Assembly: GCF_026151205.1 (NCBI RefSeq)
Contig: NC_087077.1
Location: 3,286,001 to 3,350,000, forward strand
Source: Bolinopsis microptera
Taxonomy: Eukaryota > Ctenophora > Tentaculata > Lobata > Bolinopsidae
Reading direction: 5' to 3'
DNA: 64,000 nt
Part shown: positions 1 to 64,000 of the stretch, one piece after another
How the letters are laid out: each line of letters starts with the position of its first letter
Numbering within the stretch: position 1 is the first letter of the stretch
The notes under the pieces: model-generated
Databases searched by the model: none
The model's input: only the letters and a program-made list of their open reading frames with translations
Told to the model about the DNA's origin: nothing
Position numbers and translations under genes: made by a program

Positions 1-49
1 TTCGGACAGATGTCGCTGTCGGACAGATGTCGCTGTCGGACAGGAGTCG
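1..49. repeat. 17 bp tandem repeat at window edge
   Basis: The window opens with about 2.8 copies of a 17 bp unit (TCGGACAGATGTCGCTG); the last copy is degenerate. It probably continues to the left of the window. No coding role is visible. Confidence 0.7.
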
Positions 50-2533
50 TGTTACCGTTTTACTAGCCTGTCACGTGATCAAAACGGTTTTTTGCCCATA
101 ACTCTCCAGGGAAGCATTTTTACCCTACGTCATGGGGGGTGATTCGGAATCAGCGTCCAAAAATACACCGATTCATATCAATTTCATACCCAAAGGGCCT
201 TTTCACAAGAATTTTCTTAAAATTTGGGCGAGCGATTTAGTAGGAGCGCCTCTGCATAGTGCATAACCATCATCGCATCGGGCAGGGGGAGAGGATGCCC
301 GGTGCACACGAAGCCGCACAAATACAAACTGAATTCAGAATTATGAATATGAGGAAAAACTTAACTTTGTCATTTGAATTGTTCACGAACTTATAATGGA
401 GCATTACGGTTATTTTTTCAAACGCTGCCCGACCCATCATTTTATTGTAACCACCAGTCAGGCTGGCAGAGGGGTACATGCAAAGCTGTATGTGCAATGT
501 TATTTAGAACCATCTACTATTTCGAAAAACCTGTAAATATGAATAAATATCATATGATCTCACATATTTACTCAAGCTCATAAATTTTTGTCGAGTAGAC
601 TACTTTTCACTTCAGACCGTAGAAATTATTTATTCTTTTGGAGTGAAGGGCGATGAATCTCAGGCTGCATTTATATCCTTTCTTGCAGGCTGATTCTGTT
701 ACTAATATTATCGCGATGTACCAGGGGATCAGTGATCACGTCTAGTTGGTTGTCAGCTCAGTTGTAATGTTACTACATACTAACATTGCTGTAGTACTAA
801 AGACTTAAATAGCAGATCACCACAGGCCGCCTCCAGTTTTCCAGCTGTTTAGCAGGGAGCCTAGTGAAGCTAAAGTAAATCGAATTTGATAACCGGACAT
901 AAATAGTGTCCAGTGAGAGTCTGGACTTGGATCGTGGGATCATCAACGTTCATCCTAGCTAAAGTGAATGGTACTACTTTAGTACTTTCGGTAAGTCAGT
1001 TTGCTGCACGGAACGATGTTTGTATTTTTGAATCGAAAATTATGGGCAAACCGCTGTTGGGTACCTGGTACTTCGGTAGGGTTCCTTATCTCCACTGAGA
1101 TACATGGACCATGTATTACATGGTGCTGGCTGATCTTCCCAATTAATTTTCGGAAGGTTATTTCCGTAAGGTTCGTAATGTGCAAGCACCTCATTTAACC
1201 CTCACGCCCGATTTCTATTTTCTCGAGTATTCGGCTGAGTGGACCCGGGGGGCTGCATTGACCACTCAGGATCCTTAGCTGAGCGTTGACAACGCTCACC
1301 CCACGGCTAGTGACAGTGGGGTGAATGTGATGGATATTCAGTAACAGGTCACCTTCGACGTTTTGTTTTTATTAACATAAGCTGTTAAGTGTTTAGTGCT
1401 GCCATCACATTTATTTTTAAGAGAATTACTGTTTTGCTGGCAGGTTTAAGGCTAGTGATGATCTAACTTTGTATTTCAATTCCTTCTGCCGAGCTTCATT
1501 TATCCCATTCTTGAGACTGCCGTCCCTTCCCGTTTGCTATCATTTAAGAGTTTAAGCTATTACTGTATTCTTGTATTAGTCTATTGGTTCGTTGGTATTT
1601 TGTTTCGCACATACCGTATGTAATATGTACCTATTCGTAGGAATAAAAGGAATACAAGGAATATAAGGAATATAAGGAATACAAATTTAAAATCTTAAGC
1701 TACAATAGTAACTGTTAAGATAATAACAATATCATAAGATTTGAATTTATTATATTAATATAACTTAAACTAAAGTGAAAAATAAAGATTTTGACAAACA
1801 AATATTTTGTTTACAGTCGCCTTGGTAATGCTGTAATGCTTGAGCCAGGCCACTTTGCACTCGCTGTTGCGCGAAAAGAAACAAAACCGCTGGTACAGTG
1901 ATTTTCAGTGTTCATGTACTGGCCAGAGAGTCGACGAATTTCTTGCGGTTGTTAAAACACGTAGTGGCAAATCTCGTATTTCGTATGAATGTGATGGATA
2001 TTCATTATTCAGTATCAAATCACCGCTAGACGTTTTGTTTTTATTCAGGCATAATACTTTTATTTATTTTTATAAATTCTTTGCATCCACGATTCCATGC
2101 AAGCCTAACTAATCTATCAGTGTCTTGTTACTAAAATTGAGTTAATCTTAGGCGTGATGATGGTGAAGACACGTCGAACATTACAAGCAGTGAAATATTC
2201 CCCGTTAAGTTTTCTATTAATATTCGAGTCTTCGTCTTGATCTTTTATTCAGTGGTTTCTCCTTTTTCTTTGTCATTATTTGTCTTCCATTTCTATTAAG
2301 AACCGTATTTTAAAATAGATATTTACATTGATATTCTTAACTGTAGAAGCGTGTGGGTAAATATTTCATTATCAACAGAGTTTAAATAGTTTAGTTCATC
2401 TAGGCAAGCTAGCTGAAGCGACAATTCATCCTATAATTAATTTTGTCGGATAAAATCTATTTACTATTCTATTCAACAAGTGTTTCATGCTTTTATAAAT
2501 GTTTTAATGATCATGTGATAAAGCAATTATAGA
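50..2533. other. Intergenic, no gene recognised
   Basis: No ORF here looks protein-like; short ones are shadows. Positions 700-780 match, with changes, the sequence that brackets the LINE at 6125-6182 and 15158-15190, so this is the left part of the segmental duplication. A segment with GTGATGGATATTCA and GACGTTTTGTTTTTATT occurs at about 1326-1376 and again at 1990-2047. A GGAATATAA-type microsatellite lies at 1640-1685. From about 2160 onward the sequence aligns with the region upstream of the second gene copy (from about 16240). Confidence 0.55.
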
Positions 2534-4500
2534 ATGGAAGAAATAAGTGCGACAGTAGAGCTGATAGTAAATAGTATCAAAACAAAGGATAACAACAGAC
2601 GGCGGAAGAACAGACGCAGAGTTCTGGAATTAATTGATCAGTTTCAAAAGTTTGATATGGGTTCAACACCAGAAACAGCCCGAGGTAGGCATTAAAGATT
2701 GGGTGTAAACATCTCGTTAGTCGTTTTTATTAACATTTTTTATAACATTGTTTATCAATTATTATAGATTTAAGATTCCTACACAAAAAGTGCAGCAGAT
2801 TTCCACTTTTGTAAAACAGTAGTATGTCACTGCAGATAGGTCACACCCAATGAGTATACCTATTTTAGTGTTCAGGTAGTAACTTACATCGTGAACTTAA
2901 AATCAAACAATTTCTGTTAATTTCAGATCTCGTGAAGATACTTATTAAAGACGAACTGCAAAATGTTTTATCTTCTTTTGCAAAAGAATTTAAAGTGGCG
3001 CCACTTCTCGATTTTATATCAGATCAGGGCGTCAAAAAGGCGAAAGGTAAACAAAAAGCGGGTAAGTCAAAGAATACACGCCAAGAAATGGGGCCACAGA
3101 CTAGCATGAAAGGACAGGAAAGAGACTCGCTGGAAAGCACAAACAGCAAAGAATTTCAGCCAATTTTGGTTGAGCCGATTAAAGGAAACAGCCTAAGCTG
3201 TGATGAATTTGCATCAAAAATCAATGAAGCTCGAGAGAATCCGTATAGTAATGTTTGGGACCTTCCCATGTTTGATTTCTCCCGGGACCAAATCATGGAA
3301 TATATACAGGGGTACTTTGGGGCTGAAACGTCAAACATCCAGAGCAGTATACTTAACTGTGACCCTACCTTTCCCAGAATGGTCTGCACAGCCGTTAAAT
3401 ATTGGAATGACAGGCAATTGATTGTACCACTGCTTCGCACGATAAAAGAAGTTTTTGAGAAGAGCTCGTTTGATTCAGAGGAGATTTGTCATTGGCTAGT
3501 AAATGAAAAGGTGGTGTTGGCAACAGCCCTTTTGGCTTGTTTCCTGAATGAAGAAGATATTTTCAACCAAGTTCTAGAAATCTACAATGGATCACCATTT
3601 CCAGTCAAGTACAATAAGTTGGAAGACGTTTTACTACTCGTCTCGAGTACCCTTACTTACGCTAAACGAATCGAGACACATTCACTAGAATTGCTAAACA
3701 TCTTGAATCTCATACAACATATGAAAGATTCAATCCACTTGGAGTTCAATGAATCTGATGTACAGAAAGCTAAACGTTTTCTTGTGAAGGGGGGTATCGT
3801 TGATGTTATAACTGAAGTTCTGTCATACAAAGATTGCGACTTACCTGGCCTAATACAGGGTGTGAGCATTATTTTGATAGACTGGTTTAAAGAAGAGGTG
3901 AAACCTGTGGATCTGCTGCCCATATTTCCAAGTGCTCTCCAGTTCTTAAACAAAATGCTCAGCCAAAAACAAATATCGTTTGTAGATGATTACATAATGA
4001 ATATTTGTTTACATTTTCTACAATTCTTCATTGTTAACATACCGTATGAAATGATGATGATGATATTGAACGAAGATTCAATTGGCTTAATCATCCGTTT
4101 TTCGAGAATCTACTCAATAAGACAAAGCCAGGTTCTTGATATTCTCGCTTTAGCAGCTGCAAAAGATAAACGTGGAGTGATCGAAGACATGGTAAATAGA
4201 TTGAAACAGCGCCCACCCACCTACATAAACTCAGAAGCTTGCTTGTTTAAACTTAATATGATCGTAATCCATATTTCCGGCGCCATGAAATATGATAGAA
4301 TGAAAGATAACGCGACGGAATACTCTCAATGATGATTGAAACACCTTTTAAAGCCGAAGACATGCGGAATAAAAAACAAAGAAAATTCTCAGTCTATAAC
4401 GTACCCGACATAGTTTAGTAGTGGAACAGCAATACTAAGGTAATGCGACATAGCTTGGGATCCAGTCAACGATGCCTTCAGATTAGTTTACTCATTGATA
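700..4500. repeat. Segmental duplication, left copy
   Basis: This segment (upstream region plus gene copy 1) is homologous to 6125-6182 joined to 15158-18600, the latter interrupted by a LINE and a hAT element. The match covers the upstream sequence (TTATCGCGAT..ACCAGGGGATCA, then GGTTGTCAGCTC), the 5' flank of the gene, both exons and most of the intron edges. Divergence is clear but modest, so the duplication predates the LINE and hAT insertions in the right copy. Confidence 0.7.
2534..4332 (+). CDS. Unrecognised helical protein, duplicated gene copy 1, C terminus frameshifted
   Basis: Two exons are supported: 2534-2684 (starts MEEISATVEL, ends in phase 1 at CGAG|GTAGGC) and 2927-4332 (after TTTCAG, completing an Asp codon). 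The same exon structure and phase occur in copy 2 at 16568-18798, which strongly supports the model. Exon 1 carries a basic patch (NRRRKNRRR). Exon 2 has a lysine-rich linker near its start, then a predominantly leucine-rich helical region resembling ARM/HEAT-type packing, although I recognise no named family. Relative to copy 2, about 5 extra bases near 4310 shift the frame, so the last ~110 residues of copy 2 are replaced by a stop at 4332. Homologous but unreadable sequence continues to about 4500. It may be a pseudogene or a shortened paralogue. The function is unknown. Confidence 0.7.
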
Positions 4501-4928
4501 CAGGTAGGAGGCCACAAATTTTAAAAATTACCCTTATCTGGAAACGATTTCACAAACAATAAACGAATTCGCCCAATTATAATGGCTGTCCAGTGTCCAA
4601 CGTGCATCGACCAAGTGACCTATTTGGGCATTTGAATATCATTAAATTGTAACAGTAGAACTAAAAGCATTTCGGTGAAAAATTAATCGTCGTTAAAAGC
4701 TGGTTTTAAAAAACGGCATTTTTGCTTTTTCGTTGAATGATAAGATATTTAATTATTATATTATACCTGTTGATGTGATTTTAGCAAGATTTTTAATTGT
4801 CAACAATTCTTGTGTAATTTTGTCTTTGATCATTATGGAAGTTTATGGGTCTGTCCACACTCGGATAAATAAAATATGACAAATCGCACCTTATTAGCCT
4901 TAGCTTTTCCTGTCCTAACTCCCACAAT
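4333..4928. other. Decayed 3' end of gene copy 1, then intergenic
   Basis: 4333-4500 is the frameshifted remnant of the gene copy 1 C terminus with an insertion relative to copy 2. Nothing is recognisable from 4500 to 4928. Confidence 0.5.
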
Positions 4929-5340
4929 TTACAAGGTTACCGATGAACTGCACATGTTTGACGATGATTGATAAGCTGGATTAACTATGATCCCCGAATC
5001 ATTAGGACCTCTTCTTAAAAATACACTCACAGGAGACACTGCATCTCCGCTGGTTTTATGAGTAAACCCCCGTTTCACCCTTATCTTGTTTATACATGGT
5101 TTGATAGCATTCGGGGAGAAAACGTACAACAAGGGGTCAGTGATCGCATTGAGGTACATGAACACTTGGCAGACCCACATGAAGTGTTGATCAGCTAGAT
5201 GTGTCACGTGGAAAGTAAAGTGAGGGACCCACGACATGGTGAACACAACACAGACTACTTTTATTAAGGGATATGACACGTGGATCATTTTTAGGAGCAT
5301 GGCTTTAATGGGATTGTGTATAAATGATTCATTTGTTTCT
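4929..5340 (-). pseudogene. Class A GPCR TM6-TM7-tail exon (orphan fragment)
   Basis: The minus-strand frame encodes the end of intracellular loop 3, TM6, extracellular loop 3, TM7 and a cytoplasmic tail of a rhodopsin-like receptor. Visible hallmarks are a TM6 stretch with an S-W-V-P motif (like CWxP), and TM7 with N-A-I-T-D-P-L-L-Y, the family's NP/DPxxY motif, followed by a helix-8-like segment. The tail ends at 4929. The frame opens at a stop near 5365, so 5301-5340 is probably coding as well. TM1-TM5 are not found nearby. Either this is the last exon of a receptor whose other exons lie beyond the LINE insertion, or it is a dead fragment. Ligand class cannot be told. Confidence 0.65.
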
Positions 5341-5344
5341 TTTT

Positions 5345-6182
5345 GTGAGCATTGATAGTTATGATTTTAAATCTCAATCAATCCTAGTTAATGAATGTTG
5401 CTTATTTAGTTATTTGATATTTCAAAACAATTGACTAATTAAGCGACAGAAATTTCTAATATTACGCATCATTCGCCGATTATGTTGAAATGTTGCTGTA
5501 AATGTGAACAATAATGGACAACAGTGCATCCTTCTGATTTAGCGGGCATCATGGAATTGAGACATGACAGTGAAAAGAATAGATATTAACCAAGGATGGG
5601 ACCGCAGCGTCGACTGGATCAGGCTCATGTGGGGCTGTACATTTTGAAATTAACAATTATTTTCTCCTTCTCTTAGTTAATACATGATGTTTTTCTCGTA
5701 TATTTTCATCCCTTTAAAATTAATTTGTGATTGTAATTTATGGCCGACACTCCGAAATTCGAATTAGAGAAGATGACAACTAACAAAAAATGGAGTTACC
5801 AACAGATGGTTCATCGCTTGAAAAGGATCCTGAGTGCCCCTCACGTATCTTTTCTGAGATACTAACGTATCTTATAATAATACTTGATAGGCAACCTTGA
5901 GATCCCCTGTCAAATACCTAATTATATAGCAAATCTGAGGGGAGAGAGAGAGCGAGAGAGGGAGAGTACTGAGACACTTTAGTATCACATTTGGGTCACA
6001 AAATGATCAATTAAACCACTTACCACCGACCAATTTGAAAACCCTTATTCATTTGACTTCGTCAAAGTTTTGTCGGCACTATACCGAAAAAAAACAGTCC
6101 CATATATCTTCTCGCTTTATTTATAGTAAGATACTCTTATTATCGCGATCTACCAGGGGATCACGTCGCGTATACTTGGTTG
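5345..6182. other. Intergenic with GA-rich microsatellite
   Basis: No gene is seen. A (GA)n-rich tract lies at 5939-5970. Positions 6125-6182 belong to the right copy of the segmental duplication and form the left flank of the LINE; TGGTTG at 6177-6182 is one copy of its target duplication. Confidence 0.6.
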
Positions 6183-6393
6183 GATTAAACAGGATTAAAC
6201 ATAAAATTACCAGAGAGAACACTAACGGACTCGTCTTGGCTATACAAGAATGAATAAATGAATAAATAAATAAGTAAAATTATCAAAACTGAATCATTTA
6301 AAAATAGTAAAATTTAACCGTTTACAATTTCACGAAAATAAAAGAAGATCGTCTATAATAATTTAAGGTAATACAGTAAATAAAGTTCGAGTA

Positions 6394-9300
6394 CTACATC
6401 TGTTTGCGAGGGTTAAGGGACGTTTTAGGAGGATTACGTAGATTTGAGGAGTCTGTAAGGTACTTCCCGAACTCTTTTATATGGGGTGAGTTCATTATTG
6501 CTCCATATTCTTTTAGCATCAACAGGCTTTTGAGGTTGTCAGAGAGGTTGGACCTGAGTTGATGGTAGTAGGGGCACTCAGTTAGGACGTGGTCTTCGGT
6601 TTCTAGAATAGGAGTTTCAAAGAAGGGGAGCTCCTCTAAAAAACGTATGACATCCGTTTCTGAGGAGCAGCAGAAGCGACACGTTTTAAGAGCTGTGTTG
6701 AGTTGATCTTTGGTGTAGCGACCTTTTTCTATCCTAAGATCGTGACTGCTAGATCGGAGTTTAGCAATATTGACCGTTTTAAGCCGGCAGGGGAGCTGTA
6801 AATAGGGTTCTTCGCCAAACTCGAATTTAACCGCTGTGTAGAAAGACATTTTGGGCTGGTTGAGGAGATTTCTCTTCCAATGGTCAACAAATGTCTCATG
6901 TATGTATTCACAAGCGTCTAGGGTGGGTGATAACTGTGGCTTGGAGACTGTACTCATCTTGGCAATAGTTGACCACGCATCATACCAGGTTAGATTCAGT
7001 AGCTTTTGCTCTTGGAAGGTGTGGTGCAAAAGAGTGTTCACGTTACCTTCTACCGCCAGGGATGCCCGATGGAAGTAAGCTAAACATTGGGGAATGACGG
7101 TAACTGTCCAGGGGGTTCTACCAGTGTCACCATAGCAGAAGTTGTTATTAGCTTTCTTGTGAACGCCTAGTATCCATTTGAGAATCTTCAGATGAGTTGT
7201 TTCGAGCGGATCTTTAGCTGCAGATTTGGGCAGGCTAACTTCTTCTTTTTTCGACGGGATAGCCTTTACGATGTTTGTTGATGAGAGCCAGACGGGACAT
7301 GCATAGGTCGCTACAGGCTTTACTAGACTATCGATGAGTTTAAGCATCGTGCTGGTAGTGAGCGCTTTCGTGTTGATAATTCGCCTCATTGAGAAGAATG
7401 AGCGTAGAGCTTTCTTCCTAAGTTCGTCGATAGCTTGCTTAAACGATCCATTCAGAGAGAATTGGATTCCGAGATAGCAGTATCTTTTTACTGGTATAAT
7501 GTCCAGGCTTCCTAGTTTAAAGCCATAAGAACATTTAAGTGTTCGTGAGCTTGTATTGAAGACCATCACACTGGTTTTGTCGATGTTCACTGATAACTCC
7601 CATTTTTCTGCATAGTCGTGCAAGCAATTCAGCAACGATTGTAGGCTGAACGCGTCAAGTGCTAGGAGGACTAAGTCGTCAGCCCATAGGAGGTGGCTTA
7701 CTTTGATGCCGTTTAAAATTGGGACATTCAATTCTTCGATTTGTTCCAGTCTGATGGAAAGCTCGTGGATATAAACGTTGAAGAGCTCAGGGGACATCGG
7801 GTGCCCTTGTTCTGTGCCGATGGTAACGTCGATAGCAGCGGAGAGCTTTTGGATCAGCTTAACTCGGGTTGACGAGTTGTTATACATGTGGCTGATGCAA
7901 GTGAAGAAATTGCCTGAGAGACCCATGTTGCCCAGTTTGAACAGAAGTGCATCCCTGCATACACTGTCAAATGCCTTCCGATAATCGACGAAGCAGGCAA
8001 ATAGTCGCTTCTTCTCTTTTTTGACATATTTCTCTATGATAGTGTTCAGGGTGAGCAAGTGGTCATTACATTGTGCTCCACTCCTGAATCCCAGTTGATA
8101 CGGTCGGTCGGGACAAGCTATTTCCCTAAATTCTATCAGCCGTTTAAGGAGCAAGTTCGAAAATAGCTTGCCAAGACAGCTGCCAATGGTAATGGCCCGA
8201 TAGTTATCGGGGTTCTGACGGTCACCCTTTTTATGGAGTGGAGTGGTGATAGAGTTGTTCCAAGGGTAGGTTCCGCACTGAAGACAGGCATTGAAAAGCT
8301 TAACTAGAACAAGTTGGAGTTGCTCGTTGGAGTTTTACAGCATCTCGTTTGATATCAGGTCATCGGACACACTCTTGTTGTTCCTTAGTTTCTTGATCGC
8401 ATCTTTTGTCTCCTGTAAGGTGAAGTCTCAATTCAAAGTGTCGACTAGGTTTTTAGTGTTCTGCAGCTCGTCGGTTGTGGGAGTAGAGACGACGTCATCA
8501 TCTGCGTGGTGATTCTTACTACACTTACGGTTGCAAAGGTCGTTAAAAAATTTATGAAAGAGGAGAAGATCATAAATGTCAAATGGCTCTTCATCTTTGT
8601 GTTGTTCGGACAGTTGCTTGAGCGCCGCCCAGTTAACATTACCACTTTCGTTTATCTTTTGATTCATCTCGAACAGATATTTCCCCTTTTTCGTTCTCTT
8701 AATAGCCCGGTACTCCTTTTTTTTTGAGAAAGTGCTGATTGCGAAGGAAATTGCTGTGTGGGTTGCGATTTGCATTCCTGTCAGCTCTGCTAGCCTCACT
8801 TTTCGCACGCCTGCAGTTAAGATCAAACCATTTTTTCTTGTTAGTACGTGTTCCACGTTTGGTTGTAGTAACCGAATTCGCAAGGTTGTGGTATGTTGCG
8901 ACCAAATCTCTATTGAGCCGTGTTGCTTCGTCTGCTGTGTTCGCTGGTTGGTTAAGGAGGTGTTCTATTTTGTCCTTAAATGTCTGATCATTCTGTGCCG
9001 AGCGAAACTGGGTTGCTGAGTCGGCAGAGAGATTCTCTGATCTGTTCCATTTGAAGGATTTGGGTGCATCCTGGATGTCTTTAGTGTCATTACTGGTAGA
9101 GATCCTCTTTAGATGATTGGTAGAGATAGTCATAGAGAGTGGCCTGTGATCGGAGTACTGGGATATGCTCTCGATTTTGAGTTGGCGAATTTTATCGTGG
9201 AGACTCGTGGATACGCAGATATAGTCAACAGTGCTAACACCGTGGCGTTGAATACAAGTGGGTGCACCAAAAATGTCACCCAGGGTCCTACCATTGAGAA

Positions 9301-9973
9301 TGACTAGACCAGTTGTTTGCAGGAGTTCGATGAAGGGTCGCCCGTTTGTGTTCAGCTTAAGGTCCGAGTTGTTGCGTTTCGTCAGCTGTTTGCAGTAATG
9401 GGCGTTAAGTTCGTAGTCTTTCAGGTGTCTATTGTCAGACATCATGTCATCCGTTGTGCCAGTTCTAGCGTTAAAGTCACCGAGAAGAATGACATCCTCG
9501 CTGAGCGGTATATCTGCCAGGAATTCTTGGAGGTGTTCTAGAGTTGAGTTGCTGACTTCAGTTTCTATATCTCTTCTCCGCTTCTTGAAAGAACCATTGG
9601 TTGGAGAGTCGTATACATTAACTAAATAGGTGTTCCTCTCAAGATCAAAATAGTTGGCTTTCAGCTTAACTACAACGATGTCCTCCGAGGCGTTCATCTG
9701 GACATGAGTTATACCGGCTTGTAGGCTTTTATGGACTCCAATACAGACACCACCAGAATTTGACCCCTTTCGGTTTGAGTTAAAGCAGCAGTAGTTACTA
9801 AAGTTAATCTCCCCTTTAGTTTCTTGCAGTGCAAAGATATCGTGGCTTTTGAAGAGATCTTGGATTTCGGGTATGTCGACTTTAGGTCCTTCAGTTTTGT
9901 CCCGAGAGTGGTTGATGTTCCAACACAGGAACCTAAGGGAGTGCCGGGACCTCTTTGATGTAGATTTAGTCAT
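6394..9973 (-). pseudogene. LINE ORF2: APE endonuclease + reverse transcriptase (inactivated)
   Basis: Begins at ATG 9973, overlapping the ORF1 stop by 8 bases (ATGACTAA), which suggests coupled reinitiation. Residues ~15-280 form an exonuclease/endonuclease/phosphatase domain: N-I-N-H-S near the start, L-Q-E-T-K, G-D-F-N-A-R, and S-D-H-R-P at the end. RT motifs follow: L-F-A-C-F-V-D-Y-R-K-A-F-D-S, E-Q-G-H-P-M-S-P, and A-D-D in the catalytic box near 7680. The C-terminal part contains a Cys/His cluster (C-R-F-C-C ... H ... C). The frame breaks in a run of nine T at 8717-8725, and stops occur at 8428-8430 (TGA) and 8335-8337 (TAA). The protein would bind, nick target DNA and prime reverse transcription, but this copy cannot make it intact. 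Confidence 0.88.
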
Positions 9974-12647
9974 CGCTATACCTGTTAGTGCTGCGTCTTG
10001 CTTTGTTGCCCTCGTGGTAACTTAATCGGGGGAGGCGTAATGTCTTCCTCAGACCTTCCCTGAGGCGAAGCCAAAGCATGTTTTGGCCTCTCTGACTGAG
10101 TTTGAAGCCTGTGCTGGGCGAATAAGTGCTTTGGTCGCCAATCTTCTCATTTGTGAAGGTGAAGATCCTATCTTTGACTTCCGGCTTGTGGTTGTGGAGC
10201 CAAGTTATATGGTTTCTGATCTCCTCGTTGATGATACGTAACCTGTCATTGATATAAGAGTCATTAGAGGAGGGTATCAGCGCTGAGAAGCATATCTGTG
10301 CTGCTGTGGTGTTAAGCAGATGTAAGTAAAGTTCCTTCACGTGGCCTACAAGACCCGTTTTCTTGTAGAGAAAGTCATTAATCCCCTTGTGGATATATAT
10401 GCACTCTGGTTTGAGTCGCTTTAAGGTTTTGTTAAGTTGTTTTGAGTTCTTTCCCAAGTCAGAGTAGCTAGTTGCTTTAAAGCAGTGAACATTGAACTGA
10501 CTGTTAAAGCGTCTTGGATCGAACTCATCAAAGTTCTCATCGTGGATCAGGAGTACCGTGTGTCGCCTGTAGCTTTTCCTGTCATCGATGGAGGAGCTTG
10601 CATTGCTGTTGTTCTCCCGCGGCAGTACGTGGTTGCGATGGCCATTGTTACCAAGTCTGTCCTGTTCACGGTGATTCTTGGTGTTATGCTTGTTTGCTAC
10701 GGTGAATCTTTTGTTGTCGTCTTTTTCAGCAACCTCTGACCATAACTGGGCTGTTGTCTGAGGCGTACCCACTGTGGCATTAGTTGAGCTGTCACGAAGC
10801 GTACTCGGTTTGCCATGGCTGAGTGTTGGCCTGGAGTTGGTTGTAGGAGGACTATGGGCAGCTACTTTGGTGTCAGCTAAGGATTGGTTGCTGCTACTCA
10901 GTGCTTGTAATGTCTCCTCTACATTTAACTCGAGAACCTCTATCCTCGTCCTGTTTGAGGCACTTGTGGTTTCATTCGCCTCGACGGTAGGGCGAAGCTC
11001 ATGTTTCAATTCTAAAATTGACTCGTGTGTTTGGTTGAGAGTAGACTTGGCAATTGCCTTTGTGGCTTTTGTTAAGTTTTCATGGCCAATTTCAAGGCTC
11101 TCGATTCTCATTTTGTTTGCAGAATTGGTTGTTTTCATATCTTTAAGAGTGAAACTTTGCATAGTGTTTAGTTTATCTGACAACTGGGCTTTGGAGTTGG
11201 TCAATTTCTCTAATATCATGTTCTGCTCATCTACTGCTGCTCGAAGTTTCTCAAGATCATCCCTAATTCCACTCAGTTTGGTGTCAATTGGGCCTAATTT
11301 GTTTTTAATGGCAATTGACATGCTTTTATCCGATGTGGTTGGCGATGATATAATGAGGTCAGAGATTGCTTTTTGTTGTAGCATCTCATCTTTGAGTTCA
11401 AGCAAGCTATCCTGAAGCACCGACATGGACCGTTTCAGCTCTGAGCAGTTATTGCAACTGGACTGTGTCAGGTGGTCCTCGGGGTTAGCACCCAGGTTTT
11501 GTCTGTTTTCATCATTGTTATCATGAGTGATTTGCTCATCAATTTGTAGAGGGATCCTAGCATCGCCTGAACCAGTAGAGTCTTTATCCCGCTTATTCTT
11601 CTTTTTGCTCTTCAACTTTTTACTTTTCGAGCTCTCAGTAAAAGATTGCATCTGGGATGGTGTGGAGTGGGGTTTAGTATCCGGGCTGCTGGCCGGGTGT
11701 CCATCTGGCGTTGTGTGGTCACCAAGATTATCGGAATTTGGCTCATTTACGGGAAATTTTGTGTTCTGTGACTGGATAGTATTGTCATAGAGTGAGTTCC
11801 CATGTAGTTTCTCGTCTAGACGGTCAAAAACGAGTCGAGTTGTTACATGACACCCGTGTTGGCTTTTGCAGAATGCAACAAGGTCGTTTTTTCTTTCTCG
11901 GGCGGAGTTACTCAGGGGGAGATTGTTTGCGAGGAGCTCCAATTTAATCACAGAGTCTCCGAGTTTGTTGGTTAGATGTGTGACCAGTTTCATTGTTTCC
12001 GTGCTACCAGTGGTCTTACACGTTTCAAGAATATCGCAGACCTTCTTCTTATTCACAGTGACGTTGTTAGAGCCCTTTAATCCAAGGGTTGACATTAAGG
12101 ACATCAAGGCGTTCTTTTTGTGCGAATTCACTGCGTTTTTAAATAGATCAAGTGTAATGTATCTAAACACAATAGGATCGATGTTGTTCACATTAGGTAT
12201 TTCATAGTCGATCTCTTCTCCCTCTATGACATTAACTGAGTTTTCACTGTGTTGTTTATTAGATGTGCTTCTTGGTTCAAGGGAATGGTCGACACTTGTA
12301 ATATCGTGTCTGGTGCAGTAGGCATCAGGAGCGGTAGTCGAGCCAGTAGGGATCGGAAGCGATGTCTCGATCGTAGTTATGAGTAGGCTAGCAGACGTTT
12401 CAGTGGTAGATACTGGTGGTGTTATATCAGGAGTGGGGGGTTCAATGTCGCTGATGTTGAGCTGCGATTTCGTTGTCAGTGAGGTTGCTGAAGCATCTCT
12501 GACTTCTGGTACATCTTCGACATATGGAATGATCAGGACTTGTTCATCTCCGCTATCGCCTCTTTTAGTCTCGGGAGGGAAGTAGCAGTGAAGGTGTTTA
12601 GTTGACTCAGGGGACAGAGTAACTAGGCTGAAGTTGCCTAGGCTCAC
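9966..12647 (-). CDS. LINE ORF1: coiled-coil protein with SGNH/GDSL-like C-terminal domain
   Basis: An open frame of 893 codons, long for an ORF1. The first ~380 residues are polar and Ser/Thr/Pro-rich. Residues ~400-620 contain heptad-like Leu/Ile spacing, a likely coiled coil for multimerisation. Residues ~680-880 look like the esterase-type domain found in ORF1 of CR1/L2 relatives: an opening strand T-V-L-L-I-H-D-E-N in place of the usual GDS block, and a G-I-N-D block III at about residue 752. The expected N-terminal G-D-S serine is not obvious, so catalysis is doubtful. The frame is open upstream of the first possible start (a GTG at 12645-12647), so the true start is uncertain. It overlaps ORF2 by 8 bases. 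Expected role: RNA binding and RNP assembly. Confidence 0.75.
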   Translation of the reverse strand: MSLGNFSLVTLSPESTKHLHCYFPPETKRGDSGDEQVLIIPYVEDVPEVRDASATSLTTKSQLNISDIEPPTPDITPPVSTTETSASLLITTIETSLPIPTGSTTAPDAYCTRHDITSVDHSLEPRSTSNKQHSENSVNVIEGEEIDYEIPNVNNIDPIVFRYITLDLFKNAVNSHKKNALMSLMSTLGLKGSNNVTVNKKKVCDILETCKTTGSTETMKLVTHLTNKLGDSVIKLELLANNLPLSNSARERKNDLVAFCKSQHGCHVTTRLVFDRLDEKLHGNSLYDNTIQSQNTKFPVNEPNSDNLGDHTTPDGHPASSPDTKPHSTPSQMQSFTESSKSKKLKSKKKNKRDKDSTGSGDARIPLQIDEQITHDNNDENRQNLGANPEDHLTQSSCNNCSELKRSMSVLQDSLLELKDEMLQQKAISDLIISSPTTSDKSMSIAIKNKLGPIDTKLSGIRDDLEKLRAAVDEQNMILEKLTNSKAQLSDKLNTMQSFTLKDMKTTNSANKMRIESLEIGHENLTKATKAIAKSTLNQTHESILELKHELRPTVEANETTSASNRTRIEVLELNVEETLQALSSSNQSLADTKVAAHSPPTTNSRPTLSHGKPSTLRDSSTNATVGTPQTTAQLWSEVAEKDDNKRFTVANKHNTKNHREQDRLGNNGHRNHVLPRENNSNASSSIDDRKSYRRHTVLLIHDENFDEFDPRRFNSQFNVHCFKATSYSDLGKNSKQLNKTLKRLKPECIYIHKGINDFLYKKTGLVGHVKELYLHLLNTTAAQICFSALIPSSNDSYINDRLRIINEEIRNHITWLHNHKPEVKDRIFTFTNEKIGDQSTYSPSTGFKLSQRGQNMLWLRLREGLRKTLRLPRLSYHEGNKARRSTNRYSDD

Positions 12648-12825
12648 ATCACCGCAATTCCAGTCGCAAGCCTGGGACCACTACTAGCATAGTCACAACA
12701 TCTACAAAGCTGCCATATAGCCTGACTGACAATTTTCTCGACTGACTGACAATGTTTCTTCTTTTTCCCCATTTAGAATACAAAGATTAGTACATTTTAG
12801 CTTATGATTAATATTATATTTTTAC

Positions 12826-14013
12826 CTATAGTTTACCTAGATCACAGACTTCGGTGGCCTCTATGGCTGGGTTAAATCTGAGGGGGGTGATGCTGAGGTC
12901 TCTAGGCTTTCCGATATGGAGGATGACAAGAGGCATATCATCGTCTTTGGTTGTGTTCTTCAGCGGCATTCTGGAGGTCCTGTCAAATGAGTAGACAATT
13001 CTGAGGCCGTTGAACAGGAGGTTTTTGTTTCCTAATGCTCCTAAGCGGGTGTTGATGACTGCGAGCAAGGCTTTCAGAAAGTTTTTGTCTTCAGGGTTGC
13101 TAGGGCTGGATGTTTTTGGTTGCAGACCAGATTTGAGGTCATTGCACAGTGATCTAATAACACTCGGGCGCCAAAACAGTTCAGTGCAGCTTGATATGGA
13201 TTGACCTGGTGTGATTTCTGGGGAAACTTCCCGAAGAGCGTCTTTAATCGCTGATTGAACGGAATGGAGTGAAATTTCGGAGTCTTCGAAGAAAGATCGA
13301 TCACTCAGTTCAAAGGGATGTCCGTCGCATGTGTGGAGGCCTTGATCCTGTATCATATACCTTTTGTACTGAAGTGGGCTCGCATCTGTGTTGGTCGCTT
13401 TTAGGGATGCTACATCGCCTTCGGATATATGACGTGATCTGTCTTGGATTTTCTCGACTTCCTCTGAGACCTTCGGCGTTGCCGCAGTGATCCGGTTCGA
13501 GAAGGAGTGTCTCCTGTTTCGATGTTTCTCCTGTATTAGTTGGCGCGGTGACAGGGAAGGCGTGTGCAGCAGAGCCTTAAGTGTATTAGGCAAACCTTTT
13601 GCCTTGGTTCGGGGCACTGGGGTGATTTCAGGATCACCGTACCCAGTAAAGAATGCATCTTGTCCCGGTTTAACTGAGGCTGGAGTTGTAAGGCAACTGT
13701 ATTTTGGGCCCGCATCAGATGGAGGATGAATAACTATTCCAGGGGTCCCAGGGGTACTGACAGGGAGCGATACTTTCAGAGGACTAAGATGTTCGGTGTT
13801 GCAGTCACCATTGTCATCTGATTCCTCAGCTGGGGTCTCAAGGTCGGTGTTTCCGGATATCCAGCTGAAGCTCCTTGCAAAACCCATAAAGCTTATGTTA
13901 CCAAGAAATGATGAAGATGAATTGGCTTCTTGGTTGGTTATGGGGGTTGCCTCGCATTGGGTCTTCAATCTTTGACTAGAGTCTAGACCAATTTGGTGGG
14001 TCATCCCCCTCAT
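12826..14013 (-). CDS. Additional LINE ORF upstream of ORF1 (395 codons), function unknown
   Basis: Lies between the LINE 5' region and ORF1 and is separated from ORF1 by 178 bases. It starts at ATG 14013, 38 bases inside the end of the preceding ORF in another frame, so it could be reached by frameshift or reinitiation. The protein is polar, Ser/Thr/Pro-rich in the first half, with a more ordered C-terminal ~130 residues containing Trp/Leu/Ile and alternating hydrophobics. No known domain is recognised. Its length without stops in AT-rich DNA argues for real coding. It might be the N-terminal part of a longer ORF1 polyprotein broken by mutation. Confidence 0.6.
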   Translation of the reverse strand: MRGMTHQIGLDSSQRLKTQCEATPITNQEANSSSSFLGNISFMGFARSFSWISGNTDLETPAEESDDNGDCNTEHLSPLKVSLPVSTPGTPGIVIHPPSDAGPKYSCLTTPASVKPGQDAFFTGYGDPEITPVPRTKAKGLPNTLKALLHTPSLSPRQLIQEKHRNRRHSFSNRITAATPKVSEEVEKIQDRSRHISEGDVASLKATNTDASPLQYKRYMIQDQGLHTCDGHPFELSDRSFFEDSEISLHSVQSAIKDALREVSPEITPGQSISSCTELFWRPSVIRSLCNDLKSGLQPKTSSPSNPEDKNFLKALLAVINTRLGALGNKNLLFNGLRIVYSFDRTSRMPLKNTTKDDDMPLVILHIGKPRDLSITPLRFNPAIEATEVCDLGKL

Positions 14014-15073
14014 CGTCGTCTTCAGCCCTCTTTCCGGTAGGGTAAGGGTTGTGCCTTCGTAGGCGCGGTCGTGAGGATGCTCTGGACCCTTGCGAGGTGG
14101 CTGAGTTGGCAGAGTTAGAGCGATTCATGTTTCCATCCGGCTTGTTCTCGCTTGATGACTTCTCGGTGTCAACAGGAGGTTGAAAGGCTACATTAGCAAC
14201 TCTCTCATTCAATGTATAGTTCAGCAATGTACTTTGGTTACATTGTACATGTCGTGTACTGAGTTTGCAGCTCACACTCCCGGAAGTAGCACAGGTAGTG
14301 TTGGTATAAGGTGTAGTAAATTTTGCAATATCTACCCGGGCTAGTGGCGGGACTGACACCGCGGGCCAGCCGGGTGGCGAGACTGCGGCTTCAGTCCGCT
14401 CAGACCGCTGTTTTTTGCATACCTCTGCAGTTATGCTGTTTTGACTCAGGGTGGGACACAAGAAATGGGACACAGAGTATAGGTTCAGGCAGAGAATTGA
14501 CAAGAAGATGTAAGTATTGTGCGTGTCAGGAGTGAGAGGTTGCCTGTTCGAACCCGGTGTGGTGATTGTCCTAGTATTATGATACACATTGTTAGGGCTA
14601 GAGTTTAATAATTCAATATATTTCATAAAATAGACTATCAAAACTCTCCATCTCAATAATAGATCAGTTACTAATAGACTGCAGACAGTAAATCTAAAAA
14701 TAAACACTAATGTACGTGACCCCATATAAGGAATAAACTGAGTCACTTCCGGTGTGTGTAGGTAATAACTGTAGGGGGGTCGGTGTTCATTGCGAGTACT
14801 GTAGTGTTGCTTCCTTGACTTGTAGTCAGCTTCTTGTTGAGCACTGGAATGGTAGGATGCCGAACGAGAATAGGAAATAGACAATTGTAATTCATCGGCA
14901 CCACGACGGTAGTGCATATAAATTTTACAGTACTTAACTTGGGGAAAAGTAGCTGCAGCCTGCGCTTGTAGGTGTAGAGTTTCAAGAGGTAGAAAGGGAG
15001 CCTTCAGAGAGTAGTTGGGAGGTCTTCCGCGAGAAAACCTCGGAGGGATCTTCATGGTTGGTATGAGCTCCAT
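13976..15073 (-). CDS. 5'-most LINE ORF (365 codons maximum; likely shorter)
   Basis: Open from ATG 15073 to a stop at 13976. The part before about 14130 has erratic composition (hydrophobic stretch, many Tyr/Ser) and may be untranslated leader that happens to be open. From Met at 14128 the last 50 residues are protein-like: Ser/Asn/Arg-rich, then an acidic E-D-D-D-E-G-D-D-P-P end that overlaps the next ORF. This may be the true N terminus of the adjoining ORF joined by a frameshift. Function is unknown. Confidence 0.4.
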   Translation of the reverse strand: MELIPTMKIPPRFSRGRPPNYSLKAPFLPLETLHLQAQAAATFPQVKYCKIYMHYRRGADELQLSISYSRSASYHSSAQQEADYKSRKQHYSTRNEHRPPYSYYLHTPEVTQFIPYMGSRTLVFIFRFTVCSLLVTDLLLRWRVLIVYFMKYIELLNSSPNNVYHNTRTITTPGSNRQPLTPDTHNTYIFLSILCLNLYSVSHFLCPTLSQNSITAEVCKKQRSERTEAAVSPPGWPAVSVPPLARVDIAKFTTPYTNTTCATSGSVSCKLSTRHVQCNQSTLLNYTLNERVANVAFQPPVDTEKSSSENKPDGNMNRSNSANSATSQGSRASSRPRLRRHNPYPTGKRAEDDDEGDDPPNWSRL

Positions 15074-15188
15074 AAGGAGGTGACACGTGTCGAGGTTAGT
15101 GTTGAGTATCGATCATCAGCGTGTAAAAATCAAACGTAACAAAAGCGCGTGTAAAGCTGGTTGTCAGCTCGGTAATTGTAATGTCACT

Positions 15189-16182
15189 TAGGAACCGACC
15201 GGATATACAGCAGAATCCGGTTCCGGCCGGATATCCGGCTTTTATATCCGGTTCCGGTACGGTTTCTAAGAATTTGGCCAGATATTCAACCTGAAATTTA
15301 TTTTTTAAATGTTCCTGAAATGCATATTTTAGTCTAAATTCTTTCTAAGGGGCATCCAGTCAGTATAAGAGTATACTCTCAGTGACCAGTGAATTCACGG
15401 TAGCTTGTTATCTGTCAGCGAATGTTATAGACCCGTTCATGTGAGATTTTGTGTAACAGTAACACAAAGAGTCAAAGCAGCTACCAAGGCCAATGACAAA
15501 ACATTAACAATTCTTTACTCATGAGCATTGCAAGCAGAGGGTTCCTTTTTTATTATGGCAAGCAAACCCGTTACTAAATACCCTTATAGCAAGAAAACAA
15601 AGGCCATTATGCTAATAACAAACTATGGACATTATCCTCGGTTATATCGACGCCACGAACTTGTGTGTGGGAGAGCTGGATTTGGGCTTTACTTCTAAAA
15701 CAATTTCTACATTTGTGCTACGCAAAACACAGTGTGAGTGAATTCTTGAATCATGCCTTATGATTTTATTCCAATTCGTTTCTACTTCTAGCTCAGCTCA
15801 TAGTCATACAACAAATCAATCAGTGACCTTTGCACTGTCTACACAACATATGAACCAGTGACTGCTGCTGATCGCAAAGCGGACAATTGGTTGAAATTTG
15901 AGATAGGGCATGAACACAGTTTATAGTCGGACTGTAAGTTTCTTTTTGTATTGTTTCTTCTTATTATAAATAGCGTCCAAATGGCTTTTAATTTTACAAT
16001 CGATAAAAACCCACAATGAAGTATCGATTCCATTTTTCCGGCAATCTCCGGCAGCCTCAAATATCCCCTTTTTATTACCCGGTCGCGGTTCCGGCCCGGA
16101 AAAATCCGGCAAACCGGAAAATAGATATCCGGTCGTTTCCGGTCGGGCAGCCATGCCAAAACTGTAGACCGGTCGGTTCCTA
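15189..16182. mobile_element. Non-autonomous hAT-type DNA transposon, 994 bp
   Basis: The ends are perfect inverted repeats (TAGGAACCGACCGG at the left, its complement at the right), and ATGTCACT is duplicated immediately outside both ends (15181-15188 and 16183-16190). An 8 bp target duplication is the hallmark of hAT elements. Subterminal regions are crowded with short CCGGAT/ATCCGG motifs in both orientations, typical hAT transposase-binding clusters. No transposase ORF is present; short frames on the minus strand at 15839-16189 are by-products of the repeats. Confidence 0.85.
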
Positions 16183-16567
16183 ATGTCACTATATACTATA
16201 GTTGGTTCGTACGCACTTAACGCACTTTTAAAACCTCACGCAGTACTTAACGCACGAAACACAAGATAAGAATGAGGAATGAACTTCGTCATTCTTTGTC
16301 TTCCATTTTTATAAAAAACCGAATTTTCAATTAATAGATATGTGCATTGCTATTTTTAACTGTAGAACTAGAAGCGTGTGAATAAATGTGTCAGTATAAA
16401 CAGATTTTAAATAGTTTAGTTTAACTATAGGTTACTAGGCTAAGTTAGAGCTTATAAAGCGACAATTCATCTTATTATTAATTGTTTGGATAAAATTAAT
16501 TTACAAAACTAGCTTCTTTCACACTTTAATAAATGTTATAATAATCGTGTGATAAAGCAATTATAGA

Positions 16568-18798
16568 ATGGAAGAAATAAGTGCGACAGTAGAGCTGATA
16601 GTAAATAGTATCAAAACAAAGGAAAACAACAGACGGCGGAAGAACAGACGCAGAGTTCTGGAATTGATTGATCAGTTTGAAAAGTTTGATATGGGTTCGA
16701 CATCAGAAACAGCAGTAGGTAAGCATCGGGTGTAAACATTTTGTTTTTATTACCATTGCCTTGTTTATTCATTATCGTAGATTCCAACACAAAAAAAGGT
16801 GCAGATTTCCTACTTTTGTGTAACAGACAGCAGTAGTATGTCCATGTTTTGGTTCTTTTGCGCTAGTTAGCGCTGCGCCGCGATAGTTTGCGGAGTCTGC
16901 GATATTCGATAGCTAGCGCTGGTTAGCGCTATAGTTAACGCTTGTTATTGCAACTTAATAGTTTGCGCTAGGTAGCTCTAGGTAACGCTAGGTAGCGCTA
17001 GTTAGCGCAACTTAATGGTTTGCGCTAGGTAGCGCTAGGTAGCGTTAGGTAGCGCTAGGTAGTGCTAGGTAGCGCTAACATACATCGTGAACTTAAAAGC
17101 AAACTATTCCTGTTAATTTCAGATCTCGGGAAGATGCTAAGTAAAGATGTTGAACTACAAAAAGTTGTAAGTTCTTTTGCGAAAGAATTAAAAGTGGCGC
17201 CAATTCTCGATTTCATATCAGATCAGGGCGTCAAAAAGGCGAAAGGTAAACAAAAAGCTGGTAAGTCAAATAAAACACGCCCAGAAATTAAGCCCCAGAC
17301 AAGCTTGAAAGGACAGAAAAGAGACTCGCTGGAAAGCACAAACAGCAAAGAGTTTAAGCCAGTTTTAGTTGAGCCGATTAAAGGGAGCAGCCTAAGCTGT
17401 GATCCGGAGAAAATTGCATCAAAAATCAAGGAAGCTCGAGAAGATCCGAGTCGTAATGTATGGAAGCTTCCCCTGTTTGATTTCTCCCGGGACCAAATCA
17501 TGGAATATATACAGGGGTACTGTGGTATTCTGGCTGAACGGTCGAACATCCTGAGCAGTATACATAACTGTGACCCTACCTTTCCCAGAATTGTCTGCAC
17601 AGCTGTCAAATATTGGAATGACAACGAATTGATTGTACCACTGCTTCAGATGGTAAAAGACGTTTTTGATAGCTCCTCAGATTCACAGAAGGATTACCAG
17701 TGGCTGGTGAATGAAAAGGTGTTGTTGGCAATAGCACTTCTGGCTTGTTTCATGAATCATGAATTTATTTTCAACAAAGTTCTAGAAATCATTAACGTGT
17801 CACCATTTACACTGAACTACAATAAGTCCGAAGAACTTTTACTAATTGTATCGAGTGCCCTTGCTTATTTTAAACAAATTCAGACAAAGTCATTAAACTT
17901 GCCACATATCGTGAATCTCATACGATGTATGGCGAATTCAATGGAAATGTTTCACATGAATGAATCTGACATACAGAAAACTAAATGTTTCCTTGTGAAA
18001 GAGGATATAGTTGATGTTATCACCGAAGTTTTGTCAAACAAACCTTTGCAAGGATTACAGGATAAAAGCATTTTTGTAATATCCTGGGTTTGTAAAGAGG
18101 TGACAGCTGAGGATTTGCTGCCCATATTTCCAAGTGCTCTCCAGCTATTAGAAAGAATTCCCAGCCAAAACCAAACATCATTACTTGATGATGAACTAAT
18201 GTGTAGTAGTATAAATTTTCTACATATATTTATTACTAACATACCGTACAAAATAATGATGAAGATATTGAACGAATATTCTATTGGCTTAATCATCCGC
18301 GCAGCAAGAATGTACCCACAAAGACAAGACCATATTCTATGCATTGTTTTCTTTGCAGTTGCAAAAGATGGAAATGATGAATCTGGAGTGTTCGAAGATA
18401 TGGTGAATAAATTGAAACACCAACCTTTAACCTTCACCAGCTCCGAAGTTTGCTTGCTTCAACTTAAAATTATCATGCAAGTTTTCCTGCTCAAAGGCAA
18501 AGAAGGAGTGGACAGAATGATAGATAACGGAATCTTATCAATGATGATTGAAACACTTCTTAAAGCTGAAGATCTACGGAATATAAACAAAGAAAAAAGT
18601 GAGTTTGACATAACTTGGGATTCGATCGAAGTTGTCCTCAAAGTCGTTGTATTGGTGACAAAGAGAGGAAGCCATGGAACGATTTTAAAATATTTAGAAA
18701 CCTTCGAACGATTTCCCAAGATTTTGTCGATTCTAATCAAGTACACGGACCGAAGCCCATATTTGAGATCATTAATTGCTGCAATTGGTAATATTTGA
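16568..18798 (+). CDS. Unrecognised helical protein, duplicated gene copy 2 (intact)
   Basis: Exon 1 is 16568-16718 (151 nt, phase 1, donor GTAG|GTAAGC). Exon 2 is 17123-18798, after TTTCAG. Together they encode about 608 residues. Exon 1 has a basic NRRRKNRRR patch. Exon 2 begins with a short helix, then the motif F-I-S-D-Q-G-V-K-K-A-K-G-K-Q and a charged linker. After that come several hundred residues of amphipathic helices with ARM/HEAT-like character, and a conserved stretch F-D-F-S-R-D-Q-I-M-E-Y-I shared with copy 1. No catalytic motif, signal peptide or membrane span is seen. The end at 18798 is plausible; a GGTAATAT just before it could be a donor, so a further exon is possible. The intron holds an AGCGCT-rich minisatellite absent from copy 1. 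Function is unknown; a protein-protein interaction scaffold is only a guess. Confidence 0.78.
16858..17083. repeat. AGCGCT-rich intronic minisatellite
   Basis: About 20 degenerate copies of a ~10 bp unit (GCGCTAGGTA), built around the palindrome AGCGCT, fill the end of the intron of gene copy 2. The array stops about 40 bp before the splice acceptor at 17121-17122. The paralogue's intron lacks it. Confidence 0.85.
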
Positions 18799-19439
18799 AG
18801 ATAAAGTTCCTAGACTGTGTCCCAGCTGATACTCGGTTTGTGCTGGACTGTTCCCGATTGTGTGCATAGACAGATTTATACCGAGTAGCTCGTTTGATTA
18901 TTGGATGTTCCGGAATCAATTTCTTTCAAACACTTTGAACATATGTTATAAAATAATTTGTTTTTGCAGTCTTTTTAATCGTTTCCATGCATGAAAATAT
19001 TTCGAATCAACCGTTTTTAATGTAATTACGATATATATCCTGAAAGACCGGTATTCCTTAAAGTTATTTAAGTTTTGTGAAAGTTCAACAACATTTGGCT
19101 AATTTGATATCATGATAGTGGTACTAATAATAATAAATTGAAATTTAATTTTTTAATAACACCGCTTTAAAGATAGAAGTACTTGAATAAGATAAGGACT
19201 GGTAACATATGAGTTTTAAACTAATTACAACATCTATTACATTTATTGAGGACGTTACAGAAGGAATGTATTTAATGTAGTTATGGAGGAGTCCTAACTC
19301 TCCTCACGTCCGTAAATGGAGTTTTCTTTGTATCATATATGCTTGAAAATATATCGCTTATTCTCATGACAGAAAATGATACTTATATGTAAAACTCGAA
19401 CACCATAATAAATTATCGATAAAGTTTTTCAAGTTCTTG
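18799..19439. other. Intergenic, AT-rich, nothing recognised
   Basis: This is the 3' flank of gene copy 2. It has several AATAAA-like sites but no gene-like frame. Confidence 0.5.
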
Positions 19440-19645
19440 AAGGGACAGTTTAAACAGGAAAGTTTTTAGAAGAGCTTTAAATTATTCCAGGGATTGCACC
19501 GATGAGATGGTAATAGGCAAACGGTTGGAGATCTTTGAAGCCACCACGGAAAAGCTACGCTCACCAAACTTAGAGTTAAGAGATGGTAAAATGAATTTAA
19601 ATGTGTGACCATGATGTGTGTACCTAAACATCTCCTGCAGATAAT
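19440..19645 (-). pseudogene. Decayed LINE ORF2 C-terminal fragment
   Basis: The minus-strand frame reading from Met near 19640 shows the C-terminal signature common to many LINE ORF2 proteins: H-T-F-K-F ... F-G-E-R-S-F-S-V-V-A-S-K, then L-P-I-T-I, and F-K-A-L-L-K-T-F-L-F-K. It contains an in-frame stop and a serine where a Trp is usual. Only this tail survives, as expected for a 5'-truncated, old insertion. Confidence 0.55.
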
Positions 19646-20099
19646 TTGTGCCAATCCTAGCAATTAATGCCTTGTGAGACAGCAGTAAGATTTTGAAAAC
19701 AATCCTTTTACATCAAGCCAGTAATAATAATAGTAATAATAAGTGCACATAAATTGATGTACACACTGATAAAGATAAATATTAAATTAAATTGATTTAT
19801 TATCATTCAATCAATATAGCTATTTATTTATAGAAATTACTATTTCAGCGGTATTTTAGATTCCTGACAAAATAAAACAAGAATTTCCGGACTCAAAGTC
19901 AAATTTGCAACGTATAAAACGTATAAAACGTTACATGGGGTACGAACATTGGGTGTCCTGTTTTTTTGTTTTTTTACCTTTTTTTTCTGGTTAACAAAGA
20001 CATTAATAAATATATAGCATAGCATGGAAATCTATGAGTAACATTAAGTGACGTTGATGAATATTCCTATTGAATAATAGGCAGGGACTGGTAATATAT

Positions 20100-20335
20100 G
20101 CTTGAAAATCAAGTCACTTTCATGAAATAACTTGTAATCTTCAAAGTTACTTTTAACCAGTAACTAGCATTCTTCAAAATCATTTAATACTACAATCAAG
20201 TCACTTTTAACAAATAACTCAAAATCACTAAATACTACAATCAAATAACTTTTATCGAGTAACTTGTATTTCTCAAAGTCACTTAATAACACAATCAAGT
20301 AACTTTTAACGAGTAACCTTTTATCCTCTAATTCT
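20100..20335. repeat. Degenerate ~55 bp tandem repeat
   Basis: Three to four imperfect copies of a unit containing CAATCAAGT(A/C)ACTTTTA and AGTAACTTGTA..CTTCAAAGTCACT. The repeats create a minus-strand frame (20164-20409) with an internal ~19-residue periodicity (K-S-Y-L-I-V-x-x-S-D-F-E). I read that as a consequence of the repeat, not a gene. Confidence 0.65.
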
Positions 20336-21458
20336 CTGAATTCAGCTATTATTGGAGAAATCAAACTTTGAACATATGCTATACGGCTATTTAACAATAG
20401 CACAATCATTCATCTTGGCTACTTTCAGATCATATTGAAATTAAAAGTCATTATTCCTCGGAAGAAACTGTTCGCTCATTTTACTCGGAGGTAATTATTA
20501 TTCCCACAAAATCGGTTGGAAATTATGCACATCATGTGCTTATAAAGTAAATGATTAATGTCATGAGTGAACAGTCTCTATAACCATATTTCCAAATAAT
20601 GACGAGATCATATCAAGCTACAAAGATGAACGAAAACTACACCTTGTGTATTTTCATCAGAGTAACATAATCAAGTACCACTTTATAACTCAACCGTTAA
20701 ACAATGATCTCCGTGTTTTACAGGTCTCTTCTTCGATATCAAATCTTTATCTTTCTCTTCCGGTTCTCGAAGGTCTTGTTGGAGATTGTAACATACAATG
20801 AGTGTATGTTGGTATCAAGTAGGCCGAGTATTGCAAATCTAGTGATGTTAACAGTTGTATTCGAGCTAAGGTGTTGTTGGGTTGCAAAGTTGGCTAGATC
20901 TTGCAAGAGCTGTTAATTCTTTCGGCTGATCCTGTGAATAGAATTATCCATATCCTGTGATAGTTCAGAGATCAGGTACACTTCCACCTTGACAAGAGGG
21001 ATTCCCGTTTTCCTGAGTTACTTCGGAATGCGAGAAATTTCCTCTTGAAACTGGAAAATTATTTGGTGAGGAACATTGTGTGGAAATCATTTTAGTTTCA
21101 AATTTTAAATAAGTCCTTAATATTCAACAAGTTTGGACGTTTTTCATTTTGGATCTGACACATAAATCAAATGAAACGAGTAATTCAACTGAAACAGGAA
21201 CTAACTGATTAATTCAGTGACTTGTTTCACTAAACGGATTATCTCCTGTTTTGCTTGTTGGAGTCTAGTGTCCATATTGCATAGTTTGGAGCGAGCAGAG
21301 TCTTCATGGTAGGATTCATTTTCGTGTATACTTTCATCAGCCTGGTTAAGTTTATAAATTAAACACCAGTAATATTGGGAATATAATTATAAGGAACTTC
21401 CATTAATTTTACCAAGCATTAAAATAAAATTTCAGAGCGAATAAGCTTCACACTTGTA
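20336..21458. other. Intergenic, nothing recognised
   Basis: Short frames such as 20704-20916 have no protein-like character. No repeats or RNA genes are evident. Confidence 0.5.
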
Positions 21459-21552
21459 TCACGTTGTGACACCCACGGTCGTTTCACTAGGTCCTGACGA
21501 TACAGGGGGAGCCGCGCACTTCGTGCGCGGCGGGTCATACAACGTATGACAA
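21459..21552 (-). repeat. Dispersed ~95 bp GC-rich repeat with hairpin (copy 1)
   Basis: Matches 37026-37120 in inverted orientation, including the segments CGTATGACCCGCCG-like, GGCTCCCCTGTATCGTC and GTGGGTGTCAC. This copy contains a perfect hairpin, GCCGCGCAC-TTC-GTGCGCGGC, at about 21511-21531. It is much more GC-rich than its surroundings. Likely a small non-autonomous repeat; class unknown. Confidence 0.65.
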
Positions 21553-21561
21553 TTTCACACT

Positions 21562-22020
21562 ATGCATGCAGCAAAATGTAAAATCCAACAAGTCAATTTT
21601 CGTGAAATCGAGCGCACGAAAAATTTTAATCTCAGAAATAAATTTGCGGCGGATCAACTTTACAAAATGTTGGTTGCCATGCGTAACTATGCCGATGCGG
21701 GCGAGGCATTAAAAACTAGCTTTATGCTTACGTCAAACTCAAAAGAATGGTTTGACAACGACGTAGTATGTTCAACGTCATGGATGATGAAATTGTCCAA
21801 AATTGGTTTACTATTGCAGCAAAAATGTCAAAAACAATCTTTCACCGTTTTTAAATGTTTATGTAAAAGTGAAAAGAAACGACTAAAAAATTATTAGATA
21901 TTACGTATGATGTTTTAAATAAAAATGTAACATTATCACAAAATGTTTGTACCTTAAGATCAACACCAGAGTCGTTAGCGCAGACAAAATTGTTTGATAC
22001 GTTATCTTGAACGTCCAAAA
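21562..22020 (+). pseudogene. Broken unrecognised coding fragment next to dispersed repeat
   Basis: The frame 21562-21897 (111 codons) is protein-like (N-F-N-L-R-N-K-F-A-A-D-Q-L-Y-K-M ... S-K-E-W-F-D-N-D-V). After an A-rich stretch near 21885 the coding character continues in another frame (L-L-D-I-T-Y-D-V-L-N-K-N-V-T-L-S) to about 22012, where a stop occurs. This looks like one older coding region with a frameshift. I do not recognise the family. It starts just after the GC-rich dispersed repeat, so it may be transposon cargo. The GCGGATC/GCGGGCGAGG stretches are more GC-rich than the local background. Confidence 0.4.
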
Positions 22021-22389
22021 CATCTACTTGAAGTTCAACTGAAATCTGAATCCTCAAAGTCCATTTTCACGTAGATATGTTCAAGAATGTGGTTTTCGGT
22101 ATTACTTATATCAGGTCTGTGAGTGAGGGTATGGGATCTTTGAAATTGCTGAAAATGGAATGGGTGAACTTTTGGAAAATTTTTGCAATGCCAAATGCAA
22201 TATCTTTTTTGGTCATTGGCTTTTAGACCTGCATTCGATCGTGTTCACTTTCTGTTCATGTACGCAGCGTACATCAGAATAAATAAAAGTGGCTTGAAAA
22301 CGGATAAATTCTAATAAAATCTTAAAGTGAGCTAGAGGGAGTACAACGCTGAGCTAGAGTACAACGTACATTTACGTCCAAAATACATG
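22021..22389. other. Intergenic, nothing recognised
   Basis: No gene or clear repeat is seen between the broken fragment and the LINE remnant. Confidence 0.45.
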
Positions 22390-22673
22390 GTGTGCAACAT
22401 CTGAACTATTGGCAGAGACTGAAGGCCTCATTCATATGTGGAAGATCCTACACAAGAAGTGTTCTAATGATGTCAACGTTCAGTTTACAGAAGCACTCCG
22501 TTATGGCCAGAAAGCAGTAGTCCCTAGCTTGTCAACGTCCAGTAGCCAAAGAAATCAATCGATCTTTGACAGCTCATTTGTAGTGATGGGGCCTCGATTG
22601 TGGAACATCATTCCCGCAAACCTGCACCTTATCGAGGACCCCCTACGCTTCAAGTCATTGTTGACGGAGTTTG
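22390..22673 (+). pseudogene. LINE ORF2 C-terminal fragment, 5' half of an interrupted copy
   Basis: The frame shows a LINE C-terminal pattern: H-M-W-K-I-L-H near the start, then F-V-V-M-G-P-R-L-W-N-I-I-P-A-N-L and F-K-S-L-L-T-E-F. A second frame just upstream carries H-L-N-Y-W-Q-R-L-K, which belongs before it, so there is a frameshift. The copy is cut at 22673 by the LTR element and resumes in the same frame at 31437 (see that entry), which shows the pre-insertion continuity. Confidence 0.7.
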
Positions 22674-23780
22674 TGTAAGCAGTCATCACTTGCTTCAGAT
22701 TCGTAGATTATTTGTAGTAATTTAGGTTACGAACAACAAAAACGAAAGTAATAATTATGGTAAAAAAGGGTAAGAAACAAAATGATTAACAATCCAATTA
22801 CCTTACTTATCACCCTCGTTAACCGTCTCTAACGGAGTCTTACCCTTAAACTACACTTACATAACACTGCACTTTTAGCCCTCGCTGACCGTCCTTATAT
22901 CAGGCCCAAATCCACTATAGTTCATTCTCGCTCTACCTGAGCCCGATTGTTGTTGACACGAACCCACTCGTGTTGGATTAACCTGTGTTAACCCTGGCTA
23001 CAACACAGCCTATTCCTGCTCTCCTGAGTTAACCAATGTTGACTCTCCCTACGCTTAAGCCATACTGCTCATGTCCTCCGCACAGTTCCACTAACTACAG
23101 ACCACGATAATGCTCTCTCCAGGACCCTAACGTAAGCCAGAGTGCTCATGTCCTCCGCACAGTTCCACTAACTACAGACCACGATAATGCTCTCTCTAGG
23201 ACCGTAACATAACAGGTCCTGGCTCCAAAGTGTCCTACATCAATGACCCTCCTCGAATCGGGCAAACTCGATCTCTCCTTTGCCAGGTCCAGCCCCCAGA
23301 TATAAATACTGCCACGTCCGTGGTTTTTCACCCGACCTCTCTAACCAGACTCACGTGCCCCTGCTCACACCTTTGGCAGCTGGTCTTATCTCCCATTAAA
23401 GCTTCATTGTCCCGAGTCCAGGTGTTACGACTATTCATCTTTTTACCAAAGCTTCCTGTCTGATGACCTCTGAATCCATAGTTTGTTAGAGCTCACATCT
23501 ATCTTTGACTCTCTATCTACACAAAGGGTTTACGTCTGAGTTCTCCTAGAACCATTGTCTCTCCTCCAGAGTGACATATTTCTCGTCCGTCCAGGTGAGG
23601 TCCAACCCACAATCTCCATTGTATTCTCTTTCTCTAACTTTCCCTAACCACAGACCAGAACTGGATGTTCCACTTCCACTGCCTTATTACACAATACTGC
23701 CTTATTACACAATACTGCCTTATTACACAATACTATCTAAAATCTATCAAATAATCTAGATCAAATAATCACGGCTTACA
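22674..23780 (-). repeat. LTR, full copy (3' LTR of the complex), 1107 bp
   Basis: On the minus strand it begins TGTAAGCC at 23780 and ends GCTTACA at 22674. A TATA-like TATTTATA sits at 23308-23301 and could be the LTR promoter. The LTR contains a ~75 bp direct duplication (about 23068-23216, sharing CTCATGTCCTCCGCACAG) and a triple 18 bp repeat near 23680-23730 (CTTATTACACAATACTGC). Confidence 0.75.
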
Positions 23781-24145
23781 CAACTTTACAAAATATGATC
23801 TTTTTTAGAACTTTACTATAATATGTAGTATAATAATTTAATAGAACATCTCGTATAGTACTACAGACTATATTCCATATCAGCTTCTATTCGCTCAATA
23901 TTCACAGCTTACACAACTTAACAAAATCTGATCTTTTTTAGAACTTTACTATAATAGTATAATAATTTAATAGAAAATCTCGTACTACAGACTCTATTCC
24001 ATGCTTGCTCCTAATCACTAAATATTCACGGCTTACACAACTTTACAAAATCTGAGCTTTTTTAGAACTTTACTATGATAGTGCATATAATAACTTTATA
24101 GAAAATCTCGTACTACAGACTATCGTTCCAAGACTATCTTCAACT
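23769..24145. repeat. Three tandem ~125 bp repeats inside the LTR element
   Basis: Each copy starts CACGGCTTACACAAC-like and continues with TTTTTTAGAACTTTACTATAATA and GTACTACAGACT. The LTR end motif GCTTACA recurs at the start of each unit. Confidence 0.7.
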
Positions 24146-24944
24146 CACTTTTCAAAATTCTTACTCTACCAAACTCATTACTCTGTCCCAGAACCAAATA
24201 AAATTGTTCCTTTTTGAACCCCATGACGGGCCATCTATTCACTGTTTATCTTCATATTATGTTCTATTGTCTATATAAGTATAATGCTTGACTTACTTCA
24301 CTCCGTCTTAATTATGTCTGACTCTGTACAACACTACAACATGGCGAAATCAGTTCTTCTGACGATCCCTCTGCTCCTCCTCCTTCTGTCACTTTTGAGC
24401 AGTACTTTGCGTCGGGTACTTCTCCCCACTCCACTTGTGGCCTCCGACTCCAAGTCTTCCTATCCAAAATGATATGGTGAGCAGCTCCTCTCCGGATGAT
24501 TAGATTCGCTCCCTATCTTCATTTCAAGGTATGTATTGATCAGCTTTTCTCCAACGCCCCTGGGGGATGATAATCCCCCATAGTTATTCAATCCAGTCTA
24601 AGTTTACTTTATAAATTCATTACTCTTCCACATCTATCAAATCTTTTCGTTTTTAGGTTGGAAGAATAGCGTAAAACCTTTTGGATCAACTTCTCCTACT
24701 AGAATGTATTTACAACCTGGTAAGTCTCCAAGTCTCCGAGTCTCCTCCCAACATCGTTCTATTGTTTCTTTTACTGTGTATCTCTCTTGTTCCACTGGTG
24801 TTCCTCTTAACTATCAACCTCTCTGCGTCTTTCTCTTCTTCTCACACCATGTCTCCGTCTTCCGCTCGTTTTCCAACATTTTGGACAGTTCCCTGTATTA
24901 TCGTACTGTCCGTCCCTCCAGCTTTCCATATCTGTGTCTTCTTC

Positions 24945-25725
24945 TAATGTTTCACGTGTCTCCTTCTAATGTTTCACGTGTCTCTTTCCAATGTCTCCAT
25001 GTATCTTCTTCCAATGTCTCCATGTTTCTTCTTCCAAAGTGCTCTCGATTCTCTTTCACAGGTCTCCACGTGTCTCCTTTCATATGTCTCTTCCCAATGC
25101 CATGTGTCTTTGTCCAATGTCTCCATGTGTCTTCTTCCAATGTGCTCACGTGTCTCCTTCACAATTCTCCACGTGTCTCATCCAAATGTTTCCATATGTC
25201 TCTTTCCAATGTCTCCATGTGTTTTCTTCCAATTTGCTCACGTGTCTCCTTCACAGGTCTCCACGTGTCTCCTTCTTTTGGACTCTTCCCTGTTTGCTCT
25301 TTTACGTCTTTTTCTTGTCTCTTTCTGCAGGTCCGCATTATTTCTATTGTTGGAAACTCTCATTCTTCATGCCTGGGTCTTCTATCCGTCTTCCCTTTTC
25401 ATTCACTTCTTCTTTAAGTTTCGTTTCCCTTTTAGTTCCCGTTTTCTTCTTTTTCGACCATCCTCTCCAAGCTATCTATTCTCCGTTTCTCCTTCTCTAT
25501 TTTTTCCGATCCATGCTTCCATGTGACCTCCAATCCATCTGTCATCCAATCTGTCTTCGATCTATACTTCCATGCGATCTCCAATCCATGTGTCCTCCAA
25601 TCTGTCTCCGATCCAATCTGTCTTCGATCCATTTTTCTATGTGACCTCCAGTCCATCTGTCATCCAATCTGTCTCTCCGATCCAATGCCTCCGATCCAAT
25701 GTCTCCTTGTGTCTCCTCCAAAAGT
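24945..25725. repeat. CT-rich minisatellites in LTR element interior
   Basis: Two clusters of degenerate ~22-25 bp units: 24945-25270 (TCCAATGTCTCCATGTGTCT type) and 25500-25720 (CCAATCTGTCTCCGATCCA type). They keep three overlapping frames open (for example 24704-25417), but the peptides are pure repeat products. Confidence 0.75.
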
Positions 25726-25974
25726 TTCTCCTTCTAGATTTACCCTGAAAATAATGGTTAATGCTTTGTCACCACTCGCCATGTTCCAATAGTATTTCCA
25801 ATATTTGCCACTAGTATTGCCACTGCAATGCCAATATCTCCAAATTGATTTACGTGTCTCCTTCCAATATCAGTACTCACCACGGTCCAACAGCACCTTT
25901 ATAATTACCACTAGTATCGCCACCGCAATATCTCCTAGTGCCTCGATGTGTATATTTCTAATACCACTCTCACC

Positions 25975-26560
25975 CGTCACCAATCACCATGTTCCAATAG
26001 TATTTCCACTATTTATCAGCTCTTACCATGCTCCAATAGTAACTCCACTTATTTATCACCTCTCACCATGCTCCAATAGTAATTCCACTATTGTCACCTC
26101 TCGTCATGCTCCAATAGTAATTCCACTATTGTCACCTCTCACCATGCTCCAATAGTAATTCCACCATTCATCACCTCTCACCATGCTCCAATAGTAATTC
26201 CACTATTGTCACCTCTCGTCATGCTCCAATAGTAATTCCACTATTGTCACCTCTCACCATACTCCAATAGTAATTCCACTATTCATCACCTCTCACCATG
26301 CTCCAATAGTAATTACACTATGGTCACCTGTCACCATGCTCCAATAGTAATTCCACTATTTATCCTCTCTCACCATGCTCCAATAGTAATTCCACTATTG
26401 TCACCTCTCACCATACTCCAATAGTAATTCCACTATTCATCACCTCTCACCATGCTCCAATAGTAATTCCCCTATTTATCACCTCTAGTACCACCACCTC
26501 CAATAGTAATTCCACTAGTCACCACTAGTACCACCACCTCCAATAGTAATTTTACTAGTA
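25975..26560. repeat. ~38 bp minisatellite (CTCCAATAGTAATTCCACTA)
   Basis: About 14 copies of a ~38 bp unit containing CTCCAATAGTAATTCCACTA followed by TTGTCACCTCTCACCATG, decaying at both ends. Part of the LTR element interior. Confidence 0.85.
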
Positions 26561-27806
26561 TTGCCACCACCATGTCTCCGAGTGGATCCATATGTAAAAC
26601 GAACAAAACAAGCAAACAACCGAACAACCGCTACTTCGTATAATAGAGGAAACTGAATACTTTATAAAACTCGCAAACTATAACTGAACATTTAACGATA
26701 GCCACTCTATATGAAACTTAGATCATGGCTCAGCCCCAGGTGCTCTTTCATAATAAACACACGGCTCAGACGTAACACGATATTATACTTCAACTAATAT
26801 AAATGTTTCAAGTGCACACCAATACAACCATAGCTTTCTATCCTGCACTTCACTCACTCAATACAATACGCACCTGTCCGTTACATTTCTCAGCCCTGTA
26901 TTTCTCGGCTTTTACTCTCATTATTAAACCAGTGTCTCACACAGTAACATCTTGACTTTTATTACAAAACTGCTTTCGTATCATCCTATTCGAATATTCG
27001 ACCTACTAATTCATCACATTCTTCACATAAAAAGCAGTACTATAACTATAACTAGTTTCTTTCATCATATAAAATACCATACCCTGGCACCCCCCAAAAC
27101 ATAAAACGCACTCAAAACGTACCACGTTTTCAAACCAATTCACTAGTGACGTCACATCTCTCCGAATAACCTCCCTCTCCCTTTCCAATGCTAGCATCAC
27201 CCGGGTCTCATTTATATAAATTTCATCTCTCTTCCCATACCTCTGTCACCCACTCCAAACTCCCCCTCTCCAAACTCCCTCTCTCGCTATCTTCCATAAT
27301 ATAAACATTCGTAGCGCTACAAAAAGAAAACAAGTCTGACACACAACAGAACAATTCAGCAGGCAGCCACTCCCACTGAGGCTCTGGTGGCTGAAAGTAT
27401 GTCAAGTCTGCCGTCTTAAATCTTAAAATAAGAAACAGTAAACCATGAACTGCTCACGTACCCCCCTCGATAATAATCATAACACTCTCTCGATAAAATC
27501 TCTCAACGGACTGACATTTATTCCTCAAAATATCTCCTCAGCCCCTCCTAACCTGTGCCCCTCTGGTATCTAACCTCCCTTCCCCTCCATGATGAAAGAA
27601 ACCCAAAAATATCATTTAAACTTCACACTTAACCGTGCCTTCATTTACTGCTCTTGTACTGAACTAATCTGACCACGGTACCTGGCAACACTGTTACAAC
27701 ATAACGTAACTATACTCCTCACACCTGTCAATGCACTCTTGAATAATAAGTAATCTCCTCCTTACCTTAATTAAACTACAAACAATCTATCCTATAATAA
27801 AATAGG
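26561..27806. other. LTR element interior, no coding capacity seen
   Basis: Between the minisatellites and the PBS. Only short frames occur on both strands. No gag zinc knuckle, protease, RT or integrase motif is seen. Confidence 0.6.
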
Positions 27807-27824
27807 ATCCTACCGTTCGCGCCA
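27807..27824 (-). promoter_or_regulatory. Primer binding site of the LTR element
   Basis: Two bases after the LTR end (TTACA), the minus strand reads TGGCGCGAACGGTAGGAT. The initial TGG pairs with a tRNA CCA end, and the spacing of 0-2 bases from the LTR is typical. The tRNA identity is uncertain; a Ser- or Leu-type acceptor stem is possible. Confidence 0.6.
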
Positions 27825-27826
27825 TT

Positions 27827-28117
27827 TGTAAGCAGTCATCACTTGCTTCAGATTCGTAGATTATTTGTAGTAATTTAGGTTACGAACAACAAAAACGAAA
27901 GTAATAATTATGGTAAAAAAGGGTAAGAAACAAAATGATTAACAATCCAATTACCTTACTTATCACCCTCGTTAACCGTCTCTAACGGAGTCTTACCCTT
28001 AAACTACACTTACATAACACTGCACTTTTAGCCCTCGCTGACCGTCCTTATATCAGGCCCAAATCCACTATAGTTCATTCTCGCTCTACCTGAGCCCGAT
28101 TGTTGTTGACACGAACC
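27827..28117 (-). repeat. Partial LTR (last 291 bp)
   Basis: Equivalent to 22674-22964. It abuts the PBS and is cut at 28117 where an inverted LTR begins. Confidence 0.75.
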
Positions 28118-28120
28118 TAG

Positions 28121-29266
28121 TGATCTAGATTATTTGATAGATTTTAGATAGTATTGTGTAATAAGGCAGTATTGTGTAATAAGGCAGTATTGTGTAATAA
28201 GGCAGTGGAAGTGGAACATGGGCAGTATTGTGTAATAAGGCAGTATTGTGTAATAAGGCAGTGGAAGTGGAACATCCAGTTCTGGTCTGTGGTTAGGGAA
28301 AGTTAGAGAAAGAGAATACAATGGAGATTGTGGGTTGGACCTCACCTGGACGGACGAGAAATATGTCACTCTGGAGGAGAGACAATGGTTCTAGGAGAAC
28401 TCAGACGTAAACCCTTTGTGTAGATAGAGAGTCAAAGATAGATGTGAGCTCTAACAAACTATGGATTCAGAGGTCATCAGACAGGAAGCTTTGGTAAAAA
28501 GATGAATAGTCGTAACACCTGGACTCGGGACAATGAAGCTTTAATGGGAGATAAGACCAGCTGCCAAAGGTGTGAGCAGGGGCACGTGAGTCTGGTTAGA
28601 GAGGTCGGGTGAAAAACCACGGACGTGGCAGTATTTATATCTGGGGGCTGGACCTGGCAAAGGAGAGATCGAGTTTGCCCGATTCGAGGAGGGTCATTGA
28701 TGTAGGACACTTTGGAGCCAGGACCTGTTATGTTACGGTCCTAGAGAGAGCATTATCGTGGTCTGTAGTTAGTGGAACTGTGCGGAGGACATGAGCACTC
28801 TGGCTTACGTTAGGGTCCTGGAGAGAGCATTATCGTGGTCTGTAGTTAGTGGAACTGTGCGGAGGACATGAGCAGTATGGCTTAAGCGTAGGGAGAGTCA
28901 ACATTGGTTAACTCAGGAGAGCAGGAATAGGCTGTGTTGTAGCCAGGGTTAACACAGGTTAATCCAACACGAGTGGGTTCGTGTCAACAACAATCGGGCT
29001 CAGGTAGAGCGAGAATGAACTATAGTGGATTTGGGCCTGATATAAGGACGGTCAGCGAGGGCTAAAAGTGCAGTGTTATGTAAGTGTAGTTTAAGGGTAA
29101 GACTCCGTTAGAGACGGTTAACGAGGGTGATAAGTAAGGTAATTGGATTGTTAATCATTTTGTTTCTTACCCTTTTTTACCATAATTATTACTTTCGTTT
29201 TTGTTGTTCGTAACCTAAATTACTACAAATAATCTACGAATCTGAAGCAAGTGATGACTGCTTACA
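28121..29266 (+). repeat. LTR in inverted orientation
   Basis: Reverse complement of 22674-23763. It lacks the first 17 bp of the LTR and has an extra ~60 bp tandem duplication near 28187-28262 (repeated AGGCAGTGGAAGTGGAACAT). It ends with GCTTACA followed by AATAATTG rather than the PBS. Confidence 0.75.
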
Positions 29267-30518
29267 AATAATTGCTGGAAACATGGAGACATTGGAAGAA
29301 GATACATGGAGACATTGGAAAGAGACACGTGAAACATTAGAAGGAGACACGTGAAACATTAGAAGAAGACACAGATATGGAAAGCTGGAGGGACGGACAG
29401 TACGATAATACAGGGAACTGTCCAAAATGTTGGAAAACGAGCGGAAGACGGAGACATGGTGTGAGAAGAAGAGAAAGACGCAGAGAGGTTGATAGTTAAG
29501 AGGAACACCAGTGGAACAAGAGAGATACACAGTAAAAGAAACAATAGAACGATGTTGGGAGGAGACTCGGAGACTTGGAGACTTACCAGGTTGTAAATAC
29601 ATTCTAGTAGGAGAAGTTGATCCAAAAGGTTTTACGCTATTCTTCCAACCTAAAAACGAAAAGATTTGATAGATGTGGAAGAGTAATGAATTTATAAAGT
29701 AAACTTAGACTGGATTGAATAACTATGGGGGATTATCATCCCCCAGGGGCGTTGGAGAAAAGCTGATCAATACATACCTTGAAATGAAGATAGGGAGCGA
29801 ATCTAATCATCCGGAGAGGAGCTGCTCACCATATCATTTTGGATAGGAAGACTTGGAGTCGGAGGCCACAAGTGGAGTGGGGAGAAGTACCCGACGCAAA
29901 GTACTGCTCAAAAGTGACAGAAGGAGGAGGAGCAGAGGGATCGTCAGAAGAACTGATTTCGCCATGTTGTAGTGTTGTACAGAGTCAGACATAATTAAGA
30001 CGGAGTGAAGTAAGTCAAGCATTATACTTATATAGACAATAGAACATAATATGAAGATAAACAGTGAATAGATGGCCCGTCATGGGGTTCAAAAAGGAAC
30101 AATTTTATTTGGTTCTGGGACAGAGTAATGAGTTTGGTAGAGTAAGAATTTTGAAAAGTGAGTTGAAGATAGTCTTGGAACGATAGTCTGTAGTACGAGA
30201 TTTTCTATAAAGTTATTATATGCACTATCATAGTAAAGTTCTAAAAAAGCTCAGATTTTGTAAAGTTGTGTAAGCCGTGAATATTTAGTGATTAGGAGCA
30301 AGCATGGAATAGAGTCTGTAGTACGAGATTTTCTATTAAATTATTATACTATTATAGTAAAGTTCTAAAAAAGATCAGATTTTGTTAAGTTGTGTAAGCT
30401 GTGAATATTGAGCGAATAGAAGCTGATATGGAATATAGTCTGTAGTACTATACGAGATGTTCTATTAAATTATTATACTACATATTATAGTAAAGTTCTA
30501 AAAAAGATCATATTTTGT
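29267..30518 (+). repeat. Inverted copy of part of the element interior
   Basis: Reverse complement of about 23783-25025. It starts just after the inverted LTR, with the PBS-side half of the interior deleted, and stops at TTTTGTAA where a direct-orientation LTR piece begins with a 3-4 base overlap. Confidence 0.75.
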
Positions 30519-31436
30519 AACACTGCACTTTTAGCCCTCGCTGACCGTCCTTATATCAGGCCCAAATCCACTATAGTTCATTCTCGCTCTACCTGAGCCC
30601 GATTGTTGTTGACACGAACCCACTCGTGTTGGATTAACCTGTGTTAACCCTGGCTACAACACAGCCTATTCCTGCTCTCCTGAGTTAACCAATGTTGACT
30701 CTCCCTACGCTTAAGCCATACTGCTCATGTCCTCCGCACAGTTCCACTAACTACAGACCACGATAATGCTCTCTCCAGGACCCTAACGTAAGCCAGAGTG
30801 CTCATGTCCTCCGCACAGTTCCACTAACTACAGACCACGATAATGCTCTCTCTAGGACCGTAACATAACAGGTCCTGGCTCCAAAGTGTCCTACATCAAT
30901 GACCCTCCTCGAATCGGGCAAACTCGATCTCTCCTTTGCCAGGTCCAGCCCCCAGATATAAATACTGCCACGTCCGTGGTTTTTCACCCGACCTCTCTAA
31001 CCAGACTCACGTGCCCCTGCTCACACCTTTGGCAGCTGGTCTTATCTCCCATTAAAGCTTCATTGTCCCGAGTCCAGGTGTTACGACTATTCATCTTTTT
31101 ACCAAAGCTTCCTGTCTGATGACCTCTGAATCCATAGTTTGTTAGAGCTCACATCTATCTTTGACTCTCTATCTACACAAAGGGTTTACGTCTGAGTTCT
31201 CCTAGAACCATTGTCTCTCCTCCAGAGTGACATATTTCTCGTCCGTCCAGGTGAGGTCCAACCCACAATCTCCATTGTATTCTCTTTCTCTAACTTTCCC
31301 TAACCACAGACCAGAACTGGATGTTCCACTTCCACTGCCTTATTACACAATACTGCCTTATTACACAATACTGCCTTATTACACAATACTATCTAAAATC
31401 TATCAAATAATCTAGATCAAATAATCACGGCTTACA
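30516..31436 (-). repeat. Partial LTR at the outer edge of the complex
   Basis: Equivalent to 22862-23780. It shares about 100 bp of LTR sequence with the partial LTR at 27827-28117, so the two pieces cannot come from a simple cut of one LTR. Confidence 0.75.
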
Positions 31437-31605
31437 TTTGTTACATTTATTCCGGACGAACCTCCTGTTACTGGATATTGATGCCAGAACGGGAATTCGT
31501 TATTGAAGTTGAACTGGAGCGCAGAAAAGACAGCAACTTCGCTGCACGGGTGGTCAGCCGTTCTGATGACCCGATAGAGGATCTATGAAGCAACCCCAAG
31601 TAAGT
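31437..31605 (+). pseudogene. LINE ORF2 C-terminal fragment, 3' half of the interrupted copy
   Basis: Joining 22673 to the sequence after the TTTG duplication reads in frame as ...E-F-V-T-F-I-P-D-E-P-P-V-T-G-Y, then a stop (TGA), continuing N-G-N-S-L-L. The P-D-x-P-P-V-x-G-Y ending fits LINE C termini. A short GTAA repeat at 31600-31611 may be the old LINE tail. This continuity dates the LTR insertion after the LINE. Confidence 0.6.
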
Positions 31606-31862
31606 AAGTAGTAAAGTCACTCGAATTGAAATTTAATCGATTTTCGTTTCAAAAGTAAAATGTGATACATTTTGCGATTTGTTCAAGGGTTCAGTGTTAA
31701 CAGGAAAAAGTATCTTTGCTACACTAAATACGCCTAGCTTGATAATGCCATACTTGACCCATGACCCTCTACAATCTAAATCCAAAGCAGATCACATGTA
31801 CTATGTATAAATGGTTTCTTAACCAGTAAACTTAAACGGGTTAATCTTTCACAAGATCCTAC
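31606..31862. other. Intergenic/intronic, nothing recognised
   Basis: Probably the intron downstream of the coiled-coil exon on the minus strand. Confidence 0.4.
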
Positions 31863-33337
31863 CTCAGATTCACGTGAGCAGTCCATTGGGTCCATATCAA
31901 TTTCAACAGCAGTCCGAGTTAGTGTGGATATGATGTTCGATACATCTTCTTCCATTTCCGACAGTTTTTTAAAAAGAAGTTTGTTGTTCTCAGACCCTTC
32001 GGTGACCACCTCAAAGATTTGTGAGTTGAGGTTTGCGTTTTCGACGTCCTTATTCTTCATTTCTTGTTGGAGTTTTTCGATTGTTTCCTCCGAAAGGCGG
32101 TTCTTCGTCTTCTCGCACTCCAACTGTATTTTGAAATCCTCTTCTTTTTCAGGGTAGAAACTGGAGAGTTGCACATTTTCTGGTCCTCAACTGGAAACTT
32201 GGCTTGATGCTGAGAATTTCCAATTAAAAGGGATCAGTAGAAACTCTGTCTATAACTCTATAATACCATAGTCCACACATCATGATCAACTCTATGATTA
32301 TCAATTACCTCAATTAATTTAGATTTACAATGCTTTAAAAGTTTAAATGAGACACCAGGATTAGTGGGTCATAAAAAGGACAGGGTTCAAATGTAGATAT
32401 CATATTCATATGGTTTATGAATGAAATTTAAAAATACACTGAGAACGGATAATAAACGCCATTTTAACTTTTTAAACTTACCGTGGCACTAACTTCCTCC
32501 TCGTGTCCTGTCTGATTTTGAAACTGTTCCACCGATTGAAATTTTATGTCAAGTTTCTGATTTCCAACCTTCCTGCTTGTCAAATAGTACTTCTCCTGTA
32601 AGATTGAAAATTTGTAAAGCAACTGGCGCTACGTTCGTACATTGTATGACTATAATCATATTATATAGTTATTAGAAAGCCCGTGGTAACAGGGACGAAG
32701 CTAGTAGTATTCTTTGAAATACAGTTTTAATCGCATCATTAAATATCCATCTCAACCGAAGATACAGCCGATTTAAATATAAAACACTTTAAACACAACG
32801 TAATTACCACAAAACCGATCAAAATGACGTTAAAACAATCTTTGCACGTGCATGTGTGCATTAAAACACCGTTGCTATGGAACCTTTTGGTTGTTACCTA
32901 AATTCCTATTTTTCATCTAATTTGCACGTGGGCGGTCGTAATCGTACATACATACATACAACAAAAACAATTCTTTGAATTATAGTAGAGATATGAAACG
33001 GGTATTATCAGTCAATTATAGCGTACGTATACGGCAAGGCATTTCTAATTAAACTTAATATAGGATAATTGGCCAAAATTGCGCAACGTAATGCAAAACA
33101 CAGTCCTTCATCAAAAACTAGTCATAACACATAATAAATTAAAAATCTAGGCCTTGTGACAAATCGTTCAATTGAAAAAGGTATTTTATTTATGGTTCTT
33201 TAATTAGTGATGCACTTTAGGGTTTTGAGAAAACTAATGACGAAAATATTTGTTTCGATAAGCAAAAATAGGCCGTAAATGCTTTAAATTGTACTTACAA
33301 AGTCACTGAACTGATCCATACTATAGGAATTACCCAT
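31863..33337 (-). CDS. Putative coiled-coil protein, partial gene (three candidate exons)
   Basis: Minus strand. Candidate exon 1 is 33337-33299 (39 nt, starts M-G-N-S-Y-S, donor GTAAGT). Exon 2 is 32595-32482 (114 nt, acceptor TTACAG, donor GTAAGT). Exon 3 lies around 32174-31863 (donor GTAGGA). Exon 3 encodes a strongly charged helix, C-E-K-T-K-N-R-L-S-E-E-T-I-E-K-L-Q-Q-E, with heptad spacing. Exons 1 and 2 are in phase 0, but the natural acceptor for exon 3 (TTTCCAG near 32193) leads to a stop, so a small exon is missing or the gene is damaged. M-G-N-S could be an N-myristoylation start. No family is recognised. Later exons are not found before the LTR complex, which may have truncated the gene. 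Confidence 0.45.
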
Positions 33338-33429
33338 AACGAATAATAGACTAGACAATGACTGATTTACTTTTACTAATGATCTTCCTGAACTTTTGCC
33401 TCTTCGGCAACTTGTACGAACACCGATGG

Positions 33430-34035
33430 GACATTAAGACAACATTAAGACAACATTAAGACAACAATAAGACAACATTAAGACAACATTAAGACAACAA
33501 TAAGACAACGTTAACGCAACAAACACCAATAAGACAACAAACGATAGGACAACATTAAGACAACATTAAGGCAACATTAAGGCAACATTAAAGCAAACAT
33601 TAAGACAACATTAAGACAACATTAAAGCAACAATAAGACAACAATAAGACAACAATAAGACAACAATAAGACAAGATTAAGACAACAAACACCGATAAGA
33701 CAACAAAATAGGATAAAATATTAAGACAACATTAGGACAACATTAAGACAACATTAAGACAACAAACTCAATTAAGACAACATTAAGACAACATTAAGAC
33801 AACAAACTCATTTAAGACAACATTAAAACAACAAATTCTTTAAAACAACATTAAGACAACAAACTCGTTTAAGACTACATTGATGCAACAAAATGTTTAG
33901 AATATGTAATATACGGCCGGGATTTCATTGCCGCGGTTAAAAAGGGTAGGATTATTAAACACACAGATTTTTATCTGTTAAGATACTTTGGACTGCTAGT
34001 TAAAAGTCGGAAATTTAAACTGATGCTTAATTTAT
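33430..34035. repeat. ATTAAGACAAC minisatellite with unique tail, copy 1
   Basis: About 40 copies of an 11 bp unit (ATTAAGACAAC, with AATAAGACAAC variants) to 33890, followed by a non-repetitive tail (from AATGTTTAGAATATG to about 34035). The same array plus tail occurs at 35671-36187. Confidence 0.85.
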
Positions 34036-34059
34036 AATGAAACTAGAAACCCGCCGCTA

Positions 34060-34627
34060 GTCGAAAGCTTTGTTCGAGGAAATTTTAAGCATCAGTTATG
34101 TTTTAATTTCTCTTCATCATATAGCCCCAAAACGATACTTTTTACCGCATCAAAAAATTTCAATCACAACCAAAGTTATAAATATATATAGGTATATAGC
34201 GTCATGAGGGTAAATGTGAGCTAGTTGTGAAATTCTGACGTAGCATACAGCATAACACCGCGCGTTGAAATCCGCTGTAGTCGACACTATAAGGGAGCGA
34301 ATTTAATTAGAAAACAACAATATTTTTGTTGATTGTGTGTGCGCGGCGTAATGTCAGCATTGTGTGTAGCTCTAGCGAATTTTAAAAAATCAGTTATGTT
34401 TTAATTTCTCTTCATCATATAGCTCTGTTATACTGTAGACATAATGGAATTTATCTAACAATGGCGACAGCGTTGTTAGTATTCGGATTCCCAAAACGAT
34501 ACTTTTTCATTTTTACCGCATCAAAAATACCAATCACAACCAAAGTTATGAATATAAGTCATAGCGTGAGCGTAAATGTGAGCTAGTTTTGAAATTATGA
34601 CGTAGCAATAGCATACAGCATAACAAC
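34060..34627. repeat. Two diverged direct repeats with palindromic end
   Basis: 34095-34270 and 34385-34627 share CAGTTATGTTTTAATTTC, TCTTCATCATATAG, CCAAAACGATACTTTTT and AATCACAACCAAAGTTAT. Both end with a copy of GACGTAGCATACAGCATAAC-like sequence, which is the reverse complement of the start of the following 363 bp unit, so a foldback forms at 34590-34680. Confidence 0.65.
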
Positions 34628-35354
34628 GCGCGTAGTTATGTTGTATGCTACGTCATAATTTCAAAACTATGCTCGCGCACGTGCATTTTAACGTTGCTAC
34701 GCAACAGCGCAGTAAACCTTTGCTAAAATAACGACATTATTCTAACGGTTATTTTACCTCACTTCCGACGTTAATTATAAAAAATCTAAAGCCTAAATCA
34801 AAATTCTAAGAATGCTATAGCCTATTCCTATCCTTTTTCTACCACCCTGCTAAAAATGGCGAGGTTTCAACACCATTTGCGAGCTGGGTTTGGCATCACC
34901 AGAGGGTCATTTTGAGGTCAATTTTCGGTGTTTTTTCTTCTATGTCCCCGTTGCCGGGGAAATTTCGTCAAGTTTAAAATATAATATAGAGCGCGTAGTT
35001 ATGTTGTATGCTACGTCATAATTTCAAAACTATGCTCGCGCACGTGCATTTTAACGTTGCTACGCAACAGCGCAGTAAACCTTTGCTAAAATAACGACAT
35101 TATTCTAACGGTTATTTTACCTCACTTCCGACGTTAATTATAAAAAAATCTAAAGCCTAAATCAAAATTCTAAGAATGCTATAGCCTATTCCTATCCTTT
35201 TTCTACCACCCTGCTAAAAATGGCGAGGTTTCAACACCATTTGCGAGCTGGGTTTGGCATCACCAGAGGGTCATTTTGAGGTCAATTTTCGGTGTTTTTT
35301 CTTCTATGTCCCCGTTGCCGGGGAAATTTCGTCAAGTTTAAAATATAATATAGA
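34628..35354. repeat. 363 bp tandem duplication
   Basis: Two nearly identical adjacent units (34628-34990 and 34991-35354) beginning GCGCGTAGTTATGTTG and ending AAATATAATATAGA. They differ by one A in an A-run. Each contains the small hairpin CCCCGTTGCCGGGG. No coding signal. Confidence 0.85.
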
Positions 35355-35494
35355 TAACTGGTTTACAATATAATGATGATAAATTGATACTGAAATAACT
35401 GGTTTACAATATAGAATAAAACAAATATCTTAATAACGAGTTTTAGGCTTCAGGGCGTTTCCTTGAGCATAAAGGCGTGCTAGGTCTCTATGTT

Positions 35495-35668
35495 TTCTGT
35501 TGCAGATATCTTTTGCCGCTGGGTATACGGTTTGGAGCGTTACTTTACGTAGCTGCATAGTCGAGGATTTGTGGACCCGGTCACTGGTGTTCACACCAAC
35601 AGCTGCGAAGGGATGTGGTTCAAGTTTAAGGAGTATACTTATTTTGGGTTTTGGTGTATATTTTCCCC
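35495..35668 (+). pseudogene. Merlin (IS1016/ISXO2-like) transposase remnant
   Basis: One frame carries H-S-R-G-F-V-D-P-V-T-G-V-H-T-N-S, then C-E-G-M-W-F-K-F-K. This fits the C-terminal DDE region of the ISXO2/Merlin family (pattern VNHS..FVDP.TG.HT..IE..W...K). The preceding A-G-Y-T-V-W-S is in a shifted frame and a TAG stop precedes the motif. It ends abruptly at the start of the second minisatellite. It is a dead fragment of a cut-and-paste transposase. Confidence 0.55.
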
Positions 35669-35670
35669 AC

Positions 35671-36187
35671 TTAAGACAACATTAAGACAACAATAAGACA
35701 ACGTTAACGCAACAAACACCAATAAGACAACAAACGATAGGACAACATTAAGACAACATTAAGGCAACATTAAGGCAACATTAAAGCAAACATTAAGACA
35801 ACATTAAGACAACATTAAGGCAACAATAAGACAACAATAAGACAACAATAAGACAACAATAAGACAAGATTAAGACAACAAACACCGATAAGACAACAAA
35901 ATAGGATAAAATATTAAGACAACATTAAGACAACATTAAGACAACATTAAGACAACAAACTCATTTAAGACAACATTAAAACAACAAATTCTTTAAAACA
36001 ACATTAAGACAACAAACTCGTTTAAGACTACATTAATGCAACAAAATGTTTAGAATATGTAATATACGGCCGGGATTTCATTGCCGCAGTTAAAAAGGGT
36101 AGGATTATTAAACACACAGATTTTTATTTGTTAAGATACTTTGGACTGCTAGTTAAAAGTCGGAAATTTAAACTGATGCTTAATTTA
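35671..36187. repeat. ATTAAGACAAC minisatellite with unique tail, copy 2
   Basis: Direct repeat of about 33470-34035, including array variants (a shared GTTAACGCAACAAACACC interruption) and the same tail. The pair brackets about 1.6 kb. Confidence 0.85.
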
Positions 36188-36584
36188 TTATTATATAATG
36201 AAATAGTAAACCGTGGTTTACTCATATGATTAAGTTTAGTTAATTAACCTATTTCAATGATAATTCATTTGCATCAAAGTTGTAACTGCACCATAGTTGT
36301 CTGTCATATTTAGATTGTAGTTCTAACAAAGCTTTCTTAAGATTATTCTTGAATATACTGATAGGAGTGGAGAAGTCTATTTCACTCTACAGTATAGTGA
36401 AGCGACCGTGGGCAGTGGGGGTCACCACGTGATACAACTTTATTTATCATTAACCATTAACTTAGAATTTCCTAATTGTTTGACTAAGGTTTATTAACGA
36501 TTTCAACCCTTCCAGATTTTTGCTTTGTAAATTAACAGAGCAACGATTTTGTTTGACTAATGACTATTGTTAATAGTCTGGCCT
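36188..36584. other. Intergenic; contains half of the GC-rich dispersed repeat
   Basis: 36388-36434 matches one half of the repeat at 37026-37120 (TAGTGAAGCGAC, GTGGGGGTCACCACGTGATA). No gene is seen. Confidence 0.55.
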
Positions 36585-37340
36585 GGCTTACCTGGGGACC
36601 TCAGGCTATCATGTTTGTGTTCATAATCATGGAGATTCGGTGGAATGACAGGCTAAGCGTTACCTGAGGACCCCAGGCTTAAATGTTGTTAGAATAGAGC
36701 TATTAGGCGGAATGACCGGCTGAGCGCGGCCCAGTAAGCTAAGCGTTACCTGGGGACCTCAGGCTATCATGTTCATAAACATGAATAGAGATTAATAGGC
36801 GGAATGACGGGCTGAGCGCGGCCCAGCAAGCTGAGCGAGGCCCAATATATAAGGCCCGGCGCGCGCTACTTCGTAGCACTTGCCATCGGGCCATATTGTT
36901 TCGAGAAGAAAGCGGCGCGCGCTACTTCGAATAAATTTAGACGAGTAACATCCGTCAACGATCTCGTCAGGTCGATGCAACCTTGCTTCGATGCGAAGTA
37001 AGAATGATTTGTCAATTCACAATTAATACGTTGTATGACCCGCCGAGCACGAGTGCGCGGCTCCCCTGTATCGTCGAAACTCTATAGTGAAGCGACAGTG
37101 GGGGTCACCACGTGATACAAAGAATGTTAGTTCGCGCGGCGAAGTCCTCCAAGACTAAGGTGACCGTGATGTGTGATGGTATTATTAATCTATAGCTCTC
37201 GTAGCAGTTTTATTTCTGTCTTTAATTATGAAAAGTTTAAACAGTTATTACTTACCTGGGGACCTCAGGCTATTATGTTCATAAACATTATAGATTCGGC
37301 GGAATGACAGGCTGAACGTGGCCCGGCCCAGTAAGTTATT
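36585..37340. repeat. Cluster of ~85 bp repeats (four copies)
   Basis: Copies start at about 36588, 36660, 36744 and 37252, each opening TTACCTGGGGACCTCAGGCT-like and containing GGCGGAATGACAGGCTGAGCG and GGCCCAGTAAG. Between copies 3 and 4 lie two copies of GGCGCGCGCTACTTCG (about 36856 and 36914) and the dispersed repeat at 37026-37120. The cluster is more GC-rich than its flanks. Confidence 0.7.
37026..37120 (+). repeat. Dispersed ~95 bp GC-rich repeat (copy 2)
   Basis: Inverted relative to 21459-21552. It contains CGTTGTATGACCCGCCG, GCGCGGCTCCCCTGTATCG and GGGGTCACCACGTGATACA. Confidence 0.65.
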
Positions 37341-38428
37341 ACTCGATTCATATGTTTTAGCTTTATATTTTAACGTTTAAGTTTAGGATTCAAATAGAGA
37401 ATACCCGATTTGGATGACTGTTTTCAAGATAACTTGCTATCATCTATCATTCGAGGAATACATCAAATCAAATGAGAAAGAATTAAACGTTCATGTTGGC
37501 AATTTTCAAGGTTTTTTAATGAGATTCTATCCATTCAAATTGTAGTGCTTTGTGTCGTCTTTCGAAATACATATAATTTTTTTAAATGGGCGCTCCTATT
37601 ACTCGGATTCTTGATAGTATCAGTCATAATAGGCAAGCCTTTTGATTTATAATGTGTCAGTTTGTTACGTGGGATGACGTTATTAGGAACCTTTTCCAAA
37701 TGCAACATGCAATTTGCGTATCTAATCAATTGCTTATTGCGTATCATATTAATTAATCTGGTTTATAATCTTATCAAGTTTTTAGATCAGATAAACAAAT
37801 TAATACTTGAAATTTTTAGATGGAACATTTTGTTGAACTGCAAGACATTTCCTTCAACCTCATCTCCCAGAAGACGAGCTTTGAGGTCTCCTAGATTTGT
37901 TTATGTAAATTTTGATATTTTACTGTACTATTTTATGTTGTATATATAATTTTACGGACGAAATGATCCCAGGGGGACTCCCAACCCACCGCTTTGGTAT
38001 ACTTGCCACTTTGGTATAATTGCTGTGAGGTGTCTCAGCTACATGGCCTGGGTTGGGGGTCCCCACTTTTTTCTTTTTTTCTTTTTCTTTTAAAAAAAAA
38101 CCTATAACAGTATGTACAAATAATATTACTAGCATTTTCTCAAAGACAAGTACTAGCAATTTAAGTGTTGATGTCCCAATATAAGCCGAAATGTGTATAT
38201 TGACTTTGAACCCCTCCCCCTCTACTAATTCGAATGTTATTTCGATACGCTCTGTTAGTCTGTTGAACGGTTTGGTCAATAGTGAATATTTTGACTAACA
38301 GAAGAATTAATTGCTTACATTTTATGTAGACAACAAAGTAATCTTCTTGTAATGTAGCTGTTAAAGTATATTGTTACTAAATGGTTCCTCATTGCAATTA
38401 ATGATATTGTGTGAACCTTATAGGTAAC
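37341..38428. other. Intergenic, nothing recognised
   Basis: Short frames at 37535-37747, 37662-37949 and 37920-38279 overlap on both strands and look accidental. A poly(T)/poly(A) tract lies at 38065-38100. This is the presumed promoter side of the next gene. Confidence 0.5.
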
Positions 38429-40168
38429 ATGAGTCCGAAAAGAAAGAGGAATCAGGACAAGGATTCTAATGACAGTCCTGAGCATCGCATCAGGTATGTT
38501 GAAATGGCAAATTATTAATTCATTTTTCATTTCACATTGTCTACTCAGTTAAACAAAATTTCAGTTAAACAAAAATTTCAATTTTATGCCATTTATTACA
38601 GATTAAACAAGTTTACAATAAATCAATTTGATATTTAACGGAATCCTAATTCAATGTGCAGTATGGTTGTCACTCTTTAAATAGATTAGATATAGGTTGA
38701 CGGGGCAAAGGAGTGTGCGTGCTGTTCGCTATTGCTCACACCAAACGGCAACCTAGTAAATGTTCAGTATGAACACCGGTCTCCATCACGATACAAAATT
38801 AGGATTGTAGAATTTATTGTATAACTATTAGTGCAGTGGAGGTAGCGGTGTGGTGCATTAATAGAGTGACAGCCTACTAGTTAATCTGTCCACCATTAAT
38901 TGATATAATATTAGATTTTGATTTTCTAATTTGCATTTATTTTTGTTTCAGACAAGATTCGGGTTATTACTCACAATCCCACTCTCCTGAAAACTTTGAG
39001 ACAGACGAACATGACTTTATTCCGCGTTATGTAAATTGTAACAGTACGTCAAATGACTTTTTTGACATGGATAAATGGTGGGTAACACTTTTAGTTTCAT
39101 CTTATTAAAATACTCTTTTAGTGAAATCAACCTTTCTTCAGTAAATTTTACTGCTTCTATTATTATCAGAATTTTACACAGAAAAAGGGTAATTTCGTCA
39201 ATGAAACAAGAAATTTTCAATGAAGCTTGCATTTCAGTGTTAATGCCAGTTCGAATTGGCAAGATCAAGGATCTTATGGAGAAGAAGGTTGCACTTTCAA
39301 TGTAAGTTACATTGATCTCATGAACGATGCTCATCCATCTAAGCTTCAAAAAATCACTTCTGTGGAAGTCACCAATCTAGATTTGTACAATGTTGAGTAC
39401 ATACCTCCCATACCTCCTCTACTTCTGGAACAGGAACTGCTGTTAGAAGAAATTGTTTGTGAAAAAACTATGAATCCTCAGAATACTATGGTGTGCAAAC
39501 AGGACATGAACACTGGCCTGCAAAATGATTTTGCATTTTTTATGGATGCACAAAACTTTCGTTATGTGGTGCCCAACCTTCTGAAAAATGCACATGCCAC
39601 ACAAAGGTTCAAAGTGGAACTTGAGGATGGGCAAATTCTCCGCTGGAGCATGGCAGACATACAATACGACACCATCAAAAAGCTGATAATAGAACATGGA
39701 AAAATCGGTGTATCAAATATCGACAGCAAGAAAAAGATAGTCAAGTTCGCGTCAAAGAATATAAGCAACAAAAGATCTGTGGCATTCTGTCATAGCATCA
39801 TTCGAGGTATCGCCCTGGCTGAAATGATGGAGACACTAGAATTCAAGGAAGTGACAAAAGACAAGATAGCAAGAAAAAAGCTCCTAAATAAATTTACCAA
39901 TTGCAGTAGGAGAGATCCAGGTCGTAATGCAGGCATGAAATTGGAGAAGGAATTCCTTGCTGTCCATAAACAACTACACAAAGACAGTAAATATAGGGAA
40001 ATAGATGGTTATTTTCATAATAAATCGATTTTTGTGTTTGACCCAGAAGGGTATCTTAATTTATTTGTTTCCCCTGAACTTTGTAAAAAATCGTATTATT
40101 TTTACCAGGGGGAGGAGGATCTTTTTATGATTAAAAATTTCAAAGGATTTTGTCGTGTTGATGATTAA
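38429..40168 (+). CDS. Unrecognised paralogous family, member 1 (three exons, 373 aa)
   Basis: Exons 38429-38493 (starts M-S-P-K-R-K-R-N, donor GTATGT), 38952-39077 (after TTTCAG, donor GTGGGT) and 39238-40168 (after TTTCAG). All phases join without a break. The N terminus is a basic, nuclear-localisation-like KRKR followed by an acidic, polar, probably disordered region. The last ~210 residues are shared with 53362-54753: T-Q-R-F/Y-K-V, K-R-S-V-A-F, I-I-R-G-x-A-L, K-F-T-x-C-S-R-R-D, K-L-E-x-E-F-L, and a terminal K-G-F-C-R-x-D. No known domain fits. Conserved Arg/Lys around C-S-R-R-D could contact nucleic acid, which is inference. Probably a nuclear protein; function unknown. The two genes flank a transposon nest in the same orientation. 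Confidence 0.75.
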
Positions 40169-40369
40169 GACTGAGTGGTTAATATATATTATTATATATA
40201 GGGTTTATCAACCAATCTTTTTTTTTCATAAAAAATATATTTAATGTAGTGATTCTATCTTTTTACGAAAAGCTGTAAATAATTCTTTTATGGATGTGTC
40301 TGACTTTAAAAAATACTTATTCTATAATAGAAGTACAGCACATTTTGTCATCACTGGAATTTCAGAGAA

Positions 40370-42720
40370 GTGTCACAGCAGCCACAGGAACCACAGCAAA
40401 CACATACATACACACTAGGTAGGCTCATAAAACCAAAACATATCCAAATAATTTTTGAACAAAGCTCATCTGACGTTTTTAAGGCTAAATAACAACCAAC
40501 AAAATTTCCAAGTTCCAACTCCACCGGGAAAGTCGATCACTGGAGTCTAGCAGAGAAGATTATCGCCGTGGGATTTGATACGACATCGTCAAATACAAAG
40601 TCCACAAAGGAGCATGTACTATTCTGTAGCAGCTCCTCAATCGACAGATCCTCTGGATGGCCTGCAGACATGACACCACGTCCTGGAGCTTGTAGTAGGA
40701 TCTGCCTTCAAGCAACTGTTCGGTGACACATCACACAACATCACCCGAAGTGACCTTGTTTAAGATCATAAAGACCAATTGAGGAGAGCTCGATCTGCAA
40801 AACATCGTCCTCCCTGATATTCCCACTTGCTACAGGACCGATCGCGATGTAGAAGACTTTCTGACCTTCATTAACCACATCCTCCAAATCAGCATTCAGC
40901 CCAGAGGAGACTACAAGGAGTTCCTAGAGCTTGCTGAAGTAATCCTTGGAGAAAGCATTGAGAGGAAGAAAGGATACGTATTCCAGATACAAAGACATGG
41001 AGCTGATCATCATGCCAGATGGATGGCTAAATCAATTTACATCCTGAAGATGGCGCTTCTTCTTCATCAGATCCCACTTCACTGGATGAAGAAGAGAGAA
41101 GTGCAGAAGATGGCTCTCTTTGTTGTTTTTGTTTACCTAAAAGCTTGGTTCAGTGCTCCCTTCCTTGAGTCTGCACCTCCAACGACATCCATCTGTTCCA
41201 GAGCCTACAGAAGTACAAGAGTGTGGACAGAAAGGTAGCAGCCATCACTACAACAGTCCTCAACAGGCATACATGGTACTTGACGGAAGAGCTTGTCCCA
41301 CTCTCCTTGTTTGATGACTACCTACCTCTAGATCAGAGAACTCTCCTTGCAATAATATGTCAATTTATTTTACTCTACAATCTAAAACTATTATCAACAT
41401 GGCTAAATGCAAGATGCCTCGTAGAGAACTTCCCTTTATCTTCTGGAGAAGCTACCATACTCTAAACTTCCCACCAATGGTGATGTATTTCGGAGACTAA
41501 TGTTTGAGATCCAGGAAAATCATGGATCTATCAGTCTATCCACTGCATCTATCACCGTTATGGAAGAACTGCGCAAGGTGTGGGAATACGCCGCGCTGGT
41601 CATAAGGATATCCTTCAAACTAACTCTAGCATAGTGAGGAAGATTTCCTCTCTTCACGAATCTTACAAATAGTTAATGAAGATTTCACGACGACAAACGG
41701 AATTGTTTAAGAAGAAAGAAGATACCTTCACGAAGTCCTTGGAGCTACTCTTTGATGTTACCGTGAAGTCCATCCATGGATCAGGCCTTAATACAGCTGA
41801 AGACCGTGAATTCCTTCTACGCCACTGGGACAAGACAGTGAGTTCTACACGTGACTGTGTGTGATGAAGATCACTGACGCCTTGATGGTTACGTCAACTC
41901 CCAGAACCTCATCCATTGGAGTTCTACTAAGCTGGTTGAAGTGGTGCTGAAAGCTTTTTCCTGAAAATGTGACAATCTGGTGCAGTGCGCCATCAGCTCT
42001 TTGGCATCCTGGGACCCCACTTTCACGAGGAAAATTGATGCAGACTATTTAGTACTTAAAGTAGCTGATCCTTTCAGCTGACAGCACTCCTAAACTTGAA
42101 ACCCAGAAAGGAGCATAATGGATAATTAATCAAAACCTTTCACACCGTGCCTATTGGGGCAGTATCCAGGTAGCCCGACCCCTGTTCACGAACAGGTGTT
42201 TGCGAACACCTGTTCGTGAACAACTTATGACATGATGGTTACCAGATTAAATGACTGCATAATAAGAGTAACCCCTTGACTCTTGAGCGGTGTCATGGCT
42301 TATTAAACAATTAAGCAACCTTACGAGATCAGTTCACATCATGCATCTCGTCAAGTGGACTCAAGCTGGTAAAACCCTTATCGTCTCCAGAGCCAACCCA
42401 AGCTTTTGCGTTTTCTGCAACAAAAGGCATGCTGGTATATCATGCGCTGCTCATGACCCTGTAGCCCCTTCTGATGCCGGAGGTCTTGCTAATTCCTCTG
42501 CTCCTCGTGATCGTGTCCGCTCGAAATGTAACAATTGCGTTTATGAATGTCCACCGAGAATCTTCAATCCTCGATGAAATTCTACATACTACTACAAAGA
42601 AGATAACAGAGCTTTGTCCTGTGCATCAACTCCTGGACTCCATTCCACCAACTCCTCAAGCCACGCTAAATCGAGACAACGCTGAACCCTTTACTAGTCC
42701 AACTCAATGAAACAAGAAAT
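40370..42720 (+). pseudogene. Decayed transposase-like region of an unassigned DNA element
   Basis: Patches in several frames read as one decayed protein of a type common in invertebrate genomes: V-G-F-D-T-T-S-S-N-T near 40570, H-H-A-R-W-M-A-K-S-I-Y-I-L-K near 41010, R-H-T-W-Y-L-T-E-E-L-V near 41265, then E-D-R-E-F-L-L-R near 41800, and a Cys-rich piece C-V-F-C-N-K-R-H-A near 42410. Stops and shifts separate the patches (41023-41238, 41223-41465, 41676-41864, 42290-42577). The order is that of a single transposase-like ORF, but I cannot name its superfamily. Segments at 41870-41940 and the flank near 40385 recur at 52125-52240, so related sequence lies on the other side of the nested transposon. 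Confidence 0.5.
42184..42221. repeat. 38 bp perfect palindrome
   Basis: Two 17 bp arms (GTTCACGAACAGGTGTT and its exact complement) separated by TGCG. The arm core ACACCTGTTCG(C/T)GAACAAC is found again at about 52087-52104. It may be a terminal or recombination site of the decayed element around it, or a cruciform-forming sequence. Confidence 0.8.
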
Positions 42721-43249
42721 TTTTTCAATGAAACAAGAAATTTAATTTTTAGCACATTTTACAGAGTAAAGAGATGTAAAACAATTTATAAAAATATAAT
42801 GCTCATTTGGTGTATGACTTTTTGTCCTTGACTGTAAGTTTGATTTTGAAGGGACAGGCAACTAACGGGGCAGGGAATGTGCGTGCCTGAAAGCTTTTGC
42901 ACACACCAAAACGCTAGTTCAGTTGAGTTTTTAGAGACAGGGCTCATATGAGGATCAGAAGAAAATTGTTAGCAGACGTTAGGGGTTCTGTTTGTGTTTG
43001 TTACTATGGGTTACAGTCTTGTTGTGACAGAAAGTCTACACTATATATATGCCTAAGTTTAAATTGTGTAGTTTGAGGATATAAGATGCAACTTTAAGAT
43101 GGATATTGGAGAGCTGTTGAAAAATTATGTTCGTTGTATCAATGGTTATAATAAGCTAATATAAATATCTTAAACTATACAGTGCTAATTAAAAATTTCT
43201 TTATACTGCATTATCAAATTAAATGTTAAAAATTCAAAAATATACATTC
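42721..43249. other. Intergenic, nothing recognised
   Basis: Starts with a duplicated CAATGAAACAAGAAATT, also seen at 39199-39216 in the intron of the preceding gene. No gene is seen. Confidence 0.45.
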
Positions 43250-44898
43250 ATTTTATTTTATTAAAGACTTTCTCACACATACTTTTCTCACAGAACAAGA
43301 CTTGGAAAACACTAGACTAGGGGAATTTCGCTGACATGTGTGTGACCAGCAAGTAGTGATCTTTCGAAGACAATATTGTTGCAGTCAAAATCTTTGATTG
43401 TCCAATCAAGCGGGGCGTGGCTGTGTTGATTATTTAATAGTGCACGTTTAAGCTTTCCCCGCAAACACATCACACTCATGGTAAAGTCATCCATTCTAAT
43501 TTTTGGAGTAATCATGTTAAAAATTTTGGTTGATCTTGTATTATGGTTATCAGGTGGGTCAGCCTGACAAATAAGTAGGGTCGGCTTCCTTGTCGAGCAT
43601 GTGTAGCCTTCATGTAAGGATATTGGAGCACGAAATTTCATTATCTTGTAGAGCTCGAGGTAACAGTGGTATGTATAGAGATTTTGGATAGCTAGGATAT
43701 TATTATGTTTGAATAGCGGTTTAGTATGTTCTTTTATGAAAAACTTGTTGTTAAGTCTTTGGTGCCCTATTGGTCTGGTACGTGCACAGGTCTTAAACTT
43801 ATCAAGGTAAGCCTCCCTATCACCGAACAATGAACATAACCCTAAGACAGTACTTCTGGGCGGTAAACAGAGAGCTTATACGATGCTTCGCTGCCCCACC
43901 CCAGACAGATATACAGTAAGAGAGATGGGATTCAAACAAAGTATAGTATAGTTGTTGATGTAGAAATTCTGGAAGGGAGCAGCGAAGTCGACATAAGGTG
44001 GAAGTGGAATGATTTAGATTTCGCTTAAGGGCTTTAATGTGTTCTTCCCATGAAAGGTTTTCATCAATTATAACTCCAAGGAATTTAGTGGATGAAATTT
44101 TTTTAATCGGAAAGTTGTCTATAGTAAGTCCTACTTCATCATCTGATAGAGTCTCTGACTTAGAACCTTTCATGGGAGGCTTGAAGTGTATGTAGCAGCA
44201 CTTGGACATATTTATATGTAACTTATTTGCTCGCATGTAAGACTGCAATGATGAAAGAAGCTTATTTCCACGTTCATAGGCCTCACGTTTTGTTTTTCCT
44301 ACAACAAATATATTGGTATCATCAGCAAATGTAACAAATGATCCTAGTTTAGAACTGTTTGAGATGTCGTTCATGTAGAGGAGAAATAGGAGAGGTCCAA
44401 GTATTGAACCCTGCGGGACACCAAATTGAATAGATAGGGTGTCTGATTTTTCTCCCACAACTTCGGTGTATTGTAGTCTATTTGTTAAGTAGCTTTTTAT
44501 AAGATTATTTGCTACTCCTCTAATTCCACAGCCCTCTAATTTTATAAGTAGTGTTGAATGGTCGATAGTGTCAAAGGCTTTGCTTAAGTCAATGAATATT
44601 CCTAGAACATGATTCTTGAGTTTAAGAGATTTTGTAATTAAATCTACAGAGTAATTGACTGCATGAGATGTAGAATGGGATTGCCTAAATCCAAACTGTG
44701 TCTCCGATATGGCTCCTTGAGAGCTAACAAATCCGTATATTCTTGAGTAAATGAGCTTTTCGAAGATTTTACCGAAGACAGACAGTGTGGATATAGGACG
44801 GTAGTTCTCAATTTCTTCAGGGTTACCTTTCTTATATACAGGTGTTATCTTACCAGTTTTCAGGACATCTGGAAATATACCTTCGGCCATATAATAAA
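43250..44898 (-). mobile_element. LINE (CR1/jockey-like) ORF2 RT and C terminus, 3' part of an interrupted copy
   Basis: On the minus strand the frame 44898-43820 contains reverse transcriptase motifs: N-Y-R-P-I-S-T-L, I-F-I-D-L-S-K-A-F-D-T-I-D-H, G-V-P-Q-G-S-I-L-G-P-L-L-F, F-A-D-D-T-N (catalytic Asp pair present), then K-F-L-G-V. After a frameshift at 43820-43830 it continues to 43312 as a typical C-terminal domain. The 3' end has an AATAAA-rich tail near 43262. The 5' side is cut at 44898 by the TIR transposon; the upstream RT residues lie at 51848-51960. The copy is dead through the frameshift and the insertion. Confidence 0.85.
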
Positions 44899-45308
44899 GT
44901 ATCTGGTCAAAACCTGGCACAACTTAGCGAGTTAACTAGGTTTGGGATGTTATTTGTGCTCCTTAGGGTCTCTACTTCAAAAAAAATTTGGGTGGATAAT
45001 TTTTTATGTGTGTTTAAACCCGTGACCACGCCCTTTTTAGAGCGTGGGAAAAATTTGACCAAAATGATTGAAATTTGCCTATATAATTTGATGAAGGTTT
45101 CTAAATGGCTTTTTATAATAATATCAGTATAACTAGAATACAAACATGGTAAAATAATATAAATTAAACTCAAGTGACGCCTTAACCACGCCCATTTACG
45201 CCATTTTTGGCGCAAAATGTTAAAATTTTAAATTTTGTTGTAGCATCATGTTGTGGGGTATCAAACTTTAGGTTTATTGACTCGAGAAGATGATTAATAA
45301 TGAAATTT
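44899..45308. repeat. Left terminal inverted repeat of the transposon
   Basis: Pairs with 51440-51847. The outer ~300 bp are almost identical (for example GGCACAACTTAGCGAG and TTTAAACCCGTGACCACGCC); inner similarity fades near TGATTAATAATGAAATTTT. Confidence 0.85.
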
Positions 45309-45434
45309 TGCTCCCCAGAGGCTCTCTTAAGTGAGTAAGCTGTTCAAATAACTAATAAGACTCGGCATTATAACGCAAATTATCATTAGAAAGAAGTCTA
45401 AATCAAGAAAAAAATCGGAAACTTTCAATTAAAT

Positions 45435-48400
45435 TCATCTATTCTTACAATTGACACAAAGACAATAGTCAGTACATTTCAATTGTCCTTCTGCTTTGAA
45501 GCATGAACAAACTTTCTTTTGACAACCTGTTTTGCACTTGCAAGTTTTAAACAGGTCGTCAGGTAGCAAGTTTAAGTTCTTGCAAGGGAACAGTTCGCCT
45601 TCGATATCTACCCAACCAAAATCTGTTGGTTGCAGGTGGGTATAATCCATCGCTAAAAGATCACTGCATACCTTGTACAGAAACCACCATCGTTTGATAT
45701 GTCCTTCTATGATAGAGTGCGAAGTAGGTTCTAATTCCAGAACTGAGCTGGTCTTCTTCCATGTAAGAACCCTGAGCTCATCAAAGGTTTTGGCTAGACA
45801 CGTGCTCCTACAACTTGCAGCAACCTGCACTAAGTACTGCTCAGCTTCTTGGATTTGCTCGTCATCCAGGGTAAACTTCTCCCCAAACTCTTTCAATGCA
45901 ACCTCAGGGTTGGCATTAAGGCTGCTCTTCTTTGTCCCTATCTTACTTAGGTAGTCCGCCCCTGTCCCCAAGTGGGCCTTCAGTAGAGTCTTGCAGAATT
46001 GTTCCCCCAGGTTCAAATACATTGTATGTATAGGAAACATCTTTTTGTTGCTCCCTCGGCCCTTCTGGAGATACAGTTTGTGTAGTCCTTGTCGACTGAA
46101 ATGTTTGAAGTAGAACAGCAAAAGTATCAAGACATCAGTATCATCAGAAATTACAGTGACAGAAGACCGTGAACAGTTGATGACATCCCATTGAATGTGT
46201 GGAATTAACCTCATATCTGCCTCTTCAAATGGTAGTTGAAGTTCGCATATTTCAGCAATATCCATAGCGCTGTTCAGATGTTGAGCTGGAATTGAATCTT
46301 CTCCATCTACAGTGCCGCTAACTATCAATTGTCTATTTACTCTCTTGGCCAAATGAAGCAAATATGACTTGGCAAAACATTGAAACTTTACCTTGTTCTC
46401 ACTTAGTGGCCAAAACTTCCCCATTTGTTCTGGTACCTTTGTGTTTTCGTTGATCATGGCAACTCTGATCACACCCTTAGCCTCAGCAAGCCTTATTCGT
46501 CGTTCACCACTCTTTAGAGATAAGTCAAGATAGCTATCAAATATGATATGAATCAACTCGGCAGTAGGGTTGTTCTTCAAAATTCTTGCAAAAGCTTCAG
46601 CAATCATGGAACCGAATGTCCAAGAGACATGCTTCCAGGTTAGATTAAAACAAAGTGGCGCGGAAGGCTCTTGAACTGCCTTGTCAAGACTCTGGCCTCT
46701 GATGTAAGACATAAAGTCAATAACAACAGCATTGTTTTCACCTGGAAGGTAGTTGTAATCGTCTTCTGTTAGCTTTGCACGGCTTTCAACTTCTCCGCAC
46801 ATTTCATGTTTTCTGGGCTTCTCCATAAGCAGGCCATCAAACAGAGGACTATACCTTGTAAGATCGTACTGTAATACTTCATGTAGATCACCTTTCTTTT
46901 CTTTGGCTATGTTCAAAGTTTTAATTGCCATCCTTGAAGACTTTTCATTCTTTTTGACTGCTTTTGAACTGTCGTCAAATTTAACTGATGGTACGTGATC
47001 AATGGGTAAGAGATTGTGCTTTGTGATCTTATCTGACAGGAGCCTGGTCTTATCAACATAAACGAGCTTGTGAAATTCATTATATTTTTCTTCCGCTTGT
47101 TCGAAGAATTGGCAATGTTGATCAGCGATATATTCATCTGCATAAACTTGCGTAACAATGTTTTTAACTTGACCAAGATTTCCTTGGAGGAAAGGATTAC
47201 CCTGTAAGCTGATGTATTCCGCAAGATTTTGAGTATGTCCATTAATCTCTTTAGTTTTTGATGGACGAAGATGATGATGAACTTGCATTTCAGAGTTGCC
47301 TAACTGATTGGAGTTCGTTATCTCTCTATATGCGTTTGTTATTGCGAGCTCTTCGTGGTATATCAGGCACCACTCCGCAACATAATCAGCTGATTTAGTA
47401 TTGCCAATTATCCCATGAGAACTCTTGGCACTCTTGTTGATAGTCTGCTCAAGAGCTAGGTCAGGGGATACCGCATTAAAAGACCCAGGTGTTCTCTTAA
47501 CAACGAAATTTCTTTTTATGAATGAATCATAAAGTTCAGGGTGAGTTATCTTTGCCCTTTTTAGGAGCTCAAGATGAAAAGATCCGTAGCGTAAATAATT
47601 CAAAGCATCACAGCCCAAAAAAATTGGAAGGAGGCGTTCCAAAGTTTTCATGTTAAGGAAGAAGTCTCCATCTCTCTCAGAACGCACAAAATCTTTAATC
47701 GTGTCTATGATTTTCACAAAGTTGAGCCAAAATCTACATTGTGATGATTTTTCACTACATTTGATTGAGAACGCTTCAATATCGTCCATTAGTCGTTTCA
47801 CCTCTTTACATGTTTGCAGTTCAGAAATTAAAGTCGTCGATTCAGTTTTACTGTTTTGTACAAGAGCACATTGCAGCTGGTCAAGTTTCTCTATTGCTAT
47901 TGAGTAGTTGTTCATAGAATTCTCTTTCCAGAAAGCTTCCATTTTGAGTTTGGTAAGTGCATCACCTAACATCATCAAACCATCAAATGAACGATAATAA
48001 TGTGAGCCACTCATTACTGCTTCGACAGTTTTCGGTCCAAATATGTTGCACTCAATGTAAGCATCTTCTACCCCAGAGCCCCGAACGAACTTACCAGCAC
48101 AGCGTAATGCAGACTTTGTCAAATGAAAACCGCCGAGGAGAGGAAATATTCGCTCAAAGACGTCAGGTTGTTGAAGATAAATCTTCGTCACTAGGTGATA
48201 AACTCCTTCATCGCATGTAACAGGCAGTGTCTTCTGTTTCAACAGTGCTGCAATACTAGCACAGTTCTGCAAAAGGCTGTACACTGTCTCTATTTTGGTA
48301 ATGGGGTGTGGAAAGATGGGAAGGTATCCAACCGTTTTCAGCGGTACATCATTGATAGTTGATGTAAGGACTTCACAACCGGCCCAAGTTGGTATATGTG

Positions 48401-51051
48401 CGAGTTGCTGAGTTTCTGGGAGTGGAGTTGATATGTTCCTTGTAAGATTAAGTACCTTCTCTTTTCTCTCATCAGGTTCGTATTGAAATCTTTCTGATTT
48501 GAAGTTTGATGGTAAAGGTTGCTCCTTGCTTCTGAGGTAAAATGGCAGCAATTTCTGGAACGGCAACTTTGATATGTACTTCCTGCCTGATACTACAAAA
48601 TCTGTAAGGTGGGAAACTCTGCCTTTGGTAGGAGGGCGGTAGTTTCTTTGACTGAACGGTACATTTTGATACATGACCAAGACACTGTCGTGGGTTTCGT
48701 TCTTTCCAGTTATCGATGATTGGTCATTATGGTCAAAATTATCTATCCCCACACTTGTTTCCTGATTCTCATCGAAATTACTCGGCAGCGAGACTTTCAT
48801 AAGTAAGTACTTGGTCATGATAAATAGCCCTAACAGCGCTCTCAGCCTCAAAAGTTCTGGATAGCTAATGCAGAATCCCAGGTGGTTGGATGCTGTGATA
48901 AGTTCCCTACTGTGACTTTTGTGGTAAATTGCATGAGCTTGCATGATATGCAAAGGTGTTCTTATTGTCCCATTATTTGCCATATGATGCATAACCTGAA
49001 AGAGAGAGTTTGCTTTGAGAATCTTTTTCGGACTGTTTGTTAAAACTGATCCAGTTTCCTCGTTTCCATCTTCTATTTCATCGTCAGTTTCTGATATTGT
49101 ATCTGTTGCCACACTCTTCTGGTACTTGAGGAATGTTGCCTTGCTGATATTAAGCAAACCCCCCAAAAAATCCATTACGGACTCCGGCATTCTTGTATCC
49201 CTCAGAGCAGTCTGCAAATCTACAGCATCGCAAAATCTGTCTTCAAGCCCAAAAGTCATTCCTCTCAACTTTCTTCGTAAAATACTTCCTGCAGATTTCA
49301 CTTCGTTTAGGACTTGCAGCTTTTGGATCATCGAGGCAGCATCTATTGAGGAGGAAAACACGACTTCCGAGTCGCTTTTCCTGTAGGGTTTACAGAATGA
49401 CACTTGGTCACAAAATTTGTCAACAATAAATTTTTTAATCTTGTGGTTGTAGAACTTGCTGTCTGGGTGTTCTGCAGACAGGAAATCCCGGATACTTGAA
49501 ACTGGCAGTCCATATTCTCTGTCAATTAGTTCTTCAATCATCGGAGTTACTTGATTTTCGTATATTTTCGTTGTTGATGGAGAATCAGATGAGATGTAAG
49601 TGATTTCACAATGTTTGTGAGCATAGCAATATGATTTCACGCACTCTCTCTCTTCGTCAAATTTCTCTCGAATTTTGTTAATTAGTTCATCGTCGTAGTT
49701 ATTAACACTTTTAGCAATTAGTGCTTTAATCTGTTCAACGGTCAAGAGATTACGGGATTTATCAACAGGTTCCGAACATAAAAGGCATTTCGAAAGCAAT
49801 CTTTGATAGCGGGATAAAAGTGAAGCCAAGCAGTTTTTGTGATAATAGAGATCCTGTGCGATCAGACGTTCGACTGAGTCTATATCAGCTAGCCGCACCG
49901 CTGCACTTTCATCTTTGAGATGTTTTACAGCCACCAGTACCTGTTTTGCCCTGTCCACTTCACAAATTCTGTACTTTTCTCTGATTCTTTTACCATTTAT
50001 TATAACCTCTACGGAGTCACACCTGAAGCATCTGATAGAATTTAAAACATCCCCTTTCGTCTTCATCTCAGAACCTGAAAAAGGCATATTATAATAATCA
50101 TTTGATGGTCTATTGTTTTTTCTTAGGTACTGGTGAAAGATTTAGTATTCCATAATATGTATTTTGTGCAGCAATCATAAAATGTTGAAGAACAGTAAAA
50201 ATTTACCATCAAAACATAAACACGAATTGTAAGGATAGAATTAAAAAACAATCAAGCTTATTAATCAATTATTTGATTGATTATCAGATAAGGTTTTCAA
50301 CAAGCGATCTTTTCATGACAGATTGGATGTTCATACTTGGAGTATGCCTATTGGAAGGGGTTTTGCTCCGCGTATTCCGTTCTGTTGTGCTGTTACTCTT
50401 AGTCTCAGTCGACTGTTCACTCTTAAATTGTTCATAATGTCAGCAAACATAATATGGGGCAGAATTTGACGGGGCTATTTGACGTTGTATTCCCTGTATT
50501 AAAATATAAAAAGATAAGACGTTGTGTTCTAGGCAAAGGATCGAAAATTTAACTAACTTCTTTGCTCCCATCTTCCTCCCGTGCACGTTTTCTCTCTTTG
50601 ATGGCATCCAAAGTTTTCTTGTGTACATAGTCCTTGTAGCACCGATTCAATTTCGCGTGATACTTGAATCCATTTGGTAGCAATGCAATACGTCCTAATA
50701 TTTTTCTATCCGCTCGTGTTTCGGCAGCCTAGCAAAATGGGATAAATCGAGTGCAAATTCCATGCTGTGATACCTCAGGAGGTATTGTGAAGAAATAATG
50801 AAAAGTTAACAATACCACGCAATGTTGAAATATTGTTGTAATAATTGTGATGACTTGATTACCTGCAATACTTTGGTCCTGCCATTGTCACTACCACTAA
50901 GTCTGGACAGTGTTGAGCTGGTGTCTAAGCAAAAGATACAGTGTTTTTCTGGATCGTAGGCCGATTCTTTAGATAGTTTAAGAGATATTGATCCGGAAGG
51001 TTTTGACCCTCCAGCCTCTGAATCATGACCACCACCTCCAATGCAGCTCAT
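45435..51051 (-). CDS. Transposon-encoded zinc-finger / FEN1-XPG-like nuclease / CXC protein (about 1,660 aa)
   Basis: Likely exons: 51051-50863 (starts M-S-C-I-G-G-G), 50728-50558, and the long exon from about 50066 to 45435. The first two join in phase 0; the last acceptor is ambiguous (TTTTTCAG at 50075 gives the wrong phase, an AG 9 bases later fits). Three similar Cys/His modules open the protein: C-I-F-C...Y-H...C across exons 1-2, C-F-R-C...Y-H-K-N-C, and C-L-L-C...A-H-K-H-C. In long-exon numbering, ~1118-1330 looks like a PIN/FEN1-type nuclease: V-V-I-D-F-M, I-I-F-D-S-Y with K-S-G-E-R-R, E-E-A-D-M-R-L, and S-D-D-T-D-V-L, supplying the expected acidic residues. Residues ~1513-1550 are a CXC (tesmin/TSO1-like) metal-binding repeat. 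No stop or frameshift is seen in 1,543 codons. It is probably the element's transposase or its nuclease partner. Confidence 0.8.
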
Positions 51052-51439
51052 AAAATTAAATAGTTTGCAAAGGCTCTTTGGCAACTGTTTAACGAAATTA
51101 GCGCTAAAACTGAACAAATTTGCAGCAAAGAATTGAAATATAATATTTTATCGATTTGAGGGTTTTAGCTGTGAACAGCATTTTAACAGCTTTAAGTCGT
51201 TAATAGCATTACAATTCAATGTCATGGGACATCACTTATCAGTTGTTTGCTTGTTCACTTGGTTTCAAATCGCAGGAGGTTTTAAGTTTTATCGGCTACA
51301 TTAAAAGGAATTTATCTACTTGCTGCATATAAATTGACGTCACCATATTTCATTATTATCGTCTTAAATTGCATCTGCACTCGGTTCAAATGAGACATAA
51401 GTGATGTTAACCATACCTATAACTAATCAGGGAAGGTTC

Positions 51440-51847
51440 TATTCGAAAAAATATCATAATCAATCATTTTCTCGTGTCAATAAACCTAAGGTTCGATACC
51501 CCACATGATGCTATTTGAAATTTCAGAATTTTGCGCCAAAAAGGGCGCAAATGGGCGTGGTTAAGGCGTCACTTGTGTTTAATTTATATTATTTTACCAT
51601 GTTTATATTCTAGTTATACTGATATTATTATAAAAAGCCATTTAGAAACCTTCATCAAATTATATAGGCAAATTTCAATCATTTTGGTCAAATTTTTCCC
51701 ACGCTCTAAAAAGGGCGTGGTCACGGGTTTAAACACACATAAAAAATTATCCACCCAAATTTTTTTTGAAGTAGAGACCCTAGGGAGCACAAATAACATC
51801 CCAAACCTAGTTAACTCGCTAAGTTGTGCCAGATTTTGACCAGATAC
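51440..51847. repeat. Right terminal inverted repeat of the transposon
   Basis: Reverse complement of 44899-45308, with scattered substitutions and small indels. Open frames within either TIR (44907-45215 and 51531-51839) are mirror images of each other and not genes. Confidence 0.85.
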
Positions 51848-51960
51848 AGGATTAATAAGGATATTGAAGTAATTTGATAAGACAGGTGCAATTATATGAG
51901 ATGACTTTTTTATTACACTTATTGGAATGTCACTAGCTTTGCCGTTTTCAACTACACAGC
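51848..51960 (-). pseudogene. LINE RT fragment, 5' part of the interrupted copy
   Basis: The minus strand reads E-N-G-K-A-S-D-I-P-I-S-V-I-K-K-S-S, then A-P-V-L-S-N-Y-F-N. This is the start of a LINE RT domain that should be followed by the G-I-F-P-D-V-L-K segment now at about 44880-44840. The transposon at 44899-51847 separates them. Upstream of about 51960 the LINE signal is lost. Confidence 0.75.
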
Positions 51961-52245
51961 AAGGATCACAAACATCCTTGCTCCCACCACCTCCAGCCGA
52001 TGTATTACACCCTAGTCCTCCAGCTGATGATCATCCCCCTTCTACAAGCAGAGTAGGACACATTCGGACCAATCAACTATTCACCAACACCTGTTCGCGA
52101 ACAACTGTCCACTAGATGGTACAGAAATGAAGATCACTGCCACCTTGACGGTTACGTCACCTTCCAGAACCCCATCCATTGGAGTTCTACTTAGCCACAG
52201 TAAAGATAAACACATACACACACACATACACTTGAACACACTAGG
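51961..52245 (+). repeat. Second fragment of the decayed element at 40.4-42.7 kb
   Basis: 52125-52195 matches 41862-41935 (ATGAAGATCACTG, TTACGTCA, CATCCATTGGAGTTCTACT). 52087-52104 matches an arm of the 42184 palindrome. 52205-52240 resembles 40400-40425 (AAACACATACA..ACACTAGGTA). The intervening 51961-52085 encodes a Pro-rich stretch of no known family. Confidence 0.6.
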
Positions 52246-53361
52246 TAATGCTGTTAGGAACTGTTATTAAAGTTCTTATGATATCTGTTTTGAAAAATTG
52301 AATCCATTAAATGGTTTTACTAACTGTCAAGATTAGAAAAGTGGCAAAACTCAGAACTGTTCTTTTTCATTTAAATATGATATTGTATTTGTATAATAAT
52401 TGATGTTAAATTTACATACAGCAATTCACTGATACCAAATTCCGGTAATTTCAGTTTCATTCCATCAAAATATGTCAATTGCTGTCTTGTTATGGTATGT
52501 CAAGAGATGTTCGTTTCACTTTTAAAAAAATTGTATAATTCACTTTTGAAACATCATTGACTATACTGATTATTTTTAAAATAAAATTATGACTCTTTGT
52601 AGTACTGTATTTTCTCTTTATTTAGAGTGACTTGTTCTAGTGTTCGTGATTTTCTATGTATTTTTCTGTGCAATTTTTCATGCATCTCCACGATCAAGAT
52701 CTTAACACCTCAAATGTTTGTAATTATAGTTATTTTTAAGAATGTTCAAGAAGTTTTAATCCAGTCCATTAAAATTTGACATTAAAAAAACCCAACTTTT
52801 ATATCCGAGAACTATTTATTATTGATCTATTGCAAATGTCATGTCACAAAGAACATAAATCTTTTAAAAATCTTTATACTGATAGTTTTTATATTTTCTG
52901 AATGTCTGGATCAAGAATTTCAAAAGTCACAAGTCGATACAAAAAAATATTATGATAGCAATGATAACCCAATTTAACAGATACAATGGGTCATAACTAA
53001 CTCCCCACACAAGCCTTACACGTAATTTTCGTTAGAATTGTACCAAAATATTAGGGGTTAGAGTTATGGGTCTAACTAACCATTAAAAAGAGAAGTCCAT
53101 TTATATTCGGACAAGAAATCTTTCTAGAGACAAATGGTATCAAAATCAATCCCAAACTTGTGTATATTAAATAACTGTATTACTGATAATAGATCTTTGA
53201 ACTTCTTTTTTAATCACCAATATCTCTTGTCTAATTGTTTTAATTAAAGAATACTTGTGTCAGTGTCAAAAGAAATTAATTAATATTCAAATAGTTTCGA
53301 AATGTTTTGATTTCGTACGATCAAGATTTACCATGAAATTCTTAACGATTTTCCTTGTAGT
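52246..53361. other. Intergenic, AT-rich, nothing recognised
   Basis: No gene-like frame. TTTTCCTTGTAG just before 53361 could be a splice acceptor, so a leader exon of the next gene may lie in this stretch. Confidence 0.45.
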
Positions 53362-54753
53362 ATGCCATATATGGCTAAAAAACGAAAGGTAACGGACGCG
53401 GAGGAAGATGACAATGATAACGAATATAATCCGTTTATATTTAATCAAAATGAAGTCTCAGATGATATCTTATGGATTCCTGATGATGAGATGGAATCAC
53501 CATGGCTAAGGTAATTTAGTCTATAATTTCTATACAAGAATATGATATAACCCTTTGCCAGCTTTTGATCTTCAAATGTTTTTACTTTTTAGCCTTTCTT
53601 AGTTTTATGAGCAGATCATACTTTCATAAATCTAACTATAATAGATTGTGGCTTCATTTGGTATCATGATAACTTTTGACCCTATTATTTTGAAGTCTTG
53701 TATCTGTCTATTCAGTATTCTACCATTCTGCTCTGGGCCATCTCCGATCTTTAGCTGTATCTTTACTACGGAGAGTTCCTTCTTATTTCAGTATTTCACC
53801 TGTCAAGTGTGGGTTTTGATCCCCAATATCAATCAACCACATTTCGATCTGTCAGATGTATCTTTAAACAAGCTTAAATCTTTGTAGCTCATTCATCGGT
53901 ACTGTTAAAATTACCAAAACAAAACCTCAGGTTAGAGGAGATAATCATGACGGAGTATGAAGATAAGAACAGAGGTAAAGAGATTTTTTTTTCAGATCCA
54001 GTGATAGTAGGGCCCAAAGAGTCATTACTAGCTCTTTTATCGGATGATAGTGGAATAAATACAGATCAAGAAGGAAAGAGCGAACGGTGTATACAAGTTA
54101 ATGTCAGCAATTTCAAGGATCTGGTAATAAACCTGGTTAAAGATTGTCATGTTACGCAGAGATATAAAGTGGCTATCGAAAGTGGGCAGGAAGCTCCAAT
54201 TGTGAAGAATTGGGGACTCGCTGAGATGAATTATGAAAATTTTACAGAGCTGTTGCAACCGGAACAGAAAGGTACAGTAAGAATAACGAAAATTGCTCTA
54301 AGTCCGGCAAAAGTGAATAGGTTAACTGAGAAAAATATTGAAAGAAAGCGATCGGTGGCATTTGCGAAGGATATAATTCGCGGTTTGGCTTTGAATGAGC
54401 TGGCAAAAATGCTGCAGCTCGACTATGGAGTGACAGATGTGATGAATGAAAAGGAGAAAAAAGCATTAAAAAATAAATTTACACACTGCAGCCGTCGCGA
54501 TAGGAGTAAAGGGGGTGCAGGAGCAAAACTTGAAGAAGAGTTTTTAAATTCTCATAAAGCATTAAACAAGTTCAGCGACTATAAAGAAATCGATGAATAC
54601 TTTGAGGGAATCTCGATATTTATTTTCGGTTGTGATGGATATCTTAAGTATGTTAGTAAAACACTCTGTGAGGAGTCTGTTTATTTCTATGTCAATGGCG
54701 AAGATGAATTTTTCTTAATAAGAAACGTAAAAGGCTTTTGCCGCATAGATTAA
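53362..54753 (+). CDS. Unrecognised paralogous family, member 2 (two exons, 323 aa)
   Basis: Exons 53362-53510 (M-P-Y-M-A-K-K-R-K-V start, donor AAG|GTAATT) and 53931-54753 (after CTCAG), joined in phase. It has the same plan as member 1 at 38429: a basic KKRK nuclear-localisation-like start, an acidic D/E-rich stretch, a variable middle, then a conserved ~200-residue C-terminal region with K-R-S-V-A-F, I-I-R-G-L-A-L, K-F-T-H-C-S-R-R-D, K-L-E-E-E-F-L, Y-K-E-I-D-E-Y-F and a terminal K-G-F-C-R-I-D. The two proteins differ strongly outside these motifs, so the duplication is old. The TTTTCCTTGTAG before the ATG could be a splice acceptor, giving an extra 5' exon. Function is unknown; a nuclear role is inferred only from the basic start. 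Confidence 0.75.
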
Positions 54754-56732
54754 TCTATTATGGTCATGGTTTTACTTTGGGATAGCTTTTATCTTATTTT
54801 GAAAATTGTATTTTCGTATTAGTATCCTATCTTTTTTATGTAAAGTATTCTTTTAAAAGATTTGTCTTGATTGATGTCACTATGAAAACCGTCATGATCC
54901 GACAAATTTAGTCCATGTCACAGAAATATTGTTTTTATATTAAAGTTTATGATCGTGCTGCAGACGTTTCTGTTCCGAATTTGAACGTGATAATCTCTAA
55001 AACTTAAATTTATTTTGTAACTCTTGTATAGTGAGAAGTAGCCAAGATAACAGGTGAAGGCTGAAGAATCTTTTTTTAGATTATCGGATCATGTCGGTTT
55101 TTTTGGTGTTGAAAACTTTGTCACAAACAGTGTTCAATAGTTGAATGTTCGTTACGTTTATTGTATTAAATATAATGGTGTGCTAGCTTAAAGCTTTAAG
55201 GGATCTAGTATTCCAAATTGAGAGATTTATTGCTATTTTGCTCATGTCTTTTGGTCAATTACACCAATGCAAATGATTCAAGAAAAGATACAGCAGGTAA
55301 AAAGGTACTTGCAAGGATAAGTTACTGAAAAAGGTCGTCTATGACAATATGACATGCTTACTTGCACTTGTCACTCCCAACAGAGCCACCAGTTTGCAAA
55401 CTATCATAGACGAATAAACGATTATGTAAGCTTAAAGAGGTGAGGTTTTTATCAAAGCCAGATGTTATTAAATATAATTGCACTGTGCTCTTTTAAACAC
55501 TTTTAAACGGTTTTACGTACTGTTTAACAATTTCTCTGAAAAAGAATAATCTTACCGTGATTAAATTCTTACTGTACTATGTCTAGTGTTACCCACAGTA
55601 TGGGTCTGGATTACTGCAATGTGGACTAGTTTAGATTCAAGTCTAGAACAAGTACTTAGAAGTACTTTACATTGCATTAAACCTCGCCCATCCTGTTTAT
55701 CTTGTATTAACGTATCCTTCTAGATTTGTTAAATATTTTGTAGGAGAGTCTTAACTATAAAGCGTATGACAATCAGCCATGTTAAAAATCGTGCGAGCTT
55801 TGAGAACAGTCAGTATTTAAAAGTTGTATTAGTGAATATTGATATTATGACATTTACGTACTTGTTTTTCAGTTTGATAGCTCTGTAAAGTTTTAAATCA
55901 AGCGAAATGGTACTACCATTCTATAGTTGTTATGATTCAAGATTATATTGTGGTATCAGCATCGATTAGATGCTGGTAAATGCTCCAAAGATTTGGCCCA
56001 AGAAATATTTGGGTAACATTTTGTATGCATGATATTTTAAGACCTTCTTAATGATTAGTCTTACGTACTGTTTAACTCTCTTTTCAAAGTGAATACAGTG
56101 CATTTTATAATAAAAAGGTTCAAGCTTGAAATTCAAGTTTCTTTAATTTTTATCTGACACCGTGAATAACTTCTGATTTTATCTTTTTATGTTACGAATA
56201 AGTACAGCTTTTAATTTTTTCTGTTTATGTGTCTTTAAGTCTGGTTTTTAAAATATTTTCCCAAAATGTGGTAACCGTGGTACATTTTTATAAAATGGTA
56301 ACACGTAATGTTTTATACTCTCTTTTCAGAGTTTTAGCAGTGGAAATTTTCAAGTCATCACAATATTAATGATGCTCATTTTGTCACAATACAATGTATT
56401 AATTTTTAAAATAACTCCACTTTTATTTCTCTTTCTAATCCAAGATAAAGTTTCTTACTGTTTTCATTTGTATTGTCTATTCTTGACGATAAATGAACTC
56501 GATTTCTGGGATAAAATTAAAGTATACCGAAATCAATACCTTGAAATTTTAAGATTGAAGTCAAAACAGCCAAATTAAGAAAGCCTTGTTTCATCGAATA
56601 AAAAAGAATAAATCGTTTTCCTTACAAATTTTGTGTTGATTTATGTATAGATATGTGACGGGCTACACGCGCTAAGGGAGTAAACTCCGTGACTCCTCTT
56701 CTGAGAAGAAAGCTACCGTAACACAGCAGACA
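54754..56732. other. Intergenic, AT-rich, nothing recognised
   Basis: Short frames only (for example 56369-56578). It contains the presumed 3' region of the preceding gene (AATAAA-like sites near 56600) and the promoter side of BTAF1. No clear TATA box or repeat is assigned. Confidence 0.5.
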
Positions 56733-59700
56733 ATGTCTTCAAGGTTAGTATTTAATTACTAGTATATTACTAATATATAATTAGTAATATATAATCGTGT
56801 ATAGTAATCGTGTGTACTGTGCTACTATTTTAAATGACACCTACGATAAGTCAAATATGTTACATATTGTACATGTTAAATATGTTAAATATGTTAAATA
56901 TGTTAAATATGTTAGATATGTTAAATATGTTACATACACTATGTAAGATATGTTAAATATGTTACATATTGTACATGTTAAATATGTTAAATATGTTACA
57001 TACACTATGTAAGATATGTTAAATATGTTAAATAACTGCAGGTTAGACAGACTGCTAGTACTGCTTGACACAGGATCCACTGCTGTAGTAAGGTCAGCAG
57101 CAGCTAAACAGCTGGGAGACATCCAACAATCCCACCCTCGTGAGCTGCAGAACCTTCTCCAGCGGGTAATTACTAATTGGTTAATTGATTGTTAATTACA
57201 GTAGAACCTCTGTTATATAATACAGGGCCCCAATTCCAAGTATCTGAAGTCCCTCAAATAACCTGTCAAGCGTCTCAGCTAGGAAGTCTTAGGCAGAACG
57301 TTTTAAAACAGGAAGTGTTAATTGTTTGCAAATCCCGTGCATTTATATTATTATTATATTATATAGGGATTATAGCACATATTATGAAGCAACAAAATAC
57401 TATTAGAGTTACAATTAGCGTTACTTTCTCACCTGTTAATCGGTCACTATATTTAAATTGTTCAGTGAATGGGCATATCTGCGTATGATTGATAGATAAT
57501 TCGTATTTTAACTGAGCAAGAAACTAGCCAATAGCAATAATAATAAAATTAAAATCAGTTCGTATGTACATCGTTTTTCTTCAAAGGAAAACAGTCTCAC
57601 ACAGTTTGATCCAGTATTATCGAACCTCCAGAGAATAAACACCTGTTGACCTGTTTGCAATATATAAGCTAATCTTAAAATAAGAAATGATATTTGTTAC
57701 AGTAAATTACTCCAGGTTTATGTGTATCTGAAGTCTAAGACGTGGGAGAGTAGAGTTGCTGCTGGGGAGGCTATCACAGCTATTGTTCAGCATGTTCCTC
57801 TGTGGGGCAACTGTAAAGGTAAGGCTATCACTGCTTTTACTAAATTGTTTTATTATTAAATACATTTATATAATTACATATCATTACTAAATACATGTAA
57901 GTACATTATCTATGCTTTACAGTCTACTCAGTACTATACATACAATCGCAATCCATACATATGTCATATACCACCAGTCTATAATACACACTGTAATCAT
58001 TACATTCAAGTTATATAATATTTACTGATACATAACACATGTGGCACTTTGTAGAATGACTAATGAATTTAGTTATTGAACTTCTATACTGGTTAGTAAT
58101 TACTAAAGTATTGGCACGATAAATGTCTAATAATTACTGAATAATTGGAACATGTGCTCTCTAGCAATCACTAAATTTTTAGAAAGTTAAAATAAGTAAT
58201 TCTAATTCTAAGTACCTAGGGGTCGTTCAAATATTACGCAAGCCACTTTACACACAGTTAATAGCTATTGTGTAGAAATCCCATTAGCGCTTTTCAGAAC
58301 CCTACCCTTAGGCTGAATTACGTAATATTGGTCCCTGTAGTATAATGTAAAAACTAAGTTATTTATACTGTTTAAAAGCGACTAGTATTACGTTACATTC
58401 TAACTAATAAACTTCCTTTACAGCATCACCTATAGTTTCTTATATAACTATAATAACTAACTCAAATAATCAAATATTTACTGATAAATTGCTGTATTAA
58501 ATTTGACTAAATTTACCTTAGTCGGTAATATTATGGGGGTCAAATTTGGTTCTTTTCGGGCCAAACAACCATAATATTATAGGAGTCCATATTTTTAACA
58601 CCCATAATTCCACCCCCCCATAATATTACCGACTAAGGTATTCAGATCTATTTATTTACACCCAATATCTCCAGTGGAAGAGGAACAGTGTGGATACCTA
58701 ACATTCCAAACCTTCTCACTGGAAGATGTCATGAGGCATGGTACCCCACTACTGGCTAGTGTCGGAACCGAGTTCGATTCTCATTTAGCGGTTAGTTCCT
58801 GTTTGTGTGTTTAGGTGTTTTTCGTGTGTCAATTTGATGGTTTAGTTTCATATGGCTTGACTAATCGTCAAGCTGTTTCCTTTCTGTCTTGAAAAAGTAT
58901 AAACTTCTTGAATTACAATGAGCGAAATCAGTAAAATAATTTAATCTCACCCACCGTTCCAGGACCAACCAGGACAGAAACAGCGGCTATCTAAAGAGCT
59001 GGGCTTAACAGTGGGTAATGTTCAGCTATCAGATGATCTGTTTAATGACGAGGATCTGGTTCAAGCTCCTCCTCCTCCTCCTGCTAACATCAAACCTGAG
59101 GACCTCAAGAGGGTCAGTGCTATTTGCTTATTTGTTAACAGCTTGTTTATCTGTTGTTTGTTGAACTCTTGACTTTAACCGTATGGTCAATAAGCCTAAT
59201 ATCATGGCTGAATAAGCACTAAGCAGTCCTTTATTCTTCAGAGTATAAATAGTTTACTGAACGGTGACGAGACCTTATCGGCAAGGGAAAGAAATAAAGC
59301 TAAACGTAAAGCTAAACAGTTATCTCGTCAAAACAGCCTCAGTGGACCAAGGTTTGCTCATTTTATTTGACACCAAATATTTCCTTTAAGAGTAATCAAA
59401 TAATTTTAAGAATTACAGATACTTACAAGTGTTCAAGTAATTATATATATGGTCTAGAACCTTATCATTTAAATTTAAATCGAAAGATAACTAATAACAT
59501 TATAACATAGTAATTACTTATTGAACTCTCAGGGAAGGTTTAAAACGTCAGAAGACAGCAGAGTGCCCTGGTTCCCCAACAGATGGCTCCCTGGAATGGA
59601 GCAGCCCGGACTCTACTGAATGGCCCCTGGTTACTCTTGTTCAGTATTTGTTAGACGATGTTCTCAGTACGGAGTGGGAACTCAGACACGGAGCTGCTAT

Positions 59701-62700
59701 CGGGCTCAGGTCAGTAGGGGGGGGCCTGGGGGTGAAGTGGGGCTGGGGTGGGGGGCTCAGGTCAGTAGGGGGTTGGGCTGGGGGGGGGGGACCAACACCT
59801 GATTATTTCCCTAGACATGCATTTTTCATCAGAAAACAACTTCCTTAATAGTCTAACTTATTTGTTGAGCAGTTCCACCTCATAAGATTTAACTAAATTT
59901 GGAATTATCAACGGCTGAATCAATCGAGAAATTACACAGAAGTGTAACTGTAATTCTGGTGTCTGGACTCAAGGGCATGAAACTCTAAAGAATAAGGAGC
60001 AGCTTTTCTGATGTAACTGAACTTGAAGGATATAAAATAATATTTACTTCAAAACTTGACCATATTTTGCTCAAGGGGTTACTACTTAATGCCAGATTAA
60101 CAGTACAATGTGTTTAATAAAGTGCTCAAATTCCCAAGTACTTGAAACATGTATAAGATTGGAAATAAGATGTTTAACAGAAAGTTCTAGAAGTTTCCAA
60201 GTAATCAGAACATGTTAACGTTTCAGGTCGATAGTGAGGAAGCACAGATACACTAAACACTGGCTAGTAGATGTGGCACTCAGACTGGTTACTGTTCTTG
60301 CTCTGGATAGGTTCGGGGACTACGTCTCTCACGAGGTAAGTACTCATCTCGCTTATCTTATCTCAACTCGCTTATCAACGAATGCAAAATTATGATGGTA
60401 ACGCGAATGTACCCAACTGGTGGTAGAGAAAACTGACCGTCCGTGGAGCTTTGTTGCTATCCTCTAGATTTAACAGTTTAAGGGATCTCAATCCGATTAA
60501 TTATAGTTAACATTATGAAATTAATATTACAAATAACATTATAATAACCCTACAGGTAGTAGCACCAGTGCGAGAAACAACAGCCCAAGTGTTAGGTATA
60601 ATATCCTCCCACCTCCCTATAGAGGACATGTTGCTGCTACAAGGACTCTTCCTACAACTGCTGGGGAGTGGGGAGTGGCAGGCTCGACATGGTGGGCTAC
60701 TAGCTATAAAGTACCTGCTAGCTGCTAGACAGGTTAGTGGGGAGTGGCAGGCTCGACATGGTGGGCTACTAGCTATAAAGTATCTTCTGGCTGCTAGACA
60801 GGTTAGTGGGGAGTGGCAGGCTCGACATGGTGGGCTACTTGCTATAAAGTACCTGCTGGCTGCTAGACAGGTTAGTGGGGAGTGGCAGGCTCGACATGGT
60901 GGGCTACTAGCTATAAAGTACCTGCTGGCTGCTAGACAGGTTAGTGGGGAGTGGCAGGCTCGACATGGTGGGCTACTAGCTATAAAGTACCTGCTGGCTG
61001 CTAGACAGGTTAGTGGGGAGTGGCAGGCTCGACATGGTGGGCTACTTGCTATAAAGTACCTGCTGGCTGCTAGACAGGTTAGTGGGGAGTGGCAGGCTCG
61101 ACATGGTGGGCTACTAGCTATAAAGTACCTGCTGGCTGCTAGACAGGTTAGTGGGGAGTGGCAGGCTCGACATGGTGGGCTACTTGCTATAAAGTACCTG
61201 CTGGCTGCTAGACAGGTTAGTGGGGAGTGGCAGGCTCGACATGGTGGGCTACTAGCTATAAAGTACCTGCTGGCTGCTAGACAGGTTAGTGGGGAGTGGC
61301 AGGCTCGACATGGTGGGCTACTAGCTATAAAGTACCTGCTGGCTGCAAGACAGGTTAGTGGGGAGTGGCAGGCTCGACATGGTGGGCTACTTGCTATAAA
61401 GTACCTGTTGGCTGCTAGACAGGTTAGTGGGGAGTGGCAGGCTCGACATGGTGGGCTACTTGCTATAAAGTACCTGCTGGCTGCTAGACAGGTTAGTGGG
61501 GAGTGGCAGGCTCGACATGGTGGGCTACTTGCTATAAAGTACCTGTTGGCTGCTAGACAGGTTAGTGGGGAGTGGCAGGCTCGACATGGTGGGCTACTTG
61601 CTATAAAGTACCTGCTGGCTGCTAGACAGGTTAGTGGGGAGTGGCAGGCTCGACATGGTGGGCTACTTGCTATAAAGTACCTGCTGGCTGCTAGACAGGT
61701 TAGTGGGGAGTGGCAGGCTCGACATGGTGGGCTACTTGCTATAAAGTACCTGTTGGCTGCTAGACAGGTTAGTGGGGAGTGGCAGGCTCGACATGGTGGG
61801 CTACTTGCTATAAAGTACCTGCTGGCTGCTAGACAGGTTAGTGGGGAGTGGCAGGCTCGACATGGTGGGCTACTTGCTATAAAGTACCTGCTGGCTGCTA
61901 GACAGGTTAGTGGGGAGTGGCAGGCTCGACATGGTGGGCTACTTGCTATAAAGTACCTGTTGGCTGCTAGACAGGTTAGTGGGGAGTGGCAGGCTCGACA
62001 TGGTGGGCTACTAGCTATAAAGTACCTGTTGGCTGCTAGACAGGTTAGTGGGGAGTGGCAGGCTCGACATGGTGGGCTACTAGCTATAAAGTACCTGTTG
62101 GCTGCTAGACAGGTTAGTGGGGAGTGGCAGGCTCGACATGGTGGGCTACTTGCTATAAAGTACCTGCTGGCTGCTAGACAGGTTAGTGGGGAGTGGCAGG
62201 CTCGACATGGTGGGCTACTTGCTATAAAGTACCTGCTGGCTGCTAGACAGGTTAGTGGGGAGTGGCAGGCTCGACATGGTGGGCTACTTGCTATAAAGTA
62301 CCTGTTGGCTGCTAGACAGGTTAGTGGGGAGTGGCAGGCTCGACATGGTGGGCTACTAGCTATAAAGTACCTGCTGGCTGCTAGACAGGTTAGTGGGGAG
62401 TGGCAGGCTCGACATGGTGGGCTACTAGCTATAAAGTATCTTCTGGCTGCTAGACAGGTTAGTGGGGAGTGGCAGGCTCGACATGGTGGGCTACTAGCTA
62501 TAAAGTACCTGCTGGCTGCTAGACAGGTTAGTGGGGAGTGGCAGGCTCGACATGGTGGGCTACTAGCTATAAAGTACCTGCTGGCTGCTAGACAGGTTAG
62601 TGGGGAGTGGCAGGCTCGACATGGTGGGCTACTAGCTATAAAGTACCTGCTGGCTGCTAGACAGGTTAGTGGGGAGTGGCAGGCTCGACATGGTGGGCTA

Positions 62701-63423
62701 CTAGCTATAAAGTACCTGCTGGCTGCTAGACAGGTTAGTGGGGAGTGGCAGGCTCGACATGGTGGGCTACTTGCTATAAAGTACCTGCTGGCTGCTAGAC
62801 AGGTTAGTGGGGAGTGGCAGGCTCGACATGGTGGGCTACTTGCTATAAAGTACCTGCTGGCTGCTAGACAGGTTAGTGGGGAGTGGCAGGCTCGACATGG
62901 TGGGCTACTAGCTATAAAGTATCTTCTGGCTGCTAGACAGGTTAGTGGGGAGTGGCAGGCTCGACATGGTGGGCTACTTGCTATAAAGTACCTGCTGGCT
63001 GCTAGACAGGTTAGTGGGGAGTGGCAGGCTCGACATGGTGGGCTACTAGCTATAAAGTACCTGCTGGCTGCTAGACAGGTTAGTGGGGAGTGGCAGGCTC
63101 GACATGGTGGGCTACTAGCTATAAAGTACCTGCTGGCTGCTAGACAGGTTAGTGGGGAGTGGCAGGCTCGACATGGTGGGCTACTAGCTATAAAGTACCT
63201 GCTGGCTGCTAGACAGGTTAGTGGGGAGTGGCAGGCTCGACATGGTGGGCTACTAGCTATAAAGTACCTGCTGGCTGCTAGACAGGTTAGTGGGGAGTGG
63301 CAGGCTCGACATGGTGGGCTACTTGCTATAAAGTACCTGCTGGCTGCTAGACAGGTTAGTGGGGAGTGGCAGGCTCGACATGGTGGGCTACTAGCTATAA
63401 AGTACCTGCTGGCTGCTAGACAG
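56733..63423 (+). CDS. BTAF1: BTAF1/Mot1 (TBP-associated factor 172), 5' exons with repeat-expanded exon 9
   Basis: Exons, with all phases consistent: 56733-56743, 57042-57165, 57716-57818, 58675-58790, 58963-59112, 59242-59351, 59533-59709, 60227-60335, and 60556 to either 60732 or 63423. The predicted N terminus ([17 protein letters not shown]) and following blocks ([37 protein letters not shown]) match animal BTAF1. BTAF1 is a Swi2/Snf2 ATPase whose N-terminal HEAT repeats grip TBP and remove it from DNA. Only the HEAT part is in the window; the ATPase lies downstream. Exon 9 ends at [10 protein letters not shown], then L-L-A-A-R-Q, like the vertebrate protein, after which the sequence repeats this block 39 more times in frame. 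Confidence 0.88.
56866..57035. repeat. TTAAATATG microsatellite in BTAF1 intron 1
   Basis: About 15 copies of a 9 bp unit (TATGTTAAA) with interspersed TACATACACTATGTAAGA blocks (seen twice), ending just before the exon 2 acceptor at 57040-57041. It produces a false minus-strand frame. Confidence 0.85.
57193..57260. mobile_element. Possible pogo/Tigger-like terminal fragment in BTAF1 intron 2
   Basis: TTACAGTAGAACCTCTGTTATATAA-like sequence (starting CAGTAGAACCTC) resembles a pogo-type terminal repeat, preceded by TA. The other end is not convincingly found. Confidence 0.3.
58216..58338. mobile_element. Possible MITE in BTAF1 intron 3 (imperfect TIRs)
   Basis: AGGGGTCGTTCAAATATTACG at the left faces CGTAATATTGGTCCCT at the right; the arms pair imperfectly (AGGG, then CAAATATTACG versus CCAATATTACG). 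The length is about 120 bp. No clear target duplication. Confidence 0.5.
58516..58638. mobile_element. 123 bp MITE with TA duplication (Tc1/mariner type) in BTAF1 intron 3
   Basis: Near-perfect inverted ends CCTTAGTCGGTAATATTATG and its complement, each about 24 bp including a G/C run, with TA directly outside both ends (58514-58515 and 58639-58640). The right end is 36 bp before the exon 4 start at 58675, so the insertion lies close to the branch-point region. Confidence 0.85.
59704..59790. repeat. G-rich duplicated splice-donor segment after BTAF1 exon 7
   Basis: GGGCTCAG|GTCAGTAGGGG at the exon 7 end (donor at 59710) is repeated about 52 bp downstream (GGGCTCAGGTCAGTAGGGG around 59754-59772). 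The spacer and the following sequence contain several G-runs of 4-10 bases, a strong G-quadruplex candidate on the sense strand. Confidence 0.75.
60733..63423 (+). repeat. 69 bp tandem array, 39 complete units, in BTAF1
   Basis: Exactly 39 units of 69 bp (2691 bp, no indel) follow the original copy at 60664-60732. Each unit starts GTTAGTGGGGAGTGG, contains GGCAGGCTCGACATGGTGGG and ends GCTGCTAGACAG. Each is 23 codons of identical peptide ([10 protein letters not shown], then [13 protein letters not shown]). The variants I saw (CTA/CTT, CTG/TTG, TACCTG/TATCTT, GCT/GCA) are all synonymous. The unit joins the exon end to the first bases of the intron donor (CAG|GTTAGT), so every unit repeats a potential 5' splice site. 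Confidence 0.92.
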
Positions 63424-64000
63424 GTTAGGCGCTGTTTTTCAGGGTTTTTTTAGGATTCTTATATACCATTAGATTTAATTGTGCGAATATATTACCTTCC
63501 ATATATAATATATAATATGACTTAATATATGTATTATTATACCAATAGAAACGACCGGTTGTATTGAGTCAGATAAATGTTTCAATCGTGCAAAACCATG
63601 ATATCATCAGTGACAACATATTACTATATGTATCATGTATGCTGATAAATTTCTAGCACTCAGTTAATTATGTACATAATTGGTTCATCAAGAGATCAAG
63701 GTCAAACACTCCTCTTTCAACACTAGTCTTTCAATCAACTCTCTTTCAAACACTCCGCTTTCAATCACTCCTCTTTCAAACACCTCTTTCAAACACTCAA
63801 ATTAAATGACTGTGTGTTACTTTATCATTGTGTTCCAAAAGAAGAGACTTCAACCCCTTATCTTATGACATTTGGGGCTATTAAAGAAAATAAACTTGCT
63901 AAATGAAAGAATGCCAGACACCACCTGCCCTGTTGTTATGATAACATTTGGCACAGGCTATATTGTTTCCTTAACCACAGTGCTTACTCATATCACAGAT
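63424..64000. other. BTAF1 intron following the array
   Basis: Starts GTTAGGCGCTG after the last CAG, a plausible donor. It includes a CTCCTCTTTCAAACA-type short repeat at 63705-63800. No further exon is seen before the window ends. Confidence 0.6.

Follow-up and report, generated by a model that had tools for sequence, protein, structure and literature searches.

Near its end, the window analysed here, a 64,000-nt stretch of a Bolinopsis microptera contig, holds a tandem array in which the end of a coding exon is repeated over and over in an open reading frame. This raises the question of whether such an array is translated as part of its host gene or removed from the transcript as an intron. 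The original prediction leaned towards a translated 39-unit expansion in BTAF1, on the grounds that every difference between the units is silent. The reading reached here, which is held to be probable, is instead that the array is a minisatellite straddling a 5′ splice site, and that the transcript is spliced mostly from the first of its donors. The features on which the argument turns are the following (a slash within a motif marks the splice junction).

60227..60335, forward strand: preceding BTAF1 exon, an open frame placed by scanning for splice sites with a generic consensus; donor GAG/GTAAGT at 60336
60556..60732, forward strand: BTAF1 exon of 177 nt, placed by homology and translation; acceptor CCCTACAG, ending ...KYLLAARQ at the first donor, phase 0
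60667..63428, forward strand: 69-bp tandem array of 40 units followed by AG, each unit combining the final 66 nt of the BTAF1 exon with GTT from the intron
60733..60738, forward strand: first 5′ splice site CAG/GTTAGT, the exon-edge donor, followed by 38 identical copies every 69 bp
60733..64000, forward strand: intron if the first donor is used, continuing beyond the window to window-equivalent position 64058 (3326 nt)
63424..63429, forward strand: last 5′ splice site CAG/GTTAGG, about 1.3 bits below the others by a generic consensus

On its sequence, the host gene is identified as BTAF1/Mot1, in agreement with the original prediction. Specifically, when the 177-nt exon is joined to the next exon, which starts at window-equivalent position 64059 in the downstream sequence (locus L009) at the acceptor TTGTTCAG/GATATAACG, the product matches the Mot1-type PDB chains 7zb5, 6g7e, 7z7n and 7z8s at about 7e-15 (the best being 7zb5, named ‘Helicase-like protein’, E 6.8e-15) and the Mot1 of E. 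cuniculi at E 1.7e-4. The same assignment is supported by DUF3535, with two exon matches above the Pfam cut-off at C6:3352866-3353335 (the second together with its neighbours) and returned nowhere else, and by the C-terminal motifs GLGKT, DEGH, SGTPIQN and GLGLNL, found by motif reading only on the same strand at window-equivalent 97.5-113 kb, which we take to be those of an SNF2 ATPase. A pseudogene or truncated gene was considered while the first 30 kb downstream showed no ATPase motif, and was dropped once the motifs appeared further on; a chance open frame is rejected because the unit consists of exon sequence. An acceptor before 63981 scored higher in the crude scan and is, like that at 64059, in phase 0, but the latter was retained because Mot1 continues there as ...R-K-D without a gap.

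The array itself is strikingly regular. Tandem Repeats Finder gives a period of 69, 40.0 copies, 98% matches and 0% indels for 60667-63428, and direct splitting divides 60667-63426 into 40 units of exactly 69 bp, followed by two bases (AG). One exonic unit is followed by 39 further units, as had been claimed, and each encodes the same 23 residues. The span first proposed (60664..63423) begins 3 nt too soon and stops at the base that immediately precedes the last donor. When the exon region is used as a DNA query against the 264.65-Mb genome, this array turns up at a single place. Starting in the exon, the reading frame stays open across all 40 units (the reverse strand is open too) and is in phase with both neighbouring exons, the preceding junction being that of the splice-site scan. 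The unit types follow one another in the order FDABBABABGCACAACAACEEAACBDBBBBAADABBBBAB, after which comes the two-base tail. Six unit positions vary (36, 48, 51, 52, 54 and 60), and all are silent in the exon frame, just as had been asserted: position 36 is A in 21 units and T in 19, positions 48 and 51 always change as a pair (in 3 units), position 52 carries a variant in 7 units and position 60 in one, while the variant at position 54 is confined to the exonic copy. The earlier list of variants was complete except for the CTA versus CTG difference of that exonic copy. The six variable sites cluster within 25 of the 69 unit positions (P about 0.02).

Since the unit is made of the last 66 nt of the exon and the GTT of the intron, every unit brings its own splice donor. 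CAG/GTTAG occurs 40 times in the array and 45 times in the whole window, where 1.8 occurrences are expected; 39 of the 40 donors read CAG/GTTAGT and the last reads CAG/GTTAGG, T being commoner than G at position +6 of the consensus. All 40 are in phase with the next exon, and with the array open throughout the claim of an in-frame expansion holds. Donors 1 to 39 are intact and identical, the internal ones being neither weakened nor absent, and each donor is trailed by a G-rich stretch.

Such an arrangement could have arisen if the 69-bp stretch had undergone tandem duplication at a break with a two-base match (AG), block duplication or unequal exchange then raising the copy number to 40. The first, exon-edge donor would probably be the main one, giving a normal mRNA (...AARQ/DITPQ...) from which the other 39 units are removed as intron. 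As the period equals 23 codons and the intron is in phase 0, a slip to a later donor would add whole 23-residue units in frame, and therefore the array would be unusually tolerable. The identity of donors 1-39 speaks for an intron, given that silent weakening is possible and would be favoured under translation. Against it, cis-competition experiments often favour the downstream of two equal donors, and the 635-nt intron measured from the last donor fits the other introns of the crude scan (n = 17, 53-856 nt, generic consensus) better than one of 3326 nt does. The same gene has another, far longer intron of about 28 kb (placed by eye), and a 3.3-kb intron is therefore not odd. If the first donor is indeed used, the locus would offer a natural experiment on the exon-edge rule, with 40 near-identical donors in an essential gene.

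The variation between units speaks for the opposite reading, which is considered unlikely: that the array is exon, that splicing takes place at the last donor or a late one so that BTAF1 gains up to 897 residues, and that selection on the protein purges replacements. The extra sequence would then form 39 additional 23-residue helices between two helices of the HEAT region, a detail to which we attach the same low probability. With six of six changes silent, a test for synonymous excess gives P 0.00035-0.0006 if the variants represent six events, 0.0013-0.002 for five, 0.005-0.007 for four and 0.019-0.024 for three, that is, 0.00035-0.024 depending on the event count. Silent-only variation is a real statistical oddity, unlikely by chance, and the units vary as they should under protein-level constraint, though with few events this carries limited weight. 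Simulated intronic arrays whose exon copy was under selection came out all-silent in 2 of 2329 runs, and silent-only variation is seen in none of the 11 frames that are open in four comparator arrays, so that the original premise, namely that neutral repeats gain amino-acid changes, holds for these four. At 0.33 per silent site, the silent changes have a density inside the range of seven comparators, and there are 0 replacements where 8.7 to 31.7 are predicted by six of the seven and 1.6 by L021. The rarity of silent-only outcomes in the simulations also counts against the alternative voiced at the outset, in which exchange spread a small number of founder variants, unless silent alleles of the exon were imported. 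Under intronic removal, the pattern may reflect a few old variants, perhaps such imported alleles, together with chance.

Translation of the whole array would further accord with the frame, open to its end, with the phase of all 40 donors and with a remaining intron of a length typical of the gene. It would, however, require that 39 internal donors, nearer to the consensus than the last one, are all ignored, and that every one of them has persisted although silent changes could destroy them; moreover, a single replacement among 40 redundant helices should hardly matter. An AlphaFold2 model of 450 array residues, made with no alignment, is uninformative (pLDDT 48, pTM 0.25, one helix per unit), and four joined array units gave no Pfam match above the cut-off. 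If translated, the array would mean that a conserved transcription regulator has recently undergone a very large in-frame expansion.

Uniformity of this degree may also be suspected of being technical. That rare variants were flattened or units miscounted, making copy number and uniformity partly products of the assembly, is judged very unlikely. If the contig belongs to the published B. microptera assembly, it was produced by wtdbg from PacBio reads and polished by pilon with Illumina reads, Iso-Seq and RNA-seq having served for the annotation (PMC10232365); with such a method, rare unit variants can be flattened and units miscounted. Another array (L015/L035) has an end that looks full of errors, and the BTAF1 array has just two singletons. 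Yet ten other arrays of the same assembly retain 1 to 14 singletons each, some perhaps errors themselves, while the BTAF1 unit lengths are exact and its A/T variant, near 50:50 and interspersed, has not been flattened.

Arrays elsewhere in the genome bear on the question as well. In 224 kb sampled outside the window, 16 tandem arrays (defined by at least 4 copies, a period of 20 or more and a match of 90% or better) take up 11.5% of the sequence, and a 40-unit array is therefore ordinary in this genome. Three of the sampled arrays besides that of BTAF1 straddle splice junctions, and none is readable through. Two are in CEP192 (locus L026), recognized by Pfam Cep192_D5 (8.7e-8) in the exons beside a 69-bp array, the exon at the second, 43-bp array matching Cep192_D3 at 0.012 only, below the cut-off. 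This 43-bp array has 46 donors CCAG/GTGAG, and the exon frame stops in its second unit (L026 3304); donors 3-46 lie beyond the stop and donor 2 shifts the frame. The 69-bp array lies across a 3′ splice site, and 6 nt upstream of the exon it contains a stop in frame. In the third case, a 35-bp array over GTAAGTA at an EGF-like exon (L031, a weak assignment with a best E of 0.02, below the Pfam cut-off), the exon frame stops as well. Because read-through of these arrays meets stops, the exon-edge copy must be used if the CEP192 and EGF-like genes are to function, which argues against BTAF1's array being exon. Like the BTAF1 array, all three are long and homogeneous and contain a splice junction in the unit; unlike it, the frame is lost in those with periods of 43 and 35 bp, the 69-bp CEP192 array contains a stop in frame with the exon, and the one array with a testable open frame shows 1 silent and 5 replacement changes. 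With a good donor in every unit, an array-rich genome and three comparable arrays with stops, the original step from silent-only variation to translation is left unsupported.

Known systems offer partial parallels. Minisatellites that encode expanded repeat proteins, the mucins among them, share with the BTAF1 array the many near-identical in-frame units, but they lack a donor in every unit and usually carry replacements. In the human gene IFI6 (6-16, G1P3), a minisatellite with a 12-nt unit reportedly supplies multiple splice donors (Nucleic Acids Res 1995). There too the repeat is at an exon-intron boundary, with a donor per unit, a unit that is a multiple of three and alternative donors in frame, whereas the BTAF1 unit is 69 nt long, mostly exon sequence and present in 40 copies in an essential transcription regulator. 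The precedent lends some credit to graded splicing, in which the first few donors alternate to give isoforms with 0, 23, 46... extra residues and only early units are coding. Identical in-phase donors, each followed by a G-rich stretch, are in its favour, but late units would stay unprotected from replacements, and the idea seems doubtful; it overlaps with first-donor splicing, as the first donor may still dominate. The title on the IFI6 minisatellite stands as an entry in the reference list of PMC2572611. For the potato RdRp gene, PMC4974935 describes how a tandem duplication spanning an intron-exon boundary led to intron gain; the BTAF1 duplication likewise crosses such a boundary and carries splice signals along, but in potato one duplication made a new intron, whereas here the 5′ end of an existing intron is multiplied 40-fold. 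Among the open-access papers listed by literature searches, none was seen to report the BTAF1 array.

That splice-junction arrays form a class rests on array anatomy and on motif counts, and not on donor scores of first units against shuffled ones, which in 17 arrays were mostly non-significant (BTAF1 0.10, CEP192 43-mer 0.02). As a tandem triple, MAGGTRAGT occurs 1523 times and the reversed motif 60 times (25-fold), as compared with 10,382 against 8,307 for single motifs (1.25-fold). The 25-fold excess of tandem donors suggests that, in this genome, 5′ splice sites are places where arrays preferentially arise or survive, which bears on intron growth. A bolder combination is put forward tentatively, as an improbable one: that BTAF1 is adjustable in length, splicing inserting a 23-residue HEAT helix between 0 and 39 times in its TBP-gripping region, the copies being translated enough for selection to keep the protein sequence of every unit, in a genome that also grows arrays preferentially at 5′ splice sites. 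Nine donor arrays were found among 100 places listed, all on contig C1: in one the period is mainly a multiple of three (54 bp), two have mixed periods of 24/25 and 15/16, and in the remaining six the periods are not multiples of three.

The 69-bp tandem array that had been proposed from the sequence is real: it occupies window positions 60667-63426 on the plus strand and comprises 40 units of exactly 69 bp plus two bases, without indels and with 98% matches, and a genome search returned it at a single location in 264.65 Mb. Its host gene is BTAF1, as had also been proposed, since the exon at 60556-60732 (...KYLLAARQ), when joined to the next exon, matches Mot1-type PDB proteins (about 7e-15; 1.7e-4 for E. 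cuniculi Mot1), the only DUF3535 exons returned by a family search of the genome lie about 6 kb downstream of the array exon, and SNF2-type motifs appear farther along that strand at 97.5-113 kb, in window numbering continued past its end. From the array exon through these motifs there is no sign of BTAF1 truncation. Upstream of the motifs an intron of about 28 kb was placed by eye (downstream loci L009, L010 and L012; 67.8-95.8 kb in the same numbering), and long open frames occur within this putative intron, on the plus as well as the minus strand:

68461-69180, minus strand: 240-codon open frame
87735-90948, plus strand: long open frames that by eye resemble an LDL-receptor-type protein and a membrane receptor

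Each unit consists of the final 66 nt of the exon and the intron's opening triplet GTT, with AG common to both ends; the donor CAG/GTTAGT is therefore recreated at each junction, which gives 39 such donors and then one CAG/GTTAGG at the end. The next exon, whose start was chosen by homology and not by top splice score, has phase 0 and begins GATATAACG (DITPQ...), and all donors (40/40) yield an open, in-phase message when joined to it. Use of the first donor, at the exon edge (60732/60733), leaves an exon of 177 nt and an intron of 3326 nt; use of the last (63423/63424) gives an exon of 2868 nt (+897 residues) and an intron of 635 nt. The other BTAF1 introns found by a crude scan (17, the two shortest probably spurious) measure 53-856 nt. 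We lean towards regarding the array as a splice-junction minisatellite that is spliced mostly from the first donor. Elements of this kind would not be new, because a minisatellite in human IFI6 reportedly supplies multiple splice donors; with many donors common to both, the BTAF1 array can be seen as a further variant.

The original prediction held that the units differ by silent changes only, and took this as a hint of translation and purifying selection. The silence itself is confirmed at all six variable sites in the exon frame, and it favours the alternative that the array is translated, wholly or in large part. With the chance of silence for a random change in the unit at 0.27-0.29, the test for synonymous excess gave P 0.00035-0.024, depending on the number of events counted: 0.00035-0.0006 with six, 0.0013-0.002 with five (two sites always co-vary), 0.005-0.007 with four (the exon copy excluded as well) and 0.019-0.024 with three. 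Read in the other five frames, the changes are silent in 0 to 4 of 6 cases. Ten other arrays of the genome were split into units as comparators, and in the four with open frames silent-only variation occurred in 0 of 11 frames, the highest value being 40% silent. Seven comparator arrays, once scaled, predict between 1.6 and 31.7 replacements, against none in the BTAF1 array; at the lowest expectation (from the array at L021, another locus), P(0) is 0.21. In a simple simulation of intronic arrays in which selection acted on the exon copy alone, all changes were silent in 2 of the 2329 runs with 5-7 changes. Because of these chance probabilities, comparators and simulations, the pattern is a real anomaly, resting on few events, and it is the single observation that first-donor splicing explains poorly. 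Two processes may weaken it: exchange between haplotypes may have imported silent exon alleles, and short-read polishing may have levelled rare variants, if the assembly is the published one of Bolinopsis microptera, whose method includes such polishing (PMC10232365); the same article describes Iso-Seq and RNA-seq for that species. The reverse strand of the array is open too (60513-63449, minus, 978 codons), and there 2/6 changes are replacements. The remainder of the intron, downstream of the array, carries a further tandem repeat at 63702-63798 (TCAAACACTCCTCTT-like, 15/44 bp).

Outside the window, 16 arrays fill 11.5% of 224 kb (200 kb at fixed sampling places and 24 kb from follow-up regions). 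Among the ten whose flanks were inspected by eye, at least three are splice-junction arrays:

L026 (CEP192 locus), 3231-5235: 43-bp array, about 46 copies, over a 5' splice site, 46 donors
L026, 7312-7963: 69-bp array, 9.4 copies, spanning a 3' splice site
L031 (another locus), 2862-7109: 35-bp array, about 121 copies, whose unit spans an EGF-like exon end and a GTAAGTA donor

CEP192 was identified by Cep192_D5 (8.7e-8), and the exon at the 43-bp array is weakly like Cep192_D3. Here the exon frame meets a stop in the second unit (3304), so that donor 2 shifts the frame and donors 3-46 lie past the stop; the 69-bp array has an in-frame stop 6 nt upstream of the exon, and the 35-bp array, where the EGF-like assignment is weak, has one in the exon frame within the array. 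Because read-through meets stops, the exon-edge copy must be the one spliced in all three for the genes to work. These arrays, unreadable through, speak for an intronic BTAF1 array and against its translation, which we consider rather unlikely; what stands of the original hint is the silent-only anomaly, first-donor splicing being preferred to translation of much of the array. Graded use of early donors would overlap with both.

Genome-wide, tandem triples of the consensus donor MAGGTRAGT number 1523 vs 60 for the reversed motif (25-fold), triple matches within one array being non-independent; single motifs number 10,382 vs 8,307, matches inside arrays included. The 100 places listed, all on contig C1, represent nine arrays, for example:

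C1:428573-430927: tandem-donor array from the motif search

The periods of these nine, among the matches listed, are 54 (steps 55, 56, 58, 59), 28, 44, 24/25, 38, 23, 15/16, 49 and 25, and in-frame periods are therefore not favoured among them. The excess hints that tandem arrays may favour 5' splice sites genome-wide, the placement of these nine at exons being putative.

The assembly has 232 contigs, thirteen of which (15-26 Mb) make up 258.07/264.65 Mb (97.5%), and contig C14 has 0.2 Mb. A 51-bp array runs from L015 7200 nearly to the end of L035 (both other loci), and its error-like terminal units (long T and C runs) suggest that long arrays are perhaps unpolished. Within the window, repeat modules recur at 23056-24123, 28150-30520 and 30712-31390, with 77-bp and 18-bp arrays three times (one inverted) and a 124-bp array twice (one inverted). 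At 33431-36052, two similar blocks of TTAAGACAACA-like unit arrays flank a 364-bp unit that is present twice (99% match; 34628-35354).
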